IMG/VR virus record: IMGVR_UViG_3300017923_000001
Span: 1 to 39,320 of that record
Direction: 5' to 3' (one strand)
DNA length: 39,320 bases
Source of the DNA: a virus
The position numbers were made by a program, and so were the translations under genes. The notes below the pieces were generated by a model. The model was not told where the DNA came from. It saw nothing but the letters and a program-made list of their open reading frames with translations, and made no database searches. Below, piece after piece: positions 1 through 39,320 of the stretch (position 1 is the first letter of the stretch; every line of letters begins with the position of its first letter).

Positions 1-123
1 GAGGTTATTTGTTTTCCATTTTTTATTAAAAATAAACAAGTTAATATAAAATTTCGTGGCCCCAAAAAATCTTTTAAATTGGTTTCTGGTGCAGAGCTTA
101 TTTGGTATAATTTCAACGCCTTA
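1..123. repeat. Left copy of 123-bp terminal repeat
   Basis: Bases 1-123 are identical to 39198-39320. The repeat lies inside the primase-helicase gene and the frame continues across it, so it marks closure of a circular or circularly permuted assembly rather than a biological duplication. Confidence 0.95.
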
Positions 124-1404
124 GAAAAAGATGAAATAATAATTTGTGAAGGTGAAATCGACGCTTTAACATGGATAGAAAATGGATTTTATAATGTAAT
201 ATCTGTACCAAATGGAGCAAACAAAAATTTAGAATATTTAGATAGTAGTATTAGATATTTTGATAATAAGAAAAAAATATATTTAGCAACAGACAACGAT
301 ACTAAAGGTATTGAATTAAAAGATGAATTAATAAGACGTTTAGGAGCGGAGAAGTGTTATCTTTTAAATTTTAAACAATATAAAGATAGCAATGAATATT
401 TTGTAAATGAAGGTGGTATTGAATTAAAAAAACTTATTGATAATGCTAAACCTGTACCGATTAAAGGTGTTGTTAATATAAATTATTTGTATAATGATAT
501 TGTTGATTTATACGAAAATGGAATACAAAGAGGTTTTTTAATTGAAAACAATGATATTGATAAGTACATAACTTGGGAACTTGGAAGGCTTGCCATTGTT
601 ACCGGAGTGCCAGGTAGTGGTAAAAGTGAGTTTGTAGATTATTTAGTTTCACGATTAAATTTATTATATGGTTGGAAAGCCGCATATTTCACACCTGAAA
701 ATTATCCTTTAAAATATCATTATAGAAAAATACATGAAAAATATTCAGGTAAAAAGTTTGATAAAAAAACAGACAACACAGATTTTTATAGTATTTACGA
801 ATATATTAAAGACAATTTTTTCTATATTTTGAATGAAGATGATATGAAAGTTGAATCAGTTATTAACTCGGCAAAAGCTCTTGTTAATCAAAAAGGTATT
901 AAAATTCTTGTGATTGATCCTTACAATAAATTAGAACATCAATATAGTGATAGCGAAACGCAATATATCAGTAGATTTTTAGATAAGATTACAAATTTTG
1001 CAAAGTTTAATAATGTATTGATTTTTTTAGTTGCCCATCCTCGAAAAATGCAAAAAGGAGAAGTGCCAACTTTATATGATATTTCGGGAAGTGCTAATTT
1101 TTACAATAAAGCAGATTACGGATTTACTGTGCACAGAAAAAGAGATGATGAAACTAATTTAATGATAAATGAAGTTGAAATTTACTGGCAAAAGATAAAA
1201 TTTAAAAATTTGGGAGAACAGGGCGTTAGTGAATTGCGATATAATTATATTAATGGGCGTTTTGAATCAATTAACGATGATATAGATCATTGGGATTATA
1301 CCAATTGGCTATTTAAAGAAAAACAAAAAGAAATAAAAGATGTTAATTTTTGGGATGAAATTTCTGAAAATAACGATTTTGAAAAAGATGAAGTACCATT
1401 TTAA
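1..1404 (+). CDS. Primase-helicase, C-terminal part (5' part at 38841)
   Basis: T7 gp4-like replicative primase-helicase, which makes primers and unwinds DNA at the phage fork. The frame is open at base 1; because the window ends repeat each other, the 5' part is the ORF at 38841, giving a joined protein of 586 residues. In joined numbering a TOPRIM core is visible (CEGEID near 168-173, ATDND at 215-219), followed by a RecA-like helicase domain with Walker A GVPGSGKS (321-328) and a Walker B-like ILVID ending at D425. A TTG at 79 is internal and not the start. The next gene follows after 11 bases. The split is only where the circular map was opened. Confidence 0.93.
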   Translation, partial: EVICFPFFIKNKQVNIKFRGPKKSFKLVSGAELIWYNFNALEKDEIIICEGEIDALTWIENGFYNVISVPNGANKNLEYLDSSIRYFDNKKKIYLATDNDTKGIELKDELIRRLGAEKCYLLNFKQYKDSNEYFVNEGGIELKKLIDNAKPVPIKGVVNINYLYNDIVDLYENGIQRGFLIENNDIDKYITWELGRLAIVTGVPGSGKSEFVDYLVSRLNLLYGWKAAYFTPENYPLKYHYRKIHEKYSGKKFDKKTDNTDFYSIYEYIKDNFFYILNEDDMKVESVINSAKALVNQKGIKILVIDPYNKLEHQYSDSETQYISRFLDKITNFAKFNNVLIFLVAHPRKMQKGEVPTLYDISGSANFYNKADYGFTVHRKRDDETNLMINEVEIYWQKIKFKNLGEQGVSELRYNYINGRFESINDDIDHWDYTNWLFKEKQKEIKDVNFWDEISENNDFEKDEVPF

Positions 1405-1415
1405 AAACTACAACT

Positions 1416-1880
1416 ATGGAAATAACAGAACTACAAAAAAACTTATTAGCCGATTATTTTATTGAAAAATTATCGGAAGAACAGCTAAGAAAAATTTTAG
1501 AAGAAATTACTCCTGAACAGTATAAAAAAATAACACCTACAACACTTTTAAATTTCGTGTGCGAACATTATAACGTAAAAATTGCTGATGTTGTAAGCAA
1601 AAGCAGATTACGTGAATTAGTTTATGTTCGATTAATTTTTGTAGTTTTAGGAGTTAAGATTTTTGATCCTGGTTCGTATAATACAAAAATTATCAAAAGA
1701 TTAAAATGTGATGTAAGACATGGTATTGCAGGAAAATTATCAAAACAAATAAATCGTCATCATACAGCAGTTTCGTATTATCTTACTAAATTTAGAGATT
1801 ATTTGGATATCGGATATATTTCGATTGATGATTTTCATGGATTAGAGAATGAAATGTTGCAAAAATTCAATCAAAAATAA
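1416..1880 (+). CDS. DnaA domain IV-like DNA-binding protein
   Basis: 154-residue protein resembling only the C-terminal DNA-binding domain of bacterial DnaA. Residues about 45-75 (CEHYNVKIADVVSKSRLREL, VYVR) match the helix containing the DnaA basic loop (SKSR.RE), and RHHTAVSYYLTKF near 118-130 matches the DnaA signature region (DHTTV..A..K). There is no AAA+ ATPase domain, so it cannot be a full initiator. It sits directly after the primase-helicase, which suggests binding of DnaA-box-like sites at the phage origin or loading of the helicase; that role is inferred. Translation starts at the motif AACTATG. Confidence 0.72.
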   Translation: MEITELQKNLLADYFIEKLSEEQLRKILEEITPEQYKKITPTTLLNFVCEHYNVKIADVVSKSRLRELVYVRLIFVVLGVKIFDPGSYNTKIIKRLKCDVRHGIAGKLSKQINRHHTAVSYYLTKFRDYLDIGYISIDDFHGLENEMLQKFNQK

Positions 1881-1891
1881 TTGTTTTAACT

Positions 1892-3004
1892 ATGAAAAAA
1901 ATAGGATTAATAGATAATGATTTTGTTATGAGAAAAAACCATAATTTTCCTAATTTGGCTTTGATGAAAATAAGTTCATATTTAAAAAATAAAGGTAACG
2001 AAGTTGAATTGATTGGCTTTAATGAAATAAATCCTAATAGCTTATTTCCACATAATTATGATATAATTATAGTTTCAAAAGTATTTTTAGATACAAAAAC
2101 TCCTGATTTTATAAATAGCATGAAAAACGTTATAATTGGTGGTAGCGGTTTTTTTTATGATAAAGCTACTTTTTTGGATGAAGAAATAGAGCATTCTAAA
2201 CCAGATTATAATTTATATAACAAAGTTTTGCCTATAATAAAAAATAAAAAAAATTACACAGATGTTTCTATTGGATTCACAACGCGCGGATGTTTCAGGA
2301 AATGCCCATTTTGTATTAATAAAAACTATAATAAGGTAGAATTGCATTCTCCTGTATCAGAATTTTTAGAAGTAAATAGACCAATAGTAACTCTGCTTGA
2401 CGATAATGTTTTAGGGTTGCCGAACAGCAAGTTATTTTTATTATTAGAGCAATTAAAACAAACTGGCAAAAAAATACAATTTAAACAGGGTATGGATATT
2501 AGATTAATAACCAAAGAAAGAGCGAAAAAAATATTTGAACTAAAATATGAAGGAGATTATTATTTTGCTTTCGATATGTGGAAATATAGAGATGAAATTG
2601 TAAAAAAATTAAAAGTATGGCATACGCAGTACTATAAGTTCAAAAATAGTAGTTCTAAAAGAATTAATACTAATTTTTATGTTTTTTGTGCTTTTGATTA
2701 TCAAAATAAATATAATTTGGATTTTTGGATAAATGATATAAAAATAATTTTTAAACGTATCAATATTCTTTTTTCTTTTGGATGCTTACCTTTTGTAATG
2801 AGATACAAGGAATGGGAAAATTCACCATTTAGAGATATTTATATAAATATTACCCAATGGGCAAACCAACCAGCTAATTGCGCTAAATATAGTTTTTTAG
2901 AATATATAGAAATGGCAAAAAAAACAAACGCTATTAAGTTTTTAAATAAATATCCAGATTTCAGAAGTTATTTTGAACTTAAATTATCTAAAATTGCCCG
3001 ATAG
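1892..3004 (+). CDS. Radical SAM protein with B12-binding-like N-terminus
   Basis: 370 residues. The cluster motif CFRKCPFC (C134, C138, C141) is the CX3CX2C signature that holds the 4Fe-4S cluster of radical SAM enzymes. The N-terminus (KIGLIDND, then NLALMKISSYLKNKGNEVEL) looks like the Rossmann-type domain often paired with radical SAM modules of the B12-binding type, although no cobalamin-binding DxHxxG is visible. The substrate is unknown; RNA, protein or nucleotide modification are all possible. It follows the replication genes by 11 bases and ends in a small hairpin (TTGCCC gata GGGCAA, 2993-3008), just before the cassette array. Confidence 0.75.
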   Translation: MKKIGLIDNDFVMRKNHNFPNLALMKISSYLKNKGNEVELIGFNEINPNSLFPHNYDIIIVSKVFLDTKTPDFINSMKNVIIGGSGFFYDKATFLDEEIEHSKPDYNLYNKVLPIIKNKKNYTDVSIGFTTRGCFRKCPFCINKNYNKVELHSPVSEFLEVNRPIVTLLDDNVLGLPNSKLFLLLEQLKQTGKKIQFKQGMDIRLITKERAKKIFELKYEGDYYFAFDMWKYRDEIVKKLKVWHTQYYKFKNSSSKRINTNFYVFCAFDYQNKYNLDFWINDIKIIFKRINILFSFGCLPFVMRYKEWENSPFRDIYINITQWANQPANCAKYSFLEYIEMAKKTNAIKFLNKYPDFRSYFELKLSKIAR

Positions 3005-3082
3005 GGCAAAAGAGGGGAGAAAAAACTGTTATTGCGGACAAATAGCAGTAACCTTGATTAAATGCACAGACTTAGTGCTTGT

Positions 3083-3216
3083 GTATAACGATTGAGTGTA
3101 ACCGCATGTAGCGGATTAAATAGTAATAACTTATCAAAATAAACGAATATGAACAAAGAGCAGAATACTTCGCAAACCACAGAATCCGCTATTGCGGTTG
3201 ACACTGTGTTAGCAAC
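3083..3216 (+). repeat. attC-like site 1
   Basis: Left core GTATAAC 3083-3089, 5-base spacer, left arm 3095-3117, loop with the start codon of the next gene (3149), right arm 3183-3205, 2-base spacer, right core GTTAGCAAC 3208-3216. The arms share AGTGT/ACACT, AACCGC/GCGGTT and AGCGGATT/AATCCGCT, with an unpaired G at 3200 five pairs into the stem. Confidence 0.7.
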
Positions 3217-3403
3217 TGGGCTTTATTGTATTAAAGTTCAAGCTAATCATGATTGTTGGATTGCCGATTGGAATGGTGACCCTGGAAGAACATTAGTAAA
3301 AGAAAACGCAAAAACATTTAAACGTAAATCGGATGCTGAAAAGTTATGCAACGAAATGAAGATAAAATATCCAAATCGAAATGTTTGGGTCGATGTCTTT
3401 TAG
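3149..3403 (+). CDS. Cassette gene A, small protein of unknown function
   Basis: 84-residue soluble protein with no family I recognise. It has one strongly aromatic stretch (CWIADWNGDPGRTL) and a charged C-terminal half ending NRNVWVDVF. The ATG lies in the loop of attC-like site 1, and codons 13-23 are encoded by the site's right arm and right core, so the first quarter of the protein is dictated by the recombination-like site. The stop is 4 bases before the terminal core GTTGCTAAC. Reading frame intact and codon use like its neighbours; a genuine gene is likely. Confidence 0.65.
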   Translation: MNKEQNTSQTTESAIAVDTVLATGLYCIKVQANHDCWIADWNGDPGRTLVKENAKTFKRKSDAEKLCNEMKIKYPNRNVWVDVF

Positions 3404-3410
3404 CCTTGTT

Positions 3411-3621
3411 GCTAACGGTTCTCGGCTATACGTCAGGTTTTTTACGGATTTGAAACACTAAATTAAAATATATGATGCAAGTAATTGAAATGACACACTC
3501 TGAAAAAGTAGAGATGTATCAAATGGTAAAAAAAGATAAATTGATAGAAATGTTGATAGAGGCAAACAATGTTATTAACCGACTAACGGAAGTAAAAAAC
3601 TTACGTATAGCCGATGTTAGC
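3411..3621 (+). repeat. attC-like site 2
   Basis: Left core GCTAAC 3411-3416, 6-base spacer, left arm CGGCTATACGT 3423-3433, long loop, right arm ACGTATAGCCG 3603-3613 (perfect 11-bp complement), spacer AT, right core GTTAGC 3616-3621. The loop carries the first half of gene B. Confidence 0.72.
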
Positions 3622-3714
3622 GGTTCGTTGCCCTGCCATCATAACTATATTCAGAAAGATACCTATTGGAAAAGTTGCACTCATTGTGGAATGATAGCAC
3701 CATTAGGGCAATGA
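3472..3714 (+). CDS. Cassette gene B, small CxxC protein
   Basis: 80 residues. The N-terminal half is helical (VEMYQMVKKDKLIEMLIEAN); the C-terminal half holds CHHN and a CTHCGM motif that together could bind one zinc ion, as in many small phage proteins of unknown role. The gene begins in the loop of attC-like site 2, runs through its right arm and core (encoding RIADVSG), and its TGA stop is embedded in the closing core (gggcaaTGAccgctaac). MQVIEM one codon later is an equally good start. No specific function can be assigned. Confidence 0.65.
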   Translation: MMQVIEMTHSEKVEMYQMVKKDKLIEMLIEANNVINRLTEVKNLRIADVSGSLPCHHNYIQKDTYWKSCTHCGMIAPLGQ

Positions 3715-3722
3715 CCGCTAAC
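3616..3722 (+). repeat. Complementary ends of cassette B
   Basis: GTTAGCGGTTCGTTGCCC (3616-3633) can pair with GGGCAATGACCGCTAAC (3706-3722), so the unit's two ends are complementary well beyond the 7-base core, apart from a small bulge. Confidence 0.7.
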
Positions 3723-3771
3723 AGATGCGTATAGGCGGTCGTTTTAATGCCGCCTATACGTTGTTAGCGGT
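3714..3771 (+). repeat. attC-like site 3 (compact)
   Basis: The shortest site, 58 bases: ACCGCTAAC 3714-3722, spacer AGATG, arm CGTATAGGCGG 3728-3738, loop TCGTTTTAATG 3739-3749, arm CCGCCTATACG 3750-3760, spacer TT, GTTAGCGGT 3763-3771. Arms and outer cores are perfectly complementary. The same 11-base loop recurs at 5516-5526. Confidence 0.8.
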
Positions 3772-3806
3772 TCGTGCCGGATTATTAACGAATAAACTTA
3801 AATAGA

Positions 3807-4460
3807 ATGAGAATTTTAGTAGCCTGTGAAGAAAGCCAGGCATTGACAAACAGATTTAGGGAGTTAGGACACGAGGCTTTTTCTTGTGATATACTTCCTT
3901 GCAGTGGCGGACATCCTGAATGGCATTTACAGCAAGATGTAACCGAATTGCTAAAACAGAAATGGGATATGATTGTAGCGTTTCCGCCATGCACATACCT
4001 AACTGTAACAGGTAACAGATGGTTTAATATTGACCGATACGGAGAAAAAGCCGTGCAAAGGCATAAAGACCGTGAAGAAGCGATTAAATTCTTTTTGATG
4101 TTCGCAAATGCTGATTGTGATTATATCGCTATTGAAAACCCAGTAGGAATAATGAGTAGCGTATGGCGGAAACCCGACCAAATAATTAACCCTTATGAAT
4201 TTGGCGACCCATACGAAAAGAAAACGTGTTTATGGCTTAAAGGACTTCCACCATTAACGCCTACGAATGTGGTAAAACCTGAACCACGAAAAAAATTTAA
4301 GAGCGGTAAAACAATGCCTGGCTGGTATGCGGATGCTTGGAAACTACCAAAAGATGAACGTGCTAAACTTCGGTCAAAGACGTTTCCAGGAATTGCACAG
4401 GCTATGGCTACTCAATGGACAAATTTTGTTTCGGAGCAGTCAGTTAGGCATGACCGCTAA
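3807..4460 (+). CDS. Cassette gene C, cytosine-C5-methyltransferase-like protein
   Basis: 217 residues of the short phage type of DNA cytosine methyltransferase. The N-terminal SAM site reads LVACEESQALTNRFRELGHE, FPPCTYL (C62) corresponds to the catalytic Pro-Cys motif, and IENPVG (about 109-114) to the ENV motif; YEFGD and KTCLWLKGLPPL are typical of this group. It is shorter than host enzymes and lacks an obvious separate target-recognition domain. Likely role: methylating phage DNA against restriction, which is inferred. It lies wholly inside its cassette, and its TAA stop is part of the closing core. Near the stop a second GTTAGGCA (4443-4450) looks like a vestigial core. Confidence 0.8.
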   Translation: MRILVACEESQALTNRFRELGHEAFSCDILPCSGGHPEWHLQQDVTELLKQKWDMIVAFPPCTYLTVTGNRWFNIDRYGEKAVQRHKDREEAIKFFLMFANADCDYIAIENPVGIMSSVWRKPDQIINPYEFGDPYEKKTCLWLKGLPPLTPTNVVKPEPRKKFKSGKTMPGWYADAWKLPKDERAKLRSKTFPGIAQAMATQWTNFVSEQSVRHDR

Positions 4461-4868
4461 CGTCCCGGGAAATATGGGACGGAATTTTAAGGGCAATCAT
4501 AGCCCTGTCAGACAGTAGAAAATTTAATATTAACCAATAAATAGTAAAATTATGGACAAACCAAATCAAGAAAAAATTAACATAGACATAAGAAATCTTA
4601 CATATTTAGCTATATATCTTGAAGGTATTAAAGCGGGTAAGGGAAATTTATCTCCACTTGGAACTATTACAATTGAAAACTTGTGGAATACTATAAAATA
4701 TTTAGAAGGCGATACAAGATATAAGTGCGAATAATTTTACGGACTCATAGCACCGCCCTTAAAATTCTGTGCTATGATTTCGAGTTGTAGTTAGTCATCT
4801 TTGGAATATGAAGAAACTTAGAAGCAATACAGCATCCGTGCGAAGCCTTATTTCCCGGGACGTTGTAG
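4453..4868 (+). repeat. Junction 4: long hairpin enclosing gene D
   Basis: ACCGCTAAC (4453-4461) runs straight into an arm without a spacer: AACGTCCCGGGAAATA 4459-4474 pairs perfectly with TATTTCCCGGGACGTT 4849-4864, followed by GTTGTAG (4862-4868). Inside are a nested pair (GAATTTTAAGGGC near 4481 with GCCCTTAAAATTC near 4755) and a hairpin TCATAGCAC/GTGCTATGA (4745-4777). It differs from the other sites in lacking spacers and having a large branched loop. Confidence 0.6.
4552..4734 (+). CDS. Cassette gene D, small protein of unknown function
   Basis: 60 residues: a charged N-terminus, a helical stretch (RNLTYLAIYLEGIKAGKGN) and a second helix (TIENLWNTIKYLEGD). No family recognised. Unlike most genes in the array it lies entirely inside the loop of junction 4, preceded by an A-rich leader and not touching the cores. 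Its length and intact frame support a real gene, but the function is unknown. Confidence 0.55.
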   Translation: MDKPNQEKINIDIRNLTYLAIYLEGIKAGKGNLSPLGTITIENLWNTIKYLEGDTRYKCE

Positions 4869-4940
4869 TCAATTATCGTGGACTGTGGGTGTGCCGGAAG
4901 AGGGTTTAGGCGGATGCCGTGCTGGATGATTGACTACAAC
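4862..4940 (+). repeat. Non-coding mini-cassette (79 bp)
   Basis: GTTGTAGTCAAT (4862-4873) and ATTGACTACAAC (4929-4940) are a perfect 12-bp inverted pair enclosing about 55 bases with no ORF. Together with the 3' half of junction 4 and junction 5 it fills the stretch 4735-5044, in which I see no gene on either strand. Confidence 0.65.
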
Positions 4941-5030
4941 GGCTGGCGGTATGAAGCGTACCGCATTGTACAACGCTTCAAATTATTAACAAGCCTTTCT
5001 GCGGTATGCTTTATGACCGCTTGTTAGGCA
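4934..5030 (+). repeat. attC-like site 5
   Basis: CTACAAC 4934-4940, spacer GGCTG, arm 4946-4964 (GCGGTATGAAGCGTACCGC), loop, arm 5001-5020 (GCGGTATGCTTTATGACCGC), spacer TT, GTTAGGCA 5023-5030. G5015 is unpaired five pairs into the stem, as in sites 1, 10 and 11. Confidence 0.78.
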
Positions 5031-5044
5031 CAGTACTTTTTAAA

Positions 5045-5242
5045 ATGACAAACAAAGAACGGAACTTAATTAAAAAGAAAATATTAAAATGCTTAACCGA
5101 AGATTTTAAAGGAAATCAAGCGATATTCGATAAAAAAGAGGGTTGGCAAGTGTTTAATGGAACTGATTTGGATATGGTAATGAATGCCGTATGCAAAGGT
5201 TTAGAAATGGCAAAATACGAGATGCACGATGGCGTTTCTTAG
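5045..5242 (+). CDS. Cassette gene E, small protein of unknown function
   Basis: 65 residues from the ATG at 5045 (MTNKERNLIKKK). The frame is also open from an ATG at 5006 inside the right arm of site 5, which would add LYDRLLGTVLFK; that same arm-and-core peptide (YDRLL) appears at the start of gene K, so translation may begin in the hairpin. The body is helical and mixed in charge (DLDMVMNAVCKGLEMAKYEM). No family recognised. The gene ends 4 bases before the complement of its opening core (GTGCCTAAC, 5247-5255). Confidence 0.6.
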   Translation: MTNKERNLIKKKILKCLTEDFKGNQAIFDKKEGWQVFNGTDLDMVMNAVCKGLEMAKYEMHDGVS

Positions 5243-5248
5243 TATTGT

Positions 5249-5515
5249 GCCTAACGGACAGGTATATGAGCCGTGCGGATTAACCTACTAACAATTGAAC
5301 GAGGTACACAGTAATAATTTTAAAATATTTTTAGGGATGGAAAAAATAAAAGTAAAAATACCAGAAAAATGTAAAGATTGTGTTTACGTGAATAAAAAAG
5401 GAAATTGTTGGGCTTTGAAAGATAAATGCAACCCAAACAGTATGAATTGTGATTATAGGAAAGATGAAGAGGCGAGCTACAAACGCAAGCATGGCTTATA
5501 TACCATGTTGTAGCA
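5249..5515 (+). repeat. attC-like site 6
   Basis: GCCTAAC 5249-5255, spacer GGACA, arm GGTATATGAGCCGTGC 5261-5276, loop containing all of gene F, arm GCATGGCTTATATACC 5489-5504 (16 pairs, two of them G-T), spacer AT, GTTGTAGCA 5507-5515. Confidence 0.75.
5337..5513 (+). CDS. Cassette gene F, small cysteine-rich protein
   Basis: 58 residues from the ATG at 5337 (MEKIKVKIPEK); an upstream ATG at 5295 is in frame but less likely. Five cysteines within about 30 residues (CKDC, CW, KCN, NC) suggest a zinc-binding fold. The gene occupies the loop of site 6; its last codons are encoded by the right arm (HGLYTML) and the TAG stop overlaps the right core GTTGTAG. It resembles general small phage zinc proteins, with no assignable function. 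Confidence 0.6.
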   Translation: MEKIKVKIPEKCKDCVYVNKKGNCWALKDKCNPNSMNCDYRKDEEASYKRKHGLYTML

Positions 5516-5534
5516 TCGTTTTAATGTGCTACAA
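5507..5534 (+). repeat. Minimal hairpin cassette with loop TCGTTTTAATG
   Basis: TTGTAGCA (5508-5515) and TGCTACAA (5527-5534) pair perfectly around the 11-base loop TCGTTTTAATG (5516-5526), which is identical to the loop of site 3. Here the stem is made of cassette cores rather than site arms; there is no room for a gene. Confidence 0.75.
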
Positions 5535-5962
5535 TGTTGCGGGCTGTATATGATGGATTTTGCGGATATGTTATTAAACATATTCTTAAATTTGATTAAC
5601 TGATTTACTTATGTTAAATTGCATTAAACTTTAATACATAAAATTATGAAAAATGATAAAATTTATTATGAATCTAATGAACATGGATGGTGTTTTACTG
5701 AATGCAAAGTAGTAAAAGGTTGTATGATAGGATCGGTCGGGTGTAGAAATTGTAAAAATCATATTACTCATGGTAAAAAATACAAGTACGTACGATGTAA
5801 AATCTTTTACGATGCTGTTAATGGCAAATAATTTTATGTTTGCTCATCCGCAAAATATGTCATATGACAGCTAGTTAGATAGAGTTGCCTTTGGATTTGG
5901 TAGCCTGTTAATTAGTTAGTCATATGACTGTGTGGATGGAATACAGCCCGCAACATTAGATC
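5527..5962 (+). repeat. Junction 7: long hairpin enclosing gene G
   Basis: ATGTTGCGGGCTGTAT 5534-5549 pairs perfectly with ATACAGCCCGCAACAT 5941-5956, without spacers beside the cores. Nested inside are ATTTTGCGGAT 5557-5567 with ATCCGCAAAAT 5846-5856, and two copies of the palindrome GTCATATGAC (5859-5868, 5919-5928). The region 5832-6049 carries no gene apart from these structures. Confidence 0.6.
5646..5831 (+). CDS. Cassette gene G, small cysteine-rich protein
   Basis: 61 residues. Cysteines at WCFTEC, KGCMIGSVGCRNCKNH and VRCKIF resemble the small phage proteins with a GSxxCxxCK motif, probably zinc-binding. The gene lies in the inner loop of junction 7, preceded by an AT-rich leader (ataaaattATG), and is separated from the flanking cores by nested hairpins. 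No function can be given; the motif makes a real protein likely. Confidence 0.65.
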   Translation: MKNDKIYYESNEHGWCFTECKVVKGCMIGSVGCRNCKNHITHGKKYKYVRCKIFYDAVNGK

Positions 5963-6040
5963 GAATTGGCTTTGGTCGTGCTGTTGCAAGGATGGGCGAC
6001 TGTAAGGAGCTAGGATGGATAGCGGGCAATTCGATCTAAC
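5955..6040 (+). repeat. Non-coding mini-cassette (86 bp)
   Basis: ATTAGATCGAATTG (5955-5968) and CAATTCGATCTAAC (6027-6040) are complementary at 13 of 14 positions. The 58 bases between hold no ORF. The opening core is ATT rather than GTT, the only such case in the array. Confidence 0.65.
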
Positions 6041-6160
6041 GTTTCGGCTATGTGCAGTGCCGTAAAACTTGCACTAACTTTAATAAATGCAGAAATGACA
6101 CAAGATATAATGAACTTAGATGATAGCACTAAACAGGCATTGCATATAGCCTATGTTAGC
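6035..6160 (+). repeat. attC-like site 8
   Basis: TCTAAC 6035-6040, spacer GTTTC, arm GGCTATGTGCAGTGCC 6046-6061, loop, arm GGCATTGCATATAGCC 6136-6151 (16 pairs, two of them G-T), spacer TAT, GTTAGC 6155-6160. Confidence 0.75.
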
Positions 6161-6322
6161 GAGAGTGATTTGTTATTCAGAGGTAGGACAAAAGAATTAG
6201 CATTTTTCAATTACAAAGATGGTGATATTGAAATATCTATTGATGATGGAGAAAACAACACTTTCATATTAAACAAAGAGCAAATAGATGCAATGTTGGC
6301 GTGGATTAATCATTCTCGCTAA
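6095..6322 (+). CDS. Cassette gene H, small protein of unknown function
   Basis: 75 residues from the ATG at 6095 (MTQDIMNLDD); an upstream in-frame ATG at 6050 sits within the left arm of site 8 and would add 15 residues. Codons for ALHIAYVSES come from the right arm and right core of the site. The protein is acidic (DGDIEISIDDGENN) and soluble, with no family recognised. The TAA stop is part of the closing core CTCGCTAAC, and the first and last 16 bases of the cassette (6155-6170, 6308-6323) are complementary at 15 positions even though both are coding or overlap the stop. Confidence 0.62.
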   Translation: MTQDIMNLDDSTKQALHIAYVSESDLLFRGRTKELAFFNYKDGDIEISIDDGENNTFILNKEQIDAMLAWINHSR

Positions 6323-6450
6323 CGGATTACGGCTATGAAGCGTTGCCGATAAAATGCTTCTAACTATCAAATTATAACAAAATGGAATTAAAAGCAGTAC
6401 CGATTCAATTACCTGACGATTTAGGCAATGATTTATTAGCCGATGTTAGC
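6318..6450 (+). repeat. attC-like site 9
   Basis: GCTAAC 6318-6323, spacer GGATTA, arm CGGCTA 6330-6335 with further pairing CGTTGCC 6341-6347 to GGCAATG 6424-6430, arm TAGCCG 6437-6442, spacer AT, GTTAGC 6445-6450. An internal loop separates the two stem segments. Confidence 0.68.
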
Positions 6451-6747
6451 GTTAGTAATTTAATGCAAGACGTTACATCGAAGCTAATTAGCGACATACA
6501 AGATAAAAGAAACAAAGTGATTACCGAGCGATTAAAAGAAATTGTTGGTATTGATTTAAACATTGAAGAAGAAGCAAAGCGAAGGTTCAAAAGATTTGCT
6601 ATCGAATATAATGGAAATGAAGAAACAATTTATTTTAATGATGGCAGTATTGAAGGTAAACGAATAGTGACATTTGTTAGAAAAGAAAATCCATTAAAAT
6701 TTGAAACTGATAGATGCGAAATGAGCGTTGGCTATTCCTATTATTAA
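6382..6747 (+). CDS. Cassette gene I, protein of unknown function
   Basis: 121 residues. The ATG lies in the loop of site 9 (ataacaaaATG), and the right arm and core encode LADVSVS. The rest is a helical stretch (LISDIQDKRNKVITERLKEI) and a beta-rich C-terminal half (NEETIYFNDGSIEGKRIVTF). No family recognised. The gene stops just before the closing core; GTTAGCGTTAGTAA (6445-6458) and TTATTAACGCTAAC (6741-6754) match as complements at 13 of 14 positions. Confidence 0.66.
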   Translation: MELKAVPIQLPDDLGNDLLADVSVSNLMQDVTSKLISDIQDKRNKVITERLKEIVGIDLNIEEEAKRRFKRFAIEYNGNEETIYFNDGSIEGKRIVTFVRKENPLKFETDRCEMSVGYSYY

Positions 6748-6870
6748 CGCTAACGGTACGCAAATATGAAACGTGGCAAACGAAAAGCCACAACAAAGAT
6801 ATGAATTTGAAATTAACATAAATATTAATTAGATGCACGACAGCCATGTTTTATGATTTGCTGTTAGGCA
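6748..6870 (+). repeat. attC-like site 10
   Basis: CGCTAAC 6748-6754, spacer GGTAC, arm 6760-6777 (GCAAATATGAAACGTGGC), loop, arm 6843-6861 (GCCATGTTTTATGATTTGC), 1-base spacer, GTTAGGCA 6863-6870. The 18-pair stem has one unpaired G at 6855 and a few G-T pairs. Confidence 0.76.
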
Positions 6871-6888
6871 TCTGTAAAAATTACGGAT

Positions 6889-7092
6889 ATGAAACGATAC
6901 ATTATTTTATTTAATAACGGACAAATAGTTCAACAAATTGGATTAAATACAACTTACCTACAATTACATAGTGTAGGAGTAATAAAATTGATAATAGATA
7001 CCAAAGAAGGAAAGATATTAACTGGTGAAAAATGGGAATGGAATACTATCCCAGAATATCACGACAGTTCATTAGTGGCAGACACTAAGTAA
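6889..7092 (+). CDS. Cassette gene J, small protein of unknown function
   Basis: 67 residues with a beta-rich pattern (RYIILFNNGQIVQQIG, VIKLIIDTKEGKIL) and a tryptophan pair (EKWEWN). No family recognised. The gene starts 18 bases after the opening core and ends before the closing core. The cassette ends are complementary in two blocks: GTTAGGCA with TGCCTAAC, and AAAAATTAC (6876-6884) with GTAATTTTT (7089-7097). Confidence 0.6.
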   Translation: MKRYIILFNNGQIVQQIGLNTTYLQLHSVGVIKLIIDTKEGKILTGEKWEWNTIPEYHDSSLVADTK

Positions 7093-7102
7093 TTTTTATT
7101 GT

Positions 7103-7236
7103 GCCTAACGGCTGGCGGTATGCGCTCGTGCCGTAAACAAATAACGAATTTATCAATTTAAAAATAACTTAGATATGAAAAACGAACAATCGAATACTAA
7201 CGAAAAAGGCATGGCGTATGACCGCTTGTTATGCAC
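7103..7236 (+). repeat. attC-like site 11
   Basis: GCCTAAC 7103-7109, spacer GGCTG, arm 7115-7132 (GCGGTATGCGCTCGTGCC), loop with the gene K start, arm 7208-7225 (GGCATGGCGTATGACCGC), spacer TT, GTTATGCAC 7228-7236. G7220 is unpaired. Spacer sequences and the first arm bases are nearly the same as in site 5. Confidence 0.78.
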
Positions 7237-7588
7237 TGGCCTTAACGATGCAGCTAAACAGATACACGAAGATGCTAAACGCAAAGGATTCTGGGATAGC
7301 GAGCGAGAAACAGGAACTTTATTGATGTTGTGCGTGAGCGAACTCTCCGAAGCATTAGAAGCTGACAGAAAAGGTAGAGTAGCCAACTTGGACAAATTTG
7401 ACAAAGGAATTGCTCATGGCGACATATTTGAAACTTACATAAAAGATACATTCGAGGACGAGTTGGCGGACACAGTTATACGAATACTCGATTTATGCGG
7501 TGCGAGGGGAATAGACCTTGAAAGACATATAAACCTTAAATTGAAATACAATCGTTCACGCGAGCGGATGCACGGAAAAGCTTATTAG
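7175..7588 (+). CDS. Cassette gene K, MazG-like nucleotide pyrophosphohydrolase
   Basis: 137-residue all-alpha NTP pyrophosphohydrolase of the MazG-like group. SELSEAL (E56, E59) and EDELAD (E96, D99) form the ExxE...ExxD magnesium site. Such phage enzymes hydrolyse (d)NTPs or may lower ppGpp-type signals; which applies here is unknown. The ATG lies in the loop of site 11, and residues 14-21 (AYDRLLCT) are encoded by the right arm and core; a second ATG at 7211 is inside the arm. The closing core GTGCATAAC (7593-7601) is the last of the array. Confidence 0.82.
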   Translation: MKNEQSNTNEKGMAYDRLLCTGLNDAAKQIHEDAKRKGFWDSERETGTLLMLCVSELSEALEADRKGRVANLDKFDKGIAHGDIFETYIKDTFEDELADTVIRILDLCGARGIDLERHINLKLKYNRSRERMHGKAY

Positions 7589-7680
7589 GCTTGTGCATAA
7601 CTACTATTATGTAGACAAATACAATTAAAACACTAAACATTAGTCAGTTAAAATTATTAAAGTTTTAAAATATTAAACAA

Positions 7681-7929
7681 ATGGCAGAATTTAAAGATGA
7701 CTATTCAAAAATATTAAACACTTTTGTTCAAAAAAGAAAGAAGGCAATGACTGAACAGGATATTGCTAATGCTTTAGGAGTATCAAAAGCGACTATATCT
7801 AATTTTGAAGCGAACAAACGGCAAAATTTCGATCTCCTGGAATGTTACGCTAATATTTTTGGGAATCATTTGAATATAAGGTATTGGGTGGCCATTTTAA
7901 AAGCTGGGATGAAATTGAGCAACATATGA
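7681..7929 (+). CDS. Helix-turn-helix (XRE/Cro-type) regulator, possibly with altered C-terminus
   Basis: 82 residues. Residues about 20-55 (MTEQDIANALGVSKATISNF) form a standard Cro/CI-type helix-turn-helix, so it likely binds phage operators as a dimer. The last 20 codons overlap, in another frame, a stretch clearly homologous to the C-terminus of the gene at 32278, which suggests that recombination or a frameshift changed this protein's end. It is the first gene after the cassette array, with a 79-base AT-rich leader. No repressor-type dimerisation domain is present. Confidence 0.78.
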   Translation: MAEFKDDYSKILNTFVQKRKKAMTEQDIANALGVSKATISNFEANKRQNFDLLECYANIFGNHLNIRYWVAILKAGMKLSNI

Positions 7930-7991
7930 CATTAGAAGATTTAGCCGAAAAAACAAACGGCCAGTTAAAATTAAAAAACGTAGAACTATGA
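7872..7991 (+). pseudogene. Out-of-frame remnant of a 32278-like gene
   Basis: The +1 frame here reads EYKVLGGHFKSWDEIEQH then MTLEDLAEKTNGQLKLKNVE, ending in TGA. The C-terminus of the gene at 32278 reads EYKTLGGHFKNWKDVAAH then MTLKDLAEKTGGKLKVKNLE. Both stretches are 120 bases with no gaps. The 5' part of the paralogue is missing and replaced by the helix-turn-helix gene. Its TGA overlaps the next start (ATGA), so translation may still occur from the ATG at 7926. Confidence 0.75.
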
Positions 7992-8092
7992 AACGATTAC
8001 TATTAAAATTAGCTGTATTAGCTTTTGTAATAATAGCTATATTCATTATCCTTTGGATATTTGGAACGATATGTTATTTTTTAGGAATTTGA
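7988..8092 (+). CDS. Small membrane protein (34 aa)
   Basis: A short ORF starting MKRLLLKLAVLAFVIIAIF with an uninterrupted hydrophobic stretch to the end (FLGI), so a single-span membrane peptide. The start overlaps the stop of the remnant frame (ctATGA). Function unknown; basic N-terminus then hydrophobic segment would also fit a small inner-membrane modulator. Confidence 0.5.
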   Translation: MKRLLLKLAVLAFVIIAIFIILWIFGTICYFLGI

Positions 8093-8119
8093 CATTGTAA
8101 TTAAATTAACTTATATTTG
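8088..8119 (+). promoter_or_regulatory. Bacteroidota-type promoter upstream of packaging genes
   Basis: TTTG at 8088-8091, exactly 20 bases, then TATATTTG at 8112-8119. This matches the -33/-7 pattern known for the main sigma factor of Bacteroides and relatives. The ATG at 8124 is only 4 bases downstream, so transcripts may start at or near it; the likely target is the terminase and head operon. Confidence 0.75.
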
Positions 8120-8123
8120 CAGT

Positions 8124-8360
8124 ATGGAATTATTGTTAATTATTTTAACCGCGATACCTTGGATATATATTTTGCATTTTTGGATAAAACGATACATTAA
8201 AAAGCATAAAAGAGTTAAGGAATTTGATGAAATGATTAAAGGCGTTATTAATACAATGCAATCTGTATTTGATGATTATAGAGAACTTTTTGAAATATGG
8301 AAATATGTTAGGTATCAAAAATATCAAAACAAAATAAGACAAAACACGAGATTTGAGTAA
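8124..8360 (+). CDS. Small protein with N-terminal membrane segment
   Basis: 78 residues: MELLLIILTAIPWIYILHFW is a single membrane-spanning segment, followed by a basic, helical tail (KRYIKKHKRVKEF, then KYVRYQKYQNK). Likely a membrane-anchored peptide with its tail in the cytoplasm. The promoter lies immediately upstream, so it could be translated from a leaderless or very short leader. The stop overlaps the next start (TAATG), coupling it to the terminase small subunit. No family recognised. Confidence 0.65.
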   Translation: MELLLIILTAIPWIYILHFWIKRYIKKHKRVKEFDEMIKGVINTMQSVFDDYRELFEIWKYVRYQKYQNKIRQNTRFE

Positions 8361-8803
8361 TGGCAGCACCAAAGGGAAATAAGAATGCATTAGGAAATAA
8401 TGGTGGTCGTCCCGCTTTATTTGTAAACAAAGAAGACCTACAAAAAAAAATAGATGAATACTTTAATGACGGTGCTAATGAAAGGGATTTTATAGTTGGT
8501 TCTGGAAGCAAACAGCAAGTAATTAAGCTAAAGGTTTTTACATTAACTGGATTAGCTTATTATCTTGGATTTGAAAGCAGACAGTCTTTATATGATTACG
8601 AAAAATTAATTGAGTTTTCTTACACAATAAAAAGAGCTAGGTTAAGAATAGAGATGAATTATGAAGAAAACTTGCAATATGGGAATACTACTGGAGCCAT
8701 ATTTGCCTTAAAAAACATGGATTGGTCAGATAGGCAAGAAATAGATCAGAACAATACAGGCGAAATAACAATCACTCGCAAAATAATTAATAGCAAAGAA
8801 TGA
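8360..8803 (+). CDS. terS: Terminase small subunit
   Basis: 147 residues resembling the P22 gp3-like DNA-packaging family: a basic N-terminus (APKGNKNALGNNGGRP), a helical DNA-binding core (LTGLAYYLGFESRQSLYDYE) and the conserved RARLRIEMNYEE region, ending GEITITRKI. It recognises the packaging start on phage DNA and recruits the large subunit. The order small then large terminase with overlapping start and stop (ATGA at 8800) supports the call. Confidence 0.85.
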   Translation: MAAPKGNKNALGNNGGRPALFVNKEDLQKKIDEYFNDGANERDFIVGSGSKQQVIKLKVFTLTGLAYYLGFESRQSLYDYEKLIEFSYTIKRARLRIEMNYEENLQYGNTTGAIFALKNMDWSDRQEIDQNNTGEITITRKIINSKE

Positions 8804-10020
8804 ACATTGAGCTAACCTACACACCACAGCAAAATGAAATATTCTTTAACAATGAAGAAGGTATAAGGTATGTGATTGTTCCAAAAGGTCGAAGATTTGG
8901 AGCTACACAAGGGAGTATGCACGCCTGTATAGACTGGGCATTAGATGGTGATGCTATTTTGTGGGGTGATACTATTAACAGCAATATTGATAGATACTTT
9001 GAACGATATTGTAAACCCATGCTTGTAAGAAACAAGATTGAGTATAAATGGAGCGGGCAACAAAAGAAGCTAATAATAGGCAAAGGATACATTGATTTTA
9101 GAAGTGCTGACCGTCCGGAAAATTGGGAGGGTTTTGGATATGATAAGATAATACTCAATGAAGCCGGCATTATCTTAAAAAATGATTACCTTTATACAAA
9201 TGTAGTCCTGCCGATGATGATTGACAATCCTAACTCTATTCTTTTTGCTTTAGGAGTACCCAAAGGAAAAACGAAGAAAGAAGGGAAAGAACATCAATAT
9301 TATAAACTATATCTTAAGGCTTTGAACAATGAAAAAGGATATAGGTTGCTTCAATATACAAGTTATGATAACCCTTTATTAGACCCTGAAAATATTAAAG
9401 AGCTTGAAGATGAGATTTCTGGGATGAGTCCTATAATGGTTGAACAGGAAATATACGGAAAGTTTGTTGACCAGGTAATGGATTCTTTGTGGTCGCCTGA
9501 ATTGTTTAAAAGAAAATCATCTTTGCCCGAATTAAAAAGAAAAGTTATAGCAATTGACCCGGCCGTTACTAAAAATCTTGATAGTGACGAAACAGGTATT
9601 ATCTCAGCTGGTATTGATTATTCAAATAACCTTTATTTCTTTAAGGATTCAACAGGGAAATATAGCCCGAATCAATGGGCTACAATTGCATTAAATGATT
9701 TAAAAATAATAGATGGTGATGCAATAGTAGCAGAAGTTAACCAGGGTGGCGATATGGTTGAGACAGTAATAAGGCAATATGATAAAGTGGTTAGAGTTAT
9801 ACAGGTAAGAGCAACAAAAGGTAAAGAAGTGAGAGCCGAACCGCTTGTTTCTATGTACGAACAGGGAAAAGTTTTCCATGTTGGCAATATGAGCAAATTA
9901 GAAAATGAACAACTTACATGGGTTCCTGGGCAAGGAAAAAGTCCAAACAGAATAGATGCAGCAGTTTGGGCAGCAGCAGAATTATTAAAATTACAAAAAA
10001 ATACAAACCAATGGGCGTGA
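8800..10020 (+). CDS. terL: Terminase large subunit
   Basis: 406-residue packaging motor and nuclease. The N-terminal ATPase has a variant Walker A, KGRRFGAT (29-36), with Ala where many family members have Lys, and a Walker B-like KIILNEAG near 120. The C-terminal RNase H-like nuclease shows the three acidic positions AIDPAV (about 252), VAEVN and RIDAAVW near the end. Pumps DNA into the prohead and cuts it. It overlaps both neighbours by a few bases, as in a translationally coupled operon. Confidence 0.93.
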   Translation: MNIELTYTPQQNEIFFNNEEGIRYVIVPKGRRFGATQGSMHACIDWALDGDAILWGDTINSNIDRYFERYCKPMLVRNKIEYKWSGQQKKLIIGKGYIDFRSADRPENWEGFGYDKIILNEAGIILKNDYLYTNVVLPMMIDNPNSILFALGVPKGKTKKEGKEHQYYKLYLKALNNEKGYRLLQYTSYDNPLLDPENIKELEDEISGMSPIMVEQEIYGKFVDQVMDSLWSPELFKRKSSLPELKRKVIAIDPAVTKNLDSDETGIISAGIDYSNNLYFFKDSTGKYSPNQWATIALNDLKIIDGDAIVAEVNQGGDMVETVIRQYDKVVRVIQVRATKGKEVRAEPLVSMYEQGKVFHVGNMSKLENEQLTWVPGQGKSPNRIDAAVWAAAELLKLQKNTNQWA

Positions 10021-11375
10021 TTTGGAAAAGTAAAAAGGAGAAAATGCTTGAAAAGCAGATTAATTTGTTATATGAAAGAATGATAACAAATGAAAATCAA
10101 TTAAATCAGGCATTATATGGATTTATAAGTCAAGGGCAGGGATTGACGAAAGATTCTAAATTAAAAGATTATGTAAGAAAAGGATATGAAGGGAATCCTG
10201 ATGTGTTTGGAATTCTTTTAAGAATAGCCAATAAGTTTACACTTCCAAAATATAGAATAGTAAAAGTTCAGTCAAACGGGAAATATGTTGATATTCAATT
10301 GCCTGAATTTGAAAAATTATTGAAGCGACCAAACTTTTATCAAAATTGGAATGAGTTTAAGCGTGCTTATATTTTATTTAAATTGGTTACTGGAAATTCA
10401 ATTGTTTACGCTCCGAAATATGAAACCGGCATAAATAAAGGCAAAATAAACCAGAACGGGTTATCTATGATGCCTACTCAAAATGTTACGATTTTTACCG
10501 GCGGAGAGCGCAAACCAATAGACCATTATAGATTAGATTTAAACGAACAGTATCACATCAAACCAACCGACGTTTGGCATGAACGAATGCCGAGTTTGTG
10601 GCTTGAGAATGGCGACAATTTTATGGGTATTTCACCACTTAAGGTTGCACTTCACACGATCAATAGTTTGAATGCAGGTGCTGAATTAACCAGCAACATG
10701 TATAAAGGCGGTCATCCCCCAGGGATATTAAGCAAAGAAACAGACGGTTTGGATACATCAACGCCTAAAGAGCAGGAGCAAGCATTTCGGGAACATTATA
10801 AACGGAAATATATTAATTCACCGGAAGATCAACAAATACCGGTGTTTACATTCGGTAAAGTCAATTTCACACAAATAGGATATAATAGCATTAGAGATTT
10901 ACAAGTAATTGAGATGGCGCAACACGGTAAAAGAGTGTTATGTAATGTATTACAAGTAGATGCTAAATTGTTTGGCGATGTTGCCGCCAGTACTTATGAT
11001 AATATGGATCAGGCAGCTGCTGCAATGTGGGAGGACTTGTTAATTCCTGAGTGTGATAGTTTTTACGAAGGAATAACCGAAGAAATACTGCCCGCTTATG
11101 GTGATGGGTTAAAGATAATTCCTGTTTATGACCATATTAGAGTGCTTCAGGAAGATAGGGAGAGAATGGCAAAGATATATCAGATAGGAGTTGGTATTGG
11201 AGCTTACAGTCCTAATGAATTTAGGGAAAAATTAGGAGATGAGCCGGTAAAAGATGAGGCAATGGATAGGCGATATATACCTGGTAATATGTTTCCAATA
11301 GATGAAGAAAATGAATTATCTATTGAAGAAAGTGATAAATTTTACGAACAAAATAATTTAAAAGATAAGCTATGA
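10011..11375 (+). CDS. Portal protein
   Basis: 454 residues, HK97/SPP1-type portal forming the twelve-fold DNA channel at one head vertex. Typical features include MMPTQNVTIF, the DVWHERMP segment, GISPLKVALHTINSLNAGAE and the acidic, low-complexity C-terminus. I start at ATG 10011, which overlaps the terminase stop (ATGGGCGTGA); the frame is open 31 codons further upstream, but those residues lie inside terL and look non-native. Overlaps the next gene by 4 bases. Confidence 0.92.
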   Translation: MGVIWKSKKEKMLEKQINLLYERMITNENQLNQALYGFISQGQGLTKDSKLKDYVRKGYEGNPDVFGILLRIANKFTLPKYRIVKVQSNGKYVDIQLPEFEKLLKRPNFYQNWNEFKRAYILFKLVTGNSIVYAPKYETGINKGKINQNGLSMMPTQNVTIFTGGERKPIDHYRLDLNEQYHIKPTDVWHERMPSLWLENGDNFMGISPLKVALHTINSLNAGAELTSNMYKGGHPPGILSKETDGLDTSTPKEQEQAFREHYKRKYINSPEDQQIPVFTFGKVNFTQIGYNSIRDLQVIEMAQHGKRVLCNVLQVDAKLFGDVAASTYDNMDQAAAAMWEDLLIPECDSFYEGITEEILPAYGDGLKIIPVYDHIRVLQEDRERMAKIYQIGVGIGAYSPNEFREKLGDEPVKDEAMDRRYIPGNMFPIDEENELSIEESDKFYEQNNLKDKL

Positions 11376-11557
11376 GCGCAAAAACATTTACAGAAAAAGA
11401 AGTAATTAAATTACTTAGAGATCAGAGAAAGTTAGATGCTGAAAGTTTAAAAGGCGAAAGAAACATTTCAGGATATACTGGAATGAAAAAAGTATTAAAA
11501 AATTCTTTAGTTTATGAAATTAAGGATAATGAAAAAAGCGATACAAAGGAATCTTGA
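11372..11557 (+). CDS. Small hypothetical head-operon protein
   Basis: 61 residues, charged and helical (FTEKEVIKLLRDQRKLDAES), with no transmembrane segment. The start overlaps the portal stop (ATGA). No family recognised. Its position between portal and the Mu F-like protein suggests a head-assembly accessory, but it could also be a regulator. Its 3' end overlaps the next small ORF in another frame. Confidence 0.6.
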   Translation: MSAKTFTEKEVIKLLRDQRKLDAESLKGERNISGYTGMKKVLKNSLVYEIKDNEKSDTKES

Positions 11558-11636
11558 TTGGATGTTGATATTTGCAATAGTTCAGATAGTTGCTTATTTG
11601 GGTGTAATTATTTACGTTGTAATTAAATTAATATAA
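11529..11636 (+). CDS. Small membrane protein (35 aa)
   Basis: A short ORF beginning MKKAIQRNLDWMLIFAIVQI and continuing hydrophobic to KLI: a single-span membrane peptide. It overlaps the upstream gene by 29 bases in a different frame and its stop overlaps the next ATG (TAATG), a coupling typical of this operon. Function unknown. Confidence 0.5.
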   Translation: MKKAIQRNLDWMLIFAIVQIVAYLGVIIYVVIKLI

Positions 11637-12436
11637 TGGCATATCAACAACGATCATGGGCTGCAATAGATAGAAGGCGGGCAGGTTATCGAAGAGCTTT
11701 CAGGAAAGTGTTTCAAAAGGCTTTAGATAAACAGATTGAGCCTATTCTTAAAGAGCTTCAATTTATTGATGTTCGTAATACTTCTTTTGCAGACGTGGAA
11801 ATTGATAACAGCGGAATTGAAAAGGCATATGATCGGGTTTACAGAACAGTGGCAATGGAATTTGCAGAATTTGATCGTAAGCAAGCATTAAAAGCAGCCG
11901 GCAAACCTACCTTAACAAAAGATGATGATATTTGGCGTGAAACAATGATGCGGCAAATAGATGCCTATATTGCTACCGGAGCTGTAGGCAGAAATATTCA
12001 AATTGTTGGTGATACATCAAAAGAGTATCTTCAAAAGTTATTGAATGATTTAATTATTGAAGTAAATGAGCAAGGTCTCGGAATTGGAGCTGCACAAACA
12101 ATGTTAAGAGATAAATTAACAAGTCAGTGGCACCGTTCAATGAGATATCGAACAGAGCGAATCGTAAGAACAGAAATAACAGCAGCAAGCAATTGGGGTT
12201 CATTGGAAGGAATAAAAAGTACAGGATTACCGCACAATAAAACGTGGTTAACGTCTCCAGGTGAGCGTACACGAGAATGGCATGCAGCAGCAGACGGGCA
12301 AACAGTTGATATTAACAGCCCTTTTATTGTAGATGGAGAGCCATTAATGGAACCAGGCGATGGAAATGCAAGCGCCGGAAATATTATAAATTGCCGTTGT
12401 TCAATGACTTTTGAATTAAAATCTATGAATATTTGA
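11636..12436 (+). CDS. Mu F-like minor head protein
   Basis: 266 residues, phage Mu protein F/SPP1 gp7 family. The N-terminal two thirds are helical and basic; the C-terminal domain has the family signature: ERIVRTEITAASNWG, then REWHAAADGQTVD, EPLMEPGDGNASAGN and the final NIINCRC. A few copies are thought to sit inside the head near the portal and help early infection or assembly. Order portal then Mu F-like then protease and capsid is standard. Confidence 0.9.
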   Translation: MAYQQRSWAAIDRRRAGYRRAFRKVFQKALDKQIEPILKELQFIDVRNTSFADVEIDNSGIEKAYDRVYRTVAMEFAEFDRKQALKAAGKPTLTKDDDIWRETMMRQIDAYIATGAVGRNIQIVGDTSKEYLQKLLNDLIIEVNEQGLGIGAAQTMLRDKLTSQWHRSMRYRTERIVRTEITAASNWGSLEGIKSTGLPHNKTWLTSPGERTREWHAAADGQTVDINSPFIVDGEPLMEPGDGNASAGNIINCRCSMTFELKSMNI

Positions 12437-12463
12437 CTTTATGAATAAAAAGCATTACATTTG
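12432..12463 (+). promoter_or_regulatory. Bacteroidota-type promoter inside the head operon
   Basis: TTTG at 12432-12435, 20 bases, TACATTTG at 12456-12463. It overlaps the start of the Com-like gene, so transcripts would begin inside that gene and serve the protease and capsid genes downstream. Confidence 0.6.
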
Positions 12464-12578
12464 CAATGATATACGATGTGGAAAATGTGGTAAAAAATTA
12501 GCAGAATCGAGAATAAAGAAAAAACAATATGATGTTGAAATAAAGTGCCCGAAGTGTGGGTATATAAATAAGATTTAG
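12441..12578 (+). CDS. Com-like zinc-ribbon protein
   Basis: 45-residue protein with two CxxC pairs, DIRCGKCGKKL (C13, C16) and EIKCPKCGYIN (C36, C39), spaced as in Com of phage Mu, a small zinc protein that activates translation of mom mRNA. In Mu-like prophages Com-like proteins are linked to DNA-modification genes. Here it follows the Mu F-like gene, with no mom-like gene in the window, so any regulatory target is unknown. It is too short for standard gene calling but the motif pattern is clear. Confidence 0.8.
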   Translation: MNKKHYICNDIRCGKCGKKLAESRIKKKQYDVEIKCPKCGYINKI

Positions 12579-12587
12579 AGCTACAAG

Positions 12588-12617
12588 ATAGCCGTTTCGA
12601 AAGGAGCGGCTATTTTT
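12588..12617 (+). terminator. Rho-independent terminator or attenuator
   Basis: ATAGCCG (12588-12594), loop TTTCGAAAGGAG, CGGCTAT (12607-12613), then TTTTT. It lies between the Com-like gene and the protease, so it may attenuate read-through into the capsid genes. Confidence 0.75.
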
Positions 12618-12630
12618 AATTTATAGAGTT

Positions 12631-13311
12631 ATGGAAATAAAAAATAACACAAGTCCAAATCAATTCAAAGATATTGATACCCAAAAAGGAATAGTTACTA
12701 TTTATGCCAATGCTTTTGGGAACGTCGATACAGATGGAGATATTTCTGAAAAAGGTAGTTTTTCAAAAACTATTAAGGAGAATGGAAAGAGAGTGAAGCA
12801 TTTTCTTAACCATTCCTGGGATAAGTTAATAGGAGTGCCTATTGAAATGAAAGAAGACGATAATGGTCTTTTAGTCCGATCACAGCTAAATTTAAAAACA
12901 CAATTAGCTTCTGATGTATTCGAATTTTATAAGTTATATGCAGAACAGGAAATGAGTTTAGAACATTCAGTAGGGCTTGATAAAGTTAAGGCGATAAAGG
13001 ATAAAGTAAACGGAAGAGAAGTTGACAGGGTAACAGAATGGAAGCTATGGGAATATTCAACATTATACGCATGGGGTGCAAATGAAAACACTCCGTTAGT
13101 GGATGTTAAGAATATGAAAATCGAAGATGCTTTAAAGGCAATGGATATAATGTTAAAAAAAGGCAATTTTAGTGATGAAATGTTTGAGCGAATTAATAAT
13201 AAATTTGAAGAGTTAAAAGCACTTATGAATGAGCCGCCGGAAGGCACTCAGGAAAATGAGCCGCTTACATACGAATATATGAAATCGAAACTTAAAATTT
13301 TAAACAAATGA
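12631..13311 (+). CDS. Prohead protease
   Basis: 226 residues, HK97-family prohead serine protease. The catalytic His is probably H61 in FLNHSWD and the Ser S113 in SLEHSVG; TIYANAFGNVDTDGD near the N-terminus is also characteristic. It trims the capsid delta-domain and scaffold during head maturation. It overlaps the capsid gene by 4 bases (ATGA at 13308). Confidence 0.9.
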   Translation: MEIKNNTSPNQFKDIDTQKGIVTIYANAFGNVDTDGDISEKGSFSKTIKENGKRVKHFLNHSWDKLIGVPIEMKEDDNGLLVRSQLNLKTQLASDVFEFYKLYAEQEMSLEHSVGLDKVKAIKDKVNGREVDRVTEWKLWEYSTLYAWGANENTPLVDVKNMKIEDALKAMDIMLKKGNFSDEMFERINNKFEELKALMNEPPEGTQENEPLTYEYMKSKLKILNK

Positions 13312-14591
13312 GTGAAATAAAAAAAGAAGATTTTGAAAAGTTATCGAAAGACCTAAACAAGTCATTCGAAGATTTGCAAAAATCAATGGATAATAAAGCA
13401 TCTGTAGAAGATGTGGAAGCCAAACTTGCTGATATTAATGATAGGTTTGGCGAAGTTGTTAAGTCCGAAGAGTTCGGAAAGCAACAAGAGCAGTTAGACC
13501 AAATTTCTACGCAAATTAAAGAATTTGCCGAAGGACGTGGTAAAAAGAGCATGACAGCGAGTGAAGAGCTTAAGTCAGTTGTTGAGAGTGATGACTGGAA
13601 GCAAATTAATAAAGGGAAAAAAGGCTTTAATTTCGAGTTAAAAGCTAACAATATTACCGAAACATTGACAGTTACCGATGATTCTACCAATAACACCCGG
13701 GTAATTCAGGAAGAAAGAGAATCAGGAATTGTAAGACCTCCACGTCCACAATTAAGAGTTTGGGATTTGGTAAACAAAGCCAGTACAAGCTCACGACTAA
13801 TTCAGTACACTGAGCGAACATCGGAAACAGATGGAGCTGCAATGATTGGAACCGACGGAAGCTCTGGCAATCAATCAGATGGAGCATGGACAAGCAAGTC
13901 AGTTGAATTAACGGCTATTTCAACATATGGTAAGATTCATAGAGATATGCTCGAAGATTTTGGAGCCGTTCAAGCTGAGATAAACGAAATTTTAAATTTC
14001 AATCTCGCAGCAAAACGAAACAATCAAATATTAACAGGAACCGGAGCTGCAAATCAGTTAAGAGGGTTAATTTATTCTTCAAATCCGTGGGCAAAGGCTT
14101 TTAATGCACCGACTACTTTTGAAGGAGCAATTGAAAAGGCTAACTATTTTGATATTATTCGTTTAGCAATCTTACAAGTAGTACAAGGAGCAAACACGGA
14201 TTATGCAACTGGATTTATGCCAAGTGCAATTGTGTTAAACCCTGTTGATGCTGCATGGTTTGATTTTGAAAAAGACGAAGACGGTAATTACATATTGCCA
14301 CCTTTCAGCTCAGCAAACGGAACAATAATTAAAGGAATTCCTGTGGTTGAGGATTCGTTTATGCCCGTTGGAACTTTCTTAGTAGGAGATTTTCAAAGAG
14401 CAAACGCAAGAATTAGAAGAGGTATAGAGCTTCGAGTTTGGGAACAAAATGAAGACGATGCTTTGAACAACCTTGTAACTATTACAGCAACTCACAGATT
14501 GGGATTCTTTGTAAAAAGTCATCACCAGTATGCTTTTGTTTATGGTACTTTTGCGAGTGCAAAATCTGAAATTGATAAAGTAACAGTGTAA
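13308..14591 (+). CDS. Major capsid protein (HK97 fold)
   Basis: 427 residues. The first about 80 form a charged coiled-coil (ELKSVVES precedes the core), the delta-domain that acts as built-in scaffold and is removed by the upstream protease. The rest matches HK97-fold capsids: RPPRPQLRVWDLVNKAST, the LAAKRNNQILTGTGA stretch, AIVLNPVDAAWF, and a C-terminal ITATHRLGFFVKSHHQY segment. Forms the shell of the head. No separate scaffold gene is seen, as expected for this type. Confidence 0.93.
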   Translation: MSEIKKEDFEKLSKDLNKSFEDLQKSMDNKASVEDVEAKLADINDRFGEVVKSEEFGKQQEQLDQISTQIKEFAEGRGKKSMTASEELKSVVESDDWKQINKGKKGFNFELKANNITETLTVTDDSTNNTRVIQEERESGIVRPPRPQLRVWDLVNKASTSSRLIQYTERTSETDGAAMIGTDGSSGNQSDGAWTSKSVELTAISTYGKIHRDMLEDFGAVQAEINEILNFNLAAKRNNQILTGTGAANQLRGLIYSSNPWAKAFNAPTTFEGAIEKANYFDIIRLAILQVVQGANTDYATGFMPSAIVLNPVDAAWFDFEKDEDGNYILPPFSSANGTIIKGIPVVEDSFMPVGTFLVGDFQRANARIRRGIELRVWEQNEDDALNNLVTITATHRLGFFVKSHHQYAFVYGTFASAKSEIDKVTV

Positions 14592-14592
14592 T

Positions 14593-14904
14593 ATGAGTAA
14601 AGTAAAGGTAACATTTAAAAATGGTTTTCAGGCGGAGGTTTACGAACATGAAAAGTACAATCTTGTAAAAAAAGGTAAGTTAAAAATTTCGGCAAAAGAG
14701 CAGGAAAAGTATGATGAGCTTTTCAAACAAGAACCGCCTGAAAAGCCAAAATCTAAGTTTACCGGTTCTACTCAAAACCAGATTTTAAGGGCTGAAATTG
14801 CCGACCTTAGAAAGCGGGTTGAAAAGTTAGAAACTCCGGTACAAAAGGAAGAAAAAAGGAAGCCGGATACTAAAGATATGAAGCAAAAACCACAAACAAA
14901 GTAA
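14593..14904 (+). CDS. Hypothetical protein downstream of capsid
   Basis: 103 residues: a short beta-type N-terminus (KVKVTFKNGFQAEVYEHEK), a proline/lysine-rich linker, a helical coiled-coil (EIADLRKRVEKLE) and a very basic, disordered C-terminus. It begins one base after the capsid stop. No family recognised; the position suggests a head decoration or joining protein. Confidence 0.7.
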   Translation: MSKVKVTFKNGFQAEVYEHEKYNLVKKGKLKISAKEQEKYDELFKQEPPEKPKSKFTGSTQNQILRAEIADLRKRVEKLETPVQKEEKRKPDTKDMKQKPQTK

Positions 14905-14907
14905 GTT

Positions 14908-15453
14908 ATGTATAAAATTTCGCAAGATATAATGGTTGAGCCTGTTTCTACTGATGAAGTGAGACAATTTATCAAACATACTGATGATTCTGATACAGAT
15001 GAGATTGCTTTAATTAGCGATATGATAAAAGGAGTAAGATGGTATATCGAGAGACAAACAGGCTTAGCCCTTGCGGAAAAAATTATAATAGAATACTTTG
15101 ATAGAGACAGTAATGGGCAGTATGTTTTGAATGTTGCTCCCGTTGTCGATGTTATTAAAGTGGAATTGCTTGATTTGAAAGAAACAGCAACCGAGTTAAC
15201 ACTTAATGAAGATTATTTTTTGTCAGGGCTTTACGAACGTATTATTTTAACAAATGAAGTGAGTAATTCACACACTTTAAGAATTACATATACAGCAGGT
15301 TATGGAGATAATACCGAGCCATTGCCTTTTGATTTAAAACAAGCGGTAATGCGACAAGTGAAGCAATGGTATGATAATCGGGATGAGTATCTGGATGGAA
15401 CGTACATGAATACAGTGCATGCAATTATTAGAAGTTATCAAAGGATATGGTAA
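14908..15453 (+). CDS. Head-tail connector protein (HK97 gp6-like)
   Basis: 181 residues, adaptor family. The N-terminal helical part (TDDSDTDEIALISDMIKGVR, then WYIERQTG) and the ITYTAGYGD...LPFDLKQAVM..V..WYDNRDEY region are the hallmarks. Forms the ring below the portal. An internal ATG at 14929 is possible, but the upstream ATG at 14908 keeps close spacing to its neighbour. It overlaps the next gene by 7 bases. Confidence 0.85.
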   Translation: MYKISQDIMVEPVSTDEVRQFIKHTDDSDTDEIALISDMIKGVRWYIERQTGLALAEKIIIEYFDRDSNGQYVLNVAPVVDVIKVELLDLKETATELTLNEDYFLSGLYERIILTNEVSNSHTLRITYTAGYGDNTEPLPFDLKQAVMRQVKQWYDNRDEYLDGTYMNTVHAIIRSYQRIW

Positions 15454-15764
15454 GGGCGACGAAGTTTAAATATAAGTATAGTTTGATTCGGAAAACTACC
15501 GAAAAAACAGGTACAGGAGGCACAAAAGAAAGTACATCCTCAACTCTGTACACTGATTGGTGTGATAAGCAACCAATTAAAGGTAAAAAGCGATTAGACT
15601 ATACATCTTTGAATTATAATAATCCTTATACTTTAGTAATGCGTAAACGTACTGATTATGAGATTTTGCCGACAGATACAATCCAGTTATCAGGTGTTAA
15701 CTATCGAATTATATCGGTTATTGAAATAGAAGACAGCTTTTATGAAGTGGAGGTAGGTAAATGA
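15447..15764 (+). CDS. Head closure / head-tail joining protein
   Basis: 105-residue beta-barrel-type protein resembling SPP1 gp16-like head closure proteins: an N-terminal strand pattern (KYKYSLIRKTT), then YEILPTDTIQLSGVNYRIIS with the typical gxxYxI turn. Binds below the connector ring and seals the head. Position between connector and the gp10-like gene, with overlaps on both sides, supports the call. Confidence 0.78.
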   Translation: MVRATKFKYKYSLIRKTTEKTGTGGTKESTSSTLYTDWCDKQPIKGKKRLDYTSLNYNNPYTLVMRKRTDYEILPTDTIQLSGVNYRIISVIEIEDSFYEVEVGK

Positions 15765-16195
15765 TAAAATTATCAATCGAAGACAAGAAGTTTCAAAAGC
15801 AATTAGACCAGTTGATGAAAAAACACAAACGTCAACTTTATGAAGCCGTTGTGGATTCATCAAACAAAATGGCTACAATTGCTAAAAAAGAAGCACCGGT
15901 TGATAATGGTTATTTAAGACAGCATATTACAAGTGAAATATCAAGAACTGGAGTTTTTACTGGGGTTGTTGTTTCAAGTGCTGCCTATTCAGAAGCTGTC
16001 GAAGAAGGGACGAAACCGCATAAGATCGAAGTGAAGAACAAAAAAGTATTAGCAGGAAAAGGAAGCGGCCCCGGAGGATGGGATATATTTGGCAAAAAAG
16101 TACAACATCCTGGAACTGATCCACATCCATTTATGAGACCTGCTTTTATGATTGCTAAAAATCATTTAGAGAAATTAATTAAAAGATTATTCTAA
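15761..16195 (+). CDS. Tail component, HK97 gp10-like
   Basis: 144 residues, HK97 gp10 family: helical N-terminus (KQLDQLMKKHKRQLYEAVVD), the APVDNGYLRQHI motif, SAAYSEAVEEGTKPH and PFMRPAFM. The family neighbours the head-tail interface in siphophages and is needed for tail completion. It overlaps both neighbours by a few bases. Confidence 0.87.
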   Translation: MIKLSIEDKKFQKQLDQLMKKHKRQLYEAVVDSSNKMATIAKKEAPVDNGYLRQHITSEISRTGVFTGVVVSSAAYSEAVEEGTKPHKIEVKNKKVLAGKGSGPGGWDIFGKKVQHPGTDPHPFMRPAFMIAKNHLEKLIKRLF

Positions 16196-16602
16196 TGGAT
16201 TACAGAAACGACTTATTAAGTGCTTATTATTCACAACTAAACGGCTCGATAGTCGTTGACGGCAAAACAATAGAAGTAGGAACAAAGGTAAGTGATGAAG
16301 CAACTGATTTTATTCGATTTTATATTGCGGCAGACGATGATAGGGGAACTTTTGACGATATAATTAGAGAAGTTGACGTAGCTATTGATTGCGTAAGTAT
16401 TCAAGCAAAAAATATGGGCAACGATGAGATAGTTGATCAGATGGTCGATCAGGTTAAGGCAATAATTTCAGATATCTCTATAAATAACTGGATAACAGAA
16501 TTAACCTTAGATATGGGGACTGAATCAGCAAGTGGAGAAGATGATATGAACTATATAGTAAGAAGAACAATAACATTTAAACATTTTATAAGAAAAATAT
16601 GA
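16195..16602 (+). CDS. Tail terminator / completion protein
   Basis: 135 residues of the DUF3168-like tail-completion type: an N-terminal helix (YRNDLLSAYYSQL), then strand-rich sequence and IVRRTITFKHFI at the C-terminus. Position after the gp10-like gene and before the tail tube gene is where siphophages carry the protein that caps the tail tube. Sequence identity to the family is weak by eye, so the call rests mainly on order. Confidence 0.7.
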   Translation: MDYRNDLLSAYYSQLNGSIVVDGKTIEVGTKVSDEATDFIRFYIAADDDRGTFDDIIREVDVAIDCVSIQAKNMGNDEIVDQMVDQVKAIISDISINNWITELTLDMGTESASGEDDMNYIVRRTITFKHFIRKI

Positions 16603-16820
16603 AAAAGCATTTATTAATATTAGGAATTATAATTATCGTATTTGTTGCAGCAACTATGGTAAATTATACGAGACTTGAGAGCAAACTCACAGTAAATGAG
16701 AAAATTACGCTGGGTTCTGTTTCACAAGAAATTGTACACGATTTATTCGGAGCGGATTTTAAAATAATTCTTGAGCCTGGACAATCATTGTTATATAAAG
16801 CAGATACAATGTTAACATAA
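16599..16820 (+). CDS. Membrane-anchored small protein, possibly truncated
   Basis: 73 residues: MKKHLLILGIIIIVFVAATM is a membrane segment or uncleaved signal, followed by a strand-rich domain ending KADTMLT. The frame stays open for 27 more codons after the TAA at 16818 (reading IGATDKTLLFTCGND and ending at a second TAA, 16902), so the gene may once have been about 100 residues. A membrane protein between tail terminator and tail tube is unusual. No family recognised. Confidence 0.6.
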   Translation: MKKHLLILGIIIIVFVAATMVNYTRLESKLTVNEKITLGSVSQEIVHDLFGADFKIILEPGQSLLYKADTMLT

Positions 16821-16904
16821 ATTGGAGCAACAGATAAAACATTATTATTCACATGCGGAAATGATACTTTAGATTGGATTATCATAACCGCAGATTTAAA
16901 TTAA
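16821..16904 (+). pseudogene. In-frame continuation after the stop of the 16599 gene
   Basis: Twenty-seven codons in the same frame as the upstream gene, starting IGATDKTLLFTCGN and ending at TAA 16902-16904. There is no ATG, so it is only translated by read-through; it may be the severed end of the upstream protein. Confidence 0.4.
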
Positions 16905-16911
16905 AAAAATT

Positions 16912-17313
16912 ATGCCAGCAGGAAGATTAATAAAAGTAAAAGTTGACGATACCGTTTTAGTAGGATTACGAAGCGTATCACGTTCAACTGAGGCGGATAT
17001 GGCAGAAGCCACAACCGCAGAAAGCACAAACCAGTGGAAAGAATTTGAGCCTATGTATAAAGGAATGTCGGTAAGTGCCGAAGGTTTAATGATTACAGGC
17101 TCTACTAACACTACCCCGGAAGACCTTTTTGACTTATTGGCTGCCGGAACAAAGGTAACGCTTTATTACGGTGGAATTGAAACAGGTGATACTTATTACG
17201 AAGTTGATGCTTATGTAATGTCGTTAGAAGAGGAAAATTCTTATGATGATTTACAAACATATTCGGCAGAATTTCAAGTGAGTGGAGAACCAACAAAAGC
17301 AACAGTAGTGTAA
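16912..17313 (+). CDS. Major tail tube protein
   Basis: 133 residues of the TP901-1-type major tail protein group: RLIKVKVDDTVLVGLRSVSR, the ESTNQWKEFEP segment, and a C-terminal SAEFQVSGEPT. Stacked hexameric rings form the tail tube. The place between tail terminator and the frameshifted chaperone is standard, and the stop overlaps the next start (TAATG). Confidence 0.85.
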   Translation: MPAGRLIKVKVDDTVLVGLRSVSRSTEADMAEATTAESTNQWKEFEPMYKGMSVSAEGLMITGSTNTTPEDLFDLLAAGTKVTLYYGGIETGDTYYEVDAYVMSLEEENSYDDLQTYSAEFQVSGEPTKATVV

Positions 17314-17720
17314 TGAATCATATTTATAACATAAAGTTAAGATTTAAAAAGAAAAAGCATCCTAACTTTTTTGTTAGGACTTTTTCTTTTTTAAAATATC
17401 CTAAAGCTAAAATAGGTTTTATTTTTAACTATCGGGCTTTTTTACAGGCTTATGGGATGGATGATGCTTTGGATGATTCGGATGAAAATAGAGTAGCTGA
17501 AATTGTTTATGGAGCAGCAATTGAGTGGTGCAGACAGAAAAAGAAACGTATCTTTTTTGATGTAGATGATATACAAATGGCTTTAATGAAAGCCAGCCTA
17601 AGGACAAATGAAGAGTTAGGACGAGCAATGAGTTACGCTCAAATGCCAGATTGGTTAGAAGATATTGTTGAAAATTTACCACACGATAAGCAAGAAGGAA
17701 TAAAAAAAAAACAACAATAA
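17313..17720 (+). CDS. Tail assembly chaperone, upstream frame (G-like)
   Basis: 135 residues, helical, ending in a lysine-rich tail encoded by a run of A. It is the short product of a two-frame chaperone: the helical core (AEIVYGAAIEWCRQKKKRI) matches the usual chaperone-G type, which binds the tape measure during tail assembly. At 17702-17711 a -1 slip would fuse it with the downstream frame into a protein of 230 residues. It follows the tail tube gene directly. Confidence 0.8.
   Translation: MNHIYNIKLRFKKKKHPNFFVRTFSFLKYPKAKIGFIFNYRAFLQAYGMDDALDDSDENRVAEIVYGAAIEWCRQKKKRIFFDVDDIQMALMKASLRTNEELGRAMSYAQMPDWLEDIVENLPHDKQEGIKKKQQ
17702..17711 (+). promoter_or_regulatory. Programmed -1 frameshift site
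   Basis: Ten A residues; in the zero frame the last seven (17705-17711) read A AAA AAA followed by C, a classic -1 slippery heptamer. After slipping, the frame is open without a stop to the downstream ORF (K T T I S D L Y E M A F). Confidence 0.82.
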
Positions 17721-17734
17721 GCGATCTCTATGAA

Positions 17735-18004
17735 ATGGCTTTTATTGAGTATGGATTAAGCGAAGATGAATTTTTTTTGCAGCCACCATATAAATTTTTA
17801 TTACATCAATTAAGAGAACATCGAAAGTCAGAACGCAGATGGGAACATACAAGATTATTAGCAGCATCTATGTACAACGCATCAGGAAGATCAAAGAGAA
17901 GAATTAAGCCTAAGGATATTATATTGTTAGATATTGACAGAAAAGTAAAAAGGTGGGAATATGATCAGCGAGCAATAAACAAAGCAATTGAAAAGTGGAA
18001 CTAA
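17735..18004 (+). CDS. Tail assembly chaperone, downstream frame (T-like)
   Basis: 89 residues from the ATG; most likely made only as the C-terminal part of the frameshift fusion. Motifs typical of this domain: GLSEDEF, FLLHQLREHRKSERRWEHTR and LLAASMYNA. The fused protein would recruit tail tube subunits around the tape measure. The frame is open upstream from 17702 (TTISDLYEM), so independent initiation at 17735 is unlikely. Confidence 0.83.
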   Translation: MAFIEYGLSEDEFFLQPPYKFLLHQLREHRKSERRWEHTRLLAASMYNASGRSKRRIKPKDIILLDIDRKVKRWEYDQRAINKAIEKWN

Positions 18005-20032
18005 ATGAAAATCATAGGTCAATTAAAAGCGATATTAGGGCTCGATAAAAAGAGATACGAAGAAGGGTTAAAGGGAGCTGAAAAGTCGACTAATAATTTC
18101 GGCAATACTTTAAAGAAGATTGGCGGAATAATGGCAGGGGCTTTTGCTGTCGGGAAAATTGTCAGTTTTGGTAAAAAGGTGGTTGAAGCGGCAAATATTC
18201 AAGCTCAGGCAGAACAAAAGCTGGCTTCTCAAGTTGCCGCAAACGGAAAAGCCGTTGAATCCACAATGGCAGATTATACAGCTTACGCCTCAGAGATTCA
18301 GAAAATTACTACTGTTGGCGATGAAACAACTCTTAGCCTTTTGCAGATGGCAGAAACAATGCAAAGCCCAGCACCCAAAGATGCCGCTAAAGGAGCTATT
18401 GCATTAAGCAAGTCTCTTGGTGTTGATTTGCAAAGCGCTTTGAAAATGGTTACACTTGCTCAACAGGGCGAGTATACTATGCTAAATAGGTATATTCCTG
18501 CTTTAAGAAATGCAGGTTCAGAAACAGAAAAAGCAGCAATACTACAAAAGACTTTAGCCGACGGTTTTGAAATAGCTAAGACAGAAGCTCAAACCGGCAG
18601 CGGGGCAATAACACAAATGCAAAATGCTTTGGGGGACGTTCAAGAAGAAATAGGTAACGCACTTATGCCTGTCTTAACAAAAATGGCTGATAAAGTTAAG
18701 CAAGCGGCAGAATGGATTCAGGATAATAATGAAAAAGTTTTAAAATGGGCTAAAGGTATTGGAATTGCTGTTGGTGCATTAGGAGCTGCTAAAGTTGCAA
18801 TGATTGCTTTTAATTTAGCCATGAATGCTAACCCTATTGGAATAGTAATTACAGCAATTGCGGCATTAGGAGCAGCATTGGTAACAGCATGGGAAAAGTC
18901 AGAGAAGTTTCGGGCAATAGTTAAGACGGTTGCCGCAGATGTAGCATATTTTTTTAAGGCTGCCGCTATTGAGATAAAATATGCCTTTAAGATAATGTGG
19001 GAAAAGATAAAAGGATATTTTAAAGCAATAGGCGATGGTGCTCAAGTTCTTTGGAAAACTATAAAAACAGCTTTTAAAGATGGAATAAAAGCGGCTAAAA
19101 AAACATTTGCTGATGGGTTTAAGGAAATTGCTAAAAATATGGGAGATGCAGGAAAAGAATCCCGTGAGGCAATGCAAAAAGAATTGGATGCAATTAAACC
19201 CCCGCCTTATAAAGAAATACTTGCAAAAGAACAAGCGAAAGCAGCGGCTAAAGAAACAGGCGAGGAAGCAGGAGAAGAATTTGCAAAAGCATTTAATAAT
19301 GGTGTGAAGACAGGCGCTGCGGGCGGTGGACGTGATACAATGAAAGCATTAACACCGACAAAACAACAAGGAGTTGATAATGATTCGGAGATGCCAGGAC
19401 TTGCTGATGTTACCCCCTCAATTGAGCGCAATAAACAAAAGTTAGCAGAATATTACGCTAATATAGCCGAACAAGATAAATTAAATAAAGAACAGCAACT
19501 TGCAACAGCGCAAGAAACATTTGCAGCAATAGGTCAAGTGATAAGTGGCGTCTCTGATATGTACAGGGCGCAAAAAGAGGCAGAACTGGCAAAAGCTGAG
19601 GAAGTAGCCAAAGCACAAGGTAAAAGTGAGGAGTGGCTTGCAAAGAAAAAAGCAAAAATAAATAAAGAACACGCCAAAAAAGAAAAACGTTTGGCCGTTG
19701 CGATGGCTATAATTAACACAGCACAAGGAGTAACAAAAGCAATAGCACAAGGGGGTATAATGGGTATTATAATGGGTGCATTAGTTGCTGCCGCCGGAGC
19801 TTACCAAATAGCAACAATCAAAAGTCAGCCAATGGCTAAGGGTGGAATTGTCCCTCCCGGATATCCAAACGATACATACCCGGCAGCCTTGACTTCTGGA
19901 GAAACGGTTATCCCTCCCGGAAAGTTACCTGACTTTTCAGGTCAATCAGGCGGGACTTTGTCAACAAGGATATCCGGAAGGGATTTAGAAATAATACTTA
20001 ATCAATGGCAAAAAGATAAACAACGTATATGA
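18005..20032 (+). CDS. Tape measure protein
   Basis: 675 residues; sets tail length and passes DNA into the cell. N-terminal region is helical and alanine-rich, with GALGAAKVAMIAFNLAMNAN and IGIVITAIAALGAALVTAWE forming hydrophobic segments, a long charged coiled-coil (about 460-540), another hydrophobic block near 570-600 and a glycine/proline-rich end. At roughly 1.5 angstrom per residue the tail would be around 100 nm (inference). It starts one base after the chaperone stop and overlaps the next gene by 4 bases. Confidence 0.92.
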   Translation: MKIIGQLKAILGLDKKRYEEGLKGAEKSTNNFGNTLKKIGGIMAGAFAVGKIVSFGKKVVEAANIQAQAEQKLASQVAANGKAVESTMADYTAYASEIQKITTVGDETTLSLLQMAETMQSPAPKDAAKGAIALSKSLGVDLQSALKMVTLAQQGEYTMLNRYIPALRNAGSETEKAAILQKTLADGFEIAKTEAQTGSGAITQMQNALGDVQEEIGNALMPVLTKMADKVKQAAEWIQDNNEKVLKWAKGIGIAVGALGAAKVAMIAFNLAMNANPIGIVITAIAALGAALVTAWEKSEKFRAIVKTVAADVAYFFKAAAIEIKYAFKIMWEKIKGYFKAIGDGAQVLWKTIKTAFKDGIKAAKKTFADGFKEIAKNMGDAGKESREAMQKELDAIKPPPYKEILAKEQAKAAAKETGEEAGEEFAKAFNNGVKTGAAGGGRDTMKALTPTKQQGVDNDSEMPGLADVTPSIERNKQKLAEYYANIAEQDKLNKEQQLATAQETFAAIGQVISGVSDMYRAQKEAELAKAEEVAKAQGKSEEWLAKKKAKINKEHAKKEKRLAVAMAIINTAQGVTKAIAQGGIMGIIMGALVAAAGAYQIATIKSQPMAKGGIVPPGYPNDTYPAALTSGETVIPPGKLPDFSGQSGGTLSTRISGRDLEIILNQWQKDKQRI

Positions 20033-23000
20033 GTTTTGAAACTAAATATAAACATTCATTTAGAGATTTTTATAATCGATTGTGGGAACTTCATTTGAAA
20101 AAAGAAGGTTATGCTGGTGAAGTTTATAACTTATCAGGCGGTGCCGACCCAGTTATGATTACTGATCCAAATCAGGGAGCGTCAAAGCTAACACCTATTA
20201 GAGGGACAGAATTAAGAGCTAATTTATTAATTGATACCGAGGCGGTTTATAATTTTAAGGATGACTTTTGGGGGATTACAGATAGAGAATGGCAAGCTAT
20301 ACTTTATAAGGCGGCAAATTCTACTTATATGGCAGAATGTGAGATTTTAAATTTTAATCTTTTAAATTCAGCAGCAAGTGCAAAGGGTAGTATTGAAGTT
20401 TTAAATGTTGGCCATGAAGATATAGAAATAAAATGTGATTGTTCATTTGATATATTAATATCTCCAGATATTGGAACAACTAAAGAATTAAAATTATATG
20501 CTGTACCAAGAACAGAGGATAATACATATTATGGACGAAAATTATTAGGAACAGTAATGGTAGATGATAATGATACTACTGAAAATGTAATTGATAAAAT
20601 TGCGCTTTTAGATAAATGGAGTAAAATAGATTATCATACTGTAAGATATACACAAACAACTCCTGATGATGATCTTAATTCTTCATGGGATATTAAAATA
20701 TCTTATATGGAAGATACTTATAATGCATATACATTTTATCCTTATTATTATTTTTATGGATTGACAGAAACAGATTGGCTTAAAATTGATTTAATTTCTA
20801 AAAATCTTAATTCTTCAGAACCATCAGTAACAAACTTAGGTACAAGATATTATATAAATTATGAATCAACTTTGGATATAGCTCAATGGATTGTTGATCA
20901 TTTAGATGGTAAAACAATCCCAAATGTTATTTTTCCACCAAGCGGACAAATAATAAATGTTACATTTTCATCTTACAGAGAAAATAATCTTGTTTATATT
21001 TATTTGTTAAATATAGGTAGTATGGGAAATACTTTTGATATAAAAAATACGTTGGAAAATGATACATATTTAAGAATTCATAAAAAAGTAGGTGCTACTT
21101 ATAATTGGAATAGTATAGATTTTTCAGGCGGTACTGATGGCGGTGATGAATTTAAAATAGAGGTAGACAAAGGTACGGGATTTGAAATATTAGCATCAGT
21201 AATTGCTACAAGCTCAGATACAGCGGCAAGTGTAATAAATAAACTTGTTAATAAAATTAATAATAATTATTCTATATTTTCAGCAGAGGTAGACCCTACG
21301 AATAGTTCTAAATTAAGAATAATAACCGAAAGTGGCAGCGGATGGAATTATAGATTTACAACTAACGGGGGAAGTACGTTAACGCCAACTACTTCAACGC
21401 CTTTTGAAGAAATAACAGATAAACAATTATACTGGGCTGGATGGGTTGTGCCTGAAATTTTTGAGCAAGATCATCTTTCGGGAAAGGTAGCTATTGATTT
21501 ATCTGCGGTAGACGGATTGGGTGATTTGAAAAATTTTGAATTTAAAATCGAAGATAGAAATCCATTTGAGCCACTATCATTTATGGATATAATTATTTCT
21601 TCTTTACAAAAAACAGGATTTATTTTTAATATAGAAGAATCTTTTCATCTTTGGCATTTGCAATCTTATGGTTCTCAAAGCCCTTTGAAACAAGTTTTTC
21701 AAGAATCAGCACGATTAAACGGCAAAAATTGCTATGATGTTTTAGAAGAAATTTTAACACTTTTACAAGCCTCTATTTGTCAGATTAATGGACGTTGGCA
21801 TTTATTGCCAATAACTAAACAAACCTCATCTTATACGTCGAGGGTGTTTGATTATTTTGGAAATTATCTTGAAGATGTAGTTAGAAATGATTTTATAAAA
21901 AATACCGGTGGTGTTACAAGAGATAATAAATTCATTGATCGAAATACTAAAATTGCTTTTGAATCTGGATACCGAAAAGTAAATGTTAAACAAGATTACG
22001 GATTTATCAATCAATTAATATTGTTTCCATCTTTTAATTCTATTAATGAAAATCTTATAAATATTCAATATCCATGGAAATGGATGTTTGAAGGAATTAT
22101 TCAAAGTTCTTTTCTAAATGAAATTTATAAACGAGAAGATGGAACATTATTTATTACTGATTATTTATCTCATTCATTAGAACGATTTTATTTATATCAA
22201 AAATTAAATTTTTCAGAGATACAAGTAGCAAATTCAGACGAAAAACAATATAAATTGAAAATCACTTATCAGCAAGACCCTAATGCTGCAGAGACTATAA
22301 AAATTAGGATATGGACAACTGATGGAACTACAATTGTTTATCTTTCAGATTATTATGATACATCACCATTTACTACAAATCCTGTTGGAGAATTTATTTA
22401 TTTAATAGGCAATGCCTCAAATAATCAGAAAACATTTTCTTTAAGTTTTGATTATCCATCAGATTTATTAACTACTACCGAAAGCGATTTGCATATAGAA
22501 ATTTACCAACCAGAAAATAAATATATTTTGTTGAAATCTGTTGAGCTAACATTAAACACAATAGCGGTTACAGGTAAAAAAGTATCATCTTATTTTTCAG
22601 AGCTTAAAGATAATTTGTCAAGCAAGATTTTTGAGAAAGATTTGAATTTAGGCGACATCCCTAATATTCAGAATGCTATAAATATTTACAAAAATTCACT
22701 TTTTTATTTTGATGGTTCTGAAAATAAACGTCTGACTTCGGCGTGGGTGGAAGACCCTGCAAATCCAGTAAACCAAAAATCACTAATAGACCATTATCGA
22801 AAATTTGTGTTAGATCAATATCCTACCGGCATTTTTAAATTAACAGGTTCGATTTTAGGACAACTAAATTTGAGAGATATAATAAGAGATAAGTCGAATG
22901 GTGATAAGCTGTTCATGCTTACCGGTGGAGAGTTAAATATTAAGAAGTGTATATTAAGCGGAGAATGGGTAGAGATAGGAAAAGACACGAGCGGTTTTTC

Positions 23001-23361
23001 GCTGGTAGAAGAAATAACAAGTTATGAGGATGAAAGCTCGGGAAGTAACACGTATACGACTATCCCTGGTGGCGGTGAGTCGCAGGAGGTAGATTTGACA
23101 AATTACTATACTAAGAGCGAAACAGATAGTTTAATCGTTGGAAAAACAGGACGTTTTACTGGGTCCCAATTAACAAATAATCAAATTACAATAGTTCACA
23201 GTCTTGGAATTGATACGATAATTTTTTATCTTTACGACATGAATAACAAGCTAATAAATGACAGTAATTATGATATTGAAGTTATTAGCGCAAATTCAAT
23301 AAAATTAACATTATACAAGCCAATAGGCGCAACAGACCAAATTAAATATCGAGTATTATGA
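20029..23361 (+). CDS. Large tail protein (tail tip / fibre)
   Basis: 1110 residues, the largest protein. The first part is mostly beta; a middle segment (CYDVLEEILTLLQASICQIN, then GRWHLLPI, about 570-600) resembles the baseplate-hub-like region of Bacteroidota phage tail proteins. The C-terminus carries LTNYYTKSETDSLI, a motif common in tail fibres, followed by a small beta domain. It probably forms the tail tip or central fibre and contacts the host surface. Its base composition becomes AT-rich and repetitive in the first two thirds. Exact homology not clear by eye. Confidence 0.8.
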   Translation: MSFETKYKHSFRDFYNRLWELHLKKEGYAGEVYNLSGGADPVMITDPNQGASKLTPIRGTELRANLLIDTEAVYNFKDDFWGITDREWQAILYKAANSTYMAECEILNFNLLNSAASAKGSIEVLNVGHEDIEIKCDCSFDILISPDIGTTKELKLYAVPRTEDNTYYGRKLLGTVMVDDNDTTENVIDKIALLDKWSKIDYHTVRYTQTTPDDDLNSSWDIKISYMEDTYNAYTFYPYYYFYGLTETDWLKIDLISKNLNSSEPSVTNLGTRYYINYESTLDIAQWIVDHLDGKTIPNVIFPPSGQIINVTFSSYRENNLVYIYLLNIGSMGNTFDIKNTLENDTYLRIHKKVGATYNWNSIDFSGGTDGGDEFKIEVDKGTGFEILASVIATSSDTAASVINKLVNKINNNYSIFSAEVDPTNSSKLRIITESGSGWNYRFTTNGGSTLTPTTSTPFEEITDKQLYWAGWVVPEIFEQDHLSGKVAIDLSAVDGLGDLKNFEFKIEDRNPFEPLSFMDIIISSLQKTGFIFNIEESFHLWHLQSYGSQSPLKQVFQESARLNGKNCYDVLEEILTLLQASICQINGRWHLLPITKQTSSYTSRVFDYFGNYLEDVVRNDFIKNTGGVTRDNKFIDRNTKIAFESGYRKVNVKQDYGFINQLILFPSFNSINENLINIQYPWKWMFEGIIQSSFLNEIYKREDGTLFITDYLSHSLERFYLYQKLNFSEIQVANSDEKQYKLKITYQQDPNAAETIKIRIWTTDGTTIVYLSDYYDTSPFTTNPVGEFIYLIGNASNNQKTFSLSFDYPSDLLTTTESDLHIEIYQPENKYILLKSVELTLNTIAVTGKKVSSYFSELKDNLSSKIFEKDLNLGDIPNIQNAINIYKNSLFYFDGSENKRLTSAWVEDPANPVNQKSLIDHYRKFVLDQYPTGIFKLTGSILGQLNLRDIIRDKSNGDKLFMLTGGELNIKKCILSGEWVEIGKDTSGFSLVEEITSYEDESSGSNTYTTIPGGGESQEVDLTNYYTKSETDSLIVGKTGRFTGSQLTNNQITIVHSLGIDTIIFYLYDMNNKLINDSNYDIEVISANSIKLTLYKPIGATDQIKYRVL

Positions 23362-24392
23362 AAAAACTATTAACATTATTATTATTTGTGCCTTTGTTTG
23401 TTCAAGGGCAGCAGGCATTTTATGGTACCAGGCAATTTGTGAGTTTGGACGGTGCAGACACTTTAGAGTTATCATATAAACAAGATACTATATTTTTCAG
23501 CTCGACAGATTCGGTATATTTTGAAAAGTTGATGAATAGTACAGGTGGTACTGTTTCTTTTGGAACTAATGGACAGATTGCTTTTACTAATCCCGCAGGA
23601 ACGGATTTTGAATATTCGCCTAATTTTATTTATAAAAATGATAGTAATTCTTTTACAGCTGGATATAGAATTGGAACTATAGGAATTAATAGCGTTGTAA
23701 TGGGTGGTGATGTTGGTTACGAGAATGAAGCAAGTGGTAGTAATTCAACAGCTTTTGGACGTAGTACAACAGCAAGTGGTGGTAGTTCTACAGCTTTTGG
23801 AAATAGTACAACAGCAAGTGGTGATTATTCAACAGCTTTTGGACGTAATATAACAGCAAGTGGTAATTATTCAATAGCTTTTGGATATAATATAGCAGCA
23901 AGTAATCTTAATTCAACAGCTTTTGGACGTAGTACAACAGCAAGTGGTGGTAGTTCTACAGCTTTTGGAAATAGTACAACAGCAAGTGGTGATTATTCAA
24001 CAGCTTTTGGACGTAGTACAACAGCAAGTGGTCGTTATTCAACAGTTTTTGGATATAATACAATAGCACATGATTATTTAGAAACAACACTCGGTCAATA
24101 TAATATAATAGGAACAGGTTCAGCAATATCTTACGTCAATACAGATAATTTGTTTACAATAGGAAATGGGGCATCTGACACTGAACGTTCTAATGCTTTT
24201 CAAATTAAAAAGAATGGTAATACTACTATTTTTGGCGGATTAGAAGTGTCAACCACAACAGATGCTTTTATTGTACCCCGAATGACAACAACAGAACGAG
24301 ATGCTTTGGTTGGAGTTAATGGAATGATAATATACAATACAACAACGAATCAATTTAATTTTTATGAGAATGGAAGTTGGGTAACTAAATAA
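23358..24392 (+). CDS. YadA-like repeat fibre with signal peptide
   Basis: 344 residues. It opens with MKKLLTLLLFVPLFVQGQ, a convincing secretion signal, unusual for a phage particle protein. Residues about 125-240 are a tandem 14-residue repeat (STAFGRSTTASGGS type), as in the left-handed beta-roll of trimeric adhesins such as YadA. The C-terminal part (PRMTTTERDALVGVNGMIIY, then NTTTNQF) resembles chaperone-type or trimerisation ends found in bacterial outer-membrane adhesins. It probably forms a trimeric fibre. It overlaps the preceding gene by 4 bases. Confidence 0.8.
   Translation: MKKLLTLLLFVPLFVQGQQAFYGTRQFVSLDGADTLELSYKQDTIFFSSTDSVYFEKLMNSTGGTVSFGTNGQIAFTNPAGTDFEYSPNFIYKNDSNSFTAGYRIGTIGINSVVMGGDVGYENEASGSNSTAFGRSTTASGGSSTAFGNSTTASGDYSTAFGRNITASGNYSIAFGYNIAASNLNSTAFGRSTTASGGSSTAFGNSTTASGDYSTAFGRSTTASGRYSTVFGYNTIAHDYLETTLGQYNIIGTGSAISYVNTDNLFTIGNGASDTERSNAFQIKKNGNTTIFGGLEVSTTTDAFIVPRMTTTERDALVGVNGMIIYNTTTNQFNFYENGSWVTK
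23731..24062 (+). repeat. 42-bp tandem repeats (14-residue units)
   Basis: Eight 42-base units encode the STAFG...TTASG repeat. A block beginning ATTCAACAGCTTTTGGACGT recurs exactly 168 bases (four units) later (about 23743 and 23911), which shows recent unit duplication. Confidence 0.85.
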
Positions 24393-24400
24393 AAAAAGAT

Positions 24401-24976
24401 ATGAAAAGCAAAAATTTTGAACCAATAGGCGGACACTTGTTATACGCAGGTGAAGTAACAGATACAACAGCAAAAGGATTATTAGCATATCCCGGAATAG
24501 AGACTGTTGTAGGACAGGATGAGGTAATTTATACTGATAACGGTAAAACAATATCAGCAATAGCAACCGATAAAATGAGTTTTACAGTTTCGGCAGCTAC
24601 AAATTTATTCATAGGACAGGCGATTAAACTTGACACACAAGCGGTTGTAATTACAGGCATTGATGGAACAACAATTTCAGTGGACAGGGAGATAACAGCA
24701 GCTGTGGATGATTCAGTAACCGAAAGCGCTTATTATTCAGTTTACAGAAAAGACAAAGACGCTGATAATACCGGAAATTGGAATAGATATGCACGTTATT
24801 TTTACATTGAATTAAAGGGCGGAGAAATCGAAGGAAGACAGGATTTAGTTTTTCCAAATGCCTTGAACAAAGCCGATTACCACGTAACAAACGACGTAAC
24901 AACCAAACCTATTTCGATGTTGAAAATTAATACAAATAATGTAGTAAGCGTAATTTATTATTTTAAACCATTTTAA
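24401..24976 (+). CDS. Hypothetical structural protein
   Basis: 191 residues. Begins MKSKNFEPIGGHLLYAGEV and is beta-rich throughout (AIKLDTQAVVITGIDGTTIS). The C-terminal half (RYARYFYIELKGG) has a jelly-roll-like strand pattern. No family recognised with certainty; the place between the YadA-like fibre and the lectin-fold protein suggests an adaptor or part of the receptor-binding complex. An A-rich leader precedes the start. Confidence 0.65.
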   Translation: MKSKNFEPIGGHLLYAGEVTDTTAKGLLAYPGIETVVGQDEVIYTDNGKTISAIATDKMSFTVSAATNLFIGQAIKLDTQAVVITGIDGTTISVDREITAAVDDSVTESAYYSVYRKDKDADNTGNWNRYARYFYIELKGGEIEGRQDLVFPNALNKADYHVTNDVTTKPISMLKINTNNVVSVIYYFKPF

Positions 24977-24977
24977 A

Positions 24978-26699
24978 ATGATAAACGCAAACTTAAATAT
25001 TAACGGAGCGAGCAGGGGCAAACCCTACCCCACAGCAGGGCTACAAGTCATTGTCTATAATCAAACCTACGAAGAAGAAGGAACAACTTACCTACGAACA
25101 AGCATAGGTGTAGGCATACCCAAAGTAAGCGGAACAGGACTTGATACTATTTGGGATTTTTCAGTATTAAATGATTCCAGATTTGATAAAGGAAGTTATA
25201 TAGGTAACTCTTATGGATTACCAGAATATTATGATTTTCCTTATGTTAATATTTATTTTGATGAAACAAGCGAAGCAACTCGGTATTATTGGAAATTAAC
25301 AGATTTTACTTATTATAAATTACAAGTTCAAATGATTCGAGATACTTTAGACGAAGTATTCTTTATGAATTATGACGGAACCAAACTATTTATATATGAA
25401 AATCAGTTAACAGGTAATAATTTAAGCAAAATTCTTAATTATTGCTCAATATTCTACTATGGTATATTAATTAATGAGAATGATTCTGACCCAGATAGGG
25501 AAAGAGTAGGGAGAATGGAGTATCATGCTAAATTACCAGTTCAAGAAGAAATAAAAGGATGTTTACAAAATGCAGATGGTTCGATTAATTATTATCTTGA
25601 CCCTGATGATTGGAGCAAAAAAGCAGATGGAACAGCAAGTGATTTAACGGGTATTGATGGTAATGTAATGGTTGAGGTTGGAGAGTACTATCGTAAGACT
25701 AACTTTGAAGGTAACGGACATTATTTCAAATTAATAAGCTGGCACTATTATTCAGATTTCCAAAAGATAAATAAATTTTATGTAGGAGCATATAAGGCCG
25801 CATTAAATAGAACAGGTACTGTTAAGATGTGGTCAATTGTTAATGATACTGCCGAATACCGCGGCGGTAATAACAATGATACGCTGGATGGAACAGATAC
25901 AACACAATTAGGAAAACCGGCCACATTAACATCGTTAATTAATTTTAGAAGTTATGCCCGTAATATTGTTCCCGAAGAATATAAGTGGAATGTAATTACA
26001 TGGAAACACTCGATGTTATTATATGAGTTGTTTTTTATTGAATTTGCAACGCTTAATTCACAAAAGGGAGTTGTTGCAGAACTTACAGCCGAAGGGTATA
26101 AACAAGGCGGTTTGGGCAATGGCACAACAACCGTTAATTCAACTAACTGGAGTAACTTCAATAGTTATTATCCGCTTGTACCTTGTGGTGCAAGTAACGG
26201 TCTGGCAAATGCAAGCGGCGAAATTGATTATAGCATTACCAACTTTGGCGGTGCAGGTGTTGACGAAGTAGTAAAGGTTAGCAGGTACCGGGGTGTTGAA
26301 AATCCATTTGGCGACATTTGGGAATGGTGCGATGGTGCTTCTATTAATCATGGAGCAGAAACATCTGACTTTTACACCTGCGAAACACCTGCTAATTTTG
26401 ATGACGGAACGGAAAATAATTACACTAAACGAAGCGAACTGCCAACAAGCAACGGTTATTTGCAATATGCTCATCACGATAACTATGGAATTATAACACC
26501 TAAAGTAGCTGCCGGTAATAGTGCAACATATTTCTGCGACTATTTCTATACACCAGGCTTAAACTCTGGTTGGCGTGCCGTTCTTCGCGGTGGTGATGCG
26601 GATAATGTCTTGGGTGCGGGGTTCGCTTACCTGGGCTCGGATCGCTCGGCGTCGGCTACGCATGCGTTTATCGGGGCGCGGCTCTGCTATATTCCGTAA
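24978..26699 (+). CDS. Lectin-fold receptor-binding protein, DGR-target-like
   Basis: 573 residues. The N-terminal half is beta-rich and fibre-like. The C-terminal part has the C-type lectin/FGE-sulfatase fold signatures ENPFGDIWEWCDGA (about 441-455) and GWRAVLRGG (531-539), ending IGARLCYIP. Diversified proteins of diversity-generating retroelements (such as Bordetella phage Mtd) carry variable residues in exactly this place. The last 43 codons are GC-rich and A-poor, unlike the rest of the gene. It is probably the tip adhesin. No reverse transcriptase or template repeat is visible. Confidence 0.8.
   Translation: MINANLNINGASRGKPYPTAGLQVIVYNQTYEEEGTTYLRTSIGVGIPKVSGTGLDTIWDFSVLNDSRFDKGSYIGNSYGLPEYYDFPYVNIYFDETSEATRYYWKLTDFTYYKLQVQMIRDTLDEVFFMNYDGTKLFIYENQLTGNNLSKILNYCSIFYYGILINENDSDPDRERVGRMEYHAKLPVQEEIKGCLQNADGSINYYLDPDDWSKKADGTASDLTGIDGNVMVEVGEYYRKTNFEGNGHYFKLISWHYYSDFQKINKFYVGAYKAALNRTGTVKMWSIVNDTAEYRGGNNNDTLDGTDTTQLGKPATLTSLINFRSYARNIVPEEYKWNVITWKHSMLLYELFFIEFATLNSQKGVVAELTAEGYKQGGLGNGTTTVNSTNWSNFNSYYPLVPCGASNGLANASGEIDYSITNFGGAGVDEVVKVSRYRGVENPFGDIWEWCDGASINHGAETSDFYTCETPANFDDGTENNYTKRSELPTSNGYLQYAHHDNYGIITPKVAAGNSATYFCDYFYTPGLNSGWRAVLRGGDADNVLGAGFAYLGSDRSASATHAFIGARLCYIP
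26568..26696 (+). other. Candidate DGR variable region
   Basis: The last 43 codons (GWRAVLRGG to CYIP) contain only 11 A in 129 bases by hand count, in an AT-rich gene, and the variable-looking positions (D, D, V, L, F, Y, S, D, S, T, H) fall where adenine-rich codons would stand in a template. Confidence 0.6.
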
Positions 26700-26719
26700 A
26701 TCTAAAAAAATAAAATATT

Positions 26720-27106
26720 ATGAGCAGAAAATTAGGCATAGAAATACGTATCAACACATCCGCAATTAGTGAAACGGAGCTAAACAAGCTAAAAGCTAAC
26801 TACGATGTAGAATACTACGCTAAGATAAATGAAATGGTTTTATGGGTTCACGACGATGGATATAAACCTTTTACAAGAGACTTATTCCAATATTTAGGAG
26901 CTTTGAAGTCAGTATATAACAGAAAGACCGGCACTACTCATTTGAATTTGTTTATTGAAAGTACTAAAGATGATATTGATGAATTTGGTAAAGAAATAAT
27001 GCAAGAAGATGGTACGTCAAGATATTTTAAAAACCTTATACCAGAAGATTTGTTTTCAATTGATTTGGAAAATGTGATATTAAAAAGAGAATTAAGTAAT
27101 TTTTAA
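26720..27106 (+). CDS. Hypothetical protein after the adhesin
   Basis: 128 residues, mixed alpha/beta, starting MSRKLGIEIRINTSAISETE, with no membrane segment and an acidic C-terminus. No family recognised. It does not resemble the Avd accessory protein of diversity-generating retroelements, which is a small helical bundle. It lies between adhesin and lysis genes and may be a small structural or regulatory protein. Confidence 0.65.
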   Translation: MSRKLGIEIRINTSAISETELNKLKANYDVEYYAKINEMVLWVHDDGYKPFTRDLFQYLGALKSVYNRKTGTTHLNLFIESTKDDIDEFGKEIMQEDGTSRYFKNLIPEDLFSIDLENVILKRELSNF

Positions 27107-27117
27107 AATATAGTGTA

Positions 27118-27453
27118 ATGCAAGAATGTTCTAAAAAAGAAGAGATTGAAACTATAAAAAAAGTACTCTACGGTAACGGCAAAAAAGGATTAGTTGCTAT
27201 GACCGGAAATTTATATGACAAAGTTGATGATTTAGCCGTTTCGATGAATGAAATAAAAACAGATGTAAAAGATTTGTTACGATTTCAACAACAAACAGAA
27301 ACAAAAGAGCAGCAAAATGAAAAACACGAGATAAAAATAGAAAAAATAAAAAAAGAAGAAATGATAAATAAGCGCTGGCGAATAGGTCTTACAATTAGTA
27401 CAATTTTAGGTATGCTGGCTATTATTGTTTCATTGATAACTATAATATTGTAA
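27118..27453 (+). CDS. Coiled-coil protein with C-terminal membrane anchor (XhlA-like)
   Basis: 111 residues: a charged coiled-coil (about 25-80, with EIKTDVKDLLRFQQQTETKE) and a C-terminal transmembrane segment (IGLTISTILGMLAIIVSLIT). This layout fits the hemolysin XhlA-like proteins that sit beside holins in phage lysis modules. It precedes the endolysin by 6 bases. Confidence 0.7.
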   Translation: MQECSKKEEIETIKKVLYGNGKKGLVAMTGNLYDKVDDLAVSMNEIKTDVKDLLRFQQQTETKEQQNEKHEIKIEKIKKEEMINKRWRIGLTISTILGMLAIIVSLITIIL

Positions 27454-27459
27454 AACATT

Positions 27460-27837
27460 ATGAAAAAATTATCAGATTATCAAAATGAATTTTTAAGAAA
27501 CTTAAGGCTTTTGCTTGAGTTTTTACAAGATGTAAAAAAAGTAAAAGTAACCGGAGAGATGCTTTATCGTCCGCAGGAGTTACAAGATATCTATTTTGAG
27601 CAGGGATTAAGCAAAACACGGCTATCTAACCATCTTTTTAAGTGTGCTATTGATTTGAATATTTTTTTCAAAAACGATATTATTACACAAATAAAAAAAG
27701 AAGATTTGACAAAAGAACAGTCAGATTTACTTAATGAGATTGGCGTTTTTTGGGAAAATTTGAACGAGCGAAACCGCTGGGGTGGTTTTTTCAAATCAAT
27801 ATACGACCCGATGCACTTTGAACTTAATGTAATTTGA
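27460..27837 (+). CDS. Endolysin, M15-family peptidase
   Basis: 125 residues of the zinc M15 peptidase group (VanY/T5 endolysin-like), which cuts cross-links of peptidoglycan. The zinc ligands are visible: H58 in RLSNHLF, D65 in CAIDLN, and H119 in PMHFEL; WGG (107-109) and FWENL are family motifs. It has no signal peptide, so release by a holin is expected. A promoter-like site overlaps its 3' end. Confidence 0.85.
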   Translation: MKKLSDYQNEFLRNLRLLLEFLQDVKKVKVTGEMLYRPQELQDIYFEQGLSKTRLSNHLFKCAIDLNIFFKNDIITQIKKEDLTKEQSDLLNEIGVFWENLNERNRWGGFFKSIYDPMHFELNVI

Positions 27838-27847
27838 ACTAAATTTG
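27817..27847 (+). promoter_or_regulatory. Promoter-like site before the holin
   Basis: TTTG 27817-27820, 19 bases, TAAATTTG 27840-27847; the holin ATG is 8 bases downstream. It fits the Bacteroidota -33/-7 pattern and may time holin expression. Confidence 0.5.
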
Positions 27848-27854
27848 TAATATT

Positions 27855-28094
27855 ATGAAAATAGGATTTTTTGAAAAATGGAACGTATCTGCAAACTGCA
27901 AGGAATTTTCAATTACACGAATGCAGATGGCTTTAGCTACATTATTTGATTTCTTTTTTGTTTATCAATATTTTGTAACCGAAGGCAATGAGATAACAGC
28001 TAACGCAATTGTTTTGATTTTAGTACTATTAACTTTCGCAGTGGCCCCGAAAGCAATAAAAGATTTTTCGGATATCAAAGACAAAGTGAAATGA
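27855..28094 (+). CDS. Holin-like membrane protein
   Basis: 79 residues with two hydrophobic segments (MALATLFDFFFVYQYFV and AIVLILVLLTFAVAP) separated by a short polar loop (TEGNEITAN), and a charged C-terminus. The two-span topology and its place between endolysin and spanin support a holin that opens the inner membrane. It overlaps the next start (ATGA). Confidence 0.75.
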   Translation: MKIGFFEKWNVSANCKEFSITRMQMALATLFDFFFVYQYFVTEGNEITANAIVLILVLLTFAVAPKAIKDFSDIKDKVK

Positions 28095-28588
28095 AACGTG
28101 TTTTTTTCATAATTGTAATTTTTGGGTTAATTTGTTCAGGATGCTCATCTGCCTGGCACGTAAAAAAAGCCAGGCAGAAGTGCCCTGAATGCTTTGAAAC
28201 AACTATTGTAAAAAAGGATACTACAATTAAGATAGATACTACCTTTTATATTGATTTTGCCGATTATATCGAATTGGATACAGCACCTGTAATTAAATAT
28301 GATACTATTTATCAAAATAACGTACAATATTTGCAGCCGTCATTTGATACAATTGTGGAGATTAGCGAAAATATAACAGCAAAAATATGGATGATAAACG
28401 GACGTTTAGGATTCAAATTTGATGTAGCCTCAACTTTACCTTATCATTTGCAAGATTCTATTAAAATACCACAAAAAACAGAACATAAAACAGAGATTAT
28501 CCAAAAAGAAACCAACTTTAAACAATATTTTATCTACATAGTAATAATTTTAGGGTTAGTACTTCTAATTTTTATCTTTAAGAAGTAG
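28091..28588 (+). CDS. Unimolecular spanin-like lipoprotein
   Basis: 165 residues. N-terminus: RVFFIIVIFGLICSGCSS, a lipoprotein signal with the acylated Cys probably C18 (the -3 residue is Cys, not the usual Leu). C-terminus: a transmembrane segment (YFIYIVIILGLVLLIFIF) followed by KK. An outer-membrane lipid anchor plus an inner-membrane span is the layout of unimolecular spanins (T1 gp11 type) that fuse the two membranes of Gram-negative hosts. It ends the lysis genes and is followed by terminators. Confidence 0.82.
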   Translation: MKRVFFIIVIFGLICSGCSSAWHVKKARQKCPECFETTIVKKDTTIKIDTTFYIDFADYIELDTAPVIKYDTIYQNNVQYLQPSFDTIVEISENITAKIWMINGRLGFKFDVASTLPYHLQDSIKIPQKTEHKTEIIQKETNFKQYFIYIVIILGLVLLIFIFKK

Positions 28589-28595
28589 TTTTTTT
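28561..28595 (+). terminator. Possible terminator overlapping the spanin end
   Basis: ACTTCT (28561-28566) pairs with AGAAGT (28581-28586), followed by a seven-T run (28589-28595). The loop is 14 bases, so it is weaker than the next one. Confidence 0.4.
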
Positions 28596-28612
28596 CATAG
28601 GTTTTGTTTTGG

Positions 28613-28638
28613 CAGGGTGTTAATAGCACCCTGTTTTT
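28613..28638 (+). terminator. Rho-independent terminator after the late genes
   Basis: CAGGGTG (28613-28619), loop TTAATAG, CACCCTG (28627-28633), then TTTTT. A perfect 7-bp GC-rich stem. It separates the lysis genes from the early region. Confidence 0.85.
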
Positions 28639-28689
28639 ATTTAGAACAATTTTAAATAACACTTTTTTTAAAAATAATTGTGAAAAAAC

Positions 28690-28720
28690 TTGCATCGTGT
28701 AATATTTTACCCTATATTTG
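28690..28720 (+). promoter_or_regulatory. Bacteroidota-type promoter of the early region
   Basis: TTG at 28690-28692, 20 bases, TATATTTG at 28713-28720, followed by a leader of about 25 bases before the ATG at 28753 (AAGCTATG). The best placed promoter for the rightward early genes. Confidence 0.75.
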
Positions 28721-28752
28721 TATTAGAAACAATGAGATAAAAACTAAAAGCT

Positions 28753-29232
28753 ATGAAAACTTTAGATATTTTAAGCATCAGTTTTGAAAATGGAGCCACA
28801 GACGTAGAATTAACATTTGACAGCTTAATGATTGATGAACATGTTCAAAATGAACTTTTAAATAATCAGGATTTATCAATTATTGATGACTTTGATTTTT
28901 CAAAAATAAGGAAAATGCAAGTTAATGATGAACTAACAATTGCTACTGATGAAGGTGATGTTTTTTTAAAAAGAATTCAAAGAGAAGAAGTTGAAGAATG
29001 GTACGAAATTTTATCAGATAAATTAACAGATGCAGGCATTAAACATAAAGTAGCAGCAACCGGAACCATTTATATTCAATTTGGTGACTATACATTAAGA
29101 ATTGCCGACCACGACCCAAACGGAAGCGGAAAAGTTGATTTGGATGCCGATAAAATAGAAGATAATTTTGATGCTTTTGTAGACGCATTAGAAAGCAATG
29201 ATATTGATAATGTTAACGAATTTATATATTAA
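28753..29232 (+). CDS. Acidic protein of unknown function
   Basis: 159 residues with strongly acidic composition (DDFDFSKIRKMQVNDE; DLDADKIEDNFDAFVDALE). The first half is beta-rich, the second helical. No family recognised. As the first gene behind a strong early promoter and with a DNA-mimic-like charge it could be an anti-host protein, but that is inference. Followed 2 bases later by a helix-turn-helix gene. Confidence 0.65.
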   Translation: MKTLDILSISFENGATDVELTFDSLMIDEHVQNELLNNQDLSIIDDFDFSKIRKMQVNDELTIATDEGDVFLKRIQREEVEEWYEILSDKLTDAGIKHKVAATGTIYIQFGDYTLRIADHDPNGSGKVDLDADKIEDNFDAFVDALESNDIDNVNEFIY

Positions 29233-29234
29233 AA

Positions 29235-29456
29235 ATGGAAAAAACAAAACAACTATTAACCGCCCTTGCTTTAGAAGCAAAAAGTAAGGGTATAACTCAG
29301 CAAGATATCGCTGATAAGTTAGGAATTGATCGAAGTGGAGTTACACATTTATTTGCTTGTAAAAGGTCTCCATCAACCGAAAAAACATTATCTATAATGG
29401 AAATTATCGGAGTGAAAGGATTTATAATTAACGATGAAATTAAGTTGATAACATGA
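29235..29456 (+). CDS. Helix-turn-helix regulator (XRE-type)
   Basis: 73 residues. GITQQDIADKLGIDRSGVTH (about 19-38) is a Cro/CI-type helix-turn-helix; the rest is a short helical support. It probably acts as an early repressor or activator. Directly after its stop is a palindrome (TGACaaaaGTCA) that is repeated at 34966, a possible binding site. Cotranscribed with the upstream acidic protein. Confidence 0.85.
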   Translation: MEKTKQLLTALALEAKSKGITQQDIADKLGIDRSGVTHLFACKRSPSTEKTLSIMEIIGVKGFIINDEIKLIT

Positions 29457-29471
29457 CAAAAGTCATTGTTT
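29450..29471. repeat. 22-bp repeat with palindrome, copy 1
   Basis: A 22-base sequence identical to 34963-34984; its core is the palindrome TGACAAAAGTCA. It overlaps the end of the XRE-type gene and may be an operator or a recombination scar. Confidence 0.7.
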
Positions 29472-29507
29472 CTTAAAACTACATATTGTAAATTGCAAAC
29501 AAAAAAT

Positions 29508-29753
29508 ATGGAAAAGTATTATAGCATTGGAACTTATTGCGTCGTGTGCGGGGAGCTACACACCAAACAAACTCCACTAACTTTAACCGTTCATTCACTA
29601 AAAACAATTAAAACAGTAGAAATAGACGGCAAAATTAAAAAGTTAAAAGGATTACATCCATTTGAAATTTGGTTGTGTAAAGACCACATCCAAACATCTA
29701 CAAAAACTATTCAAAACATTTTAGGAAACCCAATAAACTTAAATAACCTATGA
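29508..29753 (+). CDS. Small protein of unknown function with CxxC
   Basis: 81 residues from ATG 29508 (MEKYYSIGTYCVVCGELHTK). An upstream in-frame start at 29466 would overlap the palindromic repeat and is unlikely. The CVVC near the N-terminus and C/H in LCKDH could form one metal site. No family recognised. Confidence 0.65.
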   Translation: MEKYYSIGTYCVVCGELHTKQTPLTLTVHSLKTIKTVEIDGKIKKLKGLHPFEIWLCKDHIQTSTKTIQNILGNPINLNNL

Positions 29754-29974
29754 AAAACTACAAAATTACTTACACTAAAAGAGTTATAAAAGAAATTGAA
29801 GCAGACAATTTTAAGGATGCTGCATATATTGCTGCATTAGAAATGCCACATGGATATTTCATTTCAAACATCGAAGAAAAAAATGAAATCCAGGAAAGGC
29901 AAAAAAAAGTAAGCGACCTGTTTGAGGAGCTTGCGCAAATGTTTAACCCAAAAAACTATAATTATGAAAGATGA
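29750..29974 (+). CDS. Small protein of unknown function
   Basis: 74 residues: beta strand KNYKITYTKRVIKEIEADNF then DAAYIAALEMPHG, a pattern of small phage proteins with an alternating strand/helix fold; helical C-terminus. Start overlaps the preceding stop by 4 bases; stop overlaps the next gene. No function assigned. Confidence 0.65.
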   Translation: MKNYKITYTKRVIKEIEADNFKDAAYIAALEMPHGYFISNIEEKNEIQERQKKVSDLFEELAQMFNPKNYNYER

Positions 29975-30158
29975 AATTATTGAAATGTACCAAGCTGGTA
30001 TTTTGCTTGAAAAAGCAAAAAGATACGAAAATGATTGTTTGATATCAGAAGGTTCAGACAAATTTGAAAAATATCAAAAAAAAATAGAATCATTAATTAA
30101 AATTGCTAACTCTTATATAAGATTAGCAGAAATAAAAGTTAAATTTGAAGAAATTTAA
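29964..30158 (+). CDS. Small helical protein of unknown function
   Basis: 64 residues from ATG 29964 (MKDEIIEMYQAGILLEKAKR), overlapping the previous gene by 11 bases. The frame is open 14 codons earlier, but those lie inside the upstream gene. Entirely helical and charged. No family recognised. Confidence 0.6.
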   Translation: MKDEIIEMYQAGILLEKAKRYENDCLISEGSDKFEKYQKKIESLIKIANSYIRLAEIKVKFEEI

Positions 30159-30190
30159 TTTTGTAAAACTATGGAAAACATAAAAAAACT

Positions 30191-30802
30191 ATGGAAACAA
30201 AAACAGAAATTTTTAAAGCATTTATAGAATTTCAAAAAGAATGTCCAAATTTACAGATGAATTCTATTGTAAATGTAAAAACAAAAAGTGGAGCTACTTA
30301 CAAATTTAAGTATGCTGATTTATCAAATATCCATAATATTGTTAAACCAATTTTGACAAAATTTCAATTAGGATTTACACAGATTTTTGATGGTCAAAAT
30401 ATTATTACAATTATTCTTCACGCTTCAGGACAAACAATTGAAAGTAAATTTGATATTTCAAATTATTTGAATAATACAAATCCACAAGATGCAGGAGCAG
30501 TTATTACTTATTTTAAAAGATATTCTTTGTCTGCAATTTTAGGACTAACAAGTGAAGAAGATGATGATGCAAATTCGGCATTGGGAAATGAAATAAAAAT
30601 GAATAAAGAAGAAGATACACGCCCTTGGTTGTCAGAAAAACAAAAAGACAAGGCAGTTGATAGAATAAGACGTGCAGATTTTGGAGAATTAACAAAAGAG
30701 GAGTTTAAAAAAAAGTTATTCGATGAATATAAAATGAAAAAAACTTATCGTGAAGAATTAGAAATTGAATTTAACAGTGATTTTAATGCAAAATTATTAT
30801 AA
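30191..30802 (+). CDS. ERF-family single-strand annealing protein
   Basis: 203 residues of the P22 ERF recombinase superfamily, which anneals complementary single strands during phage recombination. The conserved block AGAVITYFKRYSLSAILGLT followed by EEDDDAN (about 100-125) is diagnostic; the N-terminal YADL is also typical. The start is the second of two duplicated sequences AAACTATGGAAA (30168, 30188); the first ATG (30172) opens only an 18-codon frame. Confidence 0.9.
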   Translation: METKTEIFKAFIEFQKECPNLQMNSIVNVKTKSGATYKFKYADLSNIHNIVKPILTKFQLGFTQIFDGQNIITIILHASGQTIESKFDISNYLNNTNPQDAGAVITYFKRYSLSAILGLTSEEDDDANSALGNEIKMNKEEDTRPWLSEKQKDKAVDRIRRADFGELTKEEFKKKLFDEYKMKKTYREELEIEFNSDFNAKLL

Positions 30803-30804
30803 CT

Positions 30805-31266
30805 ATGAAAGCACTTAGTACAATTAATTTAATGCCATCAACAAATAATGAAGTTGATAAAATGTTTACTCTTATTAAACAAGAAATTTTATCAGGAAAT
30901 GAAAATCCTCTTAAATTAGAAGTACAATTAAAGGCAATGGAAATATTGATAAAAAAATTACGCTCTGACAATGAAATAAAAGAACAAATGATTGATGAGG
31001 GTATGAAATATCCTGAAAAATCATTTGAATTATTTGGAGCAAAATTTAGTAAAACAACCGTAGGAGTTAAGTATGATTTTGATGTTTGCCAGGATTCTGA
31101 ATGGCAAGATATTAAAGAACATGTCGAAAACTACAAAGCCAAACTAAAAGAACGTGAAGATTTTTTGAAGACTTTAAAGCAGCCAGTTGTTAATCCTGAT
31201 ACTGGAGAAATGATATATCCTGCAAACAAAACAGGAAAAGAAAGTATATCAGTAAAACTATTATAA
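30805..31266 (+). CDS. Hypothetical protein next to ERF
   Basis: 153 residues, helical, highly charged, with a coiled-coil region (ENYKAKLKEREDFLKTLKQ). Its order directly after the ERF gene suggests a recombination or single-strand-binding role, but no motif of a known nuclease or SSB is seen. It overlaps the next start by one base (TAATG). Confidence 0.65.
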   Translation: MKALSTINLMPSTNNEVDKMFTLIKQEILSGNENPLKLEVQLKAMEILIKKLRSDNEIKEQMIDEGMKYPEKSFELFGAKFSKTTVGVKYDFDVCQDSEWQDIKEHVENYKAKLKEREDFLKTLKQPVVNPDTGEMIYPANKTGKESISVKLL

Positions 31267-31676
31267 TGAATATTTTACAAGAAATAGAAAAAATAGTTAA
31301 TACTTACAATAAAAAGTATAAAGTATTAACTTTAAACCAGCTTATGGATGCCAAAAGTAAGCTGGTTACACTTCTTTGTAATTTTGCGGATGAAGTTGCA
31401 GAATCAAAAAGAGATAGTCTTATAACTACCGTTTACCGCAAATACCAACATCACAAAATGAAATCACAATTAATAGATGAAAGTTTTACGGTAGCATTAG
31501 CAGAATCTAAATCAATCGAAAAGGCTAAGGAAATAATGGAAGAAGAAACAAACTGCGAACATTCAGCTTATTTACACAAATTAAAACTAGATCAGTATAA
31601 TAGGATAGTTGACGATATTACACAACGAATTTCGATACTGAGAGATGAGCAAAATTATCATAAATCAATAAATTAA
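31266..31676 (+). CDS. Hypothetical helical protein
   Basis: 136 residues, helical throughout, with AESKSIEKAKEIMEEETNCE and a C-terminal coiled-coil. No family recognised. The start is coupled to the upstream stop. Probably part of the same recombination-linked transcript. Confidence 0.6.
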   Translation: MNILQEIEKIVNTYNKKYKVLTLNQLMDAKSKLVTLLCNFADEVAESKRDSLITTVYRKYQHHKMKSQLIDESFTVALAESKSIEKAKEIMEEETNCEHSAYLHKLKLDQYNRIVDDITQRISILRDEQNYHKSIN

Positions 31677-31752
31677 TAAGGAACAAATCCGAGAAGAAAA
31701 TATTCCTATGCCATCAAATTTTTGTCAATATTATAAATCTTAATTAATACAT

Positions 31753-32037
31753 ATGAAAACATATTTTGAAAATGAAGATGATGAATATTCTCATACAAAA
31801 GAATATTTCATCGAAAAAATGAGAACTGAAAATTTATCTGAAGTTCATGTTTTTGAAGCTAAAAAAGTTTATGGCACTGGATTTTTTTGGTGCGAAATTT
31901 TAGATGAAATCGGTGAAAGTGGAGAAAGTTGCGGCAAACTTTGCGAACATTATAGTCCACGAAATGGCAAAAATGGAATTTGTAAACATTCATTTTTGCC
32001 AGTTGAACCTGGCAAAAAAATAACTTTGAAATTATGA
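31753..32037 (+). CDS. Small cysteine-containing protein of unknown function
   Basis: 94 residues. Four cysteines and several histidines in the second half (ESCGKLCEHYSPRNGKNGIC, then KH) form a plausible zinc site. Acidic N-terminus. No family recognised. It overlaps the next gene by 4 bases (ATGA). The 76-base gap before it holds nothing recognisable. Confidence 0.65.
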   Translation: MKTYFENEDDEYSHTKEYFIEKMRTENLSEVHVFEAKKVYGTGFFWCEILDEIGESGESCGKLCEHYSPRNGKNGICKHSFLPVEPGKKITLKL

Positions 32038-32237
32038 AAAAACTATTAATCTTAATTGTCGGATTTTTGCTGGTTGGATATTCGCAACCTCACGAACCGC
32101 TATACACTGTTTTTTACGAAAATGAAAATGTAACCATCAAACATAGTCGAAACGTCAACAGAAACATACAAAATTTGGACTCTGTTAACGAAAAAAGGTT
32201 CGAGGTAGAACTATACTTGAAATTGAAAAACAAGTGA
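32034..32237 (+). CDS. Small exported protein
   Basis: 67 residues. MKKLLILIVGFLLVGYSQPH is a signal peptide or membrane anchor; the rest is a small charged domain (FYENENVTIKHSRNVNRN). No Cys for lipid attachment. Export to the periplasm from an early gene could mean a superinfection or envelope role (inference). Confidence 0.6.
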   Translation: MKKLLILIVGFLLVGYSQPHEPLYTVFYENENVTIKHSRNVNRNIQNLDSVNEKRFEVELYLKLKNK

Positions 32238-32277
32238 AAATTGAGGCTTATTTTGAATTTGAAAAAAATAAATAATC

Positions 32278-32595
32278 ATGAAAATAACACAATTACAAAC
32301 ATTAGAACAATTCATTGATTTTATTGAAAATTATAATTATAATAAAAAGTTAGGCAATGAATTTATAAAATATTATCTTATTTTGTCGTATAAAAAATTA
32401 TTATCAAAACCAATTACTAACGATATAAGCGATGAACTAAAATTAATAAATAATATTTTGGTTTGGGAAACATCTGAATATAAAACTTTAGGAGGACATT
32501 TTAAAAACTGGAAAGATGTAGCTGCTCATATGACATTAAAGGATTTAGCAGAAAAGACAGGAGGAAAATTAAAAGTTAAAAACCTTGAAATATAA
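32278..32595 (+). CDS. Hypothetical protein; intact paralogue of the 7872 remnant
   Basis: 105 residues, starting MKITQLQTLEQFIDFIEN, helical. Its last 39 codons (EYKTLGGHFKNWKDVAAHMT onward) align without gaps with the out-of-frame remnant at 7872-7991. The TLKDLAEKTGGKL segment resembles half of a helix-turn-helix, but the fold is uncertain. No family recognised. Confidence 0.65.
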   Translation: MKITQLQTLEQFIDFIENYNYNKKLGNEFIKYYLILSYKKLLSKPITNDISDELKLINNILVWETSEYKTLGGHFKNWKDVAAHMTLKDLAEKTGGKLKVKNLEI

Positions 32596-32601
32596 ATAAT
32601 T

Positions 32602-32799
32602 ATGAAAAATAAAAAATTAATAAAAAAATTATCCAAATTTAATCCTGATTCAGAAATAGTAATTACAGGATGTTATGGAAGTGAAACTGATGATATTTTG
32701 AGTATTGAAGAACTATATCGAAATAAAGTAGATGTGTTCACACATGATAAAACTTCTGAAAAAATTATAATAATTTCAACAGATATTTGTTCTGGATAA
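32602..32799 (+). CDS. Small protein of unknown function
   Basis: 65 residues: helical N-terminus (NKKLIKKLSKFNPDSEIVIT), then GCYGSETDDI and beta strands. The pattern is common among small phage proteins without known role. Short spacing to neighbours. Confidence 0.6.
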   Translation: MKNKKLIKKLSKFNPDSEIVITGCYGSETDDILSIEELYRNKVDVFTHDKTSEKIIIISTDICSG

Positions 32800-32821
32800 T
32801 AATAAATAACTAAATAAAAAA

Positions 32822-32989
32822 ATGGCAGAATTTAGATATAAAGGATATACTTATGATTTGTGGATAAAACCTTGGAAAAAAGGAAATAGAAAATATGAAT
32901 GTTTAAGGTGGAAAACTGGCGATAAACCTTCCTGGGAAAAAATACCTTATAATTTATTTTTAAAAATGAAAAAATTAAGTAAACTTTAA
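32822..32989 (+). CDS. Small basic protein (55 aa)
   Basis: A 55-residue frame (MAEFRYKGYTYDLWIKPWKK...) rich in aromatic and basic residues, with an A-rich leader (aaaaaATG) and 5 bases before the next start. Its amphipathic, tryptophan-rich composition makes it look like a real small protein. Function unknown. Confidence 0.55.
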   Translation: MAEFRYKGYTYDLWIKPWKKGNRKYECLRWKTGDKPSWEKIPYNLFLKMKKLSKL

Positions 32990-32994
32990 AAACT

Positions 32995-33411
32995 ATGAAA
33001 AATATTTTTAGAGGGAAAAATATTAACAATAATGAATGGATTTACGGTTATTATTATGCCAATCCTGTTTGTTGCTATATTTTACCTATTGGATGGGAAA
33101 TTTCAGAAAGATTAGATGCTATACAAGTTGATTCAAAAACAATTGATGAATTTACTGGATTAATTGATAAGGACAGTCGGGATATTTATGAAAATGATTT
33201 GCGGATAGATAATCGAGGTGTTATTTTCAGAATATACAGAGTTGCTGGCGGTTTTGCTATAAAGGCTGACTATTGGAAATCAGATTGTAAAGATTTAGTG
33301 CTTTCTGATGATTTGATTTTAGAACCATTAGCAAATCCGCAAATGACAGCTTGGCTGATTGAAAATACTAAACATTTTAGTACTATTCATGAACATCCTG
33401 AATTACAATAA
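32995..33411 (+). CDS. YopX-family protein
   Basis: 138 residues of the YopX group found in many phages: N-terminal FRGKNINNNEWIYGYYYANP, then TIDEFTGLIDKDSRDIYEND and the closing beta region. The biochemical function is unknown; homologues sit in early regions. Started at the motif AACTATG. Confidence 0.88.
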   Translation: MKNIFRGKNINNNEWIYGYYYANPVCCYILPIGWEISERLDAIQVDSKTIDEFTGLIDKDSRDIYENDLRIDNRGVIFRIYRVAGGFAIKADYWKSDCKDLVLSDDLILEPLANPQMTAWLIENTKHFSTIHEHPELQ

Positions 33412-33441
33412 AAAATTGAAATCATTAAAAACTATACTGCT

Positions 33442-33747
33442 ATGAAAAGTAAAAAAGAAAAATTATCGTTAGAGATAAAAAAAGAAAAATTATCATACTT
33501 TGGAAGTATGAATTACGTTGTTCAAATATTTTCTAAAAAAGATTCAGATAAAGCACAAGTTGACATATATCAACCACGAAGAAATAAGGCTTTCACTGAA
33601 TTTACAACAAAAGAAGAATTAAGACCTCAAGTCGAAGAAACAATTGAACGCATGAAAATTGCTATACAACAAATGCAGGAATATTTAGATGGCAAAAGAG
33701 ATATTGTTTATTATTGGCAACTTGATGATGAAAAGCATAATTTTTAA
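33442..33747 (+). CDS. Hypothetical protein
   Basis: 101 residues: lysine-rich N-terminus, beta strands around SMNYVVQIFSKKDSDKAQVD, then a long helix (VEETIERMKIAIQQMQEYLD). No family recognised. Confidence 0.6.
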   Translation: MKSKKEKLSLEIKKEKLSYFGSMNYVVQIFSKKDSDKAQVDIYQPRRNKAFTEFTTKEELRPQVEETIERMKIAIQQMQEYLDGKRDIVYYWQLDDEKHNF

Positions 33748-33761
33748 GTAATAGAACTATA

Positions 33762-33920
33762 ATGAAAAGTAAAACAATAATAATTCAAAACACGATAATA
33801 GCTTTGTCTAAACTGCCTCCTGAAGAACAAATTAAATATTCAAAAGATAGAAAAATGAGTCCAAAGGATATGATTCATAAAATAACAAAATCCAGAATAC
33901 AATATATGATCGAAAAATGA
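33762..33920 (+). CDS. Small helical protein (52 aa)
   Basis: Frame of 52 residues (MKSKTIIIQNTIIALSKLPP...), basic and helical, filling the gap between its neighbours. The leader ataATG is A/T-rich. Function unknown. Confidence 0.45.
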   Translation: MKSKTIIIQNTIIALSKLPPEEQIKYSKDRKMSPKDMIHKITKSRIQYMIEK

Positions 33921-33947
33921 AAATTATTAATTTTTAATTATTGAAAA

Positions 33948-34160
33948 ATGGCAAAAATAGAAATGGATATAAAACAATTCAACGATATCAATACTTCGTT
34001 ATCAGAAATTATATCTACTTTGTCAGAATTTGACAACGTGGATATTGTTGCTGCAAAAAAATCAATCAAAGATGCCGGCAAAAAGATAAGTGAATACTAT
34101 TATCGTTATGAGCAATCAACTATTTATCCGAAAGATGCTGAAAAACTTGAAACTGTGTGA
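33948..34160 (+). CDS. Small helical protein of unknown function
   Basis: 70 residues, helical (FNDINTSLSEIISTLSEF; AAKKSIKDAGKKISEYYYRY), ending LETV. It precedes the NinG-like gene by 3 bases, so both are probably translated from the same transcript. No family recognised. Confidence 0.6.
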   Translation: MAKIEMDIKQFNDINTSLSEIISTLSEFDNVDIVAAKKSIKDAGKKISEYYYRYEQSTIYPKDAEKLETV

Positions 34161-34163
34161 AAA

Positions 34164-34562
34164 ATGGCAAAAAAGAAAAAGACAGTAGCTAAACTAAAAC
34201 AGGATGTGCAAAAAATTTTCAATGAATATATCCGATTAAGAGATATAGATAAACCTTGCATAAGCTGTGGACAATTTAAGGATAATATGCAAGCCGGTCA
34301 TTTCTTTTCAGTAAGAATGTATGATGCTTTAAGATTCGATGAGGATAATTGTGCAGGGGAGTGTTCTGGTTGTAACTGCTTCAATGATAGCCATTTAATA
34401 CCTTATAGAGATAATTTGTTGAGCCGGATAGGGCAACAACGATTTGATGAATTATATGAAAGGGCGGCAAATTATAAAAAAAACGGATACAAATGGAGCA
34501 GGTCTGAACTTTTAGAGCTTAAAGAATATTATCAAAAAAAAGTTAAAGAATTAAAAAATTAA
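34164..34562 (+). CDS. NinG-like recombination protein
   Basis: 132 residues of the lambda NinG (Rap) family, a junction-specific nuclease that helps phage recombination. Motifs: PCISCGQFKDNMQAGHFF, YDALRFDEDNC, CSGCNCF and the YRDNLLSRIG region with the Cys-based zinc site. It fits with the ERF protein upstream as a recombination set. Confidence 0.87.
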   Translation: MAKKKKTVAKLKQDVQKIFNEYIRLRDIDKPCISCGQFKDNMQAGHFFSVRMYDALRFDEDNCAGECSGCNCFNDSHLIPYRDNLLSRIGQQRFDELYERAANYKKNGYKWSRSELLELKEYYQKKVKELKN

Positions 34563-34568
34563 CATAAA

Positions 34569-34997
34569 ATGGCATATATTAGTAAAAAACAAAGAGAAAA
34601 AATTAAACAAAAGTTTGATGGCCTTTGTGCATATTCAGGTACTAAACTTGAGGATGATTGGCAAATAGACCACATTATACCTGTCAGAAGAAATCCAGAT
34701 AAAAGTTTACAACCAACCGAGCTTGATTGTGAAGAAAATCTCGTCCCTGTACAAAAATTAATTAATCATTATAAACATTCGTTAGATTTAGAAACATTTA
34801 GAAACTGGCATTTAAAAGGGTTGCATAATAGATTGGGAAAATTACCAAAAAATCCAAAAACAGAAAAATCAAAACGGAAAATAGAATATTTGAATAAAAT
34901 AGCTTCATATTTCAAAATTACACCAACAAAACCATTTTCTGGAACTTTTTATTTTGAAAAAAAACATGACAAAAGTCATTGTTTAGAACAAAAATAA
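34569..34997 (+). CDS. HNH endonuclease
   Basis: 142 residues. The HNH core is QIDHIIPVRR (His-rich beta strand) followed by ENLVPVQKLINHYKHS; the usual structural Cys pairs are not complete (only CAYSG), so it may lack the zinc knuckle. Likely a DNA nuclease with a role in replication or packaging, or a homing type. Ends within the second copy of a 22-bp palindromic repeat. Confidence 0.8.
   Translation: MAYISKKQREKIKQKFDGLCAYSGTKLEDDWQIDHIIPVRRNPDKSLQPTELDCEENLVPVQKLINHYKHSLDLETFRNWHLKGLHNRLGKLPKNPKTEKSKRKIEYLNKIASYFKITPTKPFSGTFYFEKKHDKSHCLEQK
34963..34984. repeat. 22-bp repeat with palindrome, copy 2
   Basis: Identical to 29450-29471; here it encodes HDKSHCL of the HNH protein. Both copies carry TGACAAAAGTCA. 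Confidence 0.7.
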
Positions 34998-35030
34998 TTG
35001 TTAGCTTGCATTAAATTAAAAATTAAAGCT

Positions 35031-35447
35031 ATGAAAAAAGTACCTATTTCAAGAAATTTGCCTCTCAAATTCACAATTCTAAAAACAAAATTAGAACATG
35101 AAATTGAGTTACATTTTGAAGATGATGTTTACGAACATCTGACAAAGGGTAAAAATGAATTTAACCTTTATATCGAGATTACAGAACATGGAAGTACTTA
35201 CCATATAGACGGTAAATATAGATGTTTGGTTCCGGTATATCGAAAAGAAGAACTGGAATGTTACAAATTAACAGGTGGAAAGCGGATCCCTTGTGAACTA
35301 AAAATTCTACCAGTAAATAATAATCCAAACAAATCATCTTTAATCGATGAAATGGATAAAATTATCGAAAAGGAAAAGTTAAGAATCGAAGAAAGAAATA
35401 GAGATATTCGCCACGGCGAACGACTAAAAGAAATATACGACCTATGA
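35031..35447 (+). CDS. Hypothetical protein
   Basis: 138 residues from ATG 35031 (MKKVPISRNLPLKFTILKTK). An upstream TTG in frame (34998) is unlikely. Beta-rich first half with an ITEHGSTYHIDGKYR motif, charged helical C-terminus. No family recognised. Overlaps the next gene by 4 bases. Confidence 0.65.
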   Translation: MKKVPISRNLPLKFTILKTKLEHEIELHFEDDVYEHLTKGKNEFNLYIEITEHGSTYHIDGKYRCLVPVYRKEELECYKLTGGKRIPCELKILPVNNNPNKSSLIDEMDKIIEKEKLRIEERNRDIRHGERLKEIYDL

Positions 35448-35680
35448 TAATTAATACTATTCAGGAGCTTGAAACGATAGCCAAATTAAAGCCTAAAATT
35501 GAAAAGGCTCAGGAGCGACAAAAAGAAATCGAGAAAAAAGGCCAGTATTATATTTTAGAAGATTTTGCTCCTAAAACTGCTGTATTCGTACCGAAAGGTA
35601 AAAATGTAAAAAAATACCTTGAAAATCATAAAAATAAATTAGAAAATAGAAACAACAAAATTAAAAAACTAAAGCTATGA
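35444..35680 (+). CDS. Small coiled-coil protein
   Basis: 78 residues with a charged coiled-coil (LKPKIEKAQERQKEIEKKGQ), a short non-helical middle (FAPKTAVFVPKGKN) and a basic tail. No family recognised. Starts and ends overlap its neighbours. Confidence 0.58.
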   Translation: MIINTIQELETIAKLKPKIEKAQERQKEIEKKGQYYILEDFAPKTAVFVPKGKNVKKYLENHKNKLENRNNKIKKLKL

Positions 35681-36171
35681 AAAAAACCTACAATGAAATT
35701 GTAAAATTGCTAAAGGCAAATGCAAAAACAGATGATTTTCGTGAACAGAGATATTTCAAATTTGAAGTTTATGAAAGATATTTTGTCGTTTTTGATTCAG
35801 AAACAGGAGGTCTTGTGGCAAATTTTGATGGCATTAATAAAATATATTACCTTAATCGTGATACTCCATATTGCCTGGATCCGGAACTTGAAAAGCTAAA
35901 AGACAATATCCAGGCAAAAATTAATCAAAAAAAATGTAATAAAGGATTACCTACTGGACAGTGTTGCTGCAATTGTGGAAATCACTATGAAGATTTTTAC
36001 CATTGTATAACTGAACCAAAACCAGATAGTTATGATAAAAATAATCCAAAATGCGTTTGTAATGTTCACAAAGGATGGATTTGTTTAGTTAGCTTTGAAG
36101 GCGAGGAACCGAAGGCACATAGCGACTGGAGTGAACATGGATTTTGCGAAATGTGGAGACCTAAAAAATGA
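35677..36171 (+). CDS. Cysteine-rich protein of unknown function
   Basis: 164 residues. N-terminal half alpha/beta; the C-terminal 70 residues hold ten cysteines (QCCCNCGNH, HC, KCVCNVHKGWIC, FC) and are probably zinc-binding. The cluster followed by FEGEEPKAHSDWSEHGFC is a pattern seen in small phage proteins, function unknown. Confidence 0.68.
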   Translation: MKKTYNEIVKLLKANAKTDDFREQRYFKFEVYERYFVVFDSETGGLVANFDGINKIYYLNRDTPYCLDPELEKLKDNIQAKINQKKCNKGLPTGQCCCNCGNHYEDFYHCITEPKPDSYDKNNPKCVCNVHKGWICLVSFEGEEPKAHSDWSEHGFCEMWRPKK

Positions 36172-36177
36172 ACAATT

Positions 36178-36549
36178 ATGTTTTTACTTGAATTATACGA
36201 TAGAATTGGAAACAAACTAAAGATAGGTGATATTGTCAAAGTATCAAATGGCCAGGATTTTTCTTTTTTTGCAGAAGTGAAATATCTTGAAGAAGAACAA
36301 GTGATAACTCCTTTTCACACTTTTAGTTTTCATTCGTTTGAAAAAGTTGAAAAAGTGCCGGATAGTGCTAAGTTACTGGACGAAAAAAGATACAAAATTT
36401 GGTACGTTTATCCGCATGAAAAAGACGATGAAAAAGCGAAAAAAGATGCTGAAAAATATCTATCGTCCTGGCGAAATTGCGAGCATCATTTAGAAAAAAG
36501 ATGTTTTAGAATTAAAAAAGTAAACGAAGAACAATTGAAATTATTTTAA
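36178..36549 (+). CDS. Hypothetical protein
   Basis: 123 residues. The N-terminus (YDRIGNKLKIGDIVKVSNGQ) resembles an SH3-like beta-barrel; the rest is charged and helical. Its last bases (36531-36549) form the left copy of a 19-bp direct repeat that flanks the next gene. No family recognised. Confidence 0.6.
   Translation: MFLLELYDRIGNKLKIGDIVKVSNGQDFSFFAEVKYLEEEQVITPFHTFSFHSFEKVEKVPDSAKLLDEKRYKIWYVYPHEKDDEKAKKDAEKYLSSWRNCEHHLEKRCFRIKKVNEEQLKLF
36531..36549. repeat. 19-bp direct repeat flanking an HNH gene, left copy
   Basis: ACAATTGAAATTATTTTAA here and again at 36942-36960. Both copies form the 3' ends of genes (encoding QLKLF and stop), and they enclose exactly the HNH gene in between. 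Confidence 0.85.
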
Positions 36550-36552
36550 AAT

Positions 36553-36960
36553 ATGCCGATAAAGCCCGAAAATAAGAAACTTTACCCGCCCAACTGGGAT
36601 CAGATATCATATGATATCCGAACCAACAGGGCAAAGGGCCGTTGTGAAGTGTGTGGTGTAAAAAACCACAGCATTATTAAGCGAAACCCTGATGGCACCT
36701 TCCGGTATATAAACAGTGTTGACTGGGACATGATAAATGCACGTATTAAGTGGAGTTGTTCTAACCTGTCTGAAAGTTTGCGTTACCATGGTTTTATTCG
36801 CGTAGTGCTAACCGTGGCACATTTAGACCACAACCCGGCCAACTGCGATAACAATAACCTCAAAGCTATGTGCCAGCGTTGCCATAACAGATACGATAGA
36901 CAGCACCGAAAAGATACACGTATGAAAAATAAATTGAAAGGACAATTGAAATTATTTTAA
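36553..36960 (+). CDS. HNH endonuclease, probable insertion
   Basis: 135 residues. The C-terminal half holds an HNH zinc fold: TVAHLDHNPANCDNNN followed by LKAMCQRCHNRYDRQHR, with CEVCG near residue 32 as the partner Cys pair. Codon use is richer in G and C than in flanking genes (gggccg, accgtgg). Its end is a copy of the end of the previous gene, so it looks like an inserted mobile nuclease gene that repaired or duplicated the junction. Confidence 0.82.
   Translation: MPIKPENKKLYPPNWDQISYDIRTNRAKGRCEVCGVKNHSIIKRNPDGTFRYINSVDWDMINARIKWSCSNLSESLRYHGFIRVVLTVAHLDHNPANCDNNNLKAMCQRCHNRYDRQHRKDTRMKNKLKGQLKLF
36942..36960. repeat. 19-bp direct repeat flanking an HNH gene, right copy
   Basis: Second copy of ACAATTGAAATTATTTTAA. 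See the left copy at 36531. Confidence 0.85.
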
Positions 36961-36962
36961 CC

Positions 36963-37196
36963 ATGAAAAAAGAAACTAAAAGTAAAACAGAAAAAGAAGT
37001 TACATCAACAATGAACAGAGAACCATTAACTTTAATAGCTAAAAAATCTTCTAAAGGATTAAACATAACTATTGAAATAGGTGACTTTAGTTTGATAGAA
37101 TGTTCAGGCATAGCTAATTATTTTTTTCAAATAATGAATGAAAAAATGGCAAATTACATAAAAAACCAAAATAATGAAAAAAGAAAGACAAATTAA
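36963..37196 (+). CDS. Hypothetical protein
   Basis: 77 residues: lysine-rich start, then beta strand (EPLTLIAKKSSKGLNITIEI) and a C-terminal helix. No family recognised. It overlaps the next small frame by 23 bases. Confidence 0.58.
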   Translation: MKKETKSKTEKEVTSTMNREPLTLIAKKSSKGLNITIEIGDFSLIECSGIANYFFQIMNEKMANYIKNQNNEKRKTN

Positions 37197-37266
37197 GCGT
37201 ATTGCAACACTTTTGCAGATTTTAATAATTTTAGGATTAATTTTATTTGTGATTATTGTTTTTTAA
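37174..37266 (+). CDS. Small membrane protein (30 aa)
   Basis: Frame of 30 residues, a basic start then LLQILIILGLILFVIIVF to the end: one membrane span. Resembles the other small membrane peptides at 7988 and 11529. Overlaps the previous gene in another frame. Confidence 0.45.
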   Translation: MKKERQIKRIATLLQILIILGLILFVIIVF

Positions 37267-37285
37267 TAAACTTTTTGTATATTTG
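37256..37285 (+). promoter_or_regulatory. Bacteroidota-type promoter before the replication genes
   Basis: TTG at 37256-37258, 19 bases, TATATTTG at 37278-37285. Followed by a palindrome and a GC-rich hairpin before the next gene. Confidence 0.62.
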
Positions 37286-37295
37286 TGGGTGAAAA

Positions 37296-37307
37296 GTGAT
37301 TAATCAC
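37296..37307. promoter_or_regulatory. Candidate operator palindrome
   Basis: GTGATTAATCAC, a perfect 12-bp palindrome just downstream of the -7 element, where a bound regulator would block transcription. Confidence 0.5.
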
Positions 37308-37319
37308 AATAGACAAAAT

Positions 37320-37337
37320 CCCGGGAGAAATCCCGGG
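37320..37337 (+). other. Leader hairpin
   Basis: Two CCCGGG blocks (37320-37325, 37332-37337) around a 6-base loop AGAAAT, in the leader of the helix-turn-helix gene. Could act as attenuator or leader stabiliser; no T-run follows, so it is not a standard terminator. Confidence 0.5.
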
Positions 37338-37366
37338 TTATTTCGGACAAAATTGTAACATAGGTT

Positions 37367-37546
37367 ATGGAATTGATAAAATATAGTGAAAAATTACTGA
37401 TCTGGATGCACAGGCATAATAAAACAATTAACTGGCTTGCATCTAATTTAGGACAATCACGTCAATTAGTAAGCAAAAAAATAAAAGAGAACAATTTTAA
37501 TAGCTTTGATAAATCCGTTATTTCAAGTTTAGGGTTTAATGGCTAA
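37367..37546 (+). CDS. Small helix-turn-helix protein (59 aa)
   Basis: 59 residues. INWLASNLGQSRQLVSKKIK (21-40) fits a helix-turn-helix; the whole protein is helical. It stands directly behind a promoter, a palindromic operator-like site and a leader hairpin, so it may control its own promoter as a Cro-like protein. Overlaps the next possible start. Confidence 0.6.
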   Translation: MELIKYSEKLLIWMHRHNKTINWLASNLGQSRQLVSKKIKENNFNSFDKSVISSLGFNG

Positions 37547-37577
37547 TTTTTTTTCTTTGAACTTTAACAAATGTAAT

Positions 37578-37724
37578 ATGAATAAACAAAAAACATACAC
37601 TCAAGGACTACTTTTTCCAGTATCTGATAACATCAAAAGAATTAAATTGATGTGCGAAAAGGCAAAAAACAAAAAGAAAGAATATGAAATTTATAGTGTA
37701 TTTATTAAAGATGTAATAAAATGA
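37578..37724 (+). CDS. Small protein of unknown function
   Basis: 48 residues from ATG 37578 (MNKQKTYTQGLLFPVSDNIK). An in-frame ATG at 37539 would add 13 residues and overlap the previous gene. Basic, helical; no family recognised. Overlaps the HNH start (ATGA). Confidence 0.5.
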   Translation: MNKQKTYTQGLLFPVSDNIKRIKLMCEKAKNKKKEYEIYSVFIKDVIK

Positions 37725-38110
37725 GTTACAAAGAGCAGTTAAAACACCCAAATTGGCAAAGGAAGCGATTAGAAATAATGCAAAGGGATAATTTTAAATG
37801 TAGAATTTGTGGTGACACAAAAAAACAATTACATGTACATCATATATTTTATGAAAACGAAGCAGATAATATTTGGAACTATCCAAATGAATCTTTAATA
37901 ACATTATGTTCTGATTGTCATAAATATGAACATGAATTAAATTTATTTGATCAATCTTTAGAAATTTTTAAAAAAATAGTTTTAGTAATAAACGAGCCTT
38001 TATCAATGATTGACATTGATTTAATTATATATCAAGTTACAATGGATAATCCAGAAATAGATTATAAAGAAGCTATAAAATTAGCATTTAAAATACTATT
38101 AAATATTTAA
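37721..38110 (+). CDS. HNH endonuclease
   Basis: 129 residues. Typical HNH: NWQRKRLEIMQRDNFKCRIC, then LHVHHIFY, NESLITLCSDCHKYEHEL, with the zinc CxxC pairs intact. C-terminal half helical. It lies between regulators and the replication initiator; may be a homing-type nuclease or take part in replication or packaging. Confidence 0.87.
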   Translation: MSYKEQLKHPNWQRKRLEIMQRDNFKCRICGDTKKQLHVHHIFYENEADNIWNYPNESLITLCSDCHKYEHELNLFDQSLEIFKKIVLVINEPLSMIDIDLIIYQVTMDNPEIDYKEAIKLAFKILLNI

Positions 38111-38112
38111 AA

Positions 38113-38841
38113 ATGGCAAGAAAAATTAAAATAGGATTAGATTATTTTCCACACTCATGTAGTCTGGATGATGAATTAGAATATATTATAGCGATACATA
38201 AAGAGGTAGGATATTATGTTTATTTTCGTTTACTTGAAAGAATTTATAATAATTTGGGATATTATATTAACTGGGATAAAAAAAATATAGCCTTATTTTC
38301 AAATTCGATAAATGTAGACATTAATAAAGTTAATGATGTTATTAATGATTGTTTAAGCGAACATTTATTTGATAAATTACTGAATAAAAAATATAATATT
38401 TTAACTTCAAAAGGAATTCAACAAAGATATTTTGAAGCAATTGATCGAAGAAAAGAAGCTGAAATTATAAAAGAGTACATTTTATTAAATGATGATTACA
38501 TAAATAAAGTTAATGTTGTCATTAATTGGTTAAATGTTGACAAAAGTACACAAAGTAAAGTAGAGAAGAGTAAAGTAGAGGAAAGTATATCATTTGATGA
38601 ATTTTGGAATTTATATAATAAAAAAGTAGGAAATAAAAAAAAGTGTAAAAATAAATGGGATAAATTGAAATATGATAAACAAAAAACAATAATACAAACA
38701 TTGCCTGAATGGTTAACTCAATTTTCAGATAAACAATTTCAACCTCATCCTGAAACTTATTTAAACAATGAGCGATGGAATGATGAAATAATTAAACCTA
38801 AAAAACAAGTTAAAAACAACTTTTCACAAGGATTTATCTAA
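38113..38841 (+). CDS. DUF4373 (Lin1244-like) replication protein
   Basis: 242 residues. The N-terminal 110 residues match the DUF4373/Lin1244-type winged-helix domain: KIGLDYFPHSCSLDDELEYI and YVYFRLLERIYNN with GYYINWD. The C-terminal region (FDEFWNLYNKKVGNKKKCKN) is typical of phage replisome organisers. It probably binds the origin and brings in the helicase encoded just downstream (overlap TAATG). The gene contains two near-copies of a 24-base sequence (38323, 38503). Confidence 0.83.
   Translation: MARKIKIGLDYFPHSCSLDDELEYIIAIHKEVGYYVYFRLLERIYNNLGYYINWDKKNIALFSNSINVDINKVNDVINDCLSEHLFDKLLNKKYNILTSKGIQQRYFEAIDRRKEAEIIKEYILLNDDYINKVNVVINWLNVDKSTQSKVEKSKVEESISFDEFWNLYNKKVGNKKKCKNKWDKLKYDKQKTIIQTLPEWLTQFSDKQFQPHPETYLNNERWNDEIIKPKKQVKNNFSQGFI
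38323..38526. repeat. Two 24-bp near-repeats inside the replication gene
   Basis: 38323-38346 and 38503-38526 share 22 of 24 bases, beginning AATAAAGTTAATG and ending ATTAAT. Origin iterons inside an initiator gene are known from lambda O, so these may be part of the origin. Confidence 0.45.
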
Positions 38842-39320
38842 TGAAATATCAAAGTTCACAAACCAAACTGATATATGATATTAATTTCGATACTACTCGA
38901 AAGAAAAGATATATCTGTCCTGAATGTTCGCAAAACAGGAGAAAAAAGAATCAAAAAGATTTAGAATATTATCCAAGCACAAATACAGCATATTGCTTTC
39001 ATTGTGAAGCAGCATTTTTTGAATATAAACCTTATGAAAAACAAAAAGAATTTTTAGTACCTGAATGGAGAAATAAAACACAATTAACCGATAAGGCAGT
39101 AAAATGGTTTGAAGGCAGAATGATAAGTCAATCAACACTTGTTAAAATGAAAGTGTTTAGTGATAATGAATTCATGCCACAATTTAATAAAGAAGTTGAG
39201 GTTATTTGTTTTCCATTTTTTATTAAAAATAAACAAGTTAATATAAAATTTCGTGGCCCCAAAAAATCTTTTAAATTGGTTTCTGGTGCAGAGCTTATTT
39301 GGTATAATTTCAACGCCTTA
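38841..39320 (+). CDS. Primase-helicase, N-terminal part (continues at 1)
   Basis: 5' part of the gene continued at base 1. Start ATG 38841 overlaps the preceding stop by one base. The N-terminus has the zinc-binding primase domain: CPEC (C26, C29) and CFHC (C52, C55), as in T7 gp4-type primases. Only the first 119 codons (to 39197) are unique; the remainder repeats 1-123. Confidence 0.93.
   Translation, partial: MKYQSSQTKLIYDINFDTTRKKRYICPECSQNRRKKNQKDLEYYPSTNTAYCFHCEAAFFEYKPYEKQKEFLVPEWRNKTQLTDKAVKWFEGRMISQSTLVKMKVFSDNEFMPQFNKEVEVICFPFFIKNKQVNIKFRGPKKSFKLVSGAELIWYNFNAL
39198..39320. repeat. Right copy of 123-bp terminal repeat
   Basis: Exact copy of 1-123. Unique genome length would be 39,197 bases if the ends are merged. 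Confidence 0.95.

Follow-up and report, generated by a model that had tools for sequence, protein, structure and literature searches.

Clusters of attC-type sites in phages devoid of an integrase have a precedent. Qi et al. 2023 (PMC9892861) described 17 of them, one in the Polaribacter phage P12002L, and these phage CALINs resemble the locus presented here: attC-type sites are clustered with small genes, which often encode methyltransferases, while the phages, one of Bacteroidota included, lack an integrase. Among the known systems, chromosomal integrons of Treponema (PMC3607928) differ from it by having a classical IntI, and the genes were extracted in that work as stretches bounded by attC sites that do not overlap them. 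Cassette arrays are also known in Bacteroidetes, for which the IntegronFinder 2.0 survey (PMC9024848) lists, besides earlier In0 elements, a single complete integron, that of Salinibacter; the enzyme paired with the arrays considered here, in contrast, scores below the integron-integrase cut-off. Furthermore, an enzyme related to Xer and IntI that lacks the IntI insertion has been published and is similar to the array-linked recombinases described below; that publication apparently makes no tie between patch-less enzymes and cassette arrays, whereas here such enzymes stand beside both phage and chromosomal arrays.

The DNA analyzed here (the window) is a stretch of 39,320 nt, IMG/VR virus record IMGVR_UViG_3300017923_000001. 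An earlier note had described it as a complete circular genome, and indeed it has an exact terminal overlap of 123 nt. Its array departs from the phage CALINs (PMC9892861) in that the site comes before the gene, gene starts often lie within the site and units are naturally exchanged between phages; moreover, it was the bottom strands of the attC sites that were more active in the IntI1 assay of that study. This flipped cassette architecture and the patch-less platform associated with it appear to be new, and literature searches returned no description of inverted cassettes.

Organization of the Array

The array is made up of 11 tandem units, each with a hairpin site and a gene, delimited from AAC to AAC between 3087 and 7601 (Table 1). 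An ORF is present in ten of the units and missing from the eleventh; since the segment 5253-5954 holds two, the ORFs number 11 in all. Complementary GTT...AAC arms occur where they had been indicated: seven pairs scoring at least 12 were found in 3000-7700 against 0.05 expected, the maximum in dinucleotide shuffles (n = 100) being one, and the scan of positions 8000-39000 of the window yielded no attC-like site with a score of at least 12.5.

The hairpins between units follow the order AAC-spacer-stem-loop-stem-spacer-GTT. Within one unit the core at the gene end is complementary to the core at the gene start, and in nine of the 11 units the core arms at both ends match exactly over 8-10 nt. 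This complementarity had been correctly perceived, but units were then thought to begin at GTT. The published consensus of attC cores is GTTRRRY/RYYYAAC; AAC and GTT are present in every core of the window, while the full consensus appears in only part of them. Altogether, folded attC-like sites follow each other in tandem with short ORFs in between, as in a CALIN or integron array, and several genes start inside their own site. The units at 4459-4940 and 5253-6040 are irregular in layout, and the three irregular stretches of the array were counted against our best explanation.

As for the gene products, ten of the array ORFs gave no Pfam match above cut-off. The methyltransferase of unit 3 has a homologue in Cellulophaga phages phi18:1/phi17:1 (80% at the amino acid level, residues 1-204).

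Table 1. Sites, ORFs and other elements of the array, in window coordinates.
Feature	Position	Strand	Remarks
Unit 1 attC-like site	3087..3210	+	AAC..GTTAGCAAC; right arm with extra base 5 bp in
Unit 1 ORF, 84 aa	3149..3403	+	start within site
Unit 2 attC-like site	3414..3618	+	
Unit 2 ORF, 80 aa	3472..3714	+	start within site
Unit 3 attC-like site, short type	3720..3765	+	apical CGTTTTAATG
Unit 3 ORF, phage DNA methyltransferase (phrog_757), 217 aa	3807..4460	+	
Unit 4 attC-like site	4459..4786	+	long loop containing 60-aa ORF; second, nested arm pair 4459-4474/4848-4863
Unit 4 ORF, 60 aa	4552..4734	+	within loop
ORF-less segment, end of unit 4	4862..4940	+	GTTGTAGTCAAT..ATTGACTACAAC
Unit 5 attC-like site	4938..5025	+	GCGGT-ATGAAGCGTACCGC
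Unit 5 ORF, 65 aa	5045..5242	+	
Unit 6 attC-like site	5253..5509	+	
Unit 6 ORF, 58 aa	5337..5513	+	within loop, reads through GTT
ORF, 61 aa	5646..5831	+	irregular segment 5536-5954, flanks GTTGCGGGCTGTAT/ATACAGCCCGCAAC
ORF-less hairpin unit	5952..6040	+	
attC-like site, unit after ORF-less hairpin	6038..6157	+	
ORF, 75 aa	6095..6322	+	start within site 6038..6157
attC-like site	6321..6447	+	belongs to unit 6320-6754
ORF, 121 aa	6382..6747	+	start within site 6321..6447
attC-like site	6752..6865	+	belongs to unit about 6752-7110
ORF, 67 aa	6889..7092	+	
attC-like site, last unit	7107..7230	+	
ORF, 137 aa, MazG-like pyrophosphatase (phrog_9236)	7175..7588	+	start within site 7107..7230
Terminal core + attI-like motif AACTACTATTATGTAGACAAATACAATTAA	7599..7632	+	resembles end motif of L402, L403

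Exchange and Reordering of Units Between Phages

Unrelated phages exchange array units one by one, with precisely placed junctions and in new orders. The unit at about 3087-3416 is 99.4% identical (over 3086-3418) in the phage contigs L402 and L403, and that at about 6752-7109 is 100% identical in L402, where it adjoins and precedes the former, i.e., in the reverse of the window order and joined exactly at AAC; the remaining sequence of this 12-kb locus is without homology to the window. Related phages with the same units in a different order were precisely what the earlier note had proposed to look for, and its main claim, a cassette array carried by a phage, is upheld by them. L402 and L403, in turn, have three common segments in shuffled order, and a single whole unit, 99.8% identical, is the sole homology in 11-12 kb between L076 and L136. 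Less conserved copies also exist, as unit 6320-6754 recurs in L346 (90% identity), L347 (81%) and L348 (73%, to 6686). Whole-unit transfers are mostly bounded by AAC on both sides, though some common segments end at GTT instead (L402/L403, 284 nt).

A different kind of variation is seen in unit 5, whose site module recurs around different ORFs in L292 (99% identity) and L288 (98%). In this family the leader and the hairpin remain constant and the ORF between the constant flanks varies, a change for which simple cassette movement gives no explanation. With the same site and leader surrounding different ORFs, the origin of cassettes becomes a testable matter.

Two other sets of loci were discarded. 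The TerL relatives L002-L074, considered as a source of swapped arrays, contain few sites, and L227/L228, at 99.99% identity, represent a single phage whose cassettes do not differ.

Structure and Polarity of the Sites

Nearly every position of the stem arms shows all four Watson-Crick pair types, and the arms pair at 81% in register versus 27-34% when slid; pairing was tallied on ungapped arms, the MAFFT alignment of the window sites being too gappy because their spacers differ. The arms thus covary and, as in attC-type structures, the spacers are unequal and extrahelical bases are present. An extra base is found in the right arm of six window sites. The extrahelical base alone was rejected as an orientation marker because it is ambiguous: 18 sites have it at 4-7 of the right arm and four have it in the left arm, whereas others bear an extra T at 9-12 of the left arm. 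Orientation was set by spacer asymmetry and G.T wobble, which were concordant 130:2.

Comparisons of shared units reveal that a site moves together with its downstream gene, the opposite of integron cassettes, in which the gene moves with the attC after it. When the same test was applied to class 1 integrons (aadA1) as a control, the shared unit was the canonical one, starting at GTT and ending past the following attC. The integron-cassette reading of the earlier note hence stands as regards the array, but with sites inverted relative to the genes.

In phage sites, the strand that folds better is the sense strand, and leaders and start codons lie within hairpins. Together with the family that keeps its leader and hairpin while the ORF changes, this would suit hairpins that are RNA elements (terminators, sites of processing or structures of the 5′ UTR) in a mosaic generated by ordinary homologous or illegitimate recombination. 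Nevertheless, genes run parallel rather than antiparallel to the asymmetric site 158:20 in 22 phage-type loci and are antiparallel to it 54:2 in 16 loci of Bacteroidota that adjoin a related recombinase. This contrast argues against an RNA explanation, and since the same asymmetric hairpins are antisense to genes on the chromosomes, the G.T wobble is not tied to the direction of transcription. Nor do the complementary cores at gene end and gene start within a unit, or whole units of near-100% identity whose ends fall exactly at AAC and beyond which homology stops, fit RNA elements. Moreover, neither a known RNA family nor a structure following transcription was found: the Rfam scan gave nothing at the array up to E=1, its single match being unrelated and sub-threshold. 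We regard RNA elements as a very improbable account of these hairpins.

The Candidate Recombinase

The window has no match to Phage_integrase (PF00589) or resolvase (PF00239), and no IntI over the TIGR02249 cut-off, so the lack of a recombinase reported by the earlier note is real. In six related phage arrays, a small Xer-like recombinase lies 35-52 nt past the last AAC, and an end motif (AACTACTAT) is similar in the window, L402 and L403. The array-linked recombinases of these relatives reach 83-212 bits versus the TIGR02249 cut-off of 265, their best NCBIfam family is NF040815 and their best fold XerA. The catalytic columns R, K, H, R, H, Y are invariant in the phage enzymes and, in alignment with IntI1, the IntI patch is absent from phage and chromosomal enzymes. 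Bacteroidota chromosomal arrays adjoin a related recombinase of longer form, and in the recombinase tree the phage and chromosomal labels cluster, with an unsure placement of long branches. A recombinase is missing from the majority of array contigs in the set, so that the assignment draws on six of them. By sequence, the likely candidate is a patch-less Xer-like enzyme, and not the classical IntI whose absence the earlier note had underlined.

These data also bear on the possibility of ordinary integron cassettes, with classical attC sites and a host IntI, captured by a phage. The overall anatomy is alike, and in E. coli IntI1 acts on attC sites borne by other phages (PMC9892861). However, the gene lies downstream of its site and not before it, the 14 bacterial genomes containing the site sequence have no IntI above the family cut-off, and the recombinase beside related arrays is without the patch, all of which makes such a capture quite improbable. 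L322 and L324, considered as isolate hosts, were put aside, their sites being too few for an array.

XerC and XerD act on folded single strands of CTX phage DNA. The host pair, devoted to dimer resolution, could move the units on folded single strands with no dedicated recombinase, and the Xer-like character of the array-linked enzymes (NF040815, XerA) as well as the absence of an own enzyme from most phages in the set are in line with it; but the regular placement of a small tyrosine recombinase just past the array end in six contigs renders this option unlikely.

Proposed Mechanism and Implications

The explanation that we favor, with considerable confidence and on the basis of sequence comparisons, is that a tailed phage, which probably infects Bacteroidota, carries an integron-like platform that would have lost its own recombinase, and whose units would be moved site-specifically by an enzyme provided in trans. 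Each mobile unit comprises an attC-like site, which would fold as a single strand, and one gene after it, whose leader and start codon often lie within the site. Units would be excised and inserted site-specifically, with recombination at the AAC ahead of the site (AA^C), the recombining strand being presumably the sense strand, the best-folding one. The enzyme would be a small tyrosine recombinase of the patch-less family related to Xer and IntI. An ancestor of the window phage would have possessed it and later lost it, and the array would now be served by a recombinase from the host or from a co-infecting phage.

From a broader perspective, it is somewhat more probable than the contrary that Bacteroidota and their phages harbor a separate integron-like branch with a patch-less recombinase, in which phage cassettes would be flipped, with the site providing leader and start codon and the sense strand recombining, units would shuttle between unrelated phages, and recombinase-less phages would be served in trans. 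The data show that unrelated phages trade single genes site-specifically, and they name the units, the point of cleavage and a candidate for the enzyme. Furthermore, the role of the IntI patch becomes testable, as a patch-less family adjoins comparable arrays.

Searches that require a classical IntI would probably miss the Bacteroidota chromosomal arrays. These arrays carry defence- and resistance-like genes.

The unit array of the window phage

The ends of the 39,320-nt virus record overlap by 123 identical bases, so the window is a circular assembly, in which PHROGs also named capsid and tail genes besides those in the table. Tandem units, each made of an attC-like hairpin (the site) and the gene downstream of it, span 3087-7601. 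From AAC onwards the site consists of a roughly 5-nt spacer, two stem arms separated by a loop, and another ~2 nt before GTT. Complementary GTT../..AAC arms occur in the array much more often than in dinucleotide shuffles, and no site with a score comparable to those of the array exists in 8000-39000. The cassette array that an earlier note had described at 3083-7601 is confirmed. Three stretches are irregular (4459-4940, 5507-5534 and 5536-6040).

Features of the window and short-class sites of other loci
Feature	Locus	Position	Basis
Primase/helicase	window	79-1404	PHROGs
Short-class site	window	3720-3765	
Methyltransferase	window	3807-4460	phage homologues
MazG-like protein	window	7175-7588	phage homologues
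Small terminase	window	8360	PHROGs
ORF taken as TerL	window	8800	matches annotated large terminases
Portal	window	9918	PHROGs
Short-class site	L018	111-152	
Short-class site	L285	14064-14111	
Short-class site	L346	6371-6412	

Seven window ORFs start within the hairpin loop (3149, 3472, 4552, 5337, 6095, 6382 and 7175); the one at 4552 lies entirely within it and the other six continue through GTT, while in most units the gene ends at the next AAC or slightly before. The methyltransferase would fit an ORF captured into a cassette, a reading with which Cellulophaga phage phi18:1 agrees, where the gene overlaps the one directly upstream by a few bases. In one unit family the same site, leader and 3′ tail enclose differing ORFs.

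Several other elements were observed. Four loci (L138, L142, L184 and L286) carry four different genes behind the same site and a leader of 60-90 nt whose end lies near TTTTTAGGGATG, which together appear to be a constant expression module. Sites of a short class (AAC to GTT, about 43 nt) often carry CGTTTTAATG at the apex. A radical SAM protein (phrog_9298) is encoded at 1892-3004, immediately upstream of the window array, and a similar-looking gene lies inside the L353 array (3405-4313). The window also encodes a NinG/Rap-type Holliday-junction endonuclease (phrog_171, 34164-34562), with HNH-like ORFs, recognized by eye, nearby (34569, 36553 and 37721), and a protein (23358-24392) whose repeated FGRSTTASGGSSTAFGN motifs resemble, by eye, trimeric autotransporter head repeats.

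Exchange and reordering of units

The strongest part of the case is the mobility of the units, as read from sequence comparison. Two phage contigs, L402 (41.7 kb) and L403 (43.8 kb), both contain unit 3086-3418 at 99.4% identity, and L402 also has a 100% copy of unit 6752-7110. There, the second unit lies directly upstream of the first, the junction reading GTGCCTAAC then GATTGAGTG, i.e., one unit's end fused to the other's start; the window order is the opposite, unit 3086-3418 sitting 3.3 kb upstream. L402 and L403 have in common three segments (98.6-100% identity) in different order, one of them ending at GTT. Unit 6320-6754 has counterparts in L346 (90%), L347 (81%) and L348 (73%, to 6686), loci with little or no further homology to the window, and loci L076 and L136 have in common a single 455-nt unit (99.8% identity) and nothing else. 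These whole-unit transfers are bounded by AAC, except in L347, where the cores are AAT.

Orientation of the site relative to the gene

In class 1 integrons the unit runs from GTT through the gene to the following attC, as the aadA1 cassette common to them confirmed as a control (starting at GTT and ending past the attC 3′ of the gene), whereas the window-type unit is AAC, site and gene up to the next AAC: in phages, homology begins at the AAC 5′ of the site and stops at the AAC 3′ of the gene. In most of 49 pairwise segments homology begins at AAC and extends beyond GTT, reaching towards the gene that follows or into it. The site itself is asymmetric, with a longer left spacer and the G of G.T wobbles in the left arm, two criteria that give the same answer for 130 of 132 sites in phages and for all 39 chromosomal ones. 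By this asymmetry, genes run parallel to the site in 22 phage-type loci (158 vs 20; 66 ORF starts inside 147 sites) and antiparallel in 16 Bacteroidota loci adjoining a recombinase (54 vs 2; one start inside 46 sites). The contrast is strong, in a non-random sample: a recombinase served to pick the chromosomal loci, and the site pattern or a cassette gene served for the phage loci; L295 is an exception among the phage loci, and Bacteroidota loci found via the site pattern present both orientations. Because the strand that pairs better is the sense strand in phages and the antisense strand on chromosomes, RNA structure fails to account for the conservation.

Phage CALINs have been reported, one of them in a Bacteroidota phage, and IntI1 was active on five of six sites tested (PMC9892861). 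A search of open-access papers found none on flipped cassette arrays.

Recombinases beside phage arrays

The window lacks PF00589 or PF00239 matches, and PF00589 matches occur in only 4 of 30 other contigs. In six related arrays (L285 and L286, both among those 4, and L353, L295, L402 and L349), a recombinase lies 35-52 nt past the terminal AAC on the same strand. Treponema integrons have the recombinase direction in common with the arrays (PMC3607928). The six phage enzymes are Xer-like (~266-280 aa from that start; 28-44% identity to that of L402); their catalytic residues are invariant, and an N[IL]KH motif is present. The two scanned with NCBIfam fell under the IntI cut-off, and the three aligned to IntI1 lack the IntI-specific patch, a domain that PMC9668308 takes as defining. 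The closest solved folds are XerA and IntI4 (structure model pTM 0.58).

In L403 the recombinase is reduced to a 79-aa frame. The sequence past the last AAC is TACTATTATGTAGACAAATACAATTAA in the window, TACTATATATAAACCAACACAATCAA in L402 and TACTATATATC in L403; this similarity of the attI-like end where the recombinase is absent, intact or broken suggests its loss in the window lineage.

Chromosomal arrays in Bacteroidota

Integrons are rare in Bacteroidetes according to IntegronFinder 2.0 (PMC9024848). A profile of four phage enzymes has members, Xer-like proteins included, in 230 of 396 Bacteroidota genomes (E<=1e-30), and among the best 30 loci roughly half show window-type sites within 1.5 kb. 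In seven loci (L384, L387, L388, L389, L391, L392 and L394), a recombinase of 345-391 aa, scoring 205-212 bits on TIGR02249 (cut-off 265), lies at the 5′ end of the row of genes and sites, on the strand of the genes. The cargo includes GmrSD, Schlafen-like, AbiEii-like AAA, LinB-like nucleotidyltransferase and beta-lactamase-fold proteins. Such rows of genes and attC-like sites by a patch-less recombinase of this size, with defence- and resistance-like cargo (L384-L401), may be a type of chromosomal integron that has escaped notice.

Finally, a 3.3-kb contig (L308) from a MAG labelled Lokiarchaeota carries a phage-type array of four sites with parallel genes; it is likely a phage contig misbinned into an Asgard archaeal bin, and its array bears on reports of integrons in Asgard archaea.
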